From Aeromicrobium terrae (GTDB lineage: Bacteria > Actinomycetota > Actinomycetes > Propionibacteriales > Nocardioidaceae): a stretch of 64,000 bases of DNA. Position numbers and translations under genes: made by a program. This document shows positions 1-64,000 of this stretch, in pieces. The DNA is taken from the NCBI RefSeq assembly GCF_008039565.1, contig NZ_VDUX01000006.1:124001-188000 (forward strand). The letters are read 5' to 3'. Below the pieces are notes generated by a model. The model saw nothing but the letters and a program-made list of their open reading frames with translations. It ran no database searches and was not told where the DNA came from. Within the stretch, counting starts at the first letter, position 1. Every line of letters begins with the position of its first letter.

Positions 1-934
1 CATGGAGGTCGCGCTCGACGCGGCGCCGCGCCTGGTCGGACGCGACGACGACGCGCGCCCGTGAGGCCTTCAGACCCTCCGACGTCATCTGGAGCGTGCT
101 GATCATCGCGTTGAACGTGGCGGCCAGCTCGCCGAGCTCGTCGGCCGAGGTGACCGGCACGCGCGCGCCGAGGTCGCCCGCGGTCACGGCCCGGGCGCCG
201 GCGATCAGGTGGCGCACCGGGTTGCGGACGGACATCGTGATCGGCGCCGACACCGCGAGCAGGAACACGCCGGACACCCCGGCGGCCAGGGCGTACGTGC
301 GGATCAGACCTCCCGGGTCGCCCGGCTCGATCGTCAGGGCGCCGACGACCGAGCCGCTGGAAAGGGTGAGCACGGCCAGCGAGACGGCGAGGCGGGACGA
401 GAGGCCAAGCTCGGTGTGCGCGGGCAGCTCGGTGAGCCCGCTGGCGTGGGCGATGACGCCGGCCATCGTCGACGCCGCCGCGTAGCCGGCCATCGCGCCC
501 GTGACGATCGTGATGACCGCGCCGACCGCCGTCTCCGTGAGGCTGACGAGCGACCAGTCGTCGGCCGCGACGGCGTACGTGATCATCAGCGCGGGCAGCG
601 TCATGAGCACGATCCGGCCCAGGACGGCTCGCACCAGCCGCTCGGGGAACCGGAGCACGGCGCCCGGATCACCCGCGTCGATCGCGCGCACGTCCGAACG
701 GAACGCGACCAGGCCCCAGGCGGTGGCGACGGCGAGGATGCTCGTCACGATGGCGGCGGACACGAGGGCGGTCCCGAGCGAGAGGCCGAGGTACCGCGTC
801 TGCAGGCCGAGCCCGACGAAGACGGGGACGCCGACGGATACGGGCACCAGCAGCGCCACCAGCCGCCAGAGCGCCCCGGCCCGGCCGTGGCGTGCGAGCA
901 GGCCCACCATCCACGACTCGACTCGGCTCTCCAC
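1..934 (-). CDS. NarL-family sensor histidine kinase, 3' part missing
   Basis: This frame runs off the left edge of the window. It starts at a GTG at 934 preceded by a good ribosome site (GAGGTGA, 6 nt away); an in-frame ATG follows at 910. The 311 visible codons give about six hydrophobic segments, then a HAMP-like linker (ADELGELAATFNAM) and a signalling helix ending in RRVERDLH. That is the H-box of the HisKA_3 (NarL/DesK-type) kinases, so the phosphoacceptor histidine is the last complete codon (2-4) and the ATPase domain lies outside. It diverges from a single-domain receiver at 1138, a plausible partner. The ligand is unknown. Confidence 0.85.
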   Translation of the reverse strand, partial: MESRVESWMVGLLARHGRAGALWRLVALLVPVSVGVPVFVGLGLQTRYLGLSLGTALVSAAIVTSILAVATAWGLVAFRSDVRAIDAGDPGAVLRFPERLVRAVLGRIVLMTLPALMITYAVAADDWSLVSLTETAVGAVITIVTGAMAGYAAASTMAGVIAHASGLTELPAHTELGLSSRLAVSLAVLTLSSGSVVGALTIEPGDPGGLIRTYALAAGVSGVFLLAVSAPITMSVRNPVRHLIAGARAVTAGDLGARVPVTSADELGELAATFNAMISTLQMTSEGLKASRARVVVASDQARRRVERDLH

Positions 935-1137
935 GCGTCACCTCACCTGCTCGGCGACGGCCAGGCGTCGCTGATGCCTGAACGATGGCAGTCCGCACGC
1001 CGTGGGCGCACCGGTGCGGACACCGAATCGCGGCTGCGTGTCAGCGCTGAGACGACCGCCTAGTTGCGACACTCGTACAAGGAAACAGCAGTGTCTGCAC
1101 TGAGGCCCCGACCTGCGACGACCCACAAGAATGAAGC

Positions 1138-1509
1138 ATGGCCGGATCCGCACCCACCCTGCTGATCGTCGACGACCATGCCCCGTTCCGCGGGTTCGCG
1201 CGGTCGGTGCTCAGCGCCGACGGCTTCGACGTGCGCGGAGAGAGCGAGGACGGCGAGTCGGCGATCCGCGCGGTCGAGGAGCTCCGGCCCGACCTGGTCC
1301 TGCTCGACGTCCAGCTGCCCGACATGGACGGCTTCGAGGTGGCCCGCCGGCTCCACGACCTGGACGACGCCCCCGACGTCATCCTCACCTCCAGCCGCGA
1401 CGCCGCCGACTACGGCTCCCGCCTGACCGAGGCCCACGTGCTCGGCTTCGTGCCCAAGCACGAGCTCTCCGGCTCAGCTCTCGAGGCGCTGACGACCAAG
1501 GCGAACTGA
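1138..1509 (+). CDS. Stand-alone response-regulator receiver protein
   Basis: The product is 123 residues and consists only of a CheY-like receiver domain. The acidic pocket is visible in LLIVDDH, the phosphorylatable aspartate in [13 protein letters not shown] and a lysine in FVPKHELS. No DNA-binding domain follows: the frame stops and a transporter begins about 50 nt later. NarL-family regulators normally carry a C-terminal LuxR helix-turn-helix, so this one either works through protein contacts or is a remnant. The sequence around the aspartate is NarL-like, fitting the divergent kinase at 1-934. The ribosome site is weak (GAATGAAG). Confidence 0.85.
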
Positions 1510-1562
1510 GCTCCGGCCCGGGAACGGGAATCAGCGGCACTCCGTTGCGGTTGTCATCCTCC

Positions 1563-3005
1563 GTGCCTCCCGAACGCGTCGCCCGCTCAGCCGTCGGCCT
1601 CCGCTCGGAGCGCGGGCCGATCCTGCTGGCGGTGATGCTGTCCACCTCGCTGGTGGCCATCGACGCGACGATCCTCGCCACCGCGGTCCCGTCCGTCGTC
1701 GAGGACCTCGGCGGCTTCACGCAGTTCCCGTGGCTCTTCTCGATCTACCTGCTCGCCCAGGCCGTCTCGGTCCCCCTGTACGGCAAGTTCGCCGACCAGG
1801 TCGGCCGCAAGCCGATGATGCAGATCGGCATCGCGCTGTTCCTGCTCGGTTCCATCCTGTGCGGCCTCGCCTGGAGCATGCCCGCGCTGATCGTGTTCCG
1901 CGCCCTCCAGGGCCTCGGCGCCGGCGCGGTCCTGCCGATGGGCCAGACGATCATCGGCGACCTCTACTCACTCTCCGAGCGCGCCACCGTCCAGGGCTAC
2001 GTCGCCAGCGTGTGGGGCATCTCCTCGGTCGTCGGCCCGACGCTCGGCGGCGTGTTCTCCGACTACCTGTCCTGGCGCTGGATCTTCTTCGCCAACATCC
2101 CCATCGCCATCGCGGCGTCGGTGATGCTGGCGCGCGGCTTCAAGGAGGACGTCACCCGCAGGAAGCACCGCATCGACGTCCTCGGCGCGACGCTGCTCGC
2201 CGTCGGCGGCTCGCTGCTCGTGCTCGGGCTCATCGAGGGCGGCATCGCCTGGGACTGGGACTCCCCCACGAGCATCGGCGTCCTCGCCGGCGCGGGCGTC
2301 CTGCTCGTCCTCTTCGGATTCGTCGAGAGCCGCGCCGCCGAGCCGATCCTTCCGCTGTGGGTCTTCGGCCGGCGCATCTTCGCGAGCACCAGCCTCGTCT
2401 CGCTCATCGTCGGCGTCCTGCTCATCGGCCTGTCGTCCTACGTGCCGCTGTACGCCCAGGGCGTCTTCGGCACCACGGCCCTCGTCGGCGGCTTCACCGT
2501 CGCGGCGATGACGGTCGGCTGGCCCATCGCCGCATCGCTGTCCGGCCGCCTCTACCTGCGCCACGGCTTCCGCACCACCGCGTTCGTCGGCTCGGCCCTG
2601 ATCCTCGCCGGCAGCGTCGCGCTGCTGTTCGTCGACGCCGGTGACACCGCGGTCCACCTCGCCGTCGCCTGCTTCGTGATCGGTGCGGGCCTCGGCCTCA
2701 CGTCGGCTCCCTCCCTCGTCGCCGCCCAGCACGCGTCCACGTGGAGCACGCGCGGCGTGGTCACCGGCACCAACATGTTCGCCCGGTCGGTCGGCAGCGC
2801 CGTCGGCATCGCCGTCTTCGGCGCCATCGCCAACGCGGCCGTGACCCGTCGGCTGGGCGGCGAGCACCCGGAGCTGGAGAAGCTGTCCGCCCACGTCCTG
2901 GCCCCGTCCATCCACGAGGTGTTCGTCGGCGGGGCCGTCGCGGCGGTCGTGATGGTCGCGGCCGTCTTCCTCATGCCGCGGAAGGTCGAGGCTCCGGAGT
3001 CCTGA
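1563..3005 (+). CDS. MFS drug-efflux type transporter (DHA2, EmrB/QacA-like)
   Basis: The 480-residue product is an integral membrane protein with about 14 hydrophobic helices, the DHA2 layout. It begins with a helix containing MLSTSLVAIDATILATAVP, the motif D1 region (VAIDATIVNVALP in the family), and carries the loop 2-3 motif GKFADQVGRKPMM. The family exports drugs, dyes or lipids using the proton gradient; the substrate cannot be told here. I start at the GTG at 1563, because the frame upstream overlaps the receiver gene; TTG codons at 1545 and 1551 are alternatives. It lies 53 nt after the receiver gene and may be co-transcribed with it. Confidence 0.87.
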   Translation: MPPERVARSAVGLRSERGPILLAVMLSTSLVAIDATILATAVPSVVEDLGGFTQFPWLFSIYLLAQAVSVPLYGKFADQVGRKPMMQIGIALFLLGSILCGLAWSMPALIVFRALQGLGAGAVLPMGQTIIGDLYSLSERATVQGYVASVWGISSVVGPTLGGVFSDYLSWRWIFFANIPIAIAASVMLARGFKEDVTRRKHRIDVLGATLLAVGGSLLVLGLIEGGIAWDWDSPTSIGVLAGAGVLLVLFGFVESRAAEPILPLWVFGRRIFASTSLVSLIVGVLLIGLSSYVPLYAQGVFGTTALVGGFTVAAMTVGWPIAASLSGRLYLRHGFRTTAFVGSALILAGSVALLFVDAGDTAVHLAVACFVIGAGLGLTSAPSLVAAQHASTWSTRGVVTGTNMFARSVGSAVGIAVFGAIANAAVTRRLGGEHPELEKLSAHVLAPSIHEVFVGGAVAAVVMVAAVFLMPRKVEAPES

Positions 3006-3024
3006 CCTGTGGTTGCATGAGCGG

Positions 3025-3639
3025 ATGCTGCTCGATCCCAACCAGCACGACCGGTTCGTCCTGCGCCAGCACGTGAAGCTGGTCATCAACCAGTACGAGT
3101 TCTCCGTGCCCGACGCCACTGGCGACGGCACGCCGTTCTGCTTCGTCGAGCAGAAGCGGTTCAAGTTCAAGGAGGACATCCGGTTCTTCACCGACACCTC
3201 CAAGAGCACCGAGGTGCTGAAGATCCTCGCCCGGCAGCGCTTCGACCCGCGCGCCCGCTACGACATCACCGAGCCGGACGGCACGAAGATCGGCGAGATC
3301 CAGAAGGTGTTCGGGAAGTCCCTCCTCCGGTCCACGTACACGCTGTTCGACGCGACCGGCACCGAGGTCGCGACGGTCCGCGAGAAGAAGCTGGTCACCG
3401 CGCTGTTCCGCCGCCTCATCGGGCTCGTGCCGTACGTCGGCGACTTCGCCGACATCCTGCCGATCGCCTACGACTTCGAGTTCCGCGTCGGCGAGCAGAT
3501 CATCGGCACCCACCGCCGGCGTCGCTGGAAGTGGCGCGACATCTACGACATGGACCTCACGGCCGACACCCAGCACGTCCTGGACCGCCGCCTCGTGCTG
3601 GCCACCGCCGTCGGCCTCGACGCCCTCCAGGCACGATGA
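3025..3639 (+). CDS. LURP-one/phospholipid-scramblase-like (Tubby-fold) protein
   Basis: The 204-residue product has no signal peptide. Its pattern of short beta strands (FVLRQHVKLVINQYEFSVPD, then FRDDTSKS-like FFTDTSKSTEVLKI, then YDITEPDGTKIGEIQKVFGKS) resembles the LURP-one-related/Tubby C-terminal family of soluble lipid-associated beta barrels. The function of bacterial members is not established. I use the ATG at 3025; a TTG at 3013 is an in-frame alternative and neither has a strong ribosome site. The stop codon overlaps the start of the next gene (ATGA), so the two are probably translationally coupled. Confidence 0.75.
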   Translation: MLLDPNQHDRFVLRQHVKLVINQYEFSVPDATGDGTPFCFVEQKRFKFKEDIRFFTDTSKSTEVLKILARQRFDPRARYDITEPDGTKIGEIQKVFGKSLLRSTYTLFDATGTEVATVREKKLVTALFRRLIGLVPYVGDFADILPIAYDFEFRVGEQIIGTHRRRRWKWRDIYDMDLTADTQHVLDRRLVLATAVGLDALQAR

Positions 3640-4391
3640 CGCTCGTCCGGCTCGAGTCCGAGGGCGACGTCCGCACGATCACGCTCGACGCCCCGGACCG
3701 CCGGAACGCGCTCGACTGGCCGCTGCTCGAGGAGCTGGCGGCCGCGATCGCGTCCGTCGCCGCGGACGACGCGGCGCGGGTCCTCGTGGTCGCCGGAGCG
3801 GGCAAGGCGTTCTGCGCCGGCGCCGACCTCCACGACCTGTTCGGCGACGTCGAGCGGCCGGTCGACGAGCTCCGCGACCACCTGATGCGGGTGTACTCGT
3901 CGTTCCTCGGCCTCCACGAGCTCGCCATCCCGACGATCGCCGCCGTGCAGGGCGCGGCCATCGGCGCCGGGCTCAACATCGCGCTTGCCTGCGACGTGAT
4001 CGTCGCCGGCCCGCACGCCCGGTTCGGCCCGACGTTCTCCCAGATCGGTCTCCACCCCGGCGGCGGGTGCACCTGGCTGCTCACCCGCCGTATCGGGGCC
4101 GCGGAGGCGGCCGCCGCGCTCTACTCCGGCGACGTGATCGACGCCGAGGCCGGCTACTGGCTCGGGATCGCCCAGGAGCTGGTCGACGACCCGCTCGCGC
4201 GCGCCCAGGAGCTCGCAGCCCTCTACGCCGAGCGCGACCCCACGCTCATGCGCTCCATCAAGCACACGATCGAGGTCGCGAGGACGACCGACCTCGCCAC
4301 GACGCTCGCGGTCGAGGCCGCCGCGCAGGCCGAGACGCTGCGCAGCGAGCAGTTCCGCGCCCACATGGAGCGCTTCCGCCGCGACGAGTGA
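3636..4391 (+). CDS. Crotonase-fold (enoyl-CoA hydratase/isomerase family) protein
   Basis: The 251-residue product is the normal size for the crotonase superfamily. It has the oxyanion-hole segments FCAGADLHDLF and QGAAIGAGLNIALACD. By alignment by eye with classical hydratase, the first catalytic glutamate position (FGQPEI) is phenylalanine here (FGPTFSQIG), and the second (helix before TGD) is alanine. It is therefore unlikely to be an ordinary hydratase and may be an isomerase, hydrolase or another crotonase. The ATG overlaps the previous stop. It converges with the LysR gene, leaving 3 nt between the stops. Confidence 0.85.
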   Translation: MTLVRLESEGDVRTITLDAPDRRNALDWPLLEELAAAIASVAADDAARVLVVAGAGKAFCAGADLHDLFGDVERPVDELRDHLMRVYSSFLGLHELAIPTIAAVQGAAIGAGLNIALACDVIVAGPHARFGPTFSQIGLHPGGGCTWLLTRRIGAAEAAAALYSGDVIDAEAGYWLGIAQELVDDPLARAQELAALYAERDPTLMRSIKHTIEVARTTDLATTLAVEAAAQAETLRSEQFRAHMERFRRDE

Positions 4392-4394
4392 CCA

Positions 4395-5309
4395 TCAGGC
4401 GGCCGAGTGGGCCTGGGCCACGGCCTTGGCCTCGTCGCGGAGCGCGTCGATGACGGCGCGCACCGACGGCCGCTCGTAGCGGTCGGGACGCAGCAGCGCG
4501 GAGATCTCTCGCTTGGCGCGGATGCCGACCAGGGGCCGGGTGACGAGACCGTTGCCGTGCTCGCGCGTGGTGAACCGCGGGAGGATCGCGATCCCGTGTC
4601 CGCCGGCCACCAGAGCCTCGACGATCCCGTTGTCGGCGATCCGCTGGGCGACCCGCACGGGCTCGCCCGTCACGGCGACCACACGCTCCAGCACCTGGTC
4701 GAACGGGTAGTCGTGCGGCACCCCGATCCAGGTCTCCCCGACGACGTCCTTGGCCGCGAGGCTCTCCTTCGCGGCGAGCGGGTGGTCCTCCGGCAGCGCG
4801 ACGTCGAGCGGCTCGCTCATCAGCGGCACGACCTGGAGGTTGCGCTCGTGCCACGTCTCCGACGTCGTCGGTCCGTCGGCCAGCACGACGTCGAAGTCGG
4901 CGGTCTGGTCGGCGAAGTCGATCGTGCCGTCGTTGTCGCTCAGCACGAGCTCGACGTCCGGCCGCTCGGCCATGCGGGTCAGCAGACCGGGGAGGAGCAT
5001 CTCGCCGGCGGTCGGGAACGTGGCCAGCGTGACCCGGCCCGCGGGCTGCGCCATGAACTCGCGCCACGCGCCCTCCGCCTTCGCCACTGCGACGGCGATC
5101 TCAGTGGCCGTCCGGGCCAGCGCCCGGCCCGCCTCGGTCAGCGCGACGCCACGGCCGGCGGGCTCGACGAGGGTGTATCCGGCCTCCCGTTCGAGGACTT
5201 TCAGCTGTTGGGAGACCGCCGAGGGTGTGACCTTCATCGCAGCCGCGACGGCCCCGACGCTGCCGCGCTCGGACAATTCCCTGAGAATCCCGAGTCTCCG
5301 CACATCCAT
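4395..5309 (-). CDS. LysR-family transcriptional regulator
   Basis: The 304-residue protein has the standard LysR layout. An N-terminal winged helix-turn-helix (residues about 1-60, GSVGAVAAAMKVTPSAVSQQ) is followed by a linker helix and a periplasmic-binding-protein-like effector domain starting near GRVTLATFPTAGEMLLP. Its inducer is unknown. It diverges from the 34-residue peptide gene at 5408, and two adjacent short palindromes lie just upstream of its start codon at 5311-5332, the expected position for an autoregulatory LysR site. Confidence 0.93.
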   Translation of the reverse strand: MDVRRLGILRELSERGSVGAVAAAMKVTPSAVSQQLKVLEREAGYTLVEPAGRGVALTEAGRALARTATEIAVAVAKAEGAWREFMAQPAGRVTLATFPTAGEMLLPGLLTRMAERPDVELVLSDNDGTIDFADQTADFDVVLADGPTTSETWHERNLQVVPLMSEPLDVALPEDHPLAAKESLAAKDVVGETWIGVPHDYPFDQVLERVVAVTGEPVRVAQRIADNGIVEALVAGGHGIAILPRFTTREHGNGLVTRPLVGIRAKREISALLRPDRYERPSVRAVIDALRDEAKAVAQAHSAA

Positions 5310-5310
5310 A

Positions 5311-5332
5311 TAGCAATGCTACACGTTACGTG
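5311..5332. promoter_or_regulatory. Candidate LysR operator: two adjacent palindromes
   Basis: TAGCAATGCTA (5311-5321) is a perfect 5+1+5 palindrome, and CACGTTACGTG (5322-5332) directly after it is another. They lie 2-23 nt upstream of the LysR start codon in the divergent intergenic space. Binding is inferred from position only. Confidence 0.45.
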
Positions 5333-5407
5333 CAGTTCCGTTCGCTTGTGCTTGACAGTTGAACGGCGGACCATGGAGGTACAGACACACGCCGAAGGAG
5401 GCACCCC

Positions 5408-5512
5408 ATGTTCGTCCTCATCACCGCCATCAGCGCCCTGACCGTCCTCGGCGTGGCCCGCACCGTCCAGACCGTCGTCCACGACGGCCCCGGACGCGTG
5501 CCGACGCGCTAG
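5408..5512 (+). CDS. Small 34-residue membrane-type peptide
   Basis: A short frame begins at the ATG at 5408 behind a very good ribosome site (AAGGAGG, 6 nt away). It encodes a peptide that starts with a hydrophobic stretch (MFVLITAISALTVLGVA) and ends in a charged tail, VPTR. The peptide looks like a single membrane-embedded helix. It diverges from the LysR gene, and a TTGACA box lies upstream at 5352. I recognise no function. The strong ribosome site and the clean hydrophobic-then-charged pattern are the reasons for believing it. Confidence 0.6.
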   Translation: MFVLITAISALTVLGVARTVQTVVHDGPGRVPTR

Positions 5513-5555
5513 GACGCGGCTCTCCCGAACGGTTCGAGGAACGCGTGGTGCCGCG

Positions 5556-5627
5556 CTCGTCTGGCAAGGCCGAGGAGGAAGGCGCACCGGGGTTGTGCGG
5601 CGACCGACGAGAACGCAGCCAGGCGAG
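5556..5627 (+). ncRNA. Candidate structured RNA or structured repeat, copy A
   Basis: This intergenic sequence can close a 10-bp stem between 5556-5565 (CTCGTCTGGC) and 5618-5627 (GCCAGGCGAG, one G-U pair). The 52-nt interior contains blocks also found in copy B at 23073-23145: GGCCGAGG, ACCGGGGTTGT and CGAGAACG. The two closing stems differ by compensatory changes (U-A to C-G, G-C to A-U), which argues for selection on structure. A strong terminator hairpin follows at 5697. I cannot name a known RNA family. The functional strand is assumed to be the + strand but is not proven. Confidence 0.5.
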
Positions 5628-5696
5628 ATGTGGCGCCGCGTGGGCCCGGACCGTACGGGGGAGTCGTGTCCTAGGGCCTGAGCGAGGCCTCACGCG

Positions 5697-5732
5697 AGCG
5701 ATGACGGGGATCACACCCCGTCATCGCTCTTT
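5697..5732 (+). terminator. Rho-independent terminator
   Basis: A perfect 13-bp stem, AGCGATGACGGGG (5697-5709) with its complement at 5716-5728, encloses a 6-nt loop and is followed by CTTT. It would end transcripts from the small-peptide or RNA region before the acyl-CoA dehydrogenase promoter. Confidence 0.75.
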
Positions 5733-5771
5733 CCGCTTGCCTGCGCACCCATACCGGACGGATACTCGAAG

Positions 5772-5792
5772 TTACCGGCCAGTAAACTGGCC
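5772..5792. promoter_or_regulatory. Overlapping palindromes upstream of the FadE5-like gene (probable operator)
   Basis: GGCCAGTAAACTGGCC (5777-5792) is a perfect 7-bp inverted repeat around AA. It overlaps a second imperfect palindrome, TTACCGGCCAGTAA (5772-5785). The pair ends 32 nt before the start codon at 5825, where a repressor would block initiation. Fatty-acid regulators of the TetR type use sites of this kind; the particular regulator is not identifiable here. Confidence 0.55.
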
Positions 5793-5824
5793 TGGTTCCG
5801 CACCGTCCCACAGATGAGGCAGGC

Positions 5825-7702
5825 ATGAGCCACTACCGCAGCAACCTGCGCGACGTCGAGTTCAATCTCTTCGAGCTCTTCAAGCGCGACGAGATCCTCG
5901 GCTCCGGCCCGTTCGAGGAGATCGACCTCGACACCGCCAAGAGCATGCTGAGCGAGATCGAGCGCATCTCCCGCGAGGACCTCGCCGCGTCCTTCGACGA
6001 CTCCGACCGCAACCCGCCGGTCTACGACCCCGAGACCCACTCGGTCACCATGAACGAGAAGTTCGCCGAGTCGTACCGCGCCTGGATGGACGCCGAGTGG
6101 TGGCGCCTGCAGACCCCCGCCGAGCTCGGCGGCCAGGTCACCCCGGCCTCGATCGTGTGGAGCTCCGCCGAGTTCGTCCTCGGCGCCAACGCCCCGATCT
6201 GGATGTTCGCCTGCGGCCCGGCCTTCGCGCGCATCGTCTTCGAGAACGGCATCGAGCGCGACCAGAAGATCGCGCAGCACATGGTCGACCGCCAGTGGGG
6301 CGCCACCATGGTCCTCACCGAGCCCGACGCGGGCTCCGACGTCGGCGCCGGCCGCACCAAGGCCTTCCCGAACGAGGACGGCTCCTGGAACATCGAGGGC
6401 GTCAAGCGCTTCATCACCTCGGCCGAGCACGACATGGCCGAGAACATCATGCATCTCGTCCTCGCGCGTCCCCAGGGCGTCGAGGGCGTCGGCGGCCCGG
6501 GCACCAAGGGCCTGAGCCTCTTCCTCGTGCCGAAGTTCCACTTCGACCACGAGACCGGCGAGCTCACCGGCGAGCGCAACGGCGCCTACGTGACCAACGT
6601 CGAGAAGAAGATGGGCATCAAGGTGTCCACCACGTGCGAGGTCACCTTCGGCGACTCCTCCACCGGTGGCGGTGAGCCCGCCCGCGGCTGGCTGCTCGGC
6701 GAGGTGCACGACGGCATCAACCAGATGTTCCGCGTCATCGAGAACGCGCGCATGATGGTCGGCGCCAAGGCCATCGCAACGCTGTCCACCGGCTACCTGA
6801 ACGCCCTCGAGTACGCCAAGGAGCGCGTGCAGGGTGCCGACCTGACGCAGGCGTCCGACAAGACCGCCCCGCGCGTCACGATCACGCACCACCCCGACGT
6901 CCGTCGCTCGCTGATGACGCAGAAGGCGTTCGCCGAGGGCTTGCGCTCCCTGATGATCTACGCCGCCACCTGGCAGGACGAGATCATGATCAAGGGCGCC
7001 GCCGGCGAGGACGCCGACCTCGAGGAGGCCGTCAACGACCTCCTGCTCCCGATCGTGAAGGGCTACGGCTCGGAGCGCTCGTGGGTGCTGCTGGGCACCG
7101 AGTCCCTGCAGACGTTCGGCGGTTCGGGCTTCCTGCAGGACTACCCGCTCGAGCAGTACGTCCGCGACGCCAAGATCGACACCCTCTACGAGGGCACCAC
7201 GGCGATCCAGGGCCAGGACCTGTTCTTCCGCAAGATCGTGAAGGACAAGGGCCGCGCCATCGGTCACCTCGCCAACGAGATCCAGGAGTTCGCCCAGAGC
7301 GACGCCGGCAACGGCCGCCTCAAGGTCGAGCGCGAGCTGCTCGCCACCGGCCTGGAGGACACGCAGGCGATCCTCGGTGCCGTGTTCCAGGACCTCATGT
7401 CGGCCAACCCGGCCGAGGAGAGCGGCGAGATCACGAACATCTACAAGGTGGGCCTGAACACCACCCGCCTGGTGTACGTGCTCGGCGACCTGGTCGTCGC
7501 GTGGCTGCTGCTCCGCAGCGCCGAGGTCGCGCTGGAGAAGCTGTCCGGTGACGTCTCCGCTGCCGACAAGGCCTTCTACGAGGGCAAGGTCGCCGCGGCC
7601 CAGTTCTTCGCGCGCAACGTGCTGCCGGGTCTGTCGGCCCAGCGCACGATGGCGGAGAACGTCGACGACTCGATCATGGAGCTCGACGAAGCCGCGTTCT
7701 GA
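5825..7702 (+). CDS. Acyl-CoA dehydrogenase, FadE5-like long form
   Basis: The 625-residue product is far longer than ordinary acyl-CoA dehydrogenases (about 380-400) and matches the FadE5/AidB-like long class, with a C-terminal extension after residue about 480. It oxidises acyl-CoA to trans-2-enoyl-CoA with FAD in the cytoplasm. Visible features are the FAD-binding segment [16 protein letters not shown], the [11 protein letters not shown] segment and the catalytic glutamate region in [15 protein letters not shown]. The ATG follows ATGAGGCAGGC. It has its own promoter region with palindromes at 5772-5792 and a strong terminator directly after it, so it is probably a single-gene unit. Confidence 0.93.
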
Positions 7703-7715
7703 TCCACGCACGCGA

Positions 7716-7747
7716 GAAGGCCCCACCCGATTCCGGGTGGGGCCTTC
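7716..7747. terminator. Strong bidirectional terminator
   Basis: A perfect 14-bp stem, GAAGGCCCCACCCG (7716-7729) with its complement at 7734-7747, has a 4-nt loop. It lies between the convergent ends of the acyl-CoA dehydrogenase and the surface-protein gene. Confidence 0.85.
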
Positions 7748-7762
7748 TGCGTCTGGTGCGGG

Positions 7763-8278
7763 TCAGGCGCGCTTCGCGTACTTGCGGGCGGCGACACCGG
7801 TGGCGGTGACGACCGCGCCGCCGGCGAGGAACCAGACGATGCTCAGGCCGCCCTCGTCCTCCTGCGCGGCGACGGTCTCGTCCGCGGCCGGGAGCGTGGT
7901 GCCACCGAGGCGGCTCTCCGCGTTCAGGTCGACGACCCGGTGCGACGCGGCCTCGGCCTGGTCGGCGTCGGAACCGGTCGACGCCTTCTTGGTGTCGGCG
8001 GCCGGAGCGCTGCCGCCACCGTTGCCCTGCGGGGCGTGAGGATCGACGACCGGCTTGGGCGCCGGGGCGGCAAGATCCTTCGGGCCCTGGGGGTTCGGCT
8101 TCGGCTTCGGCTTCGGGACGGCGATGTCGTCGGGCCCGTCCAGCGGGTCCTCCTCGGGGGTGCCGATGACGACGGGGCCGTTGGGGTTGAGCTCGGCGTG
8201 GGCGGTCGAGGCGCCGAACGCGACGGCGGAGGCGGCGAGCGGGGCGACGACGGCGAGGCGGATGATCGTGCGGTTCAT
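7763..8278 (-). CDS. Secreted proline-rich protein with C-terminal membrane anchor
   Basis: The 171-residue product starts at the ATG at 8278 behind an AGGAG site. It has a classical signal peptide (MNRTIIRLAVVAPLAASAVA, cleavage probably after AHA). A proline- and lysine-rich spacer with PKPKPKPN follows, then a hydrophilic region, a transmembrane helix (IVWFLAGGAVVTATG) and a positively charged tail RKYAKRA. That is the layout of a wall- or membrane-anchored surface protein. There is no convincing LPXTG or LAXTG sortase motif (only LPAAD), so anchoring is probably by the helix itself. Function unknown. Confidence 0.8.
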   Translation of the reverse strand: MNRTIIRLAVVAPLAASAVAFGASTAHAELNPNGPVVIGTPEEDPLDGPDDIAVPKPKPKPNPQGPKDLAAPAPKPVVDPHAPQGNGGGSAPAADTKKASTGSDADQAEAASHRVVDLNAESRLGGTTLPAADETVAAQEDEGGLSIVWFLAGGAVVTATGVAARKYAKRA

Positions 8279-8432
8279 GATGGTCTCCTGAGTGGTGGTG
8301 GTGGGGTGCTGCTGTGGTCTTCGTGTGGGTAGGAGCCCCCAGCCGCTCAGGTCTTGCACTTTCTCGAGAACTTTTTCCGCTCGTCGCTGCCAGGCGTCCT
8401 GACCTGCGACAGCGCTGTGCCACAGTGGTCCG

Positions 8433-8969
8433 GTGCGTCCCCGCAGCCCCCTCTGGTACCTCGCCGCGCTGTTCCTGGCGCTCGGCGCCTGGGTGATCGG
8501 CGCGGTCGTCGCCGCCGGGGCGTGGGACATCGTGCGCGACGCGGGCGTGAGCTCGTCCACCGCGCCGGTGGACGCCGCCGACCGGAGCGTCGCGATCTTC
8601 ACCGACGTCGTGCAGCCAGAACGCCGGGTCACCTGCAGCTACACGGTGGCGCCCGCGAAGAAGGGCGCCAAGCCGCAGGCGATCGAGCCCGCCCCCATCG
8701 ACCTGACGATCGCCGACGACGGCACCGAGTGGTACCTCATCGGGTTCGTGCTGGACGGCAAGGACGGGATGACCGTCGCCTGCACGCCGCGCGACAAGCG
8801 CACCGACAACGCCAGCTACGCGGTCTCCGCGGTCGACGGGTTCTCCCAGCGCGCCAACGTCGGCAACGGCATCGCCATCCTGGGCACGGTCGCCGGCATC
8901 GGCCTCGGCATCTGGACGTTCATCAACCGCCGGCGACGACTGCAGGAGGCCGACGATGCATCCGCTTGA
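8433..8969 (+). CDS. Two-helix membrane protein of unknown function
   Basis: The 178-residue product begins at a GTG and has one transmembrane helix near the N-terminus (WYLAALFLALGAWVIGAVVAA) and another near the C-terminus (GIAILGTVAGIGLGIWTFI), followed by an arginine-rich tail. The central domain of about 110 residues, with two cysteines, would lie outside the membrane. I recognise no family. Its end overlaps the start of the next gene by 14 nt, which suggests translational coupling. Confidence 0.7.
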   Translation: MRPRSPLWYLAALFLALGAWVIGAVVAAGAWDIVRDAGVSSSTAPVDAADRSVAIFTDVVQPERRVTCSYTVAPAKKGAKPQAIEPAPIDLTIADDGTEWYLIGFVLDGKDGMTVACTPRDKRTDNASYAVSAVDGFSQRANVGNGIAILGTVAGIGLGIWTFINRRRRLQEADDASA

Positions 8970-9744
8970 GCCCTTCGTGGAGGCGTGGCGCGGCACCACC
9001 CGCGACGTCCTCGACCTGCTCCCGACACTGTCCGACGACGACTGGGTGCGTCCCACGGACTGCCCCGGATGGTCCGTGCACGACGTCGTGGCGCACCTCG
9101 CGCACCTGGAGTCGGTCCTCGCCGGACTGGAGGCGGACGACTGGCCGCGCGGTGACGCGGTCCCGCCGAGCTCCTACACACAGGCGGGCGTCGACGCCCG
9201 CCGCGACCGCACCCCGGCCGAGCTCGCGGACGAGCTCGAGCGCGCCGTCGGCATCCGGTCCGACGCCCTGACCGAGCTGCCCGACCCGGACGGCACGCCC
9301 GGCAAGACGCCGGGCGACGCCCCGTGGTCGTGGCAGACGCTGCTGAGCAACCGCTCCATCGACTTCTGGGTGCACGAGCAGGACGTCCGCCGCGCGGTCG
9401 ACCGGCCCGGCAGCCTCGACTCCGGCGGGGCGCAGGTCACCACGCACTCGTTCGCCGCGGGCATGCCGTTCGTGCTCGGCAAGCGGGTCAAGCCCCTGGC
9501 CGGCACGTCGGTGGTCTGGACGCTCACCGGCGGGGTGCCGCTCGAGGTCGGCGCCGTGATGGGTGACGACGGCCGGGCCAGCGGGGACGTCGCGACGGAT
9601 CCCACCACCCGGCTGGTCCTCACGTCCGAGGCGTTCACCGTGCTCGGCGCCGGCCGCCGCGGGCCCGAGGCCGTCGACGTCGAGATCGAGGGCGACGAGG
9701 AGCTCGGCCGCGCGGTCCTGGGAGGCATGGCGCTGACTCGCTAG
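8956..9744 (+). CDS. Mycothiol-dependent maleylpyruvate isomerase-like (DinB-fold) protein
   Basis: The 262-residue protein has the MDMPI N-terminal four-helix metal-binding domain followed by the MDMPI C-terminal domain. The opening motif PTDCPGWSVHDVVAHLAHLE carries the first histidine ligand. A second motif, IDFWVHEQDVRRA, has the later histidine, but an aspartate stands where the usual second ligand glutamate is expected. Characterised members use mycothiol with a bound metal for cis-trans isomerisation or thiol transfer; the substrate here is unknown. The start overlaps the previous frame. Confidence 0.85.
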   Translation: MHPLEPFVEAWRGTTRDVLDLLPTLSDDDWVRPTDCPGWSVHDVVAHLAHLESVLAGLEADDWPRGDAVPPSSYTQAGVDARRDRTPAELADELERAVGIRSDALTELPDPDGTPGKTPGDAPWSWQTLLSNRSIDFWVHEQDVRRAVDRPGSLDSGGAQVTTHSFAAGMPFVLGKRVKPLAGTSVVWTLTGGVPLEVGAVMGDDGRASGDVATDPTTRLVLTSEAFTVLGAGRRGPEAVDVEIEGDEELGRAVLGGMALTR

Positions 9745-9758
9745 GTACCGTTCTCTCC

Positions 9759-10694
9759 GTGACCTGGACGACTGACGACATCCCCGACCTCACCGGCAAG
9801 CGCGCCGTCATCACCGGCGTGACCGGCTTCGGGCTCGGGCACCACACGGCGCTCGAGCTCGCGCGCAAGGGCGCCGAGCTGGTCGTGACCGCCCGCAACG
9901 CCGAGAAGGCGAAGGCCACCGTCGCCGACATCGAGGACAAGGTGCCGGGAGCCGTCGTCGACGTCGTCGACCTCGACCTGTCCGAGCTCGCCGGCACCGT
10001 CGCCGCCGCCGAGGAGGTCCGTCAGCGCTACGACCGCGTCGACATCCTCATCAACAACGCCGGCATCATGGCGACGCCGAAGGCCACCACCGCCGACGGG
10101 TTCGAGCTGCAGATGGGCACCAACCACCTCGGCCACTTCGCCTGGACGGCGACGCTCTGGCCGCTGCTGACGTCCAGCTCCGCGCGCGTCGTGACCATCA
10201 GCTCGCTCGCGCACGCCTGGGCCCGCGGCATCGACCTCGACACGCTCACGCCCGAGGGCTCGTCGCGTCGCTACGGGAAGTGGCGGGTCTACGGCGAGAC
10301 CAAGCTCGCGAACCTGCTCTTCGCCAAGGAGCTGGACCGCCGGGTGAAGGCGGCCGGCGTCGACGTCCTGAGCGTCGCCGCGCACCCCGGCTACTCGGCG
10401 ACCAACCTGCAGAAGACCGGCCTCGCCATGGGCAACAAGCTGTTCGCCACCGGAGTCTTCCAGGTCTCCAAGATCATCGGGCAGTCGCCGGCCGCCGGCG
10501 CGTGGCCGGCCCTGCGCGCGGCCACCGAGCCGGGCCTCGAGGGCGGCGAGTACTTCGGCCCCAACGGGCCCGGCGGGTACCGCGGCCGACCGAAGCGGGC
10601 GGGCATGACGCGCATCGCCCGAGACCCCGATCTGGCTGCTCAGCTGTGGTCCGCGTCGGAGAAGGCGACGGGGATCACGTTTGACGTCGGCTGA
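9759..10694 (+). CDS. Short-chain dehydrogenase/reductase (retinol-dehydrogenase type)
   Basis: The 311-residue oxidoreductase has the Rossmann cofactor motif GVTGFGLGHHTA, the NNAG motif (DILINNAGIMATP), the catalytic serine region VTISSLAHAW and the YxxxK pair in VYGETKLANLLF. The arginine-containing segment VTARNAEKAK after strand 2 favours NADP(H). Length and the C-terminal PNGPGGYRGRPK region resemble the light-dependent protochlorophyllide reductase/retinol dehydrogenase-like SDR group common in actinomycetes. The substrate is unknown. It starts at a GTG 14 nt after the preceding gene and is probably in the same operon. Confidence 0.9.
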   Translation: MTWTTDDIPDLTGKRAVITGVTGFGLGHHTALELARKGAELVVTARNAEKAKATVADIEDKVPGAVVDVVDLDLSELAGTVAAAEEVRQRYDRVDILINNAGIMATPKATTADGFELQMGTNHLGHFAWTATLWPLLTSSSARVVTISSLAHAWARGIDLDTLTPEGSSRRYGKWRVYGETKLANLLFAKELDRRVKAAGVDVLSVAAHPGYSATNLQKTGLAMGNKLFATGVFQVSKIIGQSPAAGAWPALRAATEPGLEGGEYFGPNGPGGYRGRPKRAGMTRIARDPDLAAQLWSASEKATGITFDVG

Positions 10695-10722
10695 GGCCGC
10701 TTGCGGCCGAACGCCGACGGCA

Positions 10723-10766
10723 GGTCGAGTGTGCTGCGGCGAAGCCGCCCGGCGTATCGAGACCAG
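10723..10766. repeat. Partial copy of a dispersed palindromic repeat (GTATCGAGACC family)
   Basis: The segment opens with GGTCGAGT and closes with CGTATCGAGACC, matching one half of the complete palindromic element at 53508-53609, with an internal GCGGCGAAGCCGC hairpin. It lies in the 141-nt gap after the SDR gene. Confidence 0.6.
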
Positions 10767-10835
10767 TGTGAGATGCCTCATGGCATCGGGCCCTCGGCTC
10801 GATCGAGGCGCCAGGTTGACGTAACGTCGAACGCA

Positions 10836-11312
10836 ATGAGCCCAGACATGACTGTCCGAGACATCACGTTCGACGACCTCGACACCGTGGTCGACATCAA
10901 CCAGACGGCGCTCGAGGGCGTCGGCCCGCTGGACCGCGAGGGCCTCGCGCTCCTCGTGAAGCAGGCCGACCAGGCCCTGGTCGTGGACGACGACGGCGAC
11001 ATCGCCGGCTTCGTCATCACGCTGCCGCCCGGCGCCACCTACGAGTCGAGCCGCTACGAGTGGTTCGAGAAGCGCCTGGACGACTACGTCTACCTCGACC
11101 GCATCGTCGTGGCCGACACGCACCGCCGCCTCGGCGTCGCGTCGCGCCTGTACGACGAGATCGAGGGCGAGAAGCCCGTCGCGCTCGAGGTCTACGAGAC
11201 CAACGACGCGTCCCTCGCGTTCCACGAGCAGCGCGGCTTCGAGCCGGTCGGCGAGCTCGAGCACGCCGGCAAGACGAACATCATGTTCGTCCGTGAGCCC
11301 GACGCGGCCTGA
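10836..11312 (+). CDS. GNAT-family N-acetyltransferase
   Basis: The 158-residue product is a single GNAT domain. The acetyl-CoA pyrophosphate-binding region is visible as IVVADTHRRLGVASRLYDEI, and the C-terminal segment NDASLAFHEQRGFEPVGE is typical of the family. The substrate is unknown; a small amine or a protein N-terminus are both possible. I start at the ATG at 10836; a second ATG lies at 10848. An 11-bp perfect palindrome, GACGTAACGTC (10818-10828), ends 7 nt before the start and overlaps a -10-like element, so the message may be leaderless. Confidence 0.88.
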   Translation: MSPDMTVRDITFDDLDTVVDINQTALEGVGPLDREGLALLVKQADQALVVDDDGDIAGFVITLPPGATYESSRYEWFEKRLDDYVYLDRIVVADTHRRLGVASRLYDEIEGEKPVALEVYETNDASLAFHEQRGFEPVGELEHAGKTNIMFVREPDAA

Positions 11313-11324
11313 GTCCCGTCGGCA

Positions 11325-12620
11325 TCAGCCCAGGCCGGACATCCGCGCCCAGGCCTCGGGGTCGTCGGCCTTGAGCCGCGCCCGGGCCCGGACGCGGTAG
11401 CGGACGAGCTGGGTCAGGCCCAGCGCCCAGAACACGTACTGGCACGACATCGCCCAGCGGAACGCCCCGGGCGAGTAGTCGGTGCTCGCGCCAGGCGTGC
11501 GCCAGTCGAGCACGACGCCGATGCCGAGCACGAGCACCAGGCTGGCGAGGAAGCCGCCCTGGTTGATGATTCCCGTGGCGGCGCCGAGACGTGACGCCGG
11601 GTTGAAGCTGCGGCCGAAGTCGAACCCGATCATCGACGCGGGACCGCCGACCCCCGCGACCAGGACGAGCAGCACCAGCAGCCACGAAGGTGCCGTGCCC
11701 GGCCAGACGAGCACGACGGTCCACACCACGGCGATCGACGCCACGATGCCGATCACGAGCGTCGAGCGGTGCCACGGGTGATGGGTGATCAGCCAGCCGA
11801 GCACGGGCCCGGCCGCCATGACGGCGACGACCAGCAGCGTGAGCAGCAGGCCCGCCTCGGCGTCGGAGCGGTGCTCGCCCTGCACGAAGAACGGGTAGCC
11901 CCACAGCAGCGCGAGCGTCGTTGCGCTGAACTGCGTGGAGAAGTGCGTCCAGAAGCCGAGTCGCGTGCCCGGGTGCTCCCACGAGTCCGCCAGGCTGCGC
12001 CGCACGGTCGCGAGCGACAGCGGCGCTCCGGAGACGATGCGCTGCTCGGGGCTGTCACGGATGATCACGACGAGGGCGACGGCCAGCACGACGCCGATCG
12101 AGGCGGCGATCAGGTACGAACGGGTCCAGCCGAGCTCGCGCAGCGACCATGTCATCGGCGCCGCCGCGGCGATCGCGCCGAGCTGCCCGAGCACGCCGGT
12201 CAGCTGCGTGACGAGCGGGATGCGGCGGGAGATGAACCAGGTGTTCACCAGGCGCAGGACGCAGACGAACGTCATGGCGTCGCCCATGCCGACGAACGCG
12301 CGGGCCACGAGGGCCAGGCCGTAGGAGTCGGCCAGGGCGAACCCGGTCTGCGCGGCGATCAGGACCAGGACCCCGACGAGCATCACCCGGCGCGACCCGA
12401 ACCGGTCGAGGATCAGGCCGACCGGCACCTGGAGCCCGGCGTAGACGAGCAGCTGCAGCACCGCGAACGTCGACAGCTGGGCGGCCGTGATGTCGAACCG
12501 CTCGGTGGCGGCCAGTCCGGCCACTGCCAGCGACGAGCGGTGGAACACCGCGAGCATGTAGACCGCGAGCGCCACCAGCCAGATCGTGACAGCGCCTCTC
12601 GCTTGCTCCGGCGTCGTCAC
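11325..12620 (-). CDS. MFS transporter, 12-helix type
   Basis: The 431-residue membrane protein has about twelve hydrophobic segments. The loop between helices 2 and 3 carries the MFS motif GLILDRFGSRRVMLVG, and the second half restarts near RLGFWTHFSTQF. The N-terminus with YMLAVFHRSSLAVAG is characteristic of a small actinobacterial MFS group resembling nitrate/nitrite or sugar-phosphate antiporters. The substrate cannot be assigned. It converges with the acetyltransferase (12 nt apart) and diverges from the DUF1684 gene, with only 17 nt between start codons. Confidence 0.88.
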   Translation of the reverse strand: MTTPEQARGAVTIWLVALAVYMLAVFHRSSLAVAGLAATERFDITAAQLSTFAVLQLLVYAGLQVPVGLILDRFGSRRVMLVGVLVLIAAQTGFALADSYGLALVARAFVGMGDAMTFVCVLRLVNTWFISRRIPLVTQLTGVLGQLGAIAAAAPMTWSLRELGWTRSYLIAASIGVVLAVALVVIIRDSPEQRIVSGAPLSLATVRRSLADSWEHPGTRLGFWTHFSTQFSATTLALLWGYPFFVQGEHRSDAEAGLLLTLLVVAVMAAGPVLGWLITHHPWHRSTLVIGIVASIAVVWTVVLVWPGTAPSWLLVLLVLVAGVGGPASMIGFDFGRSFNPASRLGAATGIINQGGFLASLVLVLGIGVVLDWRTPGASTDYSPGAFRWAMSCQYVFWALGLTQLVRYRVRARARLKADDPEAWARMSGLG

Positions 12621-12637
12621 CAGCCCAGTCTAGGAAC

Positions 12638-13276
12638 GTGCAGCCTTCCCCCGTGACGCTCGTCGACTGGCGGACCAGGATGAGCGCCCTCTACGCAGAG
12701 GTGTGCGCGGACGACGACCCGGAGCGCGGCCACGCGACGTGGCGCGCCGGTCGCGACGACCTGTTCCGCACGCATCCGCAGTCCCCCTTGCCGGCCCGCG
12801 ACCCGCTCCGGGAGACCGGCCTGCCCTACTGGCCGTACGACCCGGCATGGCGCCTCTCGGCGCCGATCGGACCGGCCGATCCCGACGACCGCCCCGGCGG
12901 GGGTGCCGGGCCGTGGGCGGCAGAACGTACTGTCGACGGCGGCGACGACGGCAACGTGACGATGGTGCGCATCGGGGCACTCGACGTCCCGGGCGTCGGG
13001 TCGCTCGACGTCTGGCGGCTGCACCAGTACGCCGGCGGGCTGTTCGTGCCGATCAAGGACGGCACGTCCGGCCAGGAGAGCTACGGCGCCGGGCGGTACC
13101 TGCTGGACACCGCGAAGGGCGCGTGGCTCGGCACCGACGGCGACGAGCTCGTGCTCGACCTCAACTTCACCTACCACCCGTCGTGCCGGTACGACGACCG
13201 CTGGCGCTGCCCGCTGGCCCCACCCGGCAACACCGTGGGCGTGCGGGTGGAGGCCGGCGAACGTCTCAGCGCCTAG
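12638..13276 (+). CDS. DUF1684 family protein
   Basis: The 212-residue protein is recognised as DUF1684 from the conserved C-terminal block, where DLNFTYHPSCRYDDRWRCPL and APPGNTVGVRVEAGER are typical, and from the N-terminal helix region with FRTHPQSPL. The family is cytoplasmic, widespread in actinobacteria and of unknown activity. GTG codons at 12638 and 12653 are both possible starts and neither has a clear ribosome site. Its end overlaps the end of the next, opposite-strand gene by 11 nt. Confidence 0.82.
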   Translation: MQPSPVTLVDWRTRMSALYAEVCADDDPERGHATWRAGRDDLFRTHPQSPLPARDPLRETGLPYWPYDPAWRLSAPIGPADPDDRPGGGAGPWAAERTVDGGDDGNVTMVRIGALDVPGVGSLDVWRLHQYAGGLFVPIKDGTSGQESYGAGRYLLDTAKGAWLGTDGDELVLDLNFTYHPSCRYDDRWRCPLAPPGNTVGVRVEAGERLSA

Positions 13277-13700
13277 CGGTGTCGCCGCGCCAGACCGAGA
13301 CCACCGCCATCGCGCCGATCAGCACCGGGACCAGCCAGGCGACGGCGTAGGGCGTCGGGACGATCCGGTCGTAGGCCTCTCCGCCCATCGAGAGGTTCGT
13401 CAGGGCCACGACGACGCCGAGCCCCAGCAGCGAGGCCGTCGTCCAGCGAGCCGTCATGGTGGGCCGGCGGGCGATCCACAGCGACACCAGGTACCCGATG
13501 ACGCCGAGGGCGCCGACGGTGACCAGGTAGGCGCCGATGGCGGTGCGGTCGGCGTCGACGTCCGACGCGCTCCAGCCCGGGTAGGCGTCGCGGACGTGGG
13601 CGGCGATCGAGTCGCCGTTCTGCATGTCGATCAGCGGCGCGACGGTCAGGGCGATGGTGGTGAGCGCGCCGGCCAGCAACCACCCTCGGGTTCGATTCAT
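13266..13700 (-). CDS. Four-helix membrane protein controlled by the divergent TetR regulator
   Basis: The 144-residue product begins at the ATG at 13700 behind AAGGAGA. It has about four transmembrane helices: an N-terminal one containing WLLAGALTTIALTV, two in the middle (YLVTVGALGVIGYLVSLW and ASLLGLGVVVALTN) and a C-terminal one containing LVPVLIGAMAVVS. No catalytic motif is visible. It shares an 83-nt divergent promoter with a TetR gene, and two strong palindromes in that space make it the likely target of repression. Confidence 0.75.
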   Translation of the reverse strand: MNRTRGWLLAGALTTIALTVAPLIDMQNGDSIAAHVRDAYPGWSASDVDADRTAIGAYLVTVGALGVIGYLVSLWIARRPTMTARWTTASLLGLGVVVALTNLSMGGEAYDRIVPTPYAVAWLVPVLIGAMAVVSVWRGDTARR

Positions 13701-13723
13701 GATGATCTCCTTGCGTGTCGATT

Positions 13724-13740
13724 CTCTTACAACGTAAGAG
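13724..13740. promoter_or_regulatory. TetR operator 1
   Basis: CTCTTACAACGTAAGAG is a perfect inverted repeat with 7-bp arms around AAC. It lies in the divergent space between the TetR gene and the membrane-protein gene, 23 bp centre to centre from a sister site. AT-rich palindromes in such a GC-rich genome stand out. Confidence 0.8.
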
Positions 13741-13748
13741 ACGGTACC

Positions 13749-13761
13749 CTTACACTGTAAG
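13749..13761. promoter_or_regulatory. TetR operator 2
   Basis: CTTACACTGTAAG repeats the core of operator 1 (CTTAC, 3-nt spacer, GTAAG). It lies 22 nt upstream of the TetR GTG start, so it probably mediates autoregulation. Confidence 0.78.
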
Positions 13762-13783
13762 AAAGCCAAACGAAGGAGACCCC

Positions 13784-14383
13784 GTGGCCGTGCAGCGGGC
13801 CGGACTGAGCCGCGACCGGGTGCTGCGCGCAGCCGTCGCGCTCGTCGACCGAGAGGGTCTGGACCGCCTGACGATGCGACGCCTCGGCGCGGACCTGGGC
13901 GTCGAGGCGATGACGCTGTACCACTACGTCGCGAACCGCGAGGCCCTGCTCGACGGCATCGTCGAGGTCGTGGTGGGCGACGCCGTCCCGGCCATCGACA
14001 CGACCACGGACTGGCGTCCTGTGCTGCGCGCGTACGGCACCGAGCTGCGGGAGGCGCTGCGGAAGCGCCCGGGCGTGCTGCCGCTGGTGATGAGCCGGCC
14101 CGCCGTCACGCCCTCGATGCTCGACGTCGTCGAGTCGGTGCTCGACCTCCTCCAGCGCAGCGGCTTCTCGCTCGAGCAGGCCTGGTCGCTCGTCCGCGGG
14201 ACCACCGTGCTCGCCACCGGCAGCGCGGTCGACCCGGGCAGCCTCGGCGAGGACGACCCGATCACCCAGTCCCACCCGCAGGCGGCCGCGGCGTTCGCGG
14301 CCGCCGCGGACCGGCCGGACGCCATGTTCGAGCTGGCCCTGGACGGGCTGCTCGACGGCTACGCGGGGCTGCTCAGTACGTGA
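13784..14383 (+). CDS. TetR-family repressor (TetR_C_1 class)
   Basis: The 199-residue protein starts at the GTG at 13784 behind GAAGGAGA. The N-terminal helix-turn-helix is clear (DRLTMRRLGADLGVEAMTLY followed by HYVANREALLDG), and the C-terminal ligand domain, with regular alpha helices, belongs to the class named after the tetracycline repressor. The MTLYHYVANR recognition segment is typical of that class. It should bind the twin CTTAC-GTAAG sites at 13724-13761 and repress itself and the divergent membrane protein; the inducer is unknown. It ends 11 nt inside the convergent E2 gene. Confidence 0.92.
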   Translation: MAVQRAGLSRDRVLRAAVALVDREGLDRLTMRRLGADLGVEAMTLYHYVANREALLDGIVEVVVGDAVPAIDTTTDWRPVLRAYGTELREALRKRPGVLPLVMSRPAVTPSMLDVVESVLDLLQRSGFSLEQAWSLVRGTTVLATGSAVDPGSLGEDDPITQSHPQAAAAFAAAADRPDAMFELALDGLLDGYAGLLST

Positions 14384-15722
14384 GAGCGGTGGCCGGGTCG
14401 CGCAGGATCGCAGCGACGTCGGCCAGGAAGCGGGAGCCCTGCTCGCCGTCGACGACCCGGTGGTCGAAGCTCAGCGCGAGCGTGGTGACCCAGCGCGCGA
14501 CGATCTCGTCGTCGTCGCCGACCCACGGCCGCTTCTCGATGGCCCCGACGCTGAGGATCCCAGACTCACCCGGGTTGATGATCGGCGTGCCGGCGTCGAC
14601 GCCGAAGACGCCGATGTTCGTGATGGTGAATGTGCCGCCGCTCATCTGGGCCGGCTGCGTCTTGCCCGCGCGAGCCGTGGCGGTGAGCTCGTCGAGTGCC
14701 TCGGCGAGCTCGTGCAGCGACTTGTCCTGCGCGCCCGGGATGTTGGGCACGACGAGGCCGCGGTCGGTGGCCGCGGCGATGCCGAGGTTGACCGAGCCCT
14801 TGAGCACGATCTCCTGCGCGTCGCCGTCCCACTGCGAGTTCAGCTCCGGGGTGCGGCGCATCGCGAGGCAGACCGCCTTGGCGACGACCAGCGTCGGCGA
14901 CACCTTGACGTCGGAGAACGCGCGGTCGGCCTTCAGCCGGGTGACGAGCTCCATCGTGCGGCTCACGTCGACGGTGATCCACTCGGTGACGTGCGGCGCG
15001 GTGAACGCGGACGCCACCATCGCGTCGGCGGTCCACTTGCGCACGCCCTTGATCGGTATGCGGACGTCGCCATCGTGGTCCTTGAGCTGGGGGTACCTCC
15101 CGCCGCTCTGCGGTGGGGGCGCGAAAGGACGCTTCGACAAGCTCAACGTCCCCTCGCTGCCGCCGTCACGGTTCGCGGCGTAGGCCTCGACGTCGGCGCG
15201 GGTGACGACGGGTCCGTCGCACGGCACCTCGGCGAGGTCGATGCCGAGGTCCTTGGCCAGCTTCCGCACGGGCGGCTTGGCCAGCGCGCGGGCGGGCGCG
15301 GGGTAGGTCTGCTCGACGTCGCGCGGCGCGACGTTGGCCTTGCGCCGGCGTGCGGGTGCACCGGACCGCGGACCGTAGCCGACGAGCACCGCCTGGCGCT
15401 CGGGCTCCTTCTCGGTCGGCGCGGGGGCGGTCTCGCCCTCGACGATCGAGCCGGCGGTGGCCGTGCTGGAGAACGCGTCGGCGGCCTCGCGGTCGCCGAT
15501 GGCGATGATCGGCGTGCCCACCGGCACCGTGTTGCCCTCCTCGACGAGCAGCGCCGTCACGACGCCGGCGTACGGGCTGGGCAGCTCCACGATGGACTTG
15601 GCGGTCTCGATGTCGACGATGACGTCGTTGACCTTGACGGTGTCGCCCACGGCGACACGCCAGGTGACGATCTCGGCCTCGGTGAGTCCCTCACCGACGT
15701 CGGGCAGCCTGAACTCGCTCAT
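14373..15722 (-). CDS. bkdC: Branched-chain 2-oxoacid dehydrogenase E2 (dihydrolipoamide acyltransferase)
   Basis: The 449-residue E2 transfers the acyl group from lipoyl-lysine to CoA. In order it has an N-terminal lipoyl domain (lipoylated lysine in DIETAKSIVELPSP), a flexible linker, a peripheral-subunit-binding domain (ARALAKPPVRKLAKDLGIDL) and the acyltransferase domain ending in the active-site motif DHRVVDG. The linker before the catalytic domain contains about 21 residues (around SLSKRPFAPPPQSGG) encoded by a palindromic repeat at 15082-15146 that interrupts the usual sequence. It follows the E1beta gene after 10 nt. The E3 subunit is not in the window. Confidence 0.93.
   Translation of the reverse strand: MSEFRLPDVGEGLTEAEIVTWRVAVGDTVKVNDVIVDIETAKSIVELPSPYAGVVTALLVEEGNTVPVGTPIIAIGDREAADAFSSTATAGSIVEGETAPAPTEKEPERQAVLVGYGPRSGAPARRRKANVAPRDVEQTYPAPARALAKPPVRKLAKDLGIDLAEVPCDGPVVTRADVEAYAANRDGGSEGTLSLSKRPFAPPPQSGGRYPQLKDHDGDVRIPIKGVRKWTADAMVASAFTAPHVTEWITVDVSRTMELVTRLKADRAFSDVKVSPTLVVAKAVCLAMRRTPELNSQWDGDAQEIVLKGSVNLGIAAATDRGLVVPNIPGAQDKSLHELAEALDELTATARAGKTQPAQMSGGTFTITNIGVFGVDAGTPIINPGESGILSVGAIEKRPWVGDDDEIVARWVTTLALSFDHRVVDGEQGSRFLADVAAILRDPATALTY
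15082..15146. repeat. Palindromic repeat captured in frame inside bkdC
   Basis: The ends form an inverted repeat, TTGAGCT (15082-15088) and AGCTCAA (15140-15146), with an inner near-hairpin CCCGCCG...CGGTGGG. The core TCGACAAGCTCAA (15134-15146) recurs in the opposite orientation at 52023-52035 in the acyl-CoA carboxylase gene. The length of 65 bp keeps the E2 frame open and adds a proline/serine-rich linker. Confidence 0.55.
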
Positions 15723-15732
15723 GCAACAGCTC

Positions 15733-16710
15733 CTAGTACGCGCGGGCGTGGTCGACGGCGTCGAGGATGCGGTCGATCCCCGGCAGGAAGTCGTCCTCGA
15801 CACGGCTGGGCGGGTAGGGAGTGTCGTAACCGGTGACGCGCTGCACCGGCGACTCGAGGGAGTAGAAGCACTCCTCCGTGACGCGGGCGGCGACCTCGGC
15901 GCCGAGGCCGAGCGTGCGCGACGCCTCGTGCACGACGATCGCGTGACCGGTGCGGCGCACGGACTCGTGCACCGGGGCCAGGTCGAGCGGCGACAGCGTG
16001 CGAAGGTCGATGACCTCGAGGTCGACGCCGTCCTCGTTGGCGGCCTCCGCCGCCTCGAGGCAGGTGGTGACCATCGGGCCGTACGTGATGAGCGTGGCGT
16101 CGGAACCGTCGCGGCGGATCAGCGACTGCCAGGGCGACATCGGCTCCGAGTCGAGGTCGACCTCGCCGGCCTCCCAGTAGCGCCGCTTGGGCTCCATGAA
16201 GACGACCGGGTCGTCGGTCTGCACGGCCTGCTGGATCATCCAGTAGGCGTCGTTGGCGGTGGCCGGGGCGAGGACCTTGAGGCCGGCGGTCATGACGAAC
16301 TGCGCCTCGGGGCTCTCGGAGTGGTGCTCGACCGCGCCGATGCCGCCGCCGTAGGGGATGCGGATGACGATGGGCATGCGCACGGCGCCGCTGCTGCGGA
16401 AGTGCAGCTTGGCGACCTGGCTGACGATCTGGTCGTACGCGGGGTAGACGAAGCCGTCGAACTGGATCTCGACGATCGGCCGGTAGCCGCGGAACGCCAG
16501 ACCGATGGCGGTGCCGACGATGCCGGACTCGGCCAGCGGGGTGTCCATGACGCGGCTCTCGCCGAAGTCCTTCTGGAGCCCGTCGGTGACGCGGAAGACG
16601 CCGCCCAGCGGGCCGACGTCCTCGCCCATGACGAGCACCTTCTCGTCGGACTCCAGCGCGGCGCGCAGCCCGGCGTTGATGGCCTTCGCGATCGGCAGCT
16701 TGTCGCTCAT
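15733..16710 (-). CDS. bkdB: Branched-chain 2-oxoacid dehydrogenase E1 beta subunit
   Basis: The 325-residue product is the usual length for E1beta. It has the transketolase pyrimidine-binding domain (VLVMGEDVGPLGGVFRVTDG, and DTPLAESGIVGTAIGLAFRG with the glutamate that activates thiamine diphosphate). The C-terminal transketolase domain follows (ATLITYGPMVTTCLEAAE and the VVVHEASRT region). It forms an alpha2beta2 E1 with the product of the upstream gene and decarboxylates 2-oxoacids derived from valine, leucine or isoleucine. The start overlaps the E1alpha stop (ATGA). Confidence 0.93.
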   Translation of the reverse strand: MSDKLPIAKAINAGLRAALESDEKVLVMGEDVGPLGGVFRVTDGLQKDFGESRVMDTPLAESGIVGTAIGLAFRGYRPIVEIQFDGFVYPAYDQIVSQVAKLHFRSSGAVRMPIVIRIPYGGGIGAVEHHSESPEAQFVMTAGLKVLAPATANDAYWMIQQAVQTDDPVVFMEPKRRYWEAGEVDLDSEPMSPWQSLIRRDGSDATLITYGPMVTTCLEAAEAANEDGVDLEVIDLRTLSPLDLAPVHESVRRTGHAIVVHEASRTLGLGAEVAARVTEECFYSLESPVQRVTGYDTPYPPSRVEDDFLPGIDRILDAVDHARAY

Positions 16711-17834
16711 GACTCGACCCCCTCGTACTGGCTGCGCCAGGCGACGTAGGCCGCCTGCTGCTCCTTCAGCTCGTCGGTCTGCTCGGTGTAGACCTGGTCG
16801 AACAGCGCCGCCAGGTCGGGCTCGGGCAGGGCGTGGCAGGCGGCGCGGATGTCCTCGCCCAGCTGCTCGGCCTCGGCCGCGATGTCGGTGAAAAACTGAT
16901 CAATGGTGCCGTTCGACCGCAAGTACGCTTCAACTCTTGCTATCGGGTCCTTGGCCTTCCACTCCTCGACCTCGTCGGCGTCGCGGTAGCGGGAGGCGTC
17001 GTCGGACGTGGTGTGCGCACCCATGCGGTAGGTGACCGCCTCGATGAGCATCGGGCCGCCGCCGTCGCGAGCCTGCTGGAGCGCCGCCGCGGTGACCGCC
17101 TGGCAGGCGAGGACGTCGTTGCCGTCGACGCGGACGCCCCGGAAGCCGAAGCCGGCCGCGCGCTGCGCGACCGGGACGGTCATCTGGCGGGACACCGGCA
17201 CGCTGATCGCGTACTGGTTGTTCTGGCAGAAGAAGACGACGGGCGCGTGGTTGACGGCCGCGAAGTCGAACGCCTCGTTGACGTCGCCTTGGCTGCTCGC
17301 GCCGTCGCCGAAGTAGGCGATGACGGCGGCGTCGCGGTCGGGGTCGCCCGTGCCGACGACGCCGTCGAGCGACAATCCGAGCGCGTAGCCGGTGGCGTGC
17401 AGGGTGTGCGCGCCGATGATGATGCTGATGAGCGCGAAGCCGTGCTCCGCCGGGACCCACCCGCCGAGGGAGACGCCGCGGAACAGTGCGAGGGCGGGGT
17501 CGACGCCGAGGCAGTACGCCACGCCGTGCTCGCGGTACGTGGGGAACGCGTAGTCCTGCTTGCGGAGCGCGCGGGCGGAGCCGACCTGGGCGGCCTCCTG
17601 GCCGAGGGCCTGCGGCCAGAGGCCGAGCTCACCGTGGCGCTGGAGCGCGAAGGCCTCGTTGTCGATGCGACGCGACATGACGAGGTCGCGGTAGAGGCTG
17701 CGGATCGCGGCGTCGTCGCCGTCGAAGTGGAACTCCGGGTGCTGCAGGCGCTCGCCCTCAGGGCTGAGCAGCTGGACGAGCGGGAGGTCGGCGCCCGGCG
17801 CCGACTCTACGGATGCGCTCACCGGAATGGTCAT
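16707..17834 (-). CDS. bkdA: Branched-chain 2-oxoacid dehydrogenase E1 alpha subunit
   Basis: The 375-residue protein holds the thiamine-diphosphate motif GDGASSQGDVNEAFDFAAV and the phosphorylation-loop-like segment YRMGAHTTSDDASRYRD typical of E1alpha. The start ATG at 17834 has a GAGGGG ribosome site. The sequence GSARALRKQDYAFPTYREHG favours the branched-chain rather than the pyruvate enzyme. About 20 codons at 16888-16950 (DPIARVEAYLRSNGTIDQFF) use A/T-ending codons such as ATA, GCA, AGA, GTT and TTT that are nearly absent from the neighbours. An aminotransferase gene lies upstream on the same strand. Confidence 0.93.
   Translation of the reverse strand: MTIPVSASVESAPGADLPLVQLLSPEGERLQHPEFHFDGDDAAIRSLYRDLVMSRRIDNEAFALQRHGELGLWPQALGQEAAQVGSARALRKQDYAFPTYREHGVAYCLGVDPALALFRGVSLGGWVPAEHGFALISIIIGAHTLHATGYALGLSLDGVVGTGDPDRDAAVIAYFGDGASSQGDVNEAFDFAAVNHAPVVFFCQNNQYAISVPVSRQMTVPVAQRAAGFGFRGVRVDGNDVLACQAVTAAALQQARDGGGPMLIEAVTYRMGAHTTSDDASRYRDADEVEEWKAKDPIARVEAYLRSNGTIDQFFTDIAAEAEQLGEDIRAACHALPEPDLAALFDQVYTEQTDELKEQQAAYVAWRSQYEGVES
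16888..16950 (-). other. Low-GC, rare-codon patch inside bkdA
   Basis: Within E1alpha the codons ATA, GCA, AGA, GTT, GAA, TTG, ATT, GAT and TTT fall in one run of about 20, whereas the flanking hundreds of codons end almost only in G or C. The protein sequence still fits the family, so this is not a frameshift. Local conversion from a lower-GC source, or selection on translation speed, are both possible. Confidence 0.6.
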
Positions 17835-17934
17835 GAGATCCCCTCATCTCGGCCGGTTGACGGGGTTGCCGCACCGGTGTCGAGTCTGGCCCGACGCCGG
17901 GCCGCATGGGTGGTGGACTCGAAATCGGGTGGAC

Positions 17935-17948
17935 GTGACCGCTGTCAC
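17935..17948. promoter_or_regulatory. Palindrome upstream of bkdA
   Basis: GTGACCGCTGTCAC has perfect 5-bp arms with a 4-nt spacer and lies about 100 nt upstream of the E1alpha start, in the 130-nt gap after the aminotransferase gene. It may be an operator for the bkd genes; the regulator is unknown. Confidence 0.4.
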
Positions 17949-17964
17949 ATCTGGCGCAAGGGTA

Positions 17965-19020
17965 TCAGGCGCGGAAGGCCGCGGAGGCCTTCAGGAAGCG
18001 ATCGTTCGCCGCCGGATCGCCGATGCTGACGCGCACCCCGTCGCCGGCGAACGGACGCACCGAGAGAGGGGCGCAGGCCTCGGCGAACGCGGTCGCGTCG
18101 TCGCCCAGCGGCAGCCAGACGAAGTTGGCCTGGGAGTCGGGGACCTCCCACCCCTGGGAGATGAGCGCGCGCCGCACGCGGGTGCGCTCGCCGACGATCG
18201 ACTCGACCCGCTCCATCAGCTCGTCCTCCGACTCCAGCGACGCCACGGCGGCCGCCTGGGCGAGGTCGGTGACGGTGAACGGCGGCGTCGCCTTGCGGAT
18301 CGACGCCGCGACGTCGGGGTCGGCGATCGCGTAGCCGACGCGCAGGCCGGCCAGGCCGTAGGCCTTGGAGAACGTGCGGAGGACGACGACGTTGTCGTGA
18401 CCGTCGAGCAAGCAGGACAGGCCGCTGGCGGCGTCCTCGCTGCGGACGAACTCGACGTACGCCTCGTCGACCACCACGAGCACGTGGTCGGGCACGACGT
18501 CGAGGAACGACTCGAGCACCTCCTGCGTGACGGCCGGGCCGGTGGGGTTGTTCGGGGTGCAGACGAGGACGACCTTGGTGCGCTCGGTGACCGCCTCGGC
18601 CATCGCGATGAGGTCGTGCGTGGCGTCGGGCCGCAGCGGGACACGGACCGAGGTGGCGCCGGTCATGTCGGCGGCGATCGGGTACGCCTCGAACGAGCGC
18701 CAGGCGTAGACGATCTCGTCGCCGGCCTCGCAGTACGCCGACAGCAGCGAGAACAGCACGGCGACCGATCCGGTGCCGGCGGCGAACCGCTCCGTCGGGA
18801 GGTCGAACTTCTTGCCGAGGGCGTCGTACAGGTCGGTCATGCCGGCGTCGGGGTAGCGGTTGATCCGCTCGAGCGCCTCGGTGGCGCGCTTCATGACGCC
18901 GGGGAGCGGCGGGTACGGGTTCTCGTTGCTCGACAGCTTGAGGTCGTCGCTGTCGGCGGGCCTCCCGGGCTTGTAGGGCGGGATGCCGTCGAGAACCTTC
19001 CGGGCCGGTGGGATGGGCAT
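17965..19020 (-). CDS. Aromatic amino acid / histidinol-phosphate-type aminotransferase
   Basis: The 351-residue fold-type I PLP enzyme is of HisC/Pat type. Visible are the N-terminal LSSNENPYPPLPGV, the cofactor loop VLVCTPNNPTGPA, the conserved VVDEAYVEF and the Schiff-base lysine in LRTFSKAYGLAGLRVGYA. The length and spacing fit the actinobacterial phenylalanine aminotransferase group as well as HisC, and no other histidine genes are nearby. It lies upstream of bkdABC on the same strand, so a role in producing 2-oxoacids is possible but not shown. The start codon is 38 nt from the divergent EamA gene. Confidence 0.88.
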   Translation of the reverse strand: MPIPPARKVLDGIPPYKPGRPADSDDLKLSSNENPYPPLPGVMKRATEALERINRYPDAGMTDLYDALGKKFDLPTERFAAGTGSVAVLFSLLSAYCEAGDEIVYAWRSFEAYPIAADMTGATSVRVPLRPDATHDLIAMAEAVTERTKVVLVCTPNNPTGPAVTQEVLESFLDVVPDHVLVVVDEAYVEFVRSEDAASGLSCLLDGHDNVVVLRTFSKAYGLAGLRVGYAIADPDVAASIRKATPPFTVTDLAQAAAVASLESEDELMERVESIVGERTRVRRALISQGWEVPDSQANFVWLPLGDDATAFAEACAPLSVRPFAGDGVRVSIGDPAANDRFLKASAAFRA

Positions 19021-19058
19021 GCAGCGAGGCTATCCCCGTCACGGTGCACAATCAGCCC

Positions 19059-20009
19059 GTGACCCGTGAGCACCGGCTGGCCTACGCGCTCGTGGTGCTC
19101 GCGGCGACGCTGTTCGGGCTGAACGCCGGGGTGTCGCGCATCCCGCTGCGCACCGGAACGCCCACGGACACGTTCACGACGGTCCGCATCACGGCGGCCT
19201 TCGCGGCGTTCGTGCTGATCGCGCTGCTGTTCGATCGGGCCGCGCTGCGCGTGCCGCGGGGCCGCGAGCTGCTGCTGATCGTCGGTCTCGGGCTGGTCGG
19301 GTTCGCCGGCGTGCAGTGGACGTACAACGTCGCGATCAACCGGCTGCCGCTGAGCATCGCGCTGCTGCTGGAGTACCTCGGGCCGGTGCTCGTGGTGCTG
19401 TGGGTGCGAGTGGTGCGGCGCGAGGCCGTGCACCCGCGCATGTGGCCCGCGCTCGGACTGGCGGTCGGCGGCCTGGCGGTGGTGAGCCAGGTCTGGGACG
19501 GCCTGACGCTCGACGGCCTCGGCGTCGCCATGGCCCTCGGCGCCGCTGTCTGCTTCGCCGCCTACTTCCTGATGGGCGAGCACAGCCACACCGTCGAGAG
19601 CGGTGGCCCGCTGCGCACGATCCTCTGGTCGTTCGCCGTCGCGGCGGTCGCGATGAACCTCGTCCAGCCGGCCTGGACCGCCGACGCCCTCGGCCACGAC
19701 GTCTCGATGCTGGGCCGGCTGTCCGAGACGTCGCTGCCCGCGTGGGTGGCGATGATCTACGTCGTCCTGCTCGGCACGGTGACGCCGTTCTTCCTGCTGC
19801 TCGTCGCCCTGCGGACGTTGAGCGCGACCGTCGTGAGCATCGTCGCGATGCTCGAGCCGGTCGTCGCCGCCACCGTCGGCTGGGCCTGGTTCCGCGAGAG
19901 CCTCACGCCGGTGCAGCTCCTCGGCATGGCGGCCGTCCTCGGCGGCATCGTCATGGCCCAGACCGCCCGCGCCGTCGAGCCCGAGCCCTCGCTCCCGCCG
20001 CCGCAGTAG
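19059..20009 (+). CDS. EamA-family (DMT) transporter
   Basis: The 316-residue protein has ten hydrophobic segments in two EamA repeats. The first half ends near the segment containing LSIALLLEYLGPVLVVLWVR, and the second repeat starts with TLDGLGVAMALGAAVCFAAY. This is the RhtA/YdcZ-like drug/metabolite exporter superfamily; amino acid or metabolite export is the usual role. GTG codons at 19044 and 19059 are possible starts. I prefer 19059, because a CACAAT -10-like box just before it suggests leaderless initiation. It diverges from the aminotransferase gene. Confidence 0.87.
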   Translation: MTREHRLAYALVVLAATLFGLNAGVSRIPLRTGTPTDTFTTVRITAAFAAFVLIALLFDRAALRVPRGRELLLIVGLGLVGFAGVQWTYNVAINRLPLSIALLLEYLGPVLVVLWVRVVRREAVHPRMWPALGLAVGGLAVVSQVWDGLTLDGLGVAMALGAAVCFAAYFLMGEHSHTVESGGPLRTILWSFAVAAVAMNLVQPAWTADALGHDVSMLGRLSETSLPAWVAMIYVVLLGTVTPFFLLLVALRTLSATVVSIVAMLEPVVAATVGWAWFRESLTPVQLLGMAAVLGGIVMAQTARAVEPEPSLPPPQ

Positions 20010-20048
20010 AACACGACGCGTGGTCTTCCCGCGACACCCGCGGGCCCC

Positions 20049-20879
20049 TCAGTGCTCGCTGAAGAACTGCAGCAACAGCGGGCCGAGGATCTGTGGGTCG
20101 ACGACGTGATCCGGCCCCTCGAGGGTCTCCCGTCGGGCGTGGGGCAGGAGGTCGGCAAGCTCGTCGGCTGCGCGGTCGAAGAAGTCCGAGGGCAGGCCTG
20201 CCATGTAGGGGACCGTGATCGGTCCTCCGGTGGTGATCAGGACCGGTTGGGTCACCGTTGCCAGTCGATCGGCCGGCAGCTGGTAGCGGTTGAGGAAGAG
20301 GCTGTCATGGACCAGCGTGGGCGCGAGGGCGACCGACTCCGCCCAATGCGCCGTCTGCTTGCCTGCCGCTTTCCTGGCCGCGATGTTGTCGTCGGAGGCG
20401 CCGGTCATCCGCATGAACAGCTCGAGAACCTCCTCGTCTCGTCCGGCGTCGAAGGCGCGTCGCGTGTCCGCGACGTACTCCTCGAATCGCGGACGTAGGT
20501 CGTCCCCGACCGCGTACGGCACCTCCCACACCGCGATCCGGTCGATGGCTGACCCGGCCGCGGCGGCCTCCAGCGCCAGAGCGCCCCCAGAGGACGCCCC
20601 GAACAGGTGCGCCGAACCGCCGGCCTCCGCGACCAACGCATCGAGGTCCTCGATCTCCCGCTCCACGGCGTAGGGCTCGGTGAAGCCGCTCGCGCCGCGT
20701 CCCCGACGGGCATAGTTGTAGACCGTGAAGTGCTCGGCGAGAGCAGGGACCAAGGAAGCGTTCTCGGCTCCGTCGTCCTGTGCGCCGCCCACCAGGACGA
20801 CAGCCGGGCCGCTTCCCTTCCGGTCGTAGGCGATGGTGGTGCCGTCGTGTGATGTCACGCGGAAGGCCATCTCGTTCAT
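20049..20879 (-). CDS. Alpha/beta hydrolase
   Basis: The 276-residue soluble hydrolase has the HG-type oxyanion region near AVVLVGGAQDD, the nucleophile elbow HLFGASSGGALALE (GxSxG) and a late histidine in EGPDHVVDPQ. The substrate is unknown. It lies 27 nt after a DoxX-family gene on the same strand, and a GGAGATG ribosome site precedes the ATG at 20879. The pair sits directly behind a PadR regulator gene, so all three are probably one stress- or xenobiotic-responsive unit. Confidence 0.87.
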   Translation of the reverse strand: MNEMAFRVTSHDGTTIAYDRKGSGPAVVLVGGAQDDGAENASLVPALAEHFTVYNYARRGRGASGFTEPYAVEREIEDLDALVAEAGGSAHLFGASSGGALALEAAAAGSAIDRIAVWEVPYAVGDDLRPRFEEYVADTRRAFDAGRDEEVLELFMRMTGASDDNIAARKAAGKQTAHWAESVALAPTLVHDSLFLNRYQLPADRLATVTQPVLITTGGPITVPYMAGLPSDFFDRAADELADLLPHARRETLEGPDHVVDPQILGPLLLQFFSEH

Positions 20880-20906
20880 CTCACATCTCCGTTCGAGAGG
20901 TTGGTC

Positions 20907-21329
20907 TCAGCGCCTGAGCAGTGTGCCGACGACGGCCTCGGTGCGCGACCACCGCGCCCTTGCGATCACGGCCGCCACGACGAGAAGGGCGAGCGGCAGC
21001 CAAGGGCTCTGCTCGATCACGAACAGATCAGTGATGACAGCACCGGTCAGCAATGCCGCCAACCCGAGACCGGCCAGGCCCGCCAGAGCCGGGATCAGCA
21101 GTCCGATCCCTCCCGCGACCTCCAGCGCTCCGACCAGGTACCGGAGCCACTGGCCGGCCCCGATGTCGGCGAACATGTCGACCATCGCCGGGTCGCCGGC
21201 GAGCTTCGAGATGCCGCCACCGGCGATGATCGCCGCCAGCACGACGTGCAGGATCCAGACCCCGATGCTGCTCGCCCGCCTGGGCGTGCGCGCGACGGTC
21301 TGCGAGCTGTTCTTGAGGATGGTGCTCAT
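20907..21329 (-). CDS. DoxX-family membrane protein
   Basis: The 140-residue protein has four transmembrane helices and the DoxX signature: a first helix with VLAAIIAGGGISKLAGDP, then YLVGALEVAGGIGLLIPALA. DoxX-family proteins are small quinone- or thiol-linked membrane proteins often placed beside redox or detoxification genes. Its promoter region, between 21330 and the end of the PadR gene, holds two 17-bp direct repeats that are probable operators. The alpha/beta hydrolase follows. Confidence 0.87.
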   Translation of the reverse strand: MSTILKNSSQTVARTPRRASSIGVWILHVVLAAIIAGGGISKLAGDPAMVDMFADIGAGQWLRYLVGALEVAGGIGLLIPALAGLAGLGLAALLTGAVITDLFVIEQSPWLPLALLVVAAVIARARWSRTEAVVGTLLRR

Positions 21330-21354
21330 GCGGCTCTCCCTGCCATGTCCGGGC

Positions 21355-21425
21355 TTGACTGACTAGTCAAGTTTGATTACTTGGTCCACGGTAGGCGAGG
21401 AGAAACATCTAGTCAAGGTTGATTA
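21355..21425. promoter_or_regulatory. Twin 17-bp direct repeats, probable PadR operators
   Basis: CTAGTCAAGTTTGATTA (21363-21379) and CTAGTCAAGGTTGATTA (21409-21425) differ at one base and are 46 bp apart. The first also overlaps the inverted repeat TTGACT-GACT-AGTCAA (21355-21370). They occupy the doxX promoter, and the second runs into the stop codon of the PadR gene. Their AT content contrasts with the surroundings. Regulation of doxX by the adjacent PadR protein is inferred. Confidence 0.65.
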
Positions 21426-21995
21426 GTGGACGGTTCGCCACGACCCCGGATCATCGGCCATGGTGTAGGCGCCCTCAGCCAGTCGTTGGCTCAGGCTCTT
21501 CGCCCACTCCAGCTCGGTGCGTGCATGTCCCGCCCACAGCTCGGCCTGATCGCGGACGTGTTCGGGAACGTCGGGATTCGGGTGCTCCCGCCACGTGGTC
21601 TGCTCCACGAGCTCCGCTTCCAGGCGCGCGACCCGCTCGTCGACGTGCGCGATGGCATCTGCCCTCGTCAGCATGGGCAGCATGGCGATCGACGCGTTCA
21701 GCATGGTGGGGTCATGGGTGCGCCGCAGCCCGTCGCGGACCAGCTCGACCATCTCGTCACGTCCCCGAGCTGTCACGCGGTACAGAACGCGTTCCGGGCC
21801 GGAGCTGCCCGGCTCGGCGTGCTCGGTGAGGAGGCCATCAGCGGCCGCCTTCTTCAGCGCGTGATAGATCGAGCCGGGCTTGATCTTGGCCCAGATCTCC
21901 GCACGCCAGCCCTGCAGCTCGGACCGCACCTGGTAGCCGTGCGCGCCGCCAGAGAGGTGCACGACACCGAGTACCAGGAGCCTCGTCGCCGACAT
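21423..21995 (-). CDS. PadR-family transcriptional regulator
   Basis: The 190-residue regulator starts at the ATG at 21995 behind GGAGGTGG. The PadR winged helix is at residues 1-90 (LGVVHLSGGAHGYQVRSEL, IWAKIKPGSIYHALKKA, then the wing GSSGPERVLYRVTARG). A C-terminal Vir_act_alpha_C-like helical dimerisation region follows. PadR proteins usually repress neighbouring membrane or detoxification genes until an inducer binds. The direct repeats at 21363-21425 immediately after it, in front of doxX, are the likely targets. Confidence 0.93.
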   Translation of the reverse strand: MSATRLLVLGVVHLSGGAHGYQVRSELQGWRAEIWAKIKPGSIYHALKKAAADGLLTEHAEPGSSGPERVLYRVTARGRDEMVELVRDGLRRTHDPTMLNASIAMLPMLTRADAIAHVDERVARLEAELVEQTTWREHPNPDVPEHVRDQAELWAGHARTELEWAKSLSQRLAEGAYTMADDPGSWRTVH

Positions 21996-22159
21996 GCGCC
22001 CACCTCCGCTCCATCTGCTCGGACTCGCACCGCTGGCGCGCCGCCAGGGTGTGATGTCAACACCCAGCAACACTAGGGTGCCCCCTCTTGGCCCGGGTAG
22101 GAGCAGGCACTTCCGCGTCGCGCGGAGGACGGATCGGGTCCAGCCCATAGGCTGGGCGC

Positions 22160-22540
22160 ATGCCCCGACTGATCACGTCCTGGATCCTCAGCGCCGCGTC
22201 GCTCGCGGTCGCCGCGTGGCTCCTCGGCTCGCACATGAGCATCGGCGTGGAGTCCGACTCGACGTCCGACCGGCTCCTCACGCTCGCCGCGGTGGCGGCC
22301 GTCTTCACGATCATCGACTCGTTCGTCGGTCCGGTGGTCAAGGTGCTGTCGCTGCCGTTCATCATCGTGACGCTCGGCTTCGCACTGCTCGTCATCAACG
22401 CGCTGCTCCTGATGCTGACGGACAAGATCACCGGCGAGCTCGACGTCGCCTTCTACGTCGAGAGCTTCGGCTGGGCGCTGCTGGGCTCGATCGTCATCTC
22501 GATCGTCAACGCGATCCTCGGGGGGTTCGCGAAGCGGTGA
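22160..22540 (+). CDS. Phage-holin-4-family (YvlD-like) membrane protein
   Basis: The 126-residue protein has four transmembrane helices and the family pattern: a first helix ending in AVAAWLLGSHMSIGVE, then TIIDSFVGPVVKVLSLPFIIVTLGFALLV with the conserved LPxxxxTLGxxxxxxN segment, and a last helix with LLGSIVISIVNAIL. The family is widespread and of unknown function, and it is not evidence of a prophage. The stop overlaps the start of the tyrosine phosphatase gene (GTGA), so the pair is coupled. The preceding gap carries no other gene. Confidence 0.85.
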   Translation: MPRLITSWILSAASLAVAAWLLGSHMSIGVESDSTSDRLLTLAAVAAVFTIIDSFVGPVVKVLSLPFIIVTLGFALLVINALLLMLTDKITGELDVAFYVESFGWALLGSIVISIVNAILGGFAKR

Positions 22541-23040
22541 GCGAGCCGTTCCGCATCGGGATCGTCTGCCTCGGCAACATCTGCCGGTCCCCCATGGCCC
22601 ACGTCGTCCTCCAGGACCGCATCGACCGCGCCGGGCTCACTGACCAGGTCGTCGTGTCGTCGTCGGGCACGGGCGGGTGGCACCGGGGCGAGCCGATGGA
22701 CCGGCGCGCCGCCACCACCCTCACCGACGCCGGCTATGACGCGACCCGGCACGTCGCCCGCACGTTCTCGCCCGACTGGTACGCCGAGAACGACCTCCTG
22801 CTCGCCATGGACCAGAGCAACTACGCCGACATGATCGAGCAGGCCCCGACCGTCGAGGCGCAGCAGCAGGTGCGCATGTTCCGGTCGTTCGACCCCGAGG
22901 CGCCGAGCCCCGACGCCGAGGTGCCCGATCCCTGGTACGGCGGGCCCGAAGGCTTCGCCGAGGTGCTCGAGATGGTGGAGCGCACGGCCGACGAGATCAT
23001 CGAACGACTTCCGGAGTTTGCGCCCGGGGTGCGTTGGTGA
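22537..23040 (+). CDS. Low-molecular-weight protein tyrosine phosphatase
   Basis: The 167-residue enzyme has the CX5RS phosphate loop near the N-terminus (VCLGNICRSPMAH) and the general-acid loop in VPDPWYGGPEGF. Both catalytic elements of the PtpA/LMW-PTP family are intact. These cytosolic or exported phosphatases remove phosphate from tyrosine residues and often act on capsule or cell-envelope systems. It starts at a GTG overlapping the previous stop. A copy of the structured repeat lies 32 nt after its end. Confidence 0.93.
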   Translation: MSEPFRIGIVCLGNICRSPMAHVVLQDRIDRAGLTDQVVVSSSGTGGWHRGEPMDRRAATTLTDAGYDATRHVARTFSPDWYAENDLLLAMDQSNYADMIEQAPTVEAQQQVRMFRSFDPEAPSPDAEVPDPWYGGPEGFAEVLEMVERTADEIIERLPEFAPGVRW

Positions 23041-23072
23041 AGTCCGCGCAGTCGATCCGGGCGTCATCCGCG

Positions 23073-23145
23073 CCCGCCTGACGAGGCCGAGGTCCGAAGC
23101 CATACCGGGGTTGTCTTGCGAGGGCCGAGAACGATGTCAGGCGGG
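23073..23145 (+). ncRNA. Candidate structured RNA or structured repeat, copy B
   Basis: A perfect 10-bp stem joins CCCGCCTGAC (23073-23082) and GTCAGGCGGG (23136-23145). The loop shares GGCCGAGG, ACCGGGGTTGT and CGAGAACG with copy A at 5556-5627, in the same order and spacing. Two stem positions show compensatory change between the copies. It fills the intergenic space between the phosphatase and the kinase-like gene. No known family was recognised, and the functional strand is assumed. Confidence 0.5.
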
Positions 23146-23213
23146 ATGCGGGGGCGTCCGGGCGGCGCGGGGACTTCGCCAACGTGCCCAGCTTTCCCGG
23201 TAACGTCGCAGGC

Positions 23214-24092
23214 ATGGCACGGATGTCGGGCACCGCGGCGCGGGCCGAGGCGCTCCTCGGCCACGGCGTCATCTCGACGACGCCCGTGGCCGGCGGCGAC
23301 ATCTGCACCTCCACGCGCCTGCGCCTGAGCGACGGGCGCAACGCGATCATCAAGACCCGTCCGCAGCCGCCCGAGGGTTTCTTCGCGCGCGAGGCCGAGG
23401 GCCTGAAGTGGCTCGCCGAGGCCAAGGGCGCTCGCGTGGCCGAGCTGCTCGCCGTCGCCGACGACTGCATCATCGTCGCCTGGGTCGAGCCGGGGAAGCC
23501 CACCACCGACGCGGCCGAGCGGCTCGGCCAGTCGCTGGCCGCCCTGCACGCCGCGGGCGCCGAGCAGTTCGGTGCCGACGTCGACGGCTACATCGGTCTC
23601 GCACCGCTGCCCAACCGGCCGCTGCCTACCTGGCCGGAGTTCTACGCGTCGCGGCGGGTGATGCCGTACGTGCGGGCAGCCGTCGACCGCAAGGCCCTCA
23701 GCATCGAGCAGGCCAACACCATCGAGGCCGCGATGCGTCGCATCCACGACTTCGCCGGCGAGGCCGAGCCGCCCGCCCGCATCCACGGTGACCTGTGGTC
23801 GGGCAACGTCGTGTGGGGCACCGACGGCGACGCCTGGCTGATCGACCCCGCCGCCCACGGCGGCCACCGCGAGACCGACCTGGCGATGCTCGCGCTGTTC
23901 GGCCTCCCGCACCTGCAGCGCGTGCTCGACGCCTACGACGAGGCCGCGCCGCTCGCGGAGGGCTGGAAGGAGCGCGTCGGCCTGCACCAGCTGCACCCGC
24001 TGCTCGTGCACGCCGTGCTGTTCGGCGGCACGTACGGCGCCCGCGCCACCGCGGCCGCCCAGTCGCTGCTCGACGGACCGTCCGAGGACTGA
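23214..24092 (+). CDS. Fructosamine kinase family protein
   Basis: The 292-residue protein has a protein-kinase/APH-like fold of the fructosamine kinase family. A lysine lies in NAIIKTRPQPPEGFFAREAEG, the catalytic aspartate in RIHGDLWSGNVVWG and the metal-binding aspartate in AWLIDPAAHGGHRETDLAM. Family members phosphorylate ketosamines on glycated proteins or small molecules so that they decompose. The ATG at 23214 follows a GTAACGT box, so a leaderless message is possible; an upstream GTG at 23184 is in frame. The stop coincides with the start of the 172-bp tandem repeat. Confidence 0.88.
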   Translation: MARMSGTAARAEALLGHGVISTTPVAGGDICTSTRLRLSDGRNAIIKTRPQPPEGFFAREAEGLKWLAEAKGARVAELLAVADDCIIVAWVEPGKPTTDAAERLGQSLAALHAAGAEQFGADVDGYIGLAPLPNRPLPTWPEFYASRRVMPYVRAAVDRKALSIEQANTIEAAMRRIHDFAGEAEPPARIHGDLWSGNVVWGTDGDAWLIDPAAHGGHRETDLAMLALFGLPHLQRVLDAYDEAAPLAEGWKERVGLHQLHPLLVHAVLFGGTYGARATAAAQSLLDGPSED

Positions 24093-24262
24093 CCGTCGGT
24101 CTGCGGGCGCGACGGCAGCCCGCGGTCGCTAGGGCGAAGCCCGGGAGCGAAGCGAAGCGACCTTCCGTGGGAGTTGACGGTGACGTCGCTTCGGTCGCAG
24201 AGCTCCCTCCCGCGGCTCCGCCGCTAGCGACCGTCGGACGGAGGCGAGCCGAGCGAGGACCC
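24091..24262. repeat. 172-bp tandem repeat, unit 1
   Basis: The unit starts GACCGTCGGT and contains two near-complementary arms: GGTCGCTAGGGCGAAGCC and, at 24184-24232, a block ending CCGCCGCTAGCGACC. It can form a large hairpin. It is repeated immediately downstream with only a few differences, and the 24184-24232 block recurs inside the AtuA-family gene at 56709-56810. The 383-nt space between the kinase-like gene and the response regulator is otherwise empty of genes. Confidence 0.85.
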
Positions 24263-24421
24263 GACCGTCGGTCTTCGGGCGCGACGCCAGCCCGCGGTCG
24301 CTAGGGCGAAGCCCGGGAGCGAAGCGAAGCGACCTTCCGTGGGAGTTGACGGTGACGTCGCTTCGGTCGCAGAGCTCCCTCCCGCGGCTCCGCCGCTAGC
24401 GACCTTCGGACGGAGGCGAGC
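24263..24421. repeat. 172-bp tandem repeat, unit 2 (about 159 bp present)
   Basis: The second copy begins with the same GACCGTCGGT exactly 172 bp after unit 1 and ends at GAGGCGAGCC. Differences from unit 1 are single bases (CTTCGG for CTGCGG, GCCAGC for GCAGCC context, ACCTTCGG for ACCGTCGG). The near identity points to a recent duplication. Confidence 0.85.
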
Positions 24422-24437
24422 CCACGTCGACCGGCGT

Positions 24438-24453
24438 CTCAGCGAGGACTCAG
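24438..24453 (+). promoter_or_regulatory. Direct-repeat box upstream of the mprA-like gene
   Basis: CTCAGCGAGGACTCAG carries two CTCAG pentamers exactly 11 bp apart, 23 nt before the start codon. The same arrangement occurs upstream of the protease gene at 26558-26573. OmpR/PhoB-type regulators bind direct repeats with this spacing, so this is a likely autoregulatory site. Confidence 0.65.
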
Positions 24454-24475
24454 CCGCACCCGGCACACTGGGGTC

Positions 24476-25168
24476 ATGCGGATTCTCGTGGTCGACGACG
24501 ACCGGGCGGTGCGTGACTCGCTGCGCCGTTCCCTGGAGTTCAACGGCTACAGCGTCGAGCTCGCGTCCGACGGAGCGGAGGCGCTCGTGCGGGTGCCCCA
24601 GGTCGACCCCGACGTCATCGTCATGGACGTGATGATGCCGCGGCTGGACGGCCTCGAGGCCACGCGAGCCCTGCGCAGCGCCGGCAACGACGTCCCCATC
24701 CTCGTGCTCACCGCGCGCGACGCCGTCAACGACCGCGTCGACGGTCTCGACGCCGGTGCCGACGACTACCTCACCAAGCCCTTCGCGCTGGACGAGCTGC
24801 TGGCCCGCGTCCGTGCCCTGCACCGTCGCGCCGCGCGGCGGGCCGAGCTGGAGGCCGACGAGGCCCCGCTCACGTTCTCCGACCTGACCCTCGACCCGGT
24901 CACGCGCGACGTCACCCGAGGCGACCGTGCCCTGTCGCTCACCCGCACCGAGTTCGCGCTGCTCGAGCTGTTCATGCGCCGACCGAAGCGCGTGCTGGAG
25001 CGTTCGTTCATCCTCGAGGAGGTGTGGGGCTTCGACTTCCCCACCACGGCCAACTCGCTCGAGGTCTACGTCGGCTACGTCCGGCGCAAGCTCGAGGCCG
25101 AGGGCGAGGAGCGCCTGCTGCACACGGTCCGCGGCGTCGGGTACGTGCTGCGCGAGACTCCCCCATGA
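24476..25168 (+). CDS. mprA: OmpR-type response regulator, MprA-like
   Basis: The 230-residue protein has a receiver domain (acidic pair in [12 protein letters not shown], phosphorylated aspartate in [13 protein letters not shown], lysine in [11 protein letters not shown]) and a C-terminal winged helix ending in [20 protein letters not shown] and [11 protein letters not shown]. The order regulator, kinase, HtrA-type protease is that of mprA-mprB-pepD in mycobacteria, an envelope-stress system. Its stop overlaps the kinase start (ATGA). A CTCAG direct repeat in its promoter also occurs before the protease gene. Confidence 0.92.
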
Positions 25169-26532
25169 GCACGATCCGCGAGCTGATCCACCCCCTCACC
25201 GCCCGGGCGTCGCTCGCACTACGTGTCGCGCTGCTGACCACGGCGGCCGTCGCCGTCACCTTGTCCGCCGTCAGCGCCATCGTCTTCTTCACGGTGCGCG
25301 CGGAGTTCGAGAGCTCGCTCGACGACTCGATGCTCCGCCGTGCCAACGCCGCCGTCTCCGCCGGCTACACGCCGACCACGGAGGAGCTCGACGTCGTCGG
25401 CATCAAGATCTTCGTCGTGCGCGGCGGCCAGGTGTTCAACCGCAAGGGCGACACCGCGACGCTCCCGCTCAACCACCACGAGATCGAGGTGTCGATCGGG
25501 CAGGCGAAGACGTCGCGCCGCTCCACCACGATCGACGGCGAGCTGTACCGCGTCGTCGCCGTGCAGGCAGGTGCCGGCACGGCGCTGGTGCTCGCGCAGC
25601 CGATGGAGTCGATCCAGCAGGCCCTCGACCGGCTGCGCCTGATGCTCTGGCTGTGCAGCGCGGCGGGCGTCGTGCTCGCCGGCGGCGCCGGCTGGGTGGT
25701 GGCCGCCAACGGCCTGCGCCCGGTGCGCCGCCTCACCGCAGCCACCGAGCGCGTCGCGCGGACCAACGAGCTGCGACCGATCGAGGTCACCGGCCACGAC
25801 GAGCTGGCCCGCCTCACCGCGTCGTTCAACCAGATGCTCCTGGCGCTCGACGCGTCGCAGCACCGGCAGCGCCAGCTGGTGGCCGATGCGGGGCACGAGC
25901 TGCGCACGCCGCTCACCAGTCTGCGCACGAACATCGAGCTGCTCGGCCAGGCGTCCGAGGACCCCGAGCGCACCCTGTCGCCGGGCGAGCGCACCGAGAT
26001 CATGGACGACGTCCGCGCCCAGCTGCTCGAGCTGACGACGCTGGTCGGCGACCTCGTCGAGCTCGCCCGCGACGAGCCCATGGTCCGCGATCCCGAGCCG
26101 CTCGACCTGGCCGACGCGGTGATGTCCGCCGTCGACCGGGTCCGCCCGCGCGCCACCGGTGTGGAGATCGACGTCGACGCCGAGTCGTGGTCGGTGTTCG
26201 GCGAGCCGGCGCTCCTCGAGCGTGCCGTCACGAACCTGCTCGACAACGCGGTGAAGTGGAGCCCGGAAGGCGGCACCGTCACCGTGCGCCTGGCCAACGG
26301 GGAGCTGACCGTGCGCGACGAGGGCCCCGGCATCGCCGAGGACGACCTCCCGCACGTCTTCGACCGCTTCTACCGCTCCAGCGAGGCGCGCACACTGCCC
26401 GGCTCCGGGCTCGGCCTGTCGATCGTCCGTCGCGCCGCCGAGCGGCACGGCGGGACGGTCACCGCGGCGTCGCCTCCTGATGGTGGCAGCCTGTTCACGA
26501 TGACCATCCCGTCGTCCGACCCACCGAGCTGA
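25165..26532 (+). CDS. mprB: Sensor histidine kinase, MprB-like
   Basis: The 455-residue membrane kinase has a first transmembrane helix at residues about 18-40 and an extracytoplasmic domain of about 110 residues. A second helix ([17 protein letters not shown]) is followed by a HAMP domain starting at [15 protein letters not shown], the H-box [20 protein letters not shown], the N-box [16 protein letters not shown] and the G-boxes [13 protein letters not shown] and [10 protein letters not shown]. All catalytic motifs are intact. It should phosphorylate the product of the overlapping upstream gene. Confidence 0.92.
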
Positions 26533-26557
26533 GTTCTTTCGGGGCTCACACGTCCCG

Positions 26558-26573
26558 CTCAGCGCGTTCTCAG
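26558..26573 (+). promoter_or_regulatory. Direct-repeat box upstream of the pepD-like gene
   Basis: CTCAGCGCGTTCTCAG has two CTCAG pentamers 11 bp apart and matches the box at 24438-24453 at 13 of 16 positions. It ends 22 nt before the protease start, giving the protease its own regulator-controlled promoter. Confidence 0.65.
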
Positions 26574-26595
26574 TCATCAGGGAGAATCTGAAGCT

Positions 26596-28011
26596 ATGAG
26601 CGACTCGAACGATCCCTTCGCCGCGCAGCCCTACATCCCGCCGACGAAGGTCGACGACCCGGAGCCCGCCGACACCGAGGTGACGGCTCCGGTGGAGCAG
26701 GCTCCCGTCTCCGAGGAGCAGCCGCCGGCCGCCGCGCCGCCGGCCGCCCCTTCCGACACCGAGCCCACCGAGCAGATCCCGACGCGCGAGGCCGACCGCC
26801 CCGAGCCGACAGTCACCATGCCCGTGGCCGAGCCTGTCGTGAACCCCGACGACGGCTCGCACGGTGGCGACGACGGCGGCACGATCGGCGGCACGCCCCC
26901 GTCGCCGGACCAGCGCGGACGTCGTCGGGTCGCCGGCGTCGCAGCGGTGGCACTGATCGCCGCAGCAGCAGGCGTCGGTGGCGCGGCCGCGTACGACGCG
27001 ATCAACGGCGACGACAACAGCCCCGTGGTCAGCTCGCTCAACACGGGCAACGACTCGAAGAGCGCTCCGACCGGCGACGTCGAGAAGGTCGCGCAGAAGC
27101 TGCTGCCGTCGGTGGTGCAGATCAACGTCCGCGGCAGCCAGGAGGCCGGCTCCGGCACCGGCATCATCATCAGCAGCGACGGGCAGATCCTCACCAACAA
27201 CCACGTCGTCGAGGCGGCGGCCGACGGTGGCTCGATCACGGTCTCGTTCAACGACGCCACCAACGCGAAGGCCGAGATCCTGGGTCGCGACCCGGTCACC
27301 GACCTCGCCGTCATCAAGGCCGACGGCAAGAGCGGCCTCACCCCGGCCGCGCTCGGCTCGTCGAACAACCTGGAGGTCGGCCAGGAGGTCGTCGCCATCG
27401 GCTCGCCGTACGGCCTCGACAGCACGGTGACCAGCGGCATCATCAGCGCGCTGAACCGCCCGGTCGCCTCCTCCGGCGGCGCCGGCGACAACGACCAGAC
27501 CGTGTTCCCCGCCGTGCAGACCGACGCGGCCATCAACCCCGGCAACTCGGGTGGCCCGCTGGTGGACATGGAGGGCAACGTCATCGGCATCAACTCCGCG
27601 ATCCGCGCGGGTACGACCACGAGCGGCGATGCCGGCTCCATCGGCCTCGGCTTCGCCATCCCGATCGACCTCGCCAAGAACGTGTCGAAGCACCTGGTGA
27701 AGGGCGAGAAGGTGCAGCACGCCCGCATCGGCGTGACCGTCGCCCCGGCCGTCTCCAGCGACGACATCACCGGCGTCGGCGCGGAGATCAAGGAGGTCAA
27801 CAAGGGCAGCGCGGGCGACAAGGCGGGCCTGAAGACCGGCGACATCATCACCGCCGTCAACGACTCCCCCGTGGTCAGCTCGAACGCCCTCGTAGCGTCC
27901 ATCCGCGGCTACCAGCCCGGCGAGAAGATCACGATCACCTACACCCGTGACGGCCAGAAGAAGACCGCCGAGGTCACCCTGGACTCCGACGGCGGAGACC
28001 TGGGCAGCTAG
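26596..28011 (+). CDS. pepD: Membrane-anchored HtrA-type serine protease with PDZ domain (PepD-like)
   Basis: The 471-residue protein has a cytoplasmic proline/glutamate-rich N-terminal region of about 110 residues and a single transmembrane helix (VAGVAAVALIAAAAGVGGAA). The extracytoplasmic trypsin-like domain carries the triad histidine in ILTNNHVVEAA, aspartate in VTDLAVIKAD and serine in INPGNSGGPLVD. A C-terminal PDZ domain starts near ARIGVTVAPAV and contains AGLKTGDIITAVND. HtrA proteases degrade or refold damaged envelope proteins. The position after mprAB and the shared promoter box support the PepD assignment. Confidence 0.92.
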   Translation: MSDSNDPFAAQPYIPPTKVDDPEPADTEVTAPVEQAPVSEEQPPAAAPPAAPSDTEPTEQIPTREADRPEPTVTMPVAEPVVNPDDGSHGGDDGGTIGGTPPSPDQRGRRRVAGVAAVALIAAAAGVGGAAAYDAINGDDNSPVVSSLNTGNDSKSAPTGDVEKVAQKLLPSVVQINVRGSQEAGSGTGIIISSDGQILTNNHVVEAAADGGSITVSFNDATNAKAEILGRDPVTDLAVIKADGKSGLTPAALGSSNNLEVGQEVVAIGSPYGLDSTVTSGIISALNRPVASSGGAGDNDQTVFPAVQTDAAINPGNSGGPLVDMEGNVIGINSAIRAGTTTSGDAGSIGLGFAIPIDLAKNVSKHLVKGEKVQHARIGVTVAPAVSSDDITGVGAEIKEVNKGSAGDKAGLKTGDIITAVNDSPVVSSNALVASIRGYQPGEKITITYTRDGQKKTAEVTLDSDGGDLGS

Positions 28012-28025
28012 ACCGCCCCCGACTC

Positions 28026-28066
28026 AGCGCCCCACCCCGTACGCCGCGGGTGGGGCGCTTGTCTTT
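28026..28066 (+). terminator. Rho-independent terminator after the pepD-like gene
   Basis: A 12-bp stem, AGCGCCCCACCC (28026-28037) with GGGTGGGGCGCT (28048-28059), is followed by TGTCTTT. It lies 14 nt after the protease stop codon. Confidence 0.85.
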
Positions 28067-28111
28067 GGCCGATCCGCCCGCTCATGCCGACGAACGCCTA
28101 CCGTGTCGAGC

Positions 28112-28765
28112 GTGGGTCCAGCGCGGCGTCGAATCGCGATCGGGGTCGCCGTGGCGGCCGTGGTCGCGCTGGTTGCTGTGTGGCTCGTCTCGGCCTCCGG
28201 CGACGACGCTCCGACGTCGGAGGAGACGACGGCCCCCGCTCCGCGCGTGCGACCCACGCAGAGCATCAACACGAGCGAAGCACCCTGCCCGAAGGAGCTG
28301 CCGCGCGACGAGATGGGAGAGGGCTTCGAGACCTTCGACCCCGCGCGCGAGGCGCCGTCACTCCCCGCGCCTGAGGACGCGTGGATCTGCGGGTACAGCT
28401 CGCTCGACCCCGACCGCGACGTCGAGGACATCGCCGACGCCGCGTGGAAGCACGTCGGGGAGGTCCAGCACGTGCGAGCCGCCGACCTGCCGAAGCTCCG
28501 GGACGCGTTCAAGGAGCTGAGACCGACGGAACGAGATCGCGTCTGCACCTTGGACCTGGGACCGCGCTGGCTGATCGTCTACCGGCACGGTCGCGTGCGC
28601 GCGGGAGTCGTGATCGACGACTACGGCTGCCGCGACGCGCGCCTCATCGACGAAGCGCGCCTGGTCGACCCCCGAGGCGAAGCCGATCCCCGAACGGTGG
28701 AAGGCACGCTCGACGGTGGCAGGGCAATTCTCGCCGCCCTGGCCGTCGGGCGTGGTGCCGGCTGA
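28112..28765 (+). CDS. Membrane-anchored extracytoplasmic protein of unknown function
   Basis: The 217-residue product has a short basic N-terminus (ARRRIAIG), one transmembrane helix (VAVAAVVALVAVWLVSA), an acidic threonine/proline-rich linker and a C-terminal domain of about 150 residues with four cysteines (APCPKEL, AWICGYSS, DRVCTLD and YGCRDA). These could form two disulfides outside the cell. I recognise no family. GTG codons at 28103 and 28112 are possible starts; the TACCGT box at 28100 favours a leaderless start at 28112. The 137 nt after the gene hold nothing recognisable. Confidence 0.65.
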   Translation: MGPARRRIAIGVAVAAVVALVAVWLVSASGDDAPTSEETTAPAPRVRPTQSINTSEAPCPKELPRDEMGEGFETFDPAREAPSLPAPEDAWICGYSSLDPDRDVEDIADAAWKHVGEVQHVRAADLPKLRDAFKELRPTERDRVCTLDLGPRWLIVYRHGRVRAGVVIDDYGCRDARLIDEARLVDPRGEADPRTVEGTLDGGRAILAALAVGRGAG

Positions 28766-28902
28766 TCGATTCGTGACGCCAGATGCGCCATTCGGGTCCG
28801 ACAACGCCCTGGGCGTCACATGTCGCGAAACCGTCCGAATCCCGCGCTGCGCTGTCCGATTTTCGCTCGTGAAGTGTCAGTGCTGAGCCCTAGCGTTGAC
28901 TC

Positions 28903-29811
28903 GTGAGCACCCCCGTCATCGAGCGCGATCTGTCCATGCCTGCCCTGGCGGTGACGGTGCTGCTGTGGGCGTCGGCGTTCGTGGGCATCCGGGCGGCAGG
29001 CGAGTCGTTCGAGCCGGGGCCGCTGTCGCTCGGGCGGCTGGCGGTCGGGCTCGTGGCGCTCACCATCATCGCGCGGCCGTGGCAGCGGCGGCTGCCCACC
29101 GGGCGTCCGCTGTACTTCCTCCTCATCGCCGGCGTCTTCTGGTTCGGCGTCTACAACGTCGCGCTCAACGCCGGTGAGCAGCACCTCGACGCGGGCACGT
29201 CCGCGCTCGTGGTCAACATCGGGCCCATCCTCATCGCGCTGCTCGCGGGGGTCCTGCTGAAGGAAGGCTTCCCGAAGCCACTGCTCGTCGGCATCGCGGT
29301 CGCGTTCGCCGGCGTCGCGCTCATCGCCGCCAGCACCAACGACGACTCCGGCGTCGCCACCGCCAGCACCACCGGCGTCGTGCTCTGCCTCGTCGCCGCG
29401 GTCACCTACGCCATCGGCGTGCTCGCGCAGAAACCTGCGCTCGGCACGGTCGCGCCCGCCACCACCGTGTGGATCGCGTGCCTCGTCGGCATGGTCGTCT
29501 GCCTGCCCTACGCGCCCAGCCTGATCGACGAGCTCGGCGACGCCACCGCCGGCGACATCGTCTGGCTCGTCTACCTCGGCGTCTTCCCCACGGCCATCGG
29601 CTTCAGCACCTGGTCCTACGCCCTCAAGCGCCTCAGCGCCGGGCAGGTCGCATCCACCACGTACCTCGTCCCCGCGGTCGCCACCCTCATCTCCTGGGTG
29701 GCCCTCGACGAGGTGCCGGCCGCCCTCGCGTTCGTCGGCGGCGGCCTCTGCCTCCTCGGCGTCGCGGTCACGCGCTACAAGCCGCGCGCCGCCGTCCCCG
29801 CAACGCCCTGA
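28903..29811 (+). CDS. EamA-family (DMT) transporter
   Basis: The 302-residue protein has ten hydrophobic helices in two EamA repeats, with ALAVTVLLWASAFVGIRAAG opening the first repeat and the typical LLKEGFPKPLLVGIAVAFAG before the second. It resembles the RhaT/YdcZ-like permease group exporting metabolites or amino acids; no substrate can be named. It starts at a GTG, with a TAGCGT -10-like element at 28891-28896 that would place the transcript start on the GTG. Confidence 0.87.
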   Translation: MSTPVIERDLSMPALAVTVLLWASAFVGIRAAGESFEPGPLSLGRLAVGLVALTIIARPWQRRLPTGRPLYFLLIAGVFWFGVYNVALNAGEQHLDAGTSALVVNIGPILIALLAGVLLKEGFPKPLLVGIAVAFAGVALIAASTNDDSGVATASTTGVVLCLVAAVTYAIGVLAQKPALGTVAPATTVWIACLVGMVVCLPYAPSLIDELGDATAGDIVWLVYLGVFPTAIGFSTWSYALKRLSAGQVASTTYLVPAVATLISWVALDEVPAALAFVGGGLCLLGVAVTRYKPRAAVPATP

Positions 29812-29899
29812 CCTGCAGTTCCTAAAACCTCAGAGGTGTGGCCACGCGGACGCGGTTCGCCAGGTAACGTCGCGCCCGACACCGGGAGAGGGGGAACCC

Positions 29900-30679
29900 A
29901 TGGCCGACGGCCCGAAGCGCGCCGAGCTCGCGGACGCGATGATGCAGAAGCACCAGTCGACGGACGCTCGTGGACGCATCATCGCGACGATCGTCATCGT
30001 CCTCGCCGCCGTCGCCATCATCTCCGCAGGCGCGTACTTCAAGTCCCAGAAGGACGACGACACCAGCGGCGCCGACGCCCCGAAGCACTCCAAGGACCAC
30101 GGCTTCGTCCTCACCCCCGCGGTCGCCACCGGTGACAAGAAGGCCAAGAAGCCCAAGGTCACCATCGAGCTCTACGAGGACTTCCTCTGCCCGTCCTGCG
30201 GCATCTTCGAGAAGCGCAGCCAGAAGTTCCTCGACAAGCAGGTCAAGAAGGGCAAGATCACCCTGGTCTACAAGCCCGTGCCGTTCCTCGTCGGCGCCAG
30301 CACCAACCGGTACACCGAGCGCGCACACAATGCCGCCGCCTGCGTCGCCGACGCCGCCGGCATCCGCGCGTACCGGAAGTTCCACCACTCCCTCTACAAG
30401 ATCCAGCCCAAGGAGGGCACCGCCGGGCCCAGCGACGCCAAGCTCATCGCGCTCGCGAAACGCGCCGGTGCGCCCAAGGTCTCGAAGTGCGTCAAGGACG
30501 AGAAGTTCGAGGACTGGCTCGCCGAGGGCGTCAACCTCGCCAAGGAGGCCGACGTCCAGCACACCCCGACGATCGTCGTGAACGACCAGATCCTGCGGGT
30601 GTTCGGCGACAACGGCAACGTCGTCATGCCGGGCAACGACGAGCTGAAACGAGCCATCAAGCAAGCCGCCAAATCGTAG
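29900..30679 (+). CDS. Membrane-anchored DsbA-like thioredoxin-fold protein
   Basis: The 259-residue protein starts at an ATG behind GGGAGAGGGGGAA. It has an N-terminal transmembrane helix (IIATIVIVLAAVAIISAGAY) and an extracytoplasmic DsbA-type thioredoxin domain with the redox motif CPSC in LYEDFLCPSCGIF and the cis-proline loop QHTPTIVVND. Such proteins form or isomerise disulfides in exported proteins in actinobacteria. A further cysteine pair (AACVADA and SKCVKDE) lies in the inserted helical part. A small membrane-protein gene follows after 3 nt. Confidence 0.9.
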   Translation: MADGPKRAELADAMMQKHQSTDARGRIIATIVIVLAAVAIISAGAYFKSQKDDDTSGADAPKHSKDHGFVLTPAVATGDKKAKKPKVTIELYEDFLCPSCGIFEKRSQKFLDKQVKKGKITLVYKPVPFLVGASTNRYTERAHNAAACVADAAGIRAYRKFHHSLYKIQPKEGTAGPSDAKLIALAKRAGAPKVSKCVKDEKFEDWLAEGVNLAKEADVQHTPTIVVNDQILRVFGDNGNVVMPGNDELKRAIKQAAKS

Positions 30680-30682
30680 GAT

Positions 30683-31306
30683 GTGAACGTGTCCGACGAC
30701 GCGCGGCCCGGTGACCAGGCCCCCGACGACACCGCGGGGAGGGCCGAACGACCCGCGCCCGCACGACCCACGTTCGCCAGCGGGCTGCCGCAGCGCGAGG
30801 AGCTCCAGACGCCCCGCACCATCGGGTTCGCCCACGCCACGATCTTCGCCAGCGCCATCGCGTTCCTGGTGCCGACGGCCGTGGCGCTCACCCGGATCGA
30901 CGAGCTGCGGTCGGCGCTGCGCAAGTCCATCAGCGACAAGGCTGACGACTACTCCGCCGAGGACATCCGCCACGCCGTCGACGTCGCGCTCGCCGGCGTC
31001 GGGCTGATCGCCCTGCTGCTGCTGATCCTGGAGATCGCGGCAGTACGGAGCCTGGCGCGACGCCAGCAGTCCGCGCGCACGATGCTGATGGTCCTCACCG
31101 TCATCCACCTGCCCGCGATGATCGTGACGTCCGCGTTCCGCGACGGGGGCGTCTCCGACCTCGCCTGGACCGCCGCTCAAGCGCTGTTCCTGGTCCTGAC
31201 GTTCACGATGGCGGCGGTGCACCCGACGAAACGCTGGCTCCAGGCGAAGCCGCCCATCGCCGCCCGCACCTTGACGAGCTACGGGTTCGGCTCACCGTCC
31301 GAGTAG
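30683..31306 (+). CDS. Four-helix membrane protein of unknown function
   Basis: The 207-residue product has a hydrophilic, proline-rich N-terminus of about 45 residues and then four hydrophobic helices (FAHATIFASAIAFLVPTAVA, ALAGVGLIALLLLILEIAAV, TMLMVLTVIHLPAMIVTSA and AAQALFLVLTFTMAAVH). A tail with KRWLQAKPP follows. No enzyme motif is visible. GTG codons at 30683 and 30689 are possible starts. It lies directly after the DsbA-like gene and ends 4 nt from the convergent dynamin-like gene. Confidence 0.7.
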   Translation: MNVSDDARPGDQAPDDTAGRAERPAPARPTFASGLPQREELQTPRTIGFAHATIFASAIAFLVPTAVALTRIDELRSALRKSISDKADDYSAEDIRHAVDVALAGVGLIALLLLILEIAAVRSLARRQQSARTMLMVLTVIHLPAMIVTSAFRDGGVSDLAWTAAQALFLVLTFTMAAVHPTKRWLQAKPPIAARTLTSYGFGSPSE

Positions 31307-31310
31307 TGGC

Positions 31311-32813
31311 TCAGACCGTCGCGAAGTGGGCCTGCGACAGCTCGTCGAGGATGCCCTCGCAGCTGCGCCGCACGACGCGGCAGGCCGCGGCGGTGTCGCG
31401 GTCGATCAGCGGGTGCTCGGCCCGCTCGGTCCACGCCCACAGCGCGTCGTAGGCGGCGCGGTGCGCGGTGAGGTCGTCGACGTCCTCGTCGAGGCCGAGC
31501 CGCTGCTTGGGCGAGGTGCCGTTGCCGCCGGTCAGGCGGATGAGCTCCTCGAGCTCCTCCGGCGCCAGGGCCAGCTTCACCGACCGCACGTGGCTGATCA
31601 GGCGCATCTCGCGGAACGCGTGGGCGTTGGCGAGGAACTCCTCCGCGTCCTCGAGCAGCTCCTGCGTGTGCTCGCGCGGGTTGTCCTGCAGGACCCGGTA
31701 GACCGCCGAGATGGCCGAGTGGGCCTTGAGCTCGGCGTGCCGCTGCTGGAAGTGCACGTCGATCACGCGACGCAGCTCGTCCAGGCCGCTGCGACGGACC
31801 AGCTCGGCGGACAGCGTCGGCGCGTCCTTGATGCCCGTGCGGAGGACCGCGATGGCCAGCCGGATGCCGTAGACGCCGAACCGCTCGACGAGCGACGCCC
31901 GCACGCGCGGGCTCGGCAGGTTCTCGTCCTCGGCGGTGATGAACCGGTCGACCGACGCCAGCAGCGCCTCGCGCTCGTCGCGCGGCAGCTTCTCCAGCGC
32001 GACGAAGGCGGAGAACTCCGACTGGCGGAGCGTCGTGCTGGCCAGGGCGAGCAGGCCGGCCACGGGGACCAGCGCCTCGCAGACGCCGTCGAGCGCGGGG
32101 TCGGTGCGGAGCTTGGCCGCCGCGGCGTTGACCGACACCATGGCGTCGAGGCGACCACCGCCCAGCTCGTCCGCCCGCGAGAGGACGGCGATGGAGCGTG
32201 GGGCCGAGCCGTCGGCGCGACCGTGGTGGTTCTTCACGTCGTGGAGGAACTCGACGTCGCTGAGGTGCAGGGAGCGGAGCATGTAGATGACCGCGTCCGC
32301 CTCCGAGACCCCGTCCGGCGGCGCGAGGAACTTCTGGGTGCGGCTCGAGATGCTTTCGGAGATGGAGACCGTGCCGGGGGTGTCGACGAGGATCAGCTCG
32401 GCCAGCGGGTCGGCCGGCCAGGTGACGTCGATGCGCTCGAGGCTGTCCGCCGTGGCGTCGCCGAGGTCGAGCTCGAGCCGGCCGTGCTGGCGGTGCACCG
32501 GCAGGTTCTCCGGCGAGCCGTTCACCGGCTTCGCGACGACCTGCGGGGTGGACCCGTGCCGGTACCAGGTGACGACGCGGGTGCACTCGCGTGCGTCCGT
32601 GGGCGCGAGGTGCTCACCCAGCAGCGCGTTGAGCAGCGTCGACTTGCCGGCCTTGACCGAGCCGACGAGCGCCACGCGCAGCGGCTCGTCGAGCCGGACG
32701 CGGTGCGCCTGGAGCGTCTCCAGGATCTCCGGCTCGCGCCGGTAGGCGCGGATCGCCAGGTCCAGCAGGTCTCGCGCGGTCGTCATCGCCGCGCTCTCTC
32801 GGATGTCGTTCAT
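31311..32813 (-). CDS. iniC: Dynamin-like GTPase, IniC-like
   Basis: The 500-residue protein has a dynamin-type GTPase domain: the P-loop GSVKAGKSTL at residues 51-60, switch and G3 motif ILVDTPGTVSI, and the G4 motif LSRADE. The rest is mostly helical, without the hydrophobic hairpin of its partner. It resembles mycobacterial IniC, the smaller of two dynamin-like proteins of the isoniazid-inducible iniBAC operon. Its start overlaps the stop of the larger GTPase gene (ATGA), as expected for subunits made together. Membrane remodelling or repair at the inner membrane is the likely role of the pair. Confidence 0.87.
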   Translation of the reverse strand: MNDIRESAAMTTARDLLDLAIRAYRREPEILETLQAHRVRLDEPLRVALVGSVKAGKSTLLNALLGEHLAPTDARECTRVVTWYRHGSTPQVVAKPVNGSPENLPVHRQHGRLELDLGDATADSLERIDVTWPADPLAELILVDTPGTVSISESISSRTQKFLAPPDGVSEADAVIYMLRSLHLSDVEFLHDVKNHHGRADGSAPRSIAVLSRADELGGGRLDAMVSVNAAAAKLRTDPALDGVCEALVPVAGLLALASTTLRQSEFSAFVALEKLPRDEREALLASVDRFITAEDENLPSPRVRASLVERFGVYGIRLAIAVLRTGIKDAPTLSAELVRRSGLDELRRVIDVHFQQRHAELKAHSAISAVYRVLQDNPREHTQELLEDAEEFLANAHAFREMRLISHVRSVKLALAPEELEELIRLTGGNGTSPKQRLGLDEDVDDLTAHRAAYDALWAWTERAEHPLIDRDTAAACRVVRRSCEGILDELSQAHFATV

Positions 32814-34690
32814 GCCACGACCGCCTCACTGTCGCCGGCGGGAACCGCCGACTCGTTGGCCGCCCCCGGGGGCAGGAGCCTTCTCGCGCGCTCGGCCAGC
32901 TCGGCGAGCGTGGCCTCCCGCGCCTGCAGGGTGGAGATGCGGTCGGTGCGACCGCCCTCCGTCTTGCTCTTCGCGCCGGCCTTGGCCGAGTCGATGGCCT
33001 CCTGCAGCGAGCGCTTCATGTGCTCGGCCATGTCGGCGAAGTGGTCGCGGAGCGTCTTCTTGACCTCGCGGAAGCGGTCGCGCTGCTCCTTGCCGACCTG
33101 GAACATCGCCTCGTCGATGAGCCGCCTGACGGCGACCTTGGCCATCGAGCGACGACGCTCGAGCCGGGCCGCGGCGTCCTGCCGGTAGGAGAAGCCGCCG
33201 ACGAGCATGCCGGCGCCGATGGAGAACGGGTTGACCAGCGGCATGCCGGACAGGCTGGTGAGCAGGCCGAACATCAGGATGCCGCCGTAGGAGTTCCGCA
33301 TCCCGAGGATGACCTTCTGCGGGAGCGACATGTGCCCCGACGGCAGCGCCTCCAGGCCGGCGATCGGGTTGAGCACTCCCTCGGTGTCGGAGAAGCGCAG
33401 CGACGGCAGCTCGACGGCACCCTCGACGCTGAAGTGGTCGGCGACGCGGGCCGCCAGCCACTCCGCGCGCTGGTGCGACCAGACGAAGTTGTCCGCGACG
33501 GCCTGGGCGATGGAGTCGGCCAGCCAGGCGCCGATCTCCTCCCACACCTCGGACGGGTCGCAGTCGTCGATGAGCATCTCGCACTCGCGGCCGACCCGGC
33601 GCAGGCGATCGCGCAGGTCGTACTCCATGTCGGAGATCCAGTCGTTCGACCCGTCGCTGAGGGTCTGCTGCCACTTGGCGGACTTCTGGCTCAGCGCCTG
33701 GGCCGCGGCCTGCGACTCCTTCAGCGACTTCACGACGGCGCCGCTGCGTCCGGGGTCGCGGAGCGTGGCCAGCTCGGAGTCGATCGGCAGCCGCAGGTGG
33801 TCGACGACGCTGATCACCTGGCGGCCGACGGCCTGGCCGGTCTCGGTGAGCACCCGGTCGAGCAGGTCGCCGGTGAGGTCGGCCTTCAGCTGCGGGATGC
33901 CGGACTCGCGGTCGAGCGCGGCGTCGTTCGTGGCGACGGCCCGCAGGTGCGAGGCGGCGGACGCGGGCATCAGCGGCAGGTCCAGGCCGGCGGCGGCGAG
34001 GTGCTCCCGGTTGGCCTCGGCGATCGTCCGCCACTGGACGTGCAGGTCGGTCTTGCTGAGCACGCAGGAGACGGTCGGGCACAGGGTCATCGCCTGCTTG
34101 AGGAAGGCGAGCTCGGGCTGCGTGTACTCCTGGCTCGCGTCCGACAGCATGAACACCGCGTCGGCCACCGGGATCATCGACAACGTGCTCGCGACGTGCG
34201 CCTTCGTGACGCCGCCGACACCCGGGGTGTCGATGAACGAGATGCCCTGGGCCAGGAGCTGGTTGGGGAGGTAGACGTCCACGCGCACGGGGCGCACGCC
34301 GTCCTGGCTCTCCGCGGCCTCGGTGACGTGCTGGCGCAGCGAGTCGATCGGGATGCTCCGCGACTGAAGTCCCTCGACGCCGTCGACCTCGGACCACATC
34401 ACCGCGGACGGCGTCTCGCCGTACTGCACGACGGTGGGCACGGCGGTGCCGATCACGTCGTCGATCGGGCACACGGACTGGTCGACCATGGCGTTGACCA
34501 GGGCGCTCTTGCCCTGCTTGAACTGGCCGACGACGACGACGCGGATGGTCGGGTCCTCGACGCGCTGGGACAGCTGCTTCAGGCTGTCCACCAGGTCGTC
34601 GCGATCCGTGGTCGACGCCGCGGCAGCGGCGTCGGCCAGGAGTCGCAGCAGGTCAGCGCGCTCAGGAACGCTCAGGGGTGTGGCGGTCAT
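32810..34690 (-). CDS. iniA: Dynamin-like GTPase with membrane-inserting segment, IniA-like
   Basis: The 626-residue protein has an N-terminal GTPase domain with the P-loop GQFKQGKSAL (residues 55-64), the G3 motif FIDTPGVGGVTK and the G4 motif LSKTDLH. A long helical middle follows, then a hydrophobic stretch near residues 470-515 (YGGILMFGLLTSLSGMPLV and SIGAGMLVGG) matching the lipid-binding tip of bacterial dynamins, and a last helical stalk. Mycobacterial IniA has this layout and fissions membranes. The start chosen is the ATG at 34690; an upstream ATG at 34738 would add 16 residues. It follows the IniB-like gene after 129 nt containing a hairpin. Confidence 0.9.
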   Translation of the reverse strand: MTATPLSVPERADLLRLLADAAAAASTTDRDDLVDSLKQLSQRVEDPTIRVVVVGQFKQGKSALVNAMVDQSVCPIDDVIGTAVPTVVQYGETPSAVMWSEVDGVEGLQSRSIPIDSLRQHVTEAAESQDGVRPVRVDVYLPNQLLAQGISFIDTPGVGGVTKAHVASTLSMIPVADAVFMLSDASQEYTQPELAFLKQAMTLCPTVSCVLSKTDLHVQWRTIAEANREHLAAAGLDLPLMPASAASHLRAVATNDAALDRESGIPQLKADLTGDLLDRVLTETGQAVGRQVISVVDHLRLPIDSELATLRDPGRSGAVVKSLKESQAAAQALSQKSAKWQQTLSDGSNDWISDMEYDLRDRLRRVGRECEMLIDDCDPSEVWEEIGAWLADSIAQAVADNFVWSHQRAEWLAARVADHFSVEGAVELPSLRFSDTEGVLNPIAGLEALPSGHMSLPQKVILGMRNSYGGILMFGLLTSLSGMPLVNPFSIGAGMLVGGFSYRQDAAARLERRRSMAKVAVRRLIDEAMFQVGKEQRDRFREVKKTLRDHFADMAEHMKRSLQEAIDSAKAGAKSKTEGGRTDRISTLQAREATLAELAERARRLLPPGAANESAVPAGDSEAVVA

Positions 34691-34746
34691 GCAGCAACGT
34701 CGTTTCCTCGTGGGAGTCTTTCGTCGCCATGGTGACATGACAACTC

Positions 34747-34780
34747 GTCCCCCAGACCCACTTTCGTGAATCTGGGGGAC
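34747..34780 (-). promoter_or_regulatory. Stable hairpin between the iniB-like and iniA-like genes
   Basis: On the transcribed (minus) strand, GTCCCCCAGA and TCTGGGGGAC form a perfect 10-bp stem topped by a CAC-GAAA-GTG tetraloop stem. There is no run of U after it, so it looks more like a processing or stability element than a full terminator. Confidence 0.6.
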
Positions 34781-34819
34781 GCGCTGGGTGGTGAGGCAGC
34801 CCGAGCTGCTCACGTCTTG

Positions 34820-36004
34820 TTACGGGATGATCACCGCGTTGTCGGTCACGATCGTCTGATCGACGTCGTGGCTGTCAACGGTGGAGTGATCGTCCACGGT
34901 GGTGGTGTCGTGCGAGTCCGTCGTGGAGCTGCTGTTGGTGTTGCTGGCTCCACCGGCGCCACCCTCGAGGTCGTACCCGTCGTTGTCCTCCGTGTGCGTG
35001 TCCGTGGAGACGATCGACGTGTTGTCGTGCGAGTCGGTGTCGTCGTCGGACCAGGAGTTGCCGGCCGGGCCGGAACCACCCTCCATGTCGTAGCCGTCGT
35101 TGTCGTCGTGCGAGTCGACGGTCGTGGTGTCGTTGTCCTGCGACATGTCCATGTGCGTGGAGTTGTCGTTGGCCGAGTCCGTCAGGACGACGTTGCCGGA
35201 GTCGTTGGTGCTGTTGTTCTGGCGGTTGTCGTCGTGCGAGTCCGTGTCGTTGTCCTCGTACGAGTTGCCGACACCGGCCTGACCCTCGTTGTCGATGCCG
35301 TCGTCGTCGGAGTGGTCGTCCGTGTTGCCCACGAGCGCGCCACCCTCGGCGTCGATGCCGTCGTCGTCGGAGTGATCGTCGGTGTTGTCGCCGATCTGGG
35401 CGCCGTCCTCGGCAGCGTCGCCGCCGGAGTGCTGGGCGTCGTCCTCGGTGGCGTCGCCACCGGCTGCCTGAGCGTCGTCCTCGGCAGCGTTGCCGCCCGC
35501 GGCGATCGCGTCGTCCTCGGCAGCGTTGCCGCCGGCGACGATCGCGTCGTCGTCCGCTGCGTTGCCGCCCGCGATGATCGCGTCGTCGCGCGCCACCGTG
35601 ACGTCGCCGCCACCGATGACGGCCTCGTCCTCGCCGTGGATGGCGTCGCGGCCGGCGACCTGGTTGTCGTCACCGATGATGGCGTTGCCGCCGTGATCGG
35701 CGAAAGCCTGGTTCAGGTCCCCGCCATCGGTCCAGATGTTCTGGGCGATGTTGTTGACGTCGCCCGTCTGGAACACGCTGACGAGCTCCTTGATGAAGTG
35801 ACCGGGGTGGCTGTGGTGCCCGAAGCTGTGCGAGACGGGGATGTAGTCCGCCACGACCGGAACGAGTGCGTCGACATCCGCACACGAGATGCCCCCAAGA
35901 CCAGCGGCAGCGAGCGCGCCTTCCGGATCCTCCGAGAAGGCGGCCGCCTTCGCGCCGTCACCCAGGAGCCCGAGAATAAAATTGAGCAATGTGGTGGTGT
36001 CCAT
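34820..36004 (-). CDS. iniB: IniB-like protein with acidic tandem repeats
   Basis: The 394-residue protein starts at the ATG at 36004 behind AGGAGA. Residues 1-60 match the IniB N-terminal domain (TTLLNFILGLLGDGAKAAAF, PEGALAAAGLGGIS, VPVVADYIPV). From about residue 95 it is made of repeats. About six 12-residue units of the type DDAIVAGGNAAE come first, then two 20-residue units beginning TDDHSDDDGID, then Asp/His/Ser/Thr/Asn-rich sequence with DNDGYDMEGG and DNDGYDLEGG. It is extremely acidic and has no signal peptide. Mycobacterial IniB is glycine-rich instead. It is the first gene of the unit with the two dynamin-like GTPases. Confidence 0.87.
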   Translation of the reverse strand: MDTTTLLNFILGLLGDGAKAAAFSEDPEGALAAAGLGGISCADVDALVPVVADYIPVSHSFGHHSHPGHFIKELVSVFQTGDVNNIAQNIWTDGGDLNQAFADHGGNAIIGDDNQVAGRDAIHGEDEAVIGGGDVTVARDDAIIAGGNAADDDAIVAGGNAAEDDAIAAGGNAAEDDAQAAGGDATEDDAQHSGGDAAEDGAQIGDNTDDHSDDDGIDAEGGALVGNTDDHSDDDGIDNEGQAGVGNSYEDNDTDSHDDNRQNNSTNDSGNVVLTDSANDNSTHMDMSQDNDTTTVDSHDDNDGYDMEGGSGPAGNSWSDDDTDSHDNTSIVSTDTHTEDNDGYDLEGGAGGASNTNSSSTTDSHDTTTVDDHSTVDSHDVDQTIVTDNAVIIP

Positions 36005-36127
36005 GATTTCTCCTGCGTCGTTCGCTGACTGATGTGCCAGCTGACAGCACCGTAGGAATCGGACCACCCCCCGTGCATCGGGGTGCGATCCCTAACTTCC
36101 CGCCCATGACGACAGGGACTCGGGCTC

Positions 36128-36201
36128 GGGGAATCCCCTATTCATGGGGGATCGGAGATTAGGGGATTTTCCTGCGGTGCCCTGATCTGCGGAGTTAGGC
36201 T
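36128..36201. promoter_or_regulatory. Divergent promoter region with ATCCCCTA inverted repeats
   Basis: In the 249-nt space between the IniB-like and Hsp70-like genes, ATCCCCTATT (36133-36142) and ATTAGGGGAT (36158-36167) form inverted 10-bp arms with one mismatch. GGGGAATCCCC (36128-36138) overlaps the left arm, and a related ATCCCTAA lies near 36090. A TAGGCT -10-like element for the rightward gene is at 36196-36201. The LuxR-type regulator encoded at 39651 is the obvious candidate to bind here. Confidence 0.5.
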
Positions 36202-36253
36202 CCCCCAAGTCTCACCTGAGCTGGACCACGACAAGGGGGAGGAACCCAGCACG

Positions 36254-39200
36254 ATGGGGATCGGCTTCGACATCGGCGCCCACGGCGACTCGGTGTCCGA
36301 CGGAGAGGGTCGCACTGCGACCCCGCCGACCGATGCCCTGCGCCGCCGCCTGATCGCCCAGGCGATCCCGCGGGTCGGTGATCCGGTGCCCCTCGTCTAC
36401 CGCGACGAGCACGGCACGATCCAGCACCGGCTGGCCCACGAGATCTACGCCTCGGCCGTGGCCGACCTCATGGAGCTCGCCGGCGAGGTCTCCGTCGCCC
36501 AGGGCGGCCGCGGAGTCGCCGTCGCCGTCCCTGCCTGGTGGACGGCTCGCGCCGCGTCGGTCACCCGCGACGCCATCCGCGAGATCGCCGGCCGCCACGT
36601 CGCCGTCATCACCGACGCCCATGCCGCGGTGCGCCGCGCCCGGGCGACGGACCTGCCGATCGACGACGTCACCGCCGTCCTCGACCTCGGAGCCAGCACG
36701 TCGAGCGCCGCCGTGGTCGTCCAGTGCCGTACCCCCGCCCCCGAGGTCTCGGGCACGGCGGGTGTCCTCTCCAACGACGGTGGCGACGAGCTCGACGCCC
36801 TCGTGATGCATCACCTGCTGACGAGCGTCCGGGACTACGGCTTCGAGCTCGACCACGACGACCCCGCGGTCGTCGCCGCCGTCCGCGAGTTCCTCGTCGA
36901 GTGCCGGCGCCTCCGCGAGAACCTCTCGCGGCACTCCGCGATGACGGTCGAGCCCGACCTCCCCGGCGTCGACGCCCGGCTCCGGCTCGTGCGGGCCGAG
37001 TTCGACGAGATCGCCGAGCCGTGGGCCCATCGCGTCGTCACCATGCTGAAGTCGACCATCGAGTCGAGCCGGATGAGCCCGACCACCGTGCTCGCCATCG
37101 GCGGTCTCGCGAGCACCCCGATCGTGGCGCAGCGCATCTCCGCCGAGCTCGGGCTCACCGTCCTCATCGAGCCGGACCCGACGCTGACGGTGGCGCGCGG
37201 CGCCCGGCTCAGCGCGAGCGCCGTGCTGCCGCGGATCGTCGCCACGCGGCGTGCCGACCGGCGCCGGTCGGTGGAGGCGCCCGGCGGCGAGGTCGTCGGC
37301 GCGGAGTCCGTGTCGGTCGAGGCACCGGTGCACGCCGAGGCCGTCCAGGGAACGGCCGCCACCCGTCAGGCACCGCGCATCGCCGAGCCCGTGATCCAGG
37401 CCCCCGTGGACTCCGGTCCGCCGTCCGAGCCCCCGGCCGACGAGCCGTCGCGCCCCGGCTGGCGTCAGCGACGCGCCGAGCGCCGAGCCGCCGAGCGTGA
37501 GGCCGCAGAGGCCGAGAGGGCTCGCGTCGCCGCCGAGCAGGAGGCCGCCGACGCGGAGGAGGCGCGTCTCGCCGCCGAGCGCGAGGCGGCCGAGCGCGCA
37601 GCCGCCGAGCAGGAGGCCGCCGAGCGCGCCGAGCAGGAGGCCGCCGAGGCCGAGGCCGCGCGCGTCGCCGCCGAGCAGGCCGAGGCCGAGCACCGGGCCC
37701 ACATCCGGACCCAGGCCGAGAGCGTCCTGGCCGAGCGCCGCGCCGCCGAGAAGGAGGCCGCCGAGCAGGCCGAGGCCGAGCGGCAGGCTCGCCTCGCCGC
37801 CGAGCAGGCCGAGGCGGAGCGCAGGGCCGCCGAGAAGGAGGCCGCCGAGCAGGCCAGGCTCGCTGCCGCGCTCCAGCGCGAAGCCGAGCGGGAGGCCGAG
37901 GAGCGTGCCGCCGCCGAGCGGTGGCAGGCCCAGGAGGACGCCGCTCGCGCCGAGGCCGAGCGCAAGGAGGCCGAGCGTGAGGCGGCCCGGCTCGCCGAGG
38001 AGGAGCGCCGGCAGGCCAAGCACGCCGCGCGGTCGGCCGCGGCCGAGCGCAAGCAGGCCAAGCGCGAGGCGGCGATGCGGGAGGCGGAGGAGCGCCAGGC
38101 TGCCAAGCGCCAGGTCAAGGCCGAGGCGGCCGAGCGCAAGGCGGCCCAGCGCGAAGCGGCACGGCTGGAGTCCCAGCACCGCAAGGAGGCGAAGCTCGAG
38201 GCCGCGCGCAAGAAGGCGGAGGCCAAGGAGATCGAGCGCGAGATCGCGCGGATCGAGGCCGACGAGCGTCAGGCTGCCAAGGGAGAAGCCGAGGCCCGCA
38301 AGAACGCCGAACGCGAAGCCGCCCGCCTCGAGAAGGCCCAGCGCGACGAGGCCAAGGCCGCCGCCAAGGCAGAAGCCGAGGCCCGCAAGAACGCCGAACG
38401 CGAAGCCGCCCGTCTCGAGAAGGCCCAGCGCGACGAGGCCAGGGCCGCCGCCAAGGCGGAAGCCGAGGCCCGCAAGGCCGCCGAGCGCGCCGCCCAGGCG
38501 GAGCAGGCCGAGCAGGAGGACGTCCAGGTCGAGGCCGCGCCGGTCGAGGCCGTCGAGCAGTCGGACGACGACGCTCGCGAGGAGGCCGAGCGCGAGACCG
38601 CTCGCCGTGCCGCCGAGCAGGCCCGCGAGGCGAAGGCCGCCACCAAGGCCGAGGCCGCCGAGCGCAAGCGCCTCGAGCGCGAGGCCCAGGCCGCCACGAA
38701 GGCCGAGGCCGCCGAGCGCAAGCGTCTCGAGCGCGTCGCCGCCGAGATCGACGCGGCCGCCGCCCAGGAGGAGGACACCTCCGAGGTCGACGACCGCAAG
38801 CGCCAGGAGCAGGAGGCCAAGGCCGCCGCCAAGGCCGAGGCCGCCGAGCGCAAGCAGGCCGCCCGCGAGGCCGTCCGGGCCGAGAAGGAAGCGCGCAAGG
38901 AGGCCAAGCGCGCGGCGAAGCTCGAGGCCGCGCAGCGCAAGGAGATCGAGCGCGAGGCAGCCCAGATCGAGGCGGAGGAGCGCAAGGCCCTCGAGGACGC
39001 CGACAAGGCCGAGGTGGCCGCGCAGCGTGCGGCCGAGCGCGAGGCCGCCGCGATCGAGAAGGCCGAGCGCCGCGCCGCCAAGCAGGCCCGCGCCGAGGAG
39101 GCCGCACAGCGCAAGGCCGCCGAGCGCGAGCTGTCCGACGCCGACTCCGCCGAGCGCCGCGAGGCGAAGGCCGCCGCGAAGGCCGAGGCCGCCGAGCGCA

Positions 39201-39637
39201 AGCAGGCCATGCGCGAGGCCGCTCGGATCGAGAAGGCCGAGCGCGACGCCGCGAAGGCCGCCGCCAAGGCCGAGGCCGCCGAGCAGAAGGCGATGCTGCG
39301 CGAGGCCGCCCGACTCGAGGCCGAGGAGCGCAAGGCGCTCAAGCGGGCGGCGAAGGCCGGCGACGTCGAGGACGTCGAGCCCGAGCCGGAGAAGAAGCCC
39401 CGGTCCCGGCGTCGCAACGACGACGACGAGCCGCCGGCCGGCCAGAACGGGTCGTCGAGCAACGGCACCGTCCGCCCGAGCTCCGTGGTCCGACCCCAGG
39501 GCAAGCGGCGCAGCGACGCCGTCGAGCCCGAGCCCAAGCCCACCGCCACGTCGGACGCCGACGCCCCGGACCAGGGGGCACCGGCGGCGACCCCGACCAA
39601 GCGCCGACGCACGATCTCGGCCCTGTTCCTGCAGTAG
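36254..39637 (+). CDS. Degenerate Hsp70/actin-like ATPase fused to a very long charged coiled coil
   Basis: The 1127-residue protein starts behind GGGGGAGGA. Residues about 1-345 form an Hsp70-type nucleotide-binding domain: phosphate-1-like GIGFDIGAHGDSVS, phosphate-2-like AVLDLGASTSSAAVV and adenosine motif TVLAIGGLASTPIVA. The first two loops lack residues that are normally conserved (DxGTT, DxGGGTxD), so ATPase activity is doubtful. No substrate-binding domain follows. Instead, residues about 400-1035 are an almost uninterrupted Ala/Glu/Arg/Lys helix, rich in AAEREAAE-type units, followed by a Pro/Ser/Arg tail. It diverges from the IniB-dynamin genes and is 13 nt ahead of a LuxR regulator. 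Confidence 0.82.
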   Translation: MGIGFDIGAHGDSVSDGEGRTATPPTDALRRRLIAQAIPRVGDPVPLVYRDEHGTIQHRLAHEIYASAVADLMELAGEVSVAQGGRGVAVAVPAWWTARAASVTRDAIREIAGRHVAVITDAHAAVRRARATDLPIDDVTAVLDLGASTSSAAVVVQCRTPAPEVSGTAGVLSNDGGDELDALVMHHLLTSVRDYGFELDHDDPAVVAAVREFLVECRRLRENLSRHSAMTVEPDLPGVDARLRLVRAEFDEIAEPWAHRVVTMLKSTIESSRMSPTTVLAIGGLASTPIVAQRISAELGLTVLIEPDPTLTVARGARLSASAVLPRIVATRRADRRRSVEAPGGEVVGAESVSVEAPVHAEAVQGTAATRQAPRIAEPVIQAPVDSGPPSEPPADEPSRPGWRQRRAERRAAEREAAEAERARVAAEQEAADAEEARLAAEREAAERAAAEQEAAERAEQEAAEAEAARVAAEQAEAEHRAHIRTQAESVLAERRAAEKEAAEQAEAERQARLAAEQAEAERRAAEKEAAEQARLAAALQREAEREAEERAAAERWQAQEDAARAEAERKEAEREAARLAEEERRQAKHAARSAAAERKQAKREAAMREAEERQAAKRQVKAEAAERKAAQREAARLESQHRKEAKLEAARKKAEAKEIEREIARIEADERQAAKGEAEARKNAEREAARLEKAQRDEAKAAAKAEAEARKNAEREAARLEKAQRDEARAAAKAEAEARKAAERAAQAEQAEQEDVQVEAAPVEAVEQSDDDAREEAERETARRAAEQAREAKAATKAEAAERKRLEREAQAATKAEAAERKRLERVAAEIDAAAAQEEDTSEVDDRKRQEQEAKAAAKAEAAERKQAAREAVRAEKEARKEAKRAAKLEAAQRKEIEREAAQIEAEERKALEDADKAEVAAQRAAEREAAAIEKAERRAAKQARAEEAAQRKAAERELSDADSAERREAKAAAKAEAAERKQAMREAARIEKAERDAAKAAAKAEAAEQKAMLREAARLEAEERKALKRAAKAGDVEDVEPEPEKKPRSRRRNDDDEPPAGQNGSSSNGTVRPSSVVRPQGKRRSDAVEPEPKPTATSDADAPDQGAPAATPTKRRRTISALFLQ

Positions 39638-39650
39638 GGCGTGACTCGGC

Positions 39651-41570
39651 ATGACCGTCCGACCTGACCTGCGACCCGACGACGTCGAGCCCGAGCTCGA
39701 ACGGGTCCTGCTCGCGGCGGCCGTGACCGGCACCACCGACGTCGACACCGTGGCCGCCGTGGTCGACGCGCACCCCACGGCCGTCAGCGACCACCTCCGC
39801 GCGGCGGCCGAGCGCGGGATCGTCGACCTCGAGGAGGACCGCCTTGACCCGGCCCACCGCGACACCGTCCTCGGGACCGCGTCCCGCGCCGAGCTGGCGT
39901 CGCTGCACGACGCGGTCCTGGACGCGCAGATCCCCGGCGGCCTGTCGATCGCCACGGCTCGCGGTCTCGTCGCGTCCGGCTGCCGGGATCGTCGCCTCGT
40001 CGACGTGTTGCTGTCGGCGGCCCAGGAGTCCGTCCTGAGCGACGAGGGCTGGGACGACGAGCCCTTCGAGCTGGCGCAGCGCGCCGGTGCGAGCCCGACC
40101 GAGATCGCCGCCCTCCGCGCGCACGTCGCGGCCGCCACCGGCGACTTCGACCTGGCGCTGCGCACCAGCGACGTGGTCCTCTCCGACCCGAGTGGCGCGG
40201 ACCTGCCGATGGCCGTGCGCGCCGCCGCCGTGTCCCACGCCCATCGCGGCGCGCTCGAGCACACCCGGATGCTCTACGACTACCTCGGCCCGGACGCCCT
40301 CGGCATGGACGCCGCGTTCGGTGCCTGGGCGCACCTCGGCGCCGGTGATCGCGACGCCGCCCGCGGCATGCTCGACGTCGCCGGACACGCGCTGCCCACG
40401 ACGGTCGGCCGCAGCCTCGCCCTGGTGGCCCGCGGGCTCGAGCAGTCGCTCGACGGCGCCGGCCAGGCCGCCCTCCCGACGCTCGTCCAGTCGGCCACCA
40501 CCCTGCGCACGGCGAGCCGCGACGTCATCGTCCCCGAGTCCCCGGCCGCCCTCGCGGCCCTCGTCGCCATCAACTGCGGCGAGCTCTCCACGGCCGAGGC
40601 CGTCCTGACCGCCGCGGTGGAGGCCGACCTGTGCGGCCCGTCGTACCGCGCGCGTCATCAGCTGCTGCTGGCCTGGACGTCGATGCTCCGCGGCGACACC
40701 GTGGCGGCGCGCGAGCGGCTCGAGGCCGTGACCGCGGCCGGCCAGCCGGAGATGCGCGACATCCTCCTCGTCCAGGCCCTCACCGTCGGTCTGGCCCGGC
40801 GCGAGTCCGACGTCCCGGCGCTCGCGCAGGCGTGGGTCGCGGCGCAGGAGTCCATCACCGGCCACAGCATCGACCTGTACTCCCTGCTGGCGCTCGGCGA
40901 GCTGTGGGTGGCCGCCGCCCGGCTCCGCGACGCCCCCCGGCTGCGCGCCCACCTCGACGAGGCCGACCGGCTGCTCGACGCGCTCGGCCAGCCGCCGCTG
41001 TGGTCGGCGATGTACCACTGGTGCGGCGTGCAGGCGGCGATCCTCGCCGAGGAGCCCGCGAGCCTGGTGCCGCACTCGCAGGCCCTGGTCGTCGCGGCCC
41101 GGACCAGTCCGTTCGCCGGCATCCTCGCCGGAGCGGGGAAGGTCTGGCTGGAGATGTTGCAGGAGCGGTTCCAGGCGGCGGACGTCCAGGCGTCGGCTGC
41201 CGCCCTCGACCGGCACGGACTCACCTGGGACGCCACGCGCCTCGCCGCCCAGGCGGCCGCGCGCTCGTCCGACCGCGACGACATGCTCACGCTCATGCAG
41301 CTGGCCCGCTCGCTGCAGCGACCCACGTTCTCCCGCGGATCGTCCGAGGACGAGGCGGGACTCCGTCCGCACCTGACCGACCGCGAGGCGGAGGTCGCCC
41401 AGCTGGTCGCCAACGGCATGTCCTACCGCGACATCGGCGAGAAGCTGTTCATCTCGCCCAAGACCGTCGAGCACCACGTGGCCCGCATCCGGCGCCGGCT
41501 CGGTGCCGACAGCCGCAGCGAGATGCTCGAGGTGCTGCGGTCGCTCAACTGGGACGACCTCAGGACCTAG
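39651..41570 (+). CDS. LuxR-family transcriptional regulator with helical repeat domain
   Basis: The 639-residue protein ends in a clear LuxR/GerE helix-turn-helix (LTDREAEVAQLVANGMSYRD, IGEKLFISPKTVEHHVARIR). The N-terminal part resembles a winged-helix segment (VDAHPTAVSDHLRAAAERGI), and the long middle is TPR-like helical sequence. No Walker A motif is visible, unlike full-length MalT/LAL regulators, so it may be a MalT-type regulator without the ATPase domain. It follows the Hsp70-like gene by 13 nt. Mycobacterial iniBAC is controlled by a LuxR/MalT-type protein (IniR); the analogy is inferred from context. Its stop shares the tetramer CTAG with the convergent gene. Confidence 0.87.
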   Translation: MTVRPDLRPDDVEPELERVLLAAAVTGTTDVDTVAAVVDAHPTAVSDHLRAAAERGIVDLEEDRLDPAHRDTVLGTASRAELASLHDAVLDAQIPGGLSIATARGLVASGCRDRRLVDVLLSAAQESVLSDEGWDDEPFELAQRAGASPTEIAALRAHVAAATGDFDLALRTSDVVLSDPSGADLPMAVRAAAVSHAHRGALEHTRMLYDYLGPDALGMDAAFGAWAHLGAGDRDAARGMLDVAGHALPTTVGRSLALVARGLEQSLDGAGQAALPTLVQSATTLRTASRDVIVPESPAALAALVAINCGELSTAEAVLTAAVEADLCGPSYRARHQLLLAWTSMLRGDTVAARERLEAVTAAGQPEMRDILLVQALTVGLARRESDVPALAQAWVAAQESITGHSIDLYSLLALGELWVAAARLRDAPRLRAHLDEADRLLDALGQPPLWSAMYHWCGVQAAILAEEPASLVPHSQALVVAARTSPFAGILAGAGKVWLEMLQERFQAADVQASAAALDRHGLTWDATRLAAQAAARSSDRDDMLTLMQLARSLQRPTFSRGSSEDEAGLRPHLTDREAEVAQLVANGMSYRDIGEKLFISPKTVEHHVARIRRRLGADSRSEMLEVLRSLNWDDLRT

Positions 41571-42256
41571 CCGAGCGCGAGGTCGACGGCGGCCTCGACG
41601 TGCAGTCGCGTGGTGGGGAAGGCCGGGACGTCCAGGTCGTCCGCGCCGATCAGCAGCTCGATCTCCGTGCAGCCGAGGATGATGCCCTCGGCGCCCGCGG
41701 CGACGAGGCGGTCGACCACGTCGAGGTAATAGGCCTTCGAGGGGTCGGTGACGACGTCGTGGCACAGCTCGTCGTAGATGATGTCGCTGACCTTGGCGCG
41801 GTCGTCGGCGTCGGGCACGAGCACGTCGAGGCCGTGCGACGCCACCCGGTCGCGGTAGAACGCCTGCTCCATCGTGAACAGCGTGCCGAGCAGCCCGACG
41901 CGCTGCAGCCCGGCGGCGCGGACGGCGTAGGCCGTCGTGTCGGCGAGGTGCACGAACGGCACGGTCGTCACCGCCTCGATGGCGTCCGCGACGTGGTGCA
42001 TCGTGTTGGTGCAGAGGACCAGCACCTCGGCGCCGGCGATCTCCAGGCGGACGGCGGCGCCGGCGAGCCGGGCCCCGACCTCGTCCCAGCGGTCGGCACG
42101 CTTGAGCTCCTCGATCTCGGCGAAGTCGACGGACTCCATGAGGATCGGAGCGGAGTGCAGCCCGCCCAGGCGCTCGGCCACCCGCTCGTTGGCGAGGCGG
42201 TAGTACTCGGCCGTGCTCACCCAGCTCATGCCGCCGACGAGACCGAGGGTCTTCAT
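41567..42256 (-). CDS. Aspartate/glutamate racemase family protein
   Basis: The 229-residue protein has the two catalytic cysteines of cofactor-independent racemases: LVLCTNTMHH at residue about 80 and GIILGCTEIELL at residue about 190. The N-terminus KTLGLVGGMSWVSTAEYY is typical of the aspartate racemase (YgeA) group. It would interconvert D- and L-aspartate, glutamate or a related amino acid. The start overlaps the stop of the upstream PhzE-like gene by one base (TGATG), so the two are coupled. The stop TAG lies in the palindrome CTAG shared with the LuxR gene. Confidence 0.88.
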   Translation of the reverse strand: MKTLGLVGGMSWVSTAEYYRLANERVAERLGGLHSAPILMESVDFAEIEELKRADRWDEVGARLAGAAVRLEIAGAEVLVLCTNTMHHVADAIEAVTTVPFVHLADTTAYAVRAAGLQRVGLLGTLFTMEQAFYRDRVASHGLDVLVPDADDRAKVSDIIYDELCHDVVTDPSKAYYLDVVDRLVAAGAEGIILGCTEIELLIGADDLDVPAFPTTRLHVEAAVDLALG

Positions 42257-44115
42257 CAGCCGATCAGCTCGGTGACCAGGTCGCGCAGGATCGCGTAGCC
42301 GTTCTGGGTCAGGATGGACTCGGCGTGGAACTGCACGCCGCGATAGTGCGGGCCGGCGAGCAGGTGGATGTCGCCGTTCGGGTCGGTCTCGACGGTGAGG
42401 CCGTCCGGCAGGCCGGACTCAGGCACCCGGGCGACGAACGTGTTGTAGAACCCGACGGTCTCCTCACGGCCCAGCACGGGCAGCCGGCTCTGCGTGCCCT
42501 GGAAGACGATGTCCTTGAACGCGAGGTCGAGCCCGAGACGGCCGCTGAGCACCTGGTGGCCGAGGCAGACGGCGAGGAACGGGCGCTGCTCGTCCAGCAG
42601 CTCGGCGACGACGCCGTCGACGACGCGGATCTTGGGGTCGTCGAGCTCGCGCGGGTCGCCCGGGCCGGGGCCGACCACGACGAGGTCATAGCCGTCGAGG
42701 GCGCCGTCGCTGTACGCATCGTGGCGGACGAAGTCGGTGCTCATGCCGAGCACGCCGAACACGTGGCCGAGCATGTTGACGAAGTCGTCCTCGCCGTCGA
42801 GCACGACGACCCGCTTGCCGACGAGCGACGGCACCGGCGGCGTGCCGGACTGGTCGGAGAGCCAGAACTGGCTGAGCCGCTGGTTGCGCGAGCCGAGGGC
42901 GATGAGTACGTCGTCCTCGCGGGTGAACGCGTCGACGTCGGCCTCTTCAGTCGGCGGCGCCTGCTCGACGAGCCCGAACGCGCTGAGGATGCCCGACGCC
43001 TTGGCCCAGGTCTCCTTGGTCTCGTAGGCGGGGTCGGAGTCGCGGACGAGCGTGGCGCCGGCGGTGACCTTCACGTTGCCGTTGAGGTCGACGTCGGCGG
43101 TGCGGATGAGGATGGGCGCGTCGGCCATCGGCATCCCGTCGGCGTCGCGGCCGACGAGGGCGGCCACCGACGCGTAGTAGCCGCGGCCGTGCGGCTCGTA
43201 CTGCTTGATGAGCCGGCAGGCGTTCTCCACCGGGCTGCCAGTGACAGTGGCGGCGAACATCGAGTCGCGCAGCACCTCGCGGACGTCGCGGTGCGTGCGG
43301 CCGGCGAGCAGGTACTCGGTGTGCACGAGGTGGCTCATCGGCTTGAGGTACGGCCCGAGCACCATGCCGCCCTCGTGGCAGATGTCGCACATCATCTTGA
43401 GCTCCTCGTCGACGACCATGAAGAGCTCGTAGATCTCCTTCTCGTCGGCGAGGAACTCCAGCAGCGCGCGCTTGCGGTCGACGTGGGTGTCGAGGCCGCG
43501 CATGCGGAACGTGCCGCTGATCGGGTTCATGCGGACCTGGCCGGCCTCGACACTGACGTGCCGCTCCGGGCTCGCGCCGATCAGGTAGCGGTCGCCGGTG
43601 AAGATGCAGAACGTCCAGAACGCGCCGCGCTCGCGCTCGAGCAGGCGGCGGAATACGGACAGCGCGCGCTCGTGGCCCCAGTCGGCGACCTGCGCGCGGT
43701 AGTGCCGCCCGATGACGAGATTCGCGCCCTCGCCGCAGCCGATCTCCTCGTCGATGACGTGGCGCACCATCTCGGCGTAGTCGTCGTCGGACGTCTCGAA
43801 GCCGCCGCGGTCGACGAGGTCGATCGGGACGTCCGGGAGCTCGGCGAGCAGGTCGGCCAGCGGCACCTCGCGCTGCACGTCGGCCGCGATCACGCTCAGC
43901 GGCGTGCCGTCCTGGTGTGCCTCGAAGCCCCGCTCGCGCACCTGCGCGTACGGCACGAGGACGAGGTGGTCCCACCGCTGCTCCGTGCCGCTGACAAGCG
44001 GGATGTCCGCGAGGGACTCGACGTCCGTGCGCGGGCCGCCGACGAGCGTGACCGTGTCGGCGTCGCGCACCCGGATGAGTGCGAACGCCGGCTGGGCCAG
44101 GAGGTCGTCGAGCAT
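42256..44115 (-). CDS. Fused chorismate-utilising synthase and glutamine amidotransferase (PhzE/TrpEG-like)
   Basis: The 619-residue protein joins an anthranilate-synthase-type chorismate-binding domain (residues about 1-410) to a class I amidotransferase domain (about 435-619). The first has RYLIGASPERHVSVEAG, MNPISGTFRMRG, FAATVTGSPVENA and GNVKVTAGATLVRDSD; the second has the nucleophile in LAVCLGHQVLSG and the histidine/glutamate in VQFHAESILT. Size and motifs fit the PhzE group (aminodeoxyisochorismate synthase) at least as well as fused TrpEG. No other phenazine or tryptophan genes are present, so the product of the pathway is unknown. A coupled racemase gene follows. Confidence 0.87.
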   Translation of the reverse strand: MLDDLLAQPAFALIRVRDADTVTLVGGPRTDVESLADIPLVSGTEQRWDHLVLVPYAQVRERGFEAHQDGTPLSVIAADVQREVPLADLLAELPDVPIDLVDRGGFETSDDDYAEMVRHVIDEEIGCGEGANLVIGRHYRAQVADWGHERALSVFRRLLERERGAFWTFCIFTGDRYLIGASPERHVSVEAGQVRMNPISGTFRMRGLDTHVDRKRALLEFLADEKEIYELFMVVDEELKMMCDICHEGGMVLGPYLKPMSHLVHTEYLLAGRTHRDVREVLRDSMFAATVTGSPVENACRLIKQYEPHGRGYYASVAALVGRDADGMPMADAPILIRTADVDLNGNVKVTAGATLVRDSDPAYETKETWAKASGILSAFGLVEQAPPTEEADVDAFTREDDVLIALGSRNQRLSQFWLSDQSGTPPVPSLVGKRVVVLDGEDDFVNMLGHVFGVLGMSTDFVRHDAYSDGALDGYDLVVVGPGPGDPRELDDPKIRVVDGVVAELLDEQRPFLAVCLGHQVLSGRLGLDLAFKDIVFQGTQSRLPVLGREETVGFYNTFVARVPESGLPDGLTVETDPNGDIHLLAGPHYRGVQFHAESILTQNGYAILRDLVTELIG

Positions 44116-44173
44116 GAGGAGACGATCCTAGTGGTTGGTTCCGCGCGACCTTCTCGGCTGGCATCCTGGCCGC

Positions 44174-45382
44174 GTGGGCATCCCGATCGACGTCGACCTC
44201 GTGCGGCGTGACCTCGCGCAGATCGTCAGCTACGCCAGCGTGGGCGGCAGCGAGGCGGAGTCCGCCGTGCAGCGCTGGTGCGCTGCGACCATGCAGGGTC
44301 TCGGCCTCGACGTCGACCTGTGGCCGTTCGACCTCGACGCGCTCCGCGCCGACCCCGACTACCCCGGGGAAGAGGTGGAGCGCGAGGAGGCGTGGGGCTG
44401 CGTCGGCACCTCCGGAGACGGCACACCGCGACTGATCCTCAACGGGCACGTCGACGTCGTGCCGCCCGGCGAGCACGAGTGGTGGACCGGCCACGACCCC
44501 TGGTACCTGCACGAGTCCGGCGGCCGCTGGTACGGGCGCGGCGTCTGCGACATGAAGGGCGGGGTCGTGGCGATACTGGCCGCCGTGCGCGCGGTGGGTC
44601 ACCAGCTCGAGCGCCCGTTCGCCGTGCACACCGTCATCGGCGAGGAGGACGGCGGGCTCGGGACGTTCGGCACGCTCAAGCGCGGTCACACCGGCGAGGC
44701 GTGTCTGATCGCCGAGCCGACCGCCGGCCAGATCGTCTCCGCGAACGCCGGCTCCCTGACGTTCCGGCTCGAGGTGCGCGGCAAGGCCACCCACGGGTCG
44801 ATGGCCGGCTACGGCATCAGCGCCGTCGACCTCTACGAGCACGTGCGCATGGCGCTGCGCGACCTCGACGCCCGGCGCAACGCGAACCCGCCCGCCCCGT
44901 TCGAGGACCGGCCGTGGCCGATCTCCGTCGGACGCGTCCAGGCCGGCGACTGGCCGAGCACCGTGCCCGACCTGCTCGTCGCCGAGGGCCGCTTCGGCAC
45001 GATGCCGGGCGAGACGTTCGCCGAGGCCACCGCCGCGTTCGAGGCGGCGATCGCCGCCGTCGACGAGCCGTGGTTCCGCGAGCACCCGGTCGAGGTCACG
45101 TGGCCCGGCGGCCGGTTCGCCGCCGGTTCCCTGCCGTCCGGCCATCCGTTCGGCGACGAGACCGTCGCGGCCGCGATCGAGGCCGGGTTCGACCGCCCGA
45201 CGCTCGTCGGCGCGCCCTACGGCTCGGACCTCCGTCAGTACGCCGGCGCCGGCGTCCCGACGCTCCAGCTCGGACCCGGCGTGATCGACCAGGCCCACGC
45301 CGTCGACGAGAGCGTCCCCATCGACGAGGTCGTCCGCTGCGCCGAGGCCTACGCCCACCTCCTCCTCACGCGCTGCGGCTGA
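44174..45382 (+). CDS. M20-family metallopeptidase/deacylase (ArgE/DapE type)
   Basis: The 402-residue protein has the co-catalytic metal motifs of the M20 family: ILNGHVDVVPPGE, the second metal site in YGRGVCDMKGGVVA, the catalytic and metal glutamates in TVIGEEDGGLGTFG and a final histidine near VIDQAHAVDESVP. The dimerisation domain lies between, with RGKATHGSMAGYGISA. Such enzymes remove N-acetyl, N-formyl or N-succinyl groups or cut dipeptides. I start at the GTG at 44174, which follows a -10-like CATCCT box and may be leaderless. It diverges from the PhzE-like gene. Confidence 0.88.
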   Translation: MGIPIDVDLVRRDLAQIVSYASVGGSEAESAVQRWCAATMQGLGLDVDLWPFDLDALRADPDYPGEEVEREEAWGCVGTSGDGTPRLILNGHVDVVPPGEHEWWTGHDPWYLHESGGRWYGRGVCDMKGGVVAILAAVRAVGHQLERPFAVHTVIGEEDGGLGTFGTLKRGHTGEACLIAEPTAGQIVSANAGSLTFRLEVRGKATHGSMAGYGISAVDLYEHVRMALRDLDARRNANPPAPFEDRPWPISVGRVQAGDWPSTVPDLLVAEGRFGTMPGETFAEATAAFEAAIAAVDEPWFREHPVEVTWPGGRFAAGSLPSGHPFGDETVAAAIEAGFDRPTLVGAPYGSDLRQYAGAGVPTLQLGPGVIDQAHAVDESVPIDEVVRCAEAYAHLLLTRCG

Positions 45383-45385
45383 GGT

Positions 45386-46927
45386 CTAGCGCGGCGACGG
45401 CGTGATCGGGGTGTAGTCGGCGACCTCGATGATGCCGCCGGGCTGGAAGCTGACGGGCTGGAGGCCGACGGGGGCGCCGTCGCGGAACGTCACGACGGTG
45501 ACCTGGGCCTGCCGGCGCAGCTTGCTGCCCAGCGCGAACGCGTAGACCGCACCACCGGTGGACGCCGTGGTCATGGTGGTGACCGACCGGCCGTTGGCGC
45601 CGGTGACGAGGCTCGGGCCGACCTGGCGATGCAGGTGCCCGGAGAGCGCGAGGTCGACGCAGCCGTCGGCGACGGTCTTCTTCGCCGACGTCGGGCTGTG
45701 CGTGATCAGGACGTCGACCTCGCCGTCGTCGCAGGCGACCTTGGCGAGCGCCTCGCTCTGGTCGCGGACGGCGGTGATGTTGTCGCTCTCGTTGCCGTCG
45801 TAGCCGGCAGTGAAGCCGGAGCTGCGCGGGTCACTGGAGCCGAGGAACCTGATGCCCTCGACGTCGACCGGCTCGCCGCTGAGCACACGGAAGCCGCGCT
45901 CCTTCATGGCGTTCACCACCGTGGAGCCCTGGTCGTGGTTGCCGGCCACCGAGACGACGTCGTAGCCCTCGAACTCGCGCGCGAGGGAGTTGATGCTGAA
46001 CTTCTCCCAGCTGCCGCCGTTGGACGTGTCGTCGCCGAGGTCGATCAGGATCGACGCGCGGGCGCGGTCGCCGATGGCGCGCGCCACCGGGTCCATGCCC
46101 ACGTTGTCGTGCCGGTCGGTGACCACGATGGCTGTGGTCTCCCCCGGCTCAGGGCGGCGGACGTCGGCCGTGGCGGCCCGGACGGCGAGCGCGCCGTAGA
46201 ACCGCACCGACGCGCGGTACGTCTCGAGCGCGCCCTCCACCAGGGCCCGGCTGCTGCGGGTGGCGGAACCGGCGACCAGCTCCACCCGGTCGAGCACCGG
46301 GTCGCTCGGAACCTCCGGGAAGACCTGCGCCAGCGGCACCCACGCGTTCTCCGGGCGCGACTGCCCGCGCTCGGGCACGGCGATCAGCACACCCGCGACG
46401 ACGACGGCCGCACCGGTGGCCGTGGCCAGCGCCGCACGCCGCAGCGTCGCGTGCCGGAGGAGCAGCCCGATCTCCCTGCGTCGTTGTGGACCGACGGCGC
46501 GCCACGCGAGCCCGACGGTGAGCGCCGCCAGCAGCCCGACGCCCACGCCGCGCAGCATCGCCGCGACGCCCATGTCGATGATTTCCGAGCGCACGGCCGC
46601 GATCTCACCTTGCGGCTGGCTGGCGATCACGGCGTCGCGGGCGACCAGCTGGTCGAGCGAGTCCACCTGGGCGTTGCCGAGGGAGATGTCGACGCCGAGG
46701 TTGGCCGGCGCCTCGGCCGGCAGGCGGACGTGCGGCAGCAGCGGGCCGAAGTCGATGGTGGCGTAGCCGTCGAACGACGGGACGACCGTGGCCTCGTGCG
46801 CGCCGATCGTGATGTGCCGCTCGCTGTGCACGAACGTGCTGAGCGCGGTGGGCACCGCGACCACGAGGGCGACGGCCAGCAGCGCGACGCCCTGGAGCGT
46901 GCGCACGAGGAAGCGGTGCCGGGTCAC
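45386..46927 (-). CDS. Membrane metallophosphoesterase
   Basis: The 513-residue protein has an N-terminal transmembrane helix (residues about 9-30), an extracytoplasmic region of about 100 residues, two more helices (VGVGLLAALTVGLAWRAVG, and TATGAAVVVAGVLIAV) and then a calcineurin-like phosphatase domain. Metal motifs are visible: VTDRHDNV, LIDLGDDTSNGG, SVAGNHDQGS, VLITHSPTS and LALSGHLHRQ. The catalytic domain should face outside if the helices number three. The start is a GTG overlapping the stop of the HelD gene (GTGA). The substrate is unknown. Confidence 0.87.
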   Translation of the reverse strand: MTRHRFLVRTLQGVALLAVALVVAVPTALSTFVHSERHITIGAHEATVVPSFDGYATIDFGPLLPHVRLPAEAPANLGVDISLGNAQVDSLDQLVARDAVIASQPQGEIAAVRSEIIDMGVAAMLRGVGVGLLAALTVGLAWRAVGPQRRREIGLLLRHATLRRAALATATGAAVVVAGVLIAVPERGQSRPENAWVPLAQVFPEVPSDPVLDRVELVAGSATRSSRALVEGALETYRASVRFYGALAVRAATADVRRPEPGETTAIVVTDRHDNVGMDPVARAIGDRARASILIDLGDDTSNGGSWEKFSINSLAREFEGYDVVSVAGNHDQGSTVVNAMKERGFRVLSGEPVDVEGIRFLGSSDPRSSGFTAGYDGNESDNITAVRDQSEALAKVACDDGEVDVLITHSPTSAKKTVADGCVDLALSGHLHRQVGPSLVTGANGRSVTTMTTASTGGAVYAFALGSKLRRQAQVTVVTFRDGAPVGLQPVSFQPGGIIEVADYTPITPSPR

Positions 46928-49035
46928 GAGACGGCGGCGCGCCACCGCTCGGTGCTGCCGACGGTGGCCAGCAGCTGCGTGGCGCGCGTCAGGACGACGT
47001 ACAGCGTGCGCCACCCGGACTCCGACTCCTCCACGACGTCGTCGGGCTCGACGACCACGACGGCGTCGAACTCCAGGCCCTTGGTGTCGAGACCGTCGAG
47101 CACGCGCAGCCGGTCCGGGTGCTCCGCGACGAGGCCGGCGAAAGCGGCGTCGACCTCGGCCAGGCGGGCGCGGCCGGCCACGACGGCCACCGTGCCCTCC
47201 ACACGGTCGAGCATCGACCGGGTGCGCTCCAGCGCCTCGGCCACGACCTGCGCGCCGTCGACGACGGCGTGCTCGGGGTGCTCGCCGGTGCGGCGGACGG
47301 CCTCGGCGAGGTCCGGGTCGGGCACGGCGTGCCGGGCCACCAGCGCGGCGAGGTCGTAGATCTCGGCGGAGTTGCGGTAGTTGGTGGACAGCCGGAAGAC
47401 GTGCTCGGGCTTGCCGTCGAGCGCCTTCGCCCGCGCCTCGCGCGACTCCTCCGGGTGCGGCCACGACGCCTGCGCCTGGTCGCCGACGATCGTCCAGCTG
47501 GCGAACCGGCCACGGCGGCCGAGCATCCGCCACTGCATCGGCGAGAGGTCCTGCGCCTCGTCGACCAGCACGTGGGCGTAACCGTCGTCCTCGATGCTCC
47601 GGGTGGCACGCACGCGGTCGTCGCGCTCCTCGCGCTCGCGCCGCTCGAAGCTCATCAGCTGGCGCGGGACGTCGTCATCGTCGTCGTCCTTCTCCGGCAG
47701 CTCGCCGAGGAGGTAGCGGAGCTCGTCGATGAGCGGAACGTCCTCGATGCGCGGCTCTCCGTCGGCCCACGACTCCTTGAGGGCCGCGAGCTCGGCCTCG
47801 TTGAACACGCCGTTGGCGAGCTCACCGATGCGGTCCGGCAGGGTCTGCCACAGCTCGACGGCGTCGACCGGCGGCCACCAGGCCTCGACGAAGTCGATGA
47901 ACGCGTCGTCGGACGTGATGACGTCGAGGAAGCCGGACTCGCCCTTCTCCAGCGCGCGCTCGCCGCTGACCTGGCGCCACAGCGCGTCGGCGATCGCGGC
48001 CGGCGCGCGCGTGTACGCGCGGTTCCGCTTCATGCCGGACAGGAGCTGGCGACGGATGCCGGCGAGCTGCCGGGCGTCGAGGCGGAGGACGTCGTCCTTG
48101 TAGAAGTAGCGGAGCTCGGTGGGCTCGCCCGGCTGCGGCGCGGAGGCGAGCCGGCGCAGCACCGGGAGCATGCGCGACGAGCCCTTGGCCGCGGCGGCGA
48201 CCGACTCGTCGTGGCGCGAGGCACGGATGCCGTCGACGACCTCGCCGACCGAGCGCAGCGTCACGCTCGTCTCGCCGAGGCTGGGCAGCACCCGCTCGAT
48301 GTACTTCATGAAGACGGTGGACGGGCCGATCACCAGCACGCCGCCGGACTCGAAGCGCCGGCGGTCGGTGTAGAGGAGATATGCGGCCCGGTGCAGCGCG
48401 ACGACGGTCTTGCCGGTGCCGGGACCGCCGCTGATGATCGTGGCGCCGCGGGCGGGGGCGCGGATCGCCTCGTCCTGCTCCTTCTGGATGGTGGCGACGA
48501 CCGAGTGCATCGACGAGTCGCGGGCGCGGCTCAGGCTGGCGAGCAGCGCACCCTCGCCGACGACGACCATGTCGTCGGGGGCCGCGGCGGCGTCGAGGAG
48601 GTCGTCCTCGATGCCGATGACCGTGCTGCCGGCGCAGCGCAGCACGCGGCGGCGCACGACGCCGGCCGGGTCCTGGGCGGTGGCCTGGTAGAAGACAGCT
48701 GCCGCGGGGGCGCGCCAGTCGACGAGGAGGATCTCGCGGTCCTCGTCTCGGACGCCGATGCGGCCGATGTAGCGCGACTCGCCGTCGGCGAGGTTGAGCC
48801 GGCCGAACACCAGCCCGTCGTGGGCGGCGTTGAGCGCGGAGAGCCGCCGCGAGGCCTGGTAGACCATCGCGTCGCGCTCGACGAGCGCGCCCTCGTTGCC
48901 GACGTGACCTCGCGCGATGCCCTCGGCGACGAGGGACTGGGCCACCTTCGCGGACTCGTCGAGCCGCTCGTGCACCGTGTCGACGTACGCCTGCTCCGCG
49001 GCGATCTCACGATCCTCGGCGCTGGTGGATGCCAC
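46924..49035 (-). CDS. HelD-like UvrD-family helicase, RNA-polymerase recycling factor
   Basis: The 703-residue protein has the HelD layout: an N-terminal antiparallel coiled coil (AAEQAYVDTVHERLDESAKV), Walker A (IISGGPGTGKTVVALHRAAY), a long insertion, Walker B (AHVLVDEAQDLSPMQW), motif III (WTIVGDQAQASWPHP), motif IV (LSTNYRNSAEI) and motif VI (LYVVLTRATQLLATVG). HelD proteins use ATP to release stalled RNA polymerase from DNA; the actinobacterial class also protects it from rifamycins. An acidic run of Asp residues near 47680 lies in the insertion. No rifamycin-associated element was recognised upstream. The downstream phosphatase gene is coupled to it. Confidence 0.92.
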   Translation of the reverse strand: MASTSAEDREIAAEQAYVDTVHERLDESAKVAQSLVAEGIARGHVGNEGALVERDAMVYQASRRLSALNAAHDGLVFGRLNLADGESRYIGRIGVRDEDREILLVDWRAPAAAVFYQATAQDPAGVVRRRVLRCAGSTVIGIEDDLLDAAAAPDDMVVVGEGALLASLSRARDSSMHSVVATIQKEQDEAIRAPARGATIISGGPGTGKTVVALHRAAYLLYTDRRRFESGGVLVIGPSTVFMKYIERVLPSLGETSVTLRSVGEVVDGIRASRHDESVAAAAKGSSRMLPVLRRLASAPQPGEPTELRYFYKDDVLRLDARQLAGIRRQLLSGMKRNRAYTRAPAAIADALWRQVSGERALEKGESGFLDVITSDDAFIDFVEAWWPPVDAVELWQTLPDRIGELANGVFNEAELAALKESWADGEPRIEDVPLIDELRYLLGELPEKDDDDDDVPRQLMSFERREREERDDRVRATRSIEDDGYAHVLVDEAQDLSPMQWRMLGRRGRFASWTIVGDQAQASWPHPEESREARAKALDGKPEHVFRLSTNYRNSAEIYDLAALVARHAVPDPDLAEAVRRTGEHPEHAVVDGAQVVAEALERTRSMLDRVEGTVAVVAGRARLAEVDAAFAGLVAEHPDRLRVLDGLDTKGLEFDAVVVVEPDDVVEESESGWRTLYVVLTRATQLLATVGSTERWRAAVS

Positions 49036-49185
49036 CGGACTCCTCTTCCTGGTTTACCGAACTGTCAAGTCTATTGGGTCCGCGAGCTATTCCGCAGCGA
49101 CTCGGCCAACCGTTGGACACGCCGCCCGCATCCCCTGCAATGCCAGGGAGGAACGGCATACTTGCGGGGACGTCAGGAGGACTTC

Positions 49186-49578
49186 ATGGGGGGTGCGGTG
49201 TCCCGCAGCGGCGTCGTGCCGTTGCCCCAGGCGGAGTTCGCTCCCGCGCCGGGCCGGCATCGACGGATCGCGAGCGCTGCCGACGACGGCGCCGCGGCGA
49301 TCGAGGTCGACGTCATGGTCGAGCGGCGGACGGCCCACGTGGTCATCGCGGTGGAGCGCCAGGGCGGCGGCGATCCCGCCACCGGCGAGGTCGAGCTGGT
49401 GACCCGCGACCTGGAGATCGTGCTCCCGCTGGTCGACGGACGAGCGACGTTCCTGCTCACCGGCCGCGGCGCCGGCGGCTCACCCGTCGTCGGCCGCAAG
49501 GCGTGGGTCAACTACTTCGGCGACGCCCGCACGGAGGCCGCCACCACGTCCTTCCGGCTCAGCCCTTCTTACGGTTGA
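49186..49578 (+). CDS. Small hypothetical protein
   Basis: The 130-residue product begins at an ATG with a good ribosome site (CAGGAGGAC). It has a disordered basic start and then alternating strands, with VEVDVMVERRTAHVVIAVER, LEIVLPLVDGRATFLLTG and GRKAWVNYFGDARTEAAT suggesting a small all-beta domain. No signal peptide, helix or known motif is visible. It diverges from HelD and its last 20 nt overlap the end of the enoyl-CoA hydratase gene on the other strand. Function unknown. Confidence 0.65.
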   Translation: MGGAVSRSGVVPLPQAEFAPAPGRHRRIASAADDGAAAIEVDVMVERRTAHVVIAVERQGGGDPATGEVELVTRDLEIVLPLVDGRATFLLTGRGAGGSPVVGRKAWVNYFGDARTEAATTSFRLSPSYG

Positions 49579-50311
49579 GGAAGGCCGTCATCGCTTCCCT
49601 CGCCTCGTCGCTGCCGAACAGTCGCGTCGACTGAGCCGCCACGTCCCCGCCGAGCGCGTCGAGCCGCTCGATGACGTCGTGGTTGAGCAGCGCCTTGGTC
49701 TCGCGGAGTCCCTGCGGGTAGCCCTTCGCGAGGTCGTCGAGGACGGACTGGACCGCGGAGGTGAGGTCGTCGTCCGGCACCGTGCGGGTGACGAGCCCGA
49801 GGCTCGCCGCCTCGGCCGCGTCGAACGTGCGGCCGGTGAGGAAGACGTCGGACGCCGCGCGAGGCGACAGCCGCGGCAGCAGGCTGAGCGAGATGACCGC
49901 CGGGGCGAGCGCGAGCCGCACCTCGGTGAGCGCGAACGTCACCGACTCGGCGGCCACCACGACGTCGGCCGCGCCGACGATGCCGAGACCGCCGGCGCGC
50001 ACCGGTCCGCCGAGCTCGACCACGACCGGGGTGCCGCCCGCGAGGATCTGCCGCTGCAGGGCGACGATCGCCTGAGCGCCCTGCTCCATCCCGCCCGACG
50101 CCGCCTCGCTGAGGTCGGCGCCGGAGCAGAACACCCGGCCGGCCGAGCGGACGAGGATGACACGCACGGCGTCGTCGGCCTCCGCCGTCGCCAGGTGCTC
50201 ACCCAGCTCGGTGACCAGCTGCCGGCTCAGCGCGTTGCGGTTGTGCTCGCTGTCCAGCGTGATCGTGGCGATCGCGGCCGCGACCTCCAGGTGCACCAGC
50301 TCGTCGGTCAT
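49559..50311 (-). CDS. Enoyl-CoA hydratase/isomerase family protein
   Basis: The 250-residue crotonase has the oxyanion segments VFCSGADLSEA and GPVRAGGLGIVGAADVV. The first catalytic glutamate is present (FALTEVRLAL) and the second position carries aspartate (RAASDVFLTG). It would hydrate an unsaturated acyl-CoA in the cytoplasm. It is the last gene of the catabolic cluster; an 84-nt gap with an inverted repeat separates it from the preceding acyl-CoA dehydrogenase. In acyclic terpene and leucine pathways such an enzyme hydrates the carboxylated product. Confidence 0.88.
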   Translation of the reverse strand: MTDELVHLEVAAAIATITLDSEHNRNALSRQLVTELGEHLATAEADDAVRVILVRSAGRVFCSGADLSEAASGGMEQGAQAIVALQRQILAGGTPVVVELGGPVRAGGLGIVGAADVVVAAESVTFALTEVRLALAPAVISLSLLPRLSPRAASDVFLTGRTFDAAEAASLGLVTRTVPDDDLTSAVQSVLDDLAKGYPQGLRETKALLNHDVIERLDALGGDVAAQSTRLFGSDEAREAMTAFLNRKKG

Positions 50312-50332
50312 GGCCTTCCTTTCCCCGTGAGC

Positions 50333-50379
50333 GTGACGTTTTCGACCTCTTTTCCCGAATTTCCGGGCGAAAACGTCAC
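50333..50379. repeat. Low-GC two-tier inverted repeat between cluster genes
   Basis: GTGACGTTTTCG (50333-50344) and CGAAAACGTCAC (50368-50379) form a perfect 12-bp stem, and CCCG...CGGG (50354-50367) forms a second stem inside. It lies between the acyl-CoA dehydrogenase and the hydratase on the same strand. It could be a processing hairpin, an attenuator or a dispersed repeat. Confidence 0.55.
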
Positions 50380-50395
50380 TCTCAGCGCGAACGAA

Positions 50396-51552
50396 TCAGT
50401 ACGACTTGGGCAGGCCCAGGGAGAACTGGGCGATGAAGTTGAGCACCATCTCGCGGCTCACCGGGGCGATGCGGGACAGGCGCGAGCCGGCCAGCATCTG
50501 CACGAGACCGTACTCGTTGGCCAGGCCGTTGCCGCCGTGCGTCTGGATGGCGCGGTCGACGGTGTTGCAGACGGCCTCGCCGGCGGCGTACTTGGCCATG
50601 TTCGCGGCCTCGCCGGCACCCATGTGGTCGCCGGCGGCGTAGAGCGCGGCGGCGCGCTGGGTCATCAGCCGCGCCATCTCGATCTCGATGTACGACTGGG
50701 CGAGCGGGTGGGCGATCGCCTGGTGCGAGCCGATCGGCGCCTTCCAGACCTGCCGATCCTTCGCGTACTCGCAGGCCTTCGTCAGCGCGAGCCGCGCGGT
50801 GCCGCAGGCGAACGAGGCGCCCATGATGCGCTCGGGGTTCAGGCCGGCGAAGAGCTGCTCGATGCCGGCGTCCTCGCTGCCGATCAGCGCGTCGCCCGGC
50901 AGGCGGACGTCGTCGAAGAACAGCGTGAACTGCTTCTCCGGCGACGTGATGCCCATGTCGATCTCGGTGTACGTGAAGCCCTCGGCGTCCGTCGGCACCA
51001 GGAACAGCGCCGGCTTGAGGTTGCCGGTCTTCGCGTCCGCCGTGCGCGAGACGACGAGCACGTGGCTCGCCTCGTCGACGCCGGAGATGTACGTCTTCTG
51101 GCCCTTGAGCAGCCACTCCTCGCCGTCGCGCGTCGCCGTGGTGGTGATGCGGTGCGAGTTGGAGCCGGCGTCGGGCTCGGTGATCGAGAACGCGAACGTC
51201 GACGTGCCGTCGGCCAGGCCGGGCAGCCAGCGCTGCTTCTGCTCGTCGGTGCCGTACTGGGCGATGATCGTGCCGACGATCGCCGGGGAGACCACCATCA
51301 GCAGCAGCGGGCTGCCGGCCGCGGCGAGCTCCTCGCAGACGGCCGCGAGGTCGCCGATGTCGCCGCCGCCTCCGCCGTACTCCTCGGGCACGGCGACGCC
51401 GAGGTAGCCGAGCTTTCCGGCCTCCTGCCACAGCTCGGTGGTCTTGCGACCCTCCTTGGCGGCCTGCTCGAAGTAGTCGCGGCCGTACTTGGCGCCGAGC
51501 TCGGCGACGGCCTTGCGGAGCGCCTTGCGCTCGTCGGTCTCGGTGAACGTGC

Positions 51553-51556
<4 letters not shown>
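50396..51556 (-). CDS. Acyl-CoA dehydrogenase
   Basis: The 386-residue flavoenzyme is of normal length. It has the FAD/substrate segments FSITEPDAGSNSHRITT and LKGQKTYISGVDEASH, and the C-terminal motif QTHGGNGLANEYGLVQML. The usual catalytic glutamate region before the last helix is not obvious, and the sequence resembles the less-studied actinobacterial FadE groups. The start at 51556 overlaps the stop of the carboxylase alpha gene (ATGA). It is one of two acyl-CoA dehydrogenases in this cluster, consistent with two oxidation steps around a carboxylation. Confidence 0.9.
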
Positions 51557-53496
<1,940 letters not shown>

Positions 53497-53507
53497 CGGA
53501 CCTCCTG

Positions 53508-53609
53508 GTGGTCTCGATACACGCCCAGCTCGCTGGCGCTCGCGGGCGCACTCGACCACCGGTGGTCGAGTAGCGGAGGCCGCCCGCGGCCGGAGCGTAT
53601 CGAGACCAC
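53508..53609. repeat. Complete dispersed palindromic element (GTATCGAGACC family)
   Basis: The 13-bp ends GTGGTCTCGATAC (53508-53520) and GTATCGAGACCAC (53597-53609) are perfect inverted repeats. Inside lies a perfect 20-bp palindrome at 53551-53570 centred on CCGG. It fills the 124-nt space between the carboxylase beta and alpha genes. A half copy lies at 10723-10766. It encodes nothing and may act as a transcript-processing or terminator structure within the operon. Confidence 0.75.
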
Positions 53610-53620
53610 GTCGTTCGGGT

Positions 53621-55212
<1,592 letters not shown>

Positions 55213-55216
<4 letters not shown>

Positions 55217-56367
55217 GAATACCCCAGAAGCTTGGCGGCCAGGTCGTTCAGGACCTCGTTCGCGCCGCCGCCGATGCCGAGGAGGCGGGCGTCGCGGTAG
55301 TGGCGGTCGATCTCGGACTCCCGCATGTAGCCCATGCCGCCGAAGATCTGCACGGCCTCGTTCACGACGAACTCGACCGCGTCGACGGCCTGGCGCTTGG
55401 CGAGCACCGCGTCGGCGATGACCTTCGGATCGGTGGTGGAGCTCGCCGCGGCCTGCGCGTACGCCTCGGCTGTGTAGGCCCGTGCGGCGGCCGTGCGGCG
55501 GTGCATGTCGACGAGCTTGTGCCGGATCACCTGGCGCGACGAGAGCGGCTGGCCGAACGTCACGCGCTGCTTGGCGTAGTCCGAGGCGAGGGCGATGGCG
55601 CGCTGGGCCGTGGCGACGCCCTGCGCGGCGAGGCTCAGGCGCTCGTTGACGAACTGCTGCATGACCAGCACGAATCCGCCGTTCTCCTCGCCGACCAGGT
55701 TCTCGGCCGGCACCCGGACGTCCTCGAAGGTCAGCTCGGCGGTGTCGGAGCAGTGCCAGCCCATCTTGCGCAGCGGCCGCGCGACGGTGAAGCCCGGCGT
55801 GTTCTTGTCGATGACCAGCAGGCTGATGCCGGCGTAGCCGTCGCCGCCGGTGCGCACCGCGGTGGTGACGAAGTCGGCCCGCACGCCGGAGGTGATGAAC
55901 GTCTTGGCGCCGTTGACGACGTAGTGGTCGCCGTCGCGGACCGCTCTGGTCTTCAGGCCGGCCACGTCGGACCCGCCGCCCGGCTCGGTGATGCCGAGCG
56001 AGCCGATCAGCTCGCCGGCGAGCGTGGGCCGGACGTAGCGGTCGATCAGGTCGGCGTTGCCGCTCTGCACGATGTGCGGCAGCGCGATGCCGTGGGTGAA
56101 CAGCGACGCCATGACGCCCGTGGAGCCGCCGCCGTCGAGCACGCCCTCGGACACGACCGCGGAGTCGATGACGTCACCGCCCTGGCCGCCGACCTCCTCC
56201 GGGAACGAGACGCCCATCAGCCCGGCTTTGGCCGCGGCCAGGTGCAGCTCGCGCGGCAGCTGGCCGTCGTCCTCCCACTGGGCGATGTTCGGCGCGATCT
56301 CCCGCTCGGTGAACCGGCGCGCGCTCTCACGCAGCGCCAGCCGCTCGGGGGTGTCGAAGACGGTCAC
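55213..56367 (-). CDS. Acyl-CoA dehydrogenase (citronellyl-/isovaleryl-CoA dehydrogenase type)
   Basis: The 384-residue flavoenzyme has SLGITEPGGGSDVAGLKTRA, VVNGAKTFITSGVRADF, the arginine loop QRVTFGQPLSSRQVIRHKL and the closing QIFGGMGYMRESEIDRHYRD with IGGGANEVL. It starts at the GTG at 56367 with a GGAGGAG site, overlapping the AtuA-family stop (GTGA). Its order between AtuA and the carboxylase beta chain is that of atuD in acyclic terpene clusters. Isovaleryl-CoA-like substrates cannot be excluded. Confidence 0.92.
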
Positions 56368-58166
56368 AGGAACTCCTCCGGGATGTCGGCGTCGCGGGCC
56401 CGGAACCACTCGCCGAGCCCCTTCGCCTGCGGGTCGAGCCGGGTGGACGAGGAGACACCCTCGCCCAGCAGTCCGTGCACGACGACGTTGACCGCGGCCA
56501 GGTTCGGCAACGGGTGGATCTCCAGCTCGAGCTCGGCGGCCTCCGGCAGCAGCGCGCGCACGGCGTCCTCGTCGAGGAAGCCGGCCAGCCAGGCGTAGGC
56601 GTCGTCGCGGCGCGGGTGGTCGGCGGGCACCCAGACGCCGAGGTTCGCGTCGCCGCCCTTGTCGCCCGACCGGGCGTGCACCAGCTTGCCGAGGGGGACG
56701 CGCTTCACGCTTCGGTCGCTGGCGCTCCCTCCCGCGGCTCCGCCGCTAGCGACCGATTCGTGTGCGGTCGCTAGCCCCGAAGGGGCGGGAGGGAGCTCTG
56801 CGACCGAAGCGACGTCGGCAGGCGGCGCGATCTCGATCCGCTCCCCGTCGGGCATGACGACGACGTGCGGGACCTCGGTCTGCGGGACGAACGCCGGGCG
56901 GTAGACACCGAACGGGGTGCCCGCGGCCGGGGGGCGGGTGACGCTGAAGCCGGGGTACGACGCGAGGGCCAGCTCGATGGCGGCGCTGCTGAACGCGCGG
57001 CCGACCGGGTCGGCCTGCGGGTCCTTCACGTGCAGGCCGAGCAGCGACGTCGCGGCGGCCTCCGTGGGCGGGTCGACGACGTCGGTGCGGTCGAGCACCC
57101 ACTCCACGACCTCGGGCCGCGTGCCGGCCTCGAACGCGGCCTCCATCTGCTCGCGGATCCAGGCGGCCTTCTCGTCGATGTCGAGGCCGGTGAGCAGGAA
57201 CTCGACGCTGTTGCGGAAGCCGCCGACGGTGTTGAGGCAGACCTTCGCGGTCTCGGGCGGCGCCTCCCCCGTCACCCCGGTGATGGCCACGCGATCGGTG
57301 GCTTCCTGCGTGACGGTCATGGTGTCGAGGCGCGTGGAGACGTCGGGGCCGAGGTAGACCGGGCCGCCGATCTCGTACATCAGCTGCGCCGTGACGGTGT
57401 CGACGGTGACCGCGCCGCCCGTGCCGGGGTGCTTGGTGATGACCGACGAGCCGTCGGCCGCCACCTCGGCGATCGGGAAGCCCAGCGGCTTCGACCGGTC
57501 GATGGAGCGGAACCCGGAGAAGTTGCCGCCGGTGGCTTGCGTGCCGCACTCGATGACGTGGCCCGCGACGACGGCGCCCGCCAGGGCATCGAGGTCGTCA
57601 CGGCCCCAGCCGTGGTGCGCGATCGCCGGGCCGACGACGACGGACGCGTCGGTGACCCGTCCGGTGACCACGACGTCGGCGCCGCGGTTCAGGGCCTCGG
57701 CGATGCCGAACGCGCCGAGGTAGGCGTTGGCGGTCAGCACGCTGCCGAAGCCGAGCTCCTCGGCCCGCGGCAGGAGGTCGTCGCCCTCGACGTGGGCGAT
57801 CACGACGTCGGCGCCCTGGTCGGCCGCGACCTTGCGCAGCGTCTCCGCGAGCCCGGCCGGGTTGAGCCCGCCGGCGTTCGCGACGATCCGCACGCCGCGC
57901 TCCTTCGCGAGCAGGAGGCACTCGGTCAGCTGGCGGACGAACGTCTTGGCGTAGCCGAGGTCGGCGTCCTTCATCCGGTCGCGGCCCAGGATGAGCATGG
58001 TGAGCTCGGCCAGGTAGTCGCCGGTGAGGTAGTCGAGCGCCCCGCCCTCGAGCTGCTCCTTCATCGCGGAGAGGCGGTCGCCGTAGTAGCCCGAGCAGTT
58101 CCCGATGCGCACGGAGCCATCCGCCGCCCCCGGCCCGGCACCCCCGCCGGGCATGCCCGCCGTCAT
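56364..58166 (-). CDS. AtuA-family protein (DUF1446 plus C-terminal ferredoxin-fold domain)
   Basis: The 600-residue protein has the AtuA/DUF1446 domain (VRIGNCSGYYGDRLSAMKEQ, YLTGDYLAELTMLILGRDR, VVTGRVTDASVVVGPAI, IECGTQATGGNFSGF) and a C-terminal small domain starting PLGKLVHARSGDKGGDANLG. AtuA is essential for citronellol/geraniol use in Pseudomonas, though its reaction is not known. Between the two domains about 35 residues ([16 protein letters not shown] and [16 protein letters not shown]) are encoded by a palindromic repeat at 56709-56810. It overlaps both neighbours (ATGA upstream, GTGA downstream). Confidence 0.92.
   Translation of the reverse strand: MTAGMPGGGAGPGAADGSVRIGNCSGYYGDRLSAMKEQLEGGALDYLTGDYLAELTMLILGRDRMKDADLGYAKTFVRQLTECLLLAKERGVRIVANAGGLNPAGLAETLRKVAADQGADVVIAHVEGDDLLPRAEELGFGSVLTANAYLGAFGIAEALNRGADVVVTGRVTDASVVVGPAIAHHGWGRDDLDALAGAVVAGHVIECGTQATGGNFSGFRSIDRSKPLGFPIAEVAADGSSVITKHPGTGGAVTVDTVTAQLMYEIGGPVYLGPDVSTRLDTMTVTQEATDRVAITGVTGEAPPETAKVCLNTVGGFRNSVEFLLTGLDIDEKAAWIREQMEAAFEAGTRPEVVEWVLDRTDVVDPPTEAAATSLLGLHVKDPQADPVGRAFSSAAIELALASYPGFSVTRPPAAGTPFGVYRPAFVPQTEVPHVVVMPDGERIEIAPPADVASVAELPPAPSGLATAHESVASGGAAGGSASDRSVKRVPLGKLVHARSGDKGGDANLGVWVPADHPRRDDAYAWLAGFLDEDAVRALLPEAAELELEIHPLPNLAAVNVVVHGLLGEGVSSSTRLDPQAKGLGEWFRARDADIPEEFL
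56709..56810. repeat. Palindromic repeat captured in frame inside the AtuA-family gene
   Basis: Arms at 56709-56754 and 56766-56810 are inverted copies: GCTTCGGTCGC...GCTAGCGACC and GGTCGCTAG...GCGACCGAAGC. The same sequence forms the 24184-24232 block of the 172-bp tandem repeats. In this gene the element is open in frame and encodes an interdomain linker rich in Ala, Gly and Ser. Confidence 0.85.
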
Positions 58167-58957
58167 CGGTCCGCCAGCCGCTGCGGGTCGTTGCCGGGCA
58201 GGCCGGCGAACGCCTGGATGATCGTCAGCCAGTGCGCGGCGTCGTCGCCCTCGGCATGGACGTCGACGTCCTCGACGTGCCGGCGGCGCGTGGCCAGCAG
58301 GGCGAAGTCGTAGCCGGAGCCGGTGACCCGCTGCTCGGCCTCGACGGAGCCCCAGGTCCACAGGTCGCCGGACGGGCCGGTGAGCGCGACGTGGATCTCC
58401 ACGTCGGGCGCCTGCTCGCCGCGCATCAGGTACGCGAAGCCGCGGGTGCGGACGCCGAGGTGGCAGACGTGCTTGCACCGGTCGGTCTGCGGCGGCGTGA
58501 TGCCGAGCGACTCGGCGACGTCGTGCGAGTGCGCCCAGGTCTCCATGATCCGCGCGGTGGCCATCGACGTCGGCGCCATCGGCGGGCCGTACCAGCCGAT
58601 CTTCTCGCCGTCGGGCACCTCGGCCAGCGACGTCGCGAGCCGGGTCCGGCCCTCGCGCCAGCGCTCGAGGATCTCGGCGGGCTCGAGCTTCGCCCACTCC
58701 TCGGCGCCCTCGTCGACGTAGTGCTCGGGGTTGGCGGCCGCGAGCTTCAGGCTCTCGCCGAACGCCTCCGGGTCGTGGATGGCCAGCAGCGACGCCTCGT
58801 CGGTCCAGGCGAGGTGGCCGACCTGGTGCCGGATCGTCCAGCCCTCGGGCGTGGTGACGGTGTCCCAGGCGGCGGCGTCGAGCGGGGCGACCCAGCTCTC
58901 CAGCTGAGCCCCCTCGGCCTCGAGATCGGCGATCACGGACGTGCGGACGTCGGTCAT
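58163..58957 (-). CDS. Mycothiol-dependent-enzyme-like (TIGR03084 / DinB-fold) metal-binding protein
   Basis: The 264-residue protein has the DinB/MDMPI metal-binding fold: the first histidine in WTIRHQVGHLAWTDEASL and the later glutamate-histidine pair in RIMETWAHSHDVAESLG. It belongs to a group commonly found beside AtuA-family genes in actinobacteria; the reaction is not established. Mycothiol- or metal-dependent isomerisation or thioester chemistry is the likely theme. It overlaps the TetR stop upstream and the AtuA start downstream by four bases each, so the three are translated as a chain. Confidence 0.85.
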   Translation of the reverse strand: MTDVRTSVIADLEAEGAQLESWVAPLDAAAWDTVTTPEGWTIRHQVGHLAWTDEASLLAIHDPEAFGESLKLAAANPEHYVDEGAEEWAKLEPAEILERWREGRTRLATSLAEVPDGEKIGWYGPPMAPTSMATARIMETWAHSHDVAESLGITPPQTDRCKHVCHLGVRTRGFAYLMRGEQAPDVEIHVALTGPSGDLWTWGSVEAEQRVTGSGYDFALLATRRRHVEDVDVHAEGDDAAHWLTIIQAFAGLPGNDPQRLADR

Positions 58958-59562
58958 GAGGTCTCCAGCTGGTCATCGAGGACGGTGGCCCAGGCGTCGA
59001 GCACGACGCTGCGGCGCTTGCTGTCGTCACTGAGGGAGGCGGCGAGGCCGAGGCCGCGCACGAGGTCGAGAGTGGCCTGCACGAGCGCGCGGTTGTCGCC
59101 CTTGGCCTCGTCGATGCCGAGGAGCTCGACCGCGAACGCGTGCGTCTCGCGGCCGACGCGGCGCTCCAGCGGCCCGACGGCCTTGCGCAGCTCCGCGTCG
59201 GTGCGGGCGGCGACCCACAGCTCGAGGGCCGCGAAGAAGACCGGCGAGACGAACTGGGCGGCGAGGACGTCGAGCACGGCGCGGGTGCGTCCGTGCTCCG
59301 GCAGGTCAGCGGCCGACTTGGCCATGTCCTCGCGACGTCGCTCGCTCAGGTGCCCGACGGCGGCGACGACGAGATCCTGCTTGCTCGGGAAGTGGTGCAG
59401 CTGCGCGCCGCGGGAGACGCCCGCGCGCTGGCTGACCACCGTGGTGGACGTGCCGGCCCAGCCGAGCTCGACCAGGCACTCGACCGTGGCCTCCATCAGC
59501 CGCAGCCGCATGGCGCGCGTGCGCTCCCCCTGCGGCGTGCGCGTGGTCGGCTCGTCGGTCAC
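58954..59562 (-). CDS. TetR-family regulator of the catabolic cluster
   Basis: The 202-residue protein has the N-terminal helix-turn-helix (MEATVECLVELGWAGTST, TVVSQRAGVSRGAQLHHF, then PSKQDLVVAAVGH) and a helical ligand domain. I start at the GTG at 59562, because a consensus promoter lies just upstream (TTGACT, 17 nt, CATGAT on this strand) and would give a leaderless message. An upstream TTG at 59589 is in frame. As the first gene of a chain of overlapping genes it probably represses the whole cluster, with an acyl-CoA intermediate as inducer. Confidence 0.9.
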   Translation of the reverse strand: MTDEPTTRTPQGERTRAMRLRLMEATVECLVELGWAGTSTTVVSQRAGVSRGAQLHHFPSKQDLVVAAVGHLSERRREDMAKSAADLPEHGRTRAVLDVLAAQFVSPVFFAALELWVAARTDAELRKAVGPLERRVGRETHAFAVELLGIDEAKGDNRALVQATLDLVRGLGLAASLSDDSKRRSVVLDAWATVLDDQLETS

Positions 59563-59568
59563 CGGGCC

Positions 59569-59597
59569 ATCATGGGCGAGAAAGAACAAACAGTCAA
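59569..59597 (-). promoter_or_regulatory. Promoter of the TetR-led catabolic cluster
   Basis: On the minus strand TTGACT (59592-59597) and CATGAT (59569-59574) are separated by exactly 17 nt, and the GTG start lies 6 nt after the -10 box, which fits a leaderless transcript. Confidence 0.6.
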
Positions 59598-59702
59598 GCC
59601 TGCTTTTAAGTGTCGGACCGAGTTCCCCAATTCACGGACACCGGTGTCTGCCGCTGTCTACGTTGGACCCGCAAGCTCGTCTCGGGAACAAAGGGCACGC
59701 AC

Positions 59703-61196
59703 ATGACCAGCACGGACATCGCCGACGACCCGTCGGCGGAGAAGTCGTCGGTACCCGGTCGCGGTGGACTGGTCGCGACGCTCGGCCTCGCCGCCGTCGC
59801 CGTCACCGCATCCGCTCTCGCCGGCATCGGCTACCAGCTCTCCGGCGGCGGCACCCAGCCGCACGACGTCCTGCCGGCCGACACGATCGCGTACGCGCGC
59901 ATCGACCTCGACCCGTCCGCAGGCCAGAAGGTGGCCGCGTTCCGGCTGGTCAAGAAGTTCCCGGAGCTCGCGAAGTCGCTCGGCATCGAGGACCCCGACC
60001 AGGACCTCCGTCGCCTGATCGTGGACCAGGCCGCGAGCGGCTGCGGTCTCGACTTCGCCGACGACATCAAGCCGTGGATCGGTGAGCGCGCCGGTGTCGC
60101 CGTCGTGGGCACCGCACCGGACGTCGTCTTCGCCCTGCAGGTCGACGACGAGACCGCGGCCCGCAAGACGCTGAAGCAGCTCGCCGACTGCGGCGACGCC
60201 GACAACGCGGGCCTGGCCTTCAGCCACGGCTACGCGATCGTGGCCGAGACCCAGGCGATCGCCGACGAGACGGTGGCCGACGCCGACCGGTCCGCACTGG
60301 CCGACGACTCGACGTTCTCCCGCGACATGGACGACCTGGGCAACCAGGGCGTCGCCTCGTTCTGGGTCGACGGCAACGCCGTCGCCAATCTCGCGTCGGT
60401 CAGGAAGGAGCTGCCGCAGCCGCTCCTCTCGGCGCTTCCCGACAGCAGCACCGCCGCCGCGGCCCTGCGCGCCGGGTCGTCGTCGGTGGAGCTGGACGTG
60501 GTGTCCCGCGGGTTGCCGTTCGCGACCACCGAGGACACGCAGATCGAGACCCTCCCGGCGTCGACCGTGGCGGCCGTCGCGCTGCAGGGGTCCGAGGACC
60601 AGATCCGCTCGCAGTGGACCCAGTTCATCGACGACATGGAGGCCGACGGCGTCGACTCCGACCAGGTCGGCCGCTTCGTCGACGCCCTCGGCATGAAGCT
60701 GCCGGACGACCTCGTGGCCCTCCTGTCGCCCGGCCTGACGCTCGCCGTGGGCGAGCGCAACATCGGCACGGTGGCGCAGATCGAGGACGTCAGCGACATC
60801 GACGCCTACGACATCGGTGCGCGCGTCGCGGACCCGGACGCCAAGGACGCCGCCGACCGCCTGGCGCGGCTCCTGCGCAACCTCGCCGGGGTCAGCTTCG
60901 ACGCGACGACCGCCGACGGCGCCACGCTGATCGCGAACCACCCCGACGCGCTGCAGACGTCCGGCACGAGGCTCAGCGAGAGCCAGCGGTACACCGACGT
61001 GATCCTGCCCGACGCCACGAACGCCCTGCTGTTCGCCGACCTCGGCACCGTGATCGACGCGCTGCTGCAGGAGGACCCGCCGCCGGACGTCGTCGCCGAC
61101 CTCGAGCAGGCCCGTCCCCTCGGCACCGTCGGCATCTCGACGAAGCGCGACGGCGACATCACCCGGGCACAGGTCAAGCTGACCTTCCGGGGCTAG
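59703..61196 (+). CDS. DUF3352 membrane-anchored protein
   Basis: The 497-residue protein has a short cytoplasmic N-terminus, one transmembrane helix (VATLGLAAVAVTASALAGIG) and a large extracytoplasmic part. That part begins PADTIAYARIDLDPSAGQKV, a DUF3352 hallmark, and continues with GIEDPDQDLRRLIVDQA and DIKPWIGERAGVAVVG. The family is common in actinobacteria and of unknown function. A perfect palindrome, GACACCGGTGTC (59637-59648), and a TACGTT -10-like box (59659-59664) lie upstream. It ends 4 nt from the convergent esterase gene. Confidence 0.87.
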   Translation: MTSTDIADDPSAEKSSVPGRGGLVATLGLAAVAVTASALAGIGYQLSGGGTQPHDVLPADTIAYARIDLDPSAGQKVAAFRLVKKFPELAKSLGIEDPDQDLRRLIVDQAASGCGLDFADDIKPWIGERAGVAVVGTAPDVVFALQVDDETAARKTLKQLADCGDADNAGLAFSHGYAIVAETQAIADETVADADRSALADDSTFSRDMDDLGNQGVASFWVDGNAVANLASVRKELPQPLLSALPDSSTAAAALRAGSSSVELDVVSRGLPFATTEDTQIETLPASTVAAVALQGSEDQIRSQWTQFIDDMEADGVDSDQVGRFVDALGMKLPDDLVALLSPGLTLAVGERNIGTVAQIEDVSDIDAYDIGARVADPDAKDAADRLARLLRNLAGVSFDATTADGATLIANHPDALQTSGTRLSESQRYTDVILPDATNALLFADLGTVIDALLQEDPPPDVVADLEQARPLGTVGISTKRDGDITRAQVKLTFRG

Positions 61197-61200
61197 CAGC

Positions 61201-62541
61201 CTAGGACGCCTGGAAGAACCAGCGCTTCCGGTCGTCGGACCCGGTCTCGAGCTCGACGTCGATGACCTCGTCGTCCTCGCTGACGTCGTCGGGCACGAGC
61301 TCGCCGACCACTGTCTCGACGTGCTGGTCCGGATCCTTCACGTGGTGCTGCTCGGGCTCCCCGACCGCGCGACGGGCGAAGTCGGCGGCCAGCTTCAGGG
61401 CCTCGCGGCTCTCCGGCATGGCGTCGGCCAGCACCGGGAACGCGTGCACCTGGCCGCGCCACAGGTGGGTCTCGACGTCGACGTCGCGCTCGCTGAGCTG
61501 GAGCGCCATCGCCTCGACCTCGGGCCGGAGCATCTCGTCCTCGGCCGCGACGAAGAACGCCGGGGAGCTGATGTAGCCCGTCGCGAACAGCGGCGACGCG
61601 TAGCCCTCGATGGCCGAGCCCTCGGGCACCCAGCGCTCGCGCGCGACCCCGACCCGCTTCATGGGCAGGTAGGCGTCGCGGATGCGGGTGACGCGGGCGA
61701 TGCCCTTGTCCTCGCGGTCGAAGTCGAGGCTGAGCATCGGCGAGAAGGTCAGCAGGGCGGCGGGCGGCGTGAGGCCGCGACGCGTCGCGAGCTCGGCGAT
61801 CTTCATGGTCAGGTAGCCGCCGGCGCTGTCGCCGGCCACGACGACCTTGTCCGGGTGGGCGACGGTGTCGAGCAGGGCCTCGTAGGCGGTGATGGCGTCC
61901 TGGACGGAGTCGGCCACGGTGCCCTCTGGCAGCTGGACGTAGTCGACCGAGACCACCTGGGCGCCGGAGTAGAGGGCGAGCCGCTCACAGACGCGGCGGT
62001 GCGTCTCGATGCCGCAGGAGAAGAACGCGCCACCGTGCAGGTAGAGGATCGTCATGTCGCTCGACGGTCCGTAGCGGTGCGTCATCGACTCGACGCGCAC
62101 GCCGCCGAGCTCGAACTGCACCGGCTCGACGTACTTCGACCGCGGCCCGCGGGCGGACCACCGGTCGATGGAGCGGAGGGCCTTCAGGGTGGTGTCGTTG
62201 AGCGGCAGCAGCAGGAACAGCGGCTTGACGAACATCCGCGCGCCGCGAGCCACGATCCGGGAGCGGAAGCTGGGGCGTTCGTGGACGACGGCCTGCTCGT
62301 AGACCACCCGCATCGGGCGCGCCCTGCTCCATCTGCCGCCCACGGCCCGGCGCCCCCGCCCATGACTGACCACGCGGATCCGGCGGGGCAGCGCCGGCCG
62401 CCTCGGCCGCCAGGTGAGCACCCGGAGGCTCTGCCGGAGGTCGTGCGCCGCGGTCAGCAGACGCGGGGCGAACGACTGCCGGCTGCGGGTGACGACCTGT
62501 CGGAGACGGGCCGGGAGCAGGGACCACATGCCAGCCAACAT
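61201..62541 (-). CDS. HSL-family alpha/beta hydrolase (esterase/lipase)
   Basis: The 446-residue protein has the hormone-sensitive-lipase features: the oxyanion motif ILYLHGGAFFSCG, the nucleophile VVVAGDSAGGYLTMK, the acid in the FVAAEDEMLRPEVE region and the histidine in RGQVHAFPVLAD. A basic N-terminal extension of about 130 residues with a hydrophobic patch (FVKPLFLLLPL) suggests membrane association, and the C-terminus is acidic. I start at the ATG at 62541; another is at 62529. The start codon lies inside the palindrome ATACCGGCGGTAT, so a repressor could block it directly. Confidence 0.88.
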   Translation of the reverse strand: MLAGMWSLLPARLRQVVTRSRQSFAPRLLTAAHDLRQSLRVLTWRPRRPALPRRIRVVSHGRGRRAVGGRWSRARPMRVVYEQAVVHERPSFRSRIVARGARMFVKPLFLLLPLNDTTLKALRSIDRWSARGPRSKYVEPVQFELGGVRVESMTHRYGPSSDMTILYLHGGAFFSCGIETHRRVCERLALYSGAQVVSVDYVQLPEGTVADSVQDAITAYEALLDTVAHPDKVVVAGDSAGGYLTMKIAELATRRGLTPPAALLTFSPMLSLDFDREDKGIARVTRIRDAYLPMKRVGVARERWVPEGSAIEGYASPLFATGYISSPAFFVAAEDEMLRPEVEAMALQLSERDVDVETHLWRGQVHAFPVLADAMPESREALKLAADFARRAVGEPEQHHVKDPDQHVETVVGELVPDDVSEDDEVIDVELETGSDDRKRWFFQAS

Positions 62542-62552
62542 ACCGGCGGTAT
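62540..62552. promoter_or_regulatory. Operator-like palindrome at the esterase start
   Basis: ATACCGGCGGTAT has perfect 5-bp arms around GGC and covers the start codon and -10 region (GATACC) of the esterase gene. It matches the palindrome before the monooxygenase gene at 63337-63351. Confidence 0.6.
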
Positions 62553-62630
62553 CCCAGTGCGGCAAGCGCGCTTGATCACGTTTGCGCAGGTCAGGCGGCA
62601 CGTGTGGTGTTCAGCACGCCTCGGGCCAGG

Positions 62631-63290
62631 TCACTCAGCGGTGAAGCGGGCATCGACCGCGACGTGGATCACGATCTCGTCAGGGGTCAGGTCGAGGCCC
62701 GCTCTGTCGTCCGCGCCCTCGAACGTGGCCGCCATCCGGGCCATCGGCTCGGGCGGTCGCTCGGCCGGTCCGTCGAGCATGCCCGGGTCGGCCAGCTGCA
62801 CGGCGATCACCCGGCCCCGTCGGACCGCGTCGGCGTAGGCCTGCGCCTTGCTCACGGCGTCGTCGACGGCCGCCTTGCGCGCCTCGGACTCGTACGAGCG
62901 ACGGTGCCGCGGCGTGACGTCCCAGTGGACCGACGCGATCTCGACGCCGTCGCGGCCGGCCCAGTAGTCGATGAAGCCGCTGAGCCGCTCGAAGTCGGTG
63001 AACTCGGCCGAGACGTCGAGGCGGGCGACGTGCGTGAGGTCGCCGCGCTGGCCGTCGCCGAGCCACGGCCGGTGGCTGAACACCCGGACCTGCTCGCTGC
63101 TCCACGTGATGACGGCGTTGCGGTCGGCGAGGTCGCGGAGCTGCTGCGTCAGCGGCTCCTGGATGGCGACGGCGTCGTCGAAGGCCCGCTGCTTGTCGGG
63201 CCCCTCGATCGCGGCGACCATCGAGACGACCGCGCGCTCCGCCGGGTAACGCAGCTCGGCCGACCCACGAACGGTGATCTCCAGCGTCAT
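62631..63290 (-). CDS. SIMPL-domain (DUF541) protein
   Basis: The 219-residue protein is a single SIMPL/DUF541 domain: it begins with LEITVRGSAELRYPAERAVV and has the central ARKAAVDDAVSKAQAYADAV helix typical of the family. There is no signal peptide, unlike many periplasmic members, so it may be cytoplasmic. The function is unknown; related proteins have been linked to stress tolerance. I prefer the ATG at 63290, with AGGA eight bases upstream; an ATG at 63299 would add three residues. It diverges from the monooxygenase gene. Confidence 0.85.
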   Translation of the reverse strand: MTLEITVRGSAELRYPAERAVVSMVAAIEGPDKQRAFDDAVAIQEPLTQQLRDLADRNAVITWSSEQVRVFSHRPWLGDGQRGDLTHVARLDVSAEFTDFERLSGFIDYWAGRDGVEIASVHWDVTPRHRRSYESEARKAAVDDAVSKAQAYADAVRRGRVIAVQLADPGMLDGPAERPPEPMARMAATFEGADDRAGLDLTPDEIVIHVAVDARFTAE

Positions 63291-63336
63291 GGCGTCCATC
63301 CTGCCGTACGGCCCTTGCGCCCACCTCCGCGATTCG

Positions 63337-63351
63337 GATACCGTCGGTATC
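63337..63351. promoter_or_regulatory. Operator-like palindrome upstream of the monooxygenase
   Basis: GATACCGTCGGTATC is a perfect inverted repeat with 6-bp arms around GTC, 18 nt before the start codon. It matches the site at 62540-62552, suggesting one regulator for both genes. Confidence 0.65.
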
Positions 63352-63369
63352 TGAACTCAGGAGGTCGGG

Positions 63370-64000
63370 ATGTCCCGCACACCCACGGTCCACGACGCCG
63401 TCATCATCGGTGCCGGCTTCGGCGGCATGGGAGCCGCCATCGCCCTGCGCCGCCTCGGCCACGACGACCTCGTCATCCTCGAGCGCGAGGACGACCTCGG
63501 CGGCACCTGGCACGTGAACCGCTACCCCGGCCTCGCCGTCGACATCCCGTCGGCCACCTACTCGTACTCGTTCGAGCCGAACCCGTACTGGTCGCGGCTC
63601 TACGCCCCGGGCGCCGAGCTCAAGAAGTATTGCGACCACGTCGCCACCAAGTACGACCTGCGCCGCCACATGCGCTTCGGCGTCACCGTCGAGAGCGCCC
63701 GGTGGGACGAGGAGGCGCGGCACTGGGCGGTCACGACCCGCGACGGCGAGGTCGTGCTCGGCCGGTACCTGCTGACCGCCACCGGCTTCCTCTCCCAGCC
63801 GAAGATGCCCGAGATCCCCGGCATCGAGACGTTCGAGGGCACGGTGATGCACACGACGAAGTGGGACGACTCCGTCGACCTCACCGGCCGCCGTGCCGCC
63901 GTCATCGGCACCGGCGCCACCGCCGTGCAGCTCATCCCGGAGATCGCGCCGAGGCTGGCCGAGCTCACCGTGTTCCAGCGCACCGCGATCTGGGTGACCC
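63370..64000 (+). CDS. Baeyer-Villiger-type flavin monooxygenase, 3' part missing
   Basis: The gene starts behind a strong ribosome site (CAGGAGGT) and runs off the right edge after 210 codons. The FAD-binding motif IIGAGFGGMGAAIAL, the segment DDLGGTWHVNRYPGLAVDIP, the class fingerprint FEGTVMHTTKWD (FxGxxxHTxxW) and the second Rossmann motif VIGTGATAVQ are all present. Such enzymes insert oxygen into ketones with NADPH, giving esters or lactones. The nearby esterase with the same operator could cleave the product, which is a common pairing in actinobacterial ketone or sterol side-chain catabolism. Confidence 0.92.
   Translation, partial: MSRTPTVHDAVIIGAGFGGMGAAIALRRLGHDDLVILEREDDLGGTWHVNRYPGLAVDIPSATYSYSFEPNPYWSRLYAPGAELKKYCDHVATKYDLRRHMRFGVTVESARWDEEARHWAVTTRDGEVVLGRYLLTATGFLSQPKMPEIPGIETFEGTVMHTTKWDDSVDLTGRRAAVIGTGATAVQLIPEIAPRLAELTVFQRTAIWVT

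Follow-up and report, generated by a model that had tools for sequence, protein, structure and literature searches.

Two similar sequences in the window, the 64,000-nucleotide stretch of Aeromicrobium terrae DNA that was analysed, probably represent a family of small non-autonomous MITE-like transposable elements, typically of 157-170 bp, whose core would act as a folded transcript. There is strong support for the element sitting at CTAG, often the TAG stop of a gene, with terminal repeats of the DUF4096 IS5-family IS type, and likewise for its plus strand having been kept as a folded rod with an internal-loop core over very large evolutionary distances. A first-pass annotation had proposed a candidate structured RNA, with a dispersed palindromic repeat as the main alternative. 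The two readings are compatible: the element is mobile and its core is structured.

The sequences, at 5556-5627 (copy A) and 23073-23145 (copy B), share the blocks GGCCGAGG, ACCGGGGTTGT and CGAGAACG in the same order and on the same strand, as had been described. Their closing stems do pair and do differ by compensatory changes, but the 10 bp assigned to them are only a portion of far longer arms: by sequence and fold, copies A and B are the centres of larger units, foldbacks of 163-166 bp. The features of the two copies are listed below; A2, A4 and A6 are alignments, A4 comprising 84 distinct copies that were not picked by the core pattern, and R1 and R2 are covariance models, R1 having been built from 33 genus copies.

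5509..5674, plus strand: copy A, whole element, a 166-bp foldback with CTAG at both ends (sequence, fold, core match of 98.5 bits)
5544..5641, plus strand: copy A, modelled core (model R2; 98.5 bits, E 1.7e-21)
5565..5570, plus strand: copy A, invariant 5' core letters CAAGGC (sequence; A4 columns 29-35 at 97-100%)
5612..5616, plus strand: copy A, invariant 3' core letters AACGC (sequence; A4 columns 98-102 at 88-100%)
5509..5520, plus strand: copy A, left terminal repeat, starting CTAGG (sequence)
5663..5674, plus strand: copy A, right terminal repeat, ending CCTAG (sequence)
23027..23189, plus strand: copy B, whole element, a 163-bp foldback with CTAG lost at both ends (sequence, fold)
23060..23159, plus strand: copy B, modelled core (model R2; 72.6 bits, E 3.1e-15)

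When the window was searched with the covariance model, only copies A (98.5 bits) and B (72.6 bits) were clear, the next of the 8 matches listed scoring 18.6 bits (E 0.04). Compared with dinucleotide shuffles, the folds of 5556-5627 and 23073-23145 had z values of -3.28 and -2.87, with 1 of 200 shuffles as good in either case, and the fold of 5540-5645 had a z value of -5.44, with none of 200 as good. The description of both copies as intergenic is nearly true only: the upstream phosphatase gene runs 14 bases into copy B, and copy A begins in a TAG stop, at 5510-5512 in its left repeat, that ends a predicted 34-aa ORF (5408-5512, a weak gene call). The strong terminator reported after copy A was not borne out. 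The hairpin at 5696-5729, 3' of copy A, is a separate 14-bp perfect palindrome with a tail of only TTT, and a terminator scan of 5400-5850 called none.

The core is an internal loop, C-AA-GGCG / AACGC-G, with tandem G.A. In A4, 94.4% of cells were paired, compared with 68.8% after shuffling, and structures slid along the alignment paired in 31-51%. Changes on both sides were found in 29 of the 31 pairs, and there were 560 doubly changed cells against 149.6 (sd 12.1) in shuffles, a value reached by 0 of 500, although related copies are not independent and the significance of such counts is overstated. Alignments A2 and A6 agreed with A4; the number of pairs with a double change, taken alone, was reached in A6 by 15 of 500 shuffles. 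Alignment to the model, as used for A4 and A6, is biased towards the structure; A2 was made without the model, but its structure was derived from A2 itself. The most constant letters were C-AA-GGC(G) opposite AACGC-G, with the two tandem G.A loops at 88-98%; among 80 loci selected by pattern, the core is partly conserved by choice. A conserved G-U pair adjoining a bulged A was present in 66 of 83 cells. On these data, selection acts on the fold of the core. When a Lachnospiraceae MAG was compared with a Streptomyces plasmid, the core was 88% alike over 59 bp with the remaining element unaligned, and this likeness is the strongest sign that the core has a function of its own. At five loci (L033, L034, L035, L043 and L044) a further GC-rich palindrome (GGGGGCACCTCCC-like) appeared to lie near the core match, within the core region, and looks like the insertion of a different repeat.

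Wobble was tolerated mainly on one strand. With symmetric scoring, the outer arms of 158 elements had 471 G.T and 127 A.C, and the cores 174 and 27. The outer arms were biased the same way in all four sets (genus, family, phylum and GTDB), whereas the counts in the genus core region alone were even (8 vs 7). When wobble-rich pairs were left out, the model pairs gave 153 vs 16 and 184 vs 22. The plus strand was the one with the more stable RNA fold in 157 of the 158 elements, as against 315 vs 299 of 616 flanking stretches; related copies are non-independent, so these strand counts are not strict probabilities.

We consider RNA the most likely form of the core, roughly twice as likely as single-stranded DNA, because the conserved G-U beside the bulged A and the tolerance of wobble would favour RNA rather than prove it. 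An alternative in which the plus strand works as DNA, folded while single-stranded (in replication or strand exchange, for instance), is rather unlikely. It would account for a strand-specific fold, and the copies in one genome (G013) appeared to be biased by genome half, with 5 of 5 minus and 4 of 5 plus copies, if the unconfirmed origin lies at the contig start. However, among 12 contig starts the one with a recognisable dnaA was that of G078, whose first half had 8 listed copies, 4 plus and 4 minus (9 of its 12 copies being listed). The hint of a replication-strand rule was thus not confirmed. In addition, the Y1 transposase, the usual enzyme of hairpin DNA, was found in 0 of 49 genus genomes (control 5/14), and the conserved G-U next to the bulged A suits RNA better.

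It is improbable that the element is a plain palindromic MITE, with its pairing maintained solely through gene conversion between the arms or through template switching, and with the fold of either strand being of no consequence. Palindromes can self-correct, and MITE ends, CTAG insertion and long near-perfect arms are all as such an element would have them. However, a palindrome that repair maintains as double-stranded DNA should show no strand asymmetry, and the mainly one-stranded tolerance of wobble therefore counts against it. Conversion would also erase the tandem G.A mismatches and AA loops, which are kept at 88-100%, and the likeness of the core in Lachnospiraceae and Streptomyces is equally at odds with it.

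The element is mobile, probably as a MITE-like passenger of IS5-family transposases. Its foldbacks have arms reaching the element ends, as the terminal inverted repeats of a MITE do. In the A. terrae genome, three copies were 91-94% identical to the copy at locus L045 over the entire 170 bp, and copy B was 96% identical over 130 bp; these matches ended at the element, though the query extended ~760 bp on each side. At L045 the element lies where two convergent predicted genes end. Genome G023 also has both genes, but the element is missing there and CTAG occurs just once, in the only empty site that was read. The element at L045 is flanked by CTAG on both sides, which indicates duplication of the target; duplication of TA and of CTAG look the same at the G023 site. 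By eye, three Selenomonas copies had the 3-base flanks TAA, TTA and TAA on both sides.

A predicted gene ended within 5 bases of the element at 20 of 62 loci and at 18 of 40, a few of these being orthologous pairs. CTAG often supplies the TAG stop in GC-rich genomes, so that insertions there would spare the gene, and repeats that are often right at stop codons are likely to lie inside transcripts. An autonomous element, sought by the outer-end pattern in 10 genomes, was not found; two extra matches resembled solitary ends. These, CTAGGGCGTCCC at position 1501 of L100 and CTAGGGCGCGCC at position 1501 of L105 (reverse strand), lie just past a gene stop and are coreless, possibly the remains of excision or deletion.

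The element ends read CTAG-GGCGTGTC, matching the inverted repeats of IS5-family (DUF4096, PF13340) elements in the same genus and, once, in the same genome. IS5 subgroups, IS427 among their names, have target preferences of TA, YTAR and TNA. Out of nine IS loci examined in the genus, three (L288, L289 and L290) had CTAG-flanked ends reading CTAG-GGCGTGTCT, and one (L295) had TTA-flanked GAGCGCGCGCAGATAGGC, resembling ends found in Streptomyces copies, L196 for example; the remaining five had no clear ends. At least 10 of the 12 letters of the IS end CTAGGGCGTGTC were matched by 20 of 40 genus elements, compared with 3 of 1317 places taken at random in those loci. In Gordonia rhizosphera, the IS end and the element ends of one genome have the 17 letters CTAGGGCGTGTCTCCCA in common. 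This was the only match among the other element-rich genomes, where 17 of 18 IS loci were without matching ends (18 of 30 loci examined).

With PF13340 as the IS5-family profile, no helper transposase was found where recent copies lie. The profile was present in 6 of 49 genus genomes and in 7 of 14 other element-rich genomes, and in 0 of 10 element-bearing genus genomes tested, that of A. terrae included; among the 18 element-bearing genus genomes it occurred only in G024, whose two IS loci lacked matching ends. As the ends match while the helper is mostly absent, the ends point to a helper family, not to a helper copy. Mobilisation of the IS200/IS605 or REP type was rejected, given the counts for Y1 transposase above.

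End types vary, for example CTAGGGCGTGTC, CTAGGCCCTGTG, CTAGTGTCGCGTG, AGAGCGACCGGCAGTAGG and GGAGCTGTGCGAAAATAA, and G078 alone has the types CTAGATGAGTGAGTC, CTAGGGTCTGTT, TAGGTCGTGTCTCC and AGAGGTCGCGC with the same core, so the core is kept while the ends differ both between taxa and inside one genome. Element length by arm extension was 157-170 in 44 of 77 rows; the other rows were shorter, with decayed or short arms, or longer, where the extension ran on, and three contig-edge loci were left out.

The covariance search that the first-pass annotation had suggested yielded many further copies with strong covariation, contrary to the failure it had allowed for. Its other reservation, that the sequence is a mobile repeat, came out true, though the element is not identifiable as a known one. 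Model R1 found 8 copies in the A. terrae genome, where DNA searches gave 5 and 7 places, and found the element in 18 of 49 genus genomes. The element was present in 150 of 294 genomes and 10 of 26 genera of the family (14 candidates scored per genome) and in 32 of 396 genomes and 22 of 236 genera of a phylum sample (10 candidates scored), both samples including the genus itself; copy numbers are lower bounds. Four contigs of draft genome G498 (C69, C70, C139 and C162) start inside the element. Such repeats are likely to interrupt assemblies, so that copies would be undercounted in draft genomes.

The exact core pattern occurred in at least 119 stretches of GTDB genomes, and 74 of the 80 loci listed had actinobacterial titles. 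The other six were three from Selenomonas and one each from Clostridiales, Lachnospiraceae and Polyangiaceae, the last without paired arms and without a model match. A whole-genome search with model R2 found 1, 22, 33 and 18 copies in four Bacillota MAGs, those of loci L176, L197, L206 and L200 respectively; these copy numbers and the AT-richer arms speak against contamination. In phages there was no similarity match to one core, and an exact search for the pattern in viral contigs gave 0 matches. Among plasmids, one core had a match in 1 Streptomyces record and the others in 0, 24, 5, 0 and 19 records, always from Streptomyces.

The neighbours of copy A are genes for a LysR regulator and an acyl-CoA dehydrogenase, and those of copy B for a phosphatase and a fructosamine kinase. 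There was no obvious common neighbouring gene for the window copies or at annotated Streptomyces plasmid loci, and element orientation was mixed, with no fixed association with a gene. A role of the transcript for neighbouring genes was considered from orientation counts and rejected: (-,-) outnumbered (+,+) by 31 to 7 in 62 loci that include repeated orthologues, and a second set of 40 gave 15 vs 11. What had been proposed as a candidate RNA therefore stands in its conserved, covarying fold and in having no credible Rfam match, but not as an ordinary or regulatory RNA at two loci, and the alternative of a dispersed palindromic repeat was well founded in the dispersed copies, unrelated neighbours, either orientation, CTAG sites and IS5-like ends. 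A stand-alone structured or regulatory RNA (riboswitch, sRNA or 3' UTR element) is very unlikely, since the covariation, the conserved loops and the copies seemingly at the same gene end in related genomes (L018/L019, L084/L085) are outweighed by the want of a common neighbour, the occurrence in both orientations, the patchy distribution, the absence from a relative and the transposon-like ends.

For a mobile element with a folded core, we propose that IS5-family transposases would catalyse transposition in trans and that lineages would adapt their ends to different IS5-family elements, of the CTAG type or the TNA type, with the core unchanged. Ends that differ while the core stays suggest that the core must serve propagation of the element rather than neighbouring genes; likewise, neighbours that share nothing obvious and a mixed orientation suggest that selection acts through propagation. 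The core would act as a folded transcript, with the transposition machinery or some widespread cellular factor as its binding partner, and would help the element to use a foreign transposase. MITEs are usually viewed as ends plus filler, whereas here the filler is conserved by structure, on one strand and across phyla, while the ends change. This makes testable how a non-autonomous bacterial element competes for a transposase with a preference for acting in cis, as bacterial transposases have, and it adds to many actinobacterial genomes a large class of structured repeats that is apparently unannotated.

The absence of a described RNA family was upheld. Rfam gave 0 matches at gathering score in the window, and the matches to five loci of our own (four, at E up to 5) and eight foreign loci (two, at E up to 1) were all below gathering score. 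A description of the element was not found among the best-ranked literature matches, ISfinder and most subscription journals being outside the scope of the search. By term count, the main text of a 2024 review of MITEs contains neither "Actinobacteria" nor "Streptomyces" (PMC10969869).

Several known systems resemble the element in part. IS5-family MITEs and DUF4096 IS have the same terminal repeats and CTAG flanks, but the DUF4096 IS whose ends were read lack the core, and the element has in addition a structured core, which is retained as the ends change. ERIC, RUP and REP are short dispersed palindromes, of which ERIC and RUP insert at TA targets; the partner enzyme of REP, Y1, is the one absent from all 49 genus genomes. 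The CORE-SINEs of animals are retroelements with a conserved central domain and exchangeable ends that match different helper elements, a likeness by analogy only, with no homology claimed.

In design, the nearest known system is the Correia element (CREE) of Neisseria (PMC2649163, PMC10969869). As described, it is of similar size (~155 bp) and likewise has inverted repeats, a conserved directional core and target duplication, and its hairpin occurs in mRNA, where it is bound by RNase III (PMC2649163). One CREE of Neisseria gonorrhoeae (L366:1501-1655) has CAAGGCGG ... CAACGCCG, the invariant loop letters of our element in matching strand and order (CAAGGCG / AACGCCG, noticed after the fact), and a distant kinship is possible on this likeness. 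The two differ in their end sequences (TATAGTGGATTAA in CREE), and in CREE the loop is nearer the ends and the interior of the element is larger. Kinship by model was not found: R1 did not match this CREE, R2 gave only 8.0 bits (E 0.09), and the whole Neisseria record had no R2 match at E up to 0.001.

A bolder version of the preferred reading, to which we give little credence, makes the folded core, rather than the transposon ends, the lasting selfish unit, a bacterial counterpart of CORE-SINE or Alu that spread through Actinomycetota and Bacillota by swapping its ends to fit whichever IS5-family transposase was available, with Correia as a distant branch. Its transcript would dock on something universal, such as the ribosome or a protein that binds rRNA, and in this way capture nascent transposase, overcoming the cis-preference of the enzyme. 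In the plasmid collection, two records (NZ_CP119140.1 and NZ_CP119142.1) are Neisseria gonorrhoeae sequences of ~2.17 Mb each, chromosome-sized and filed as plasmids.
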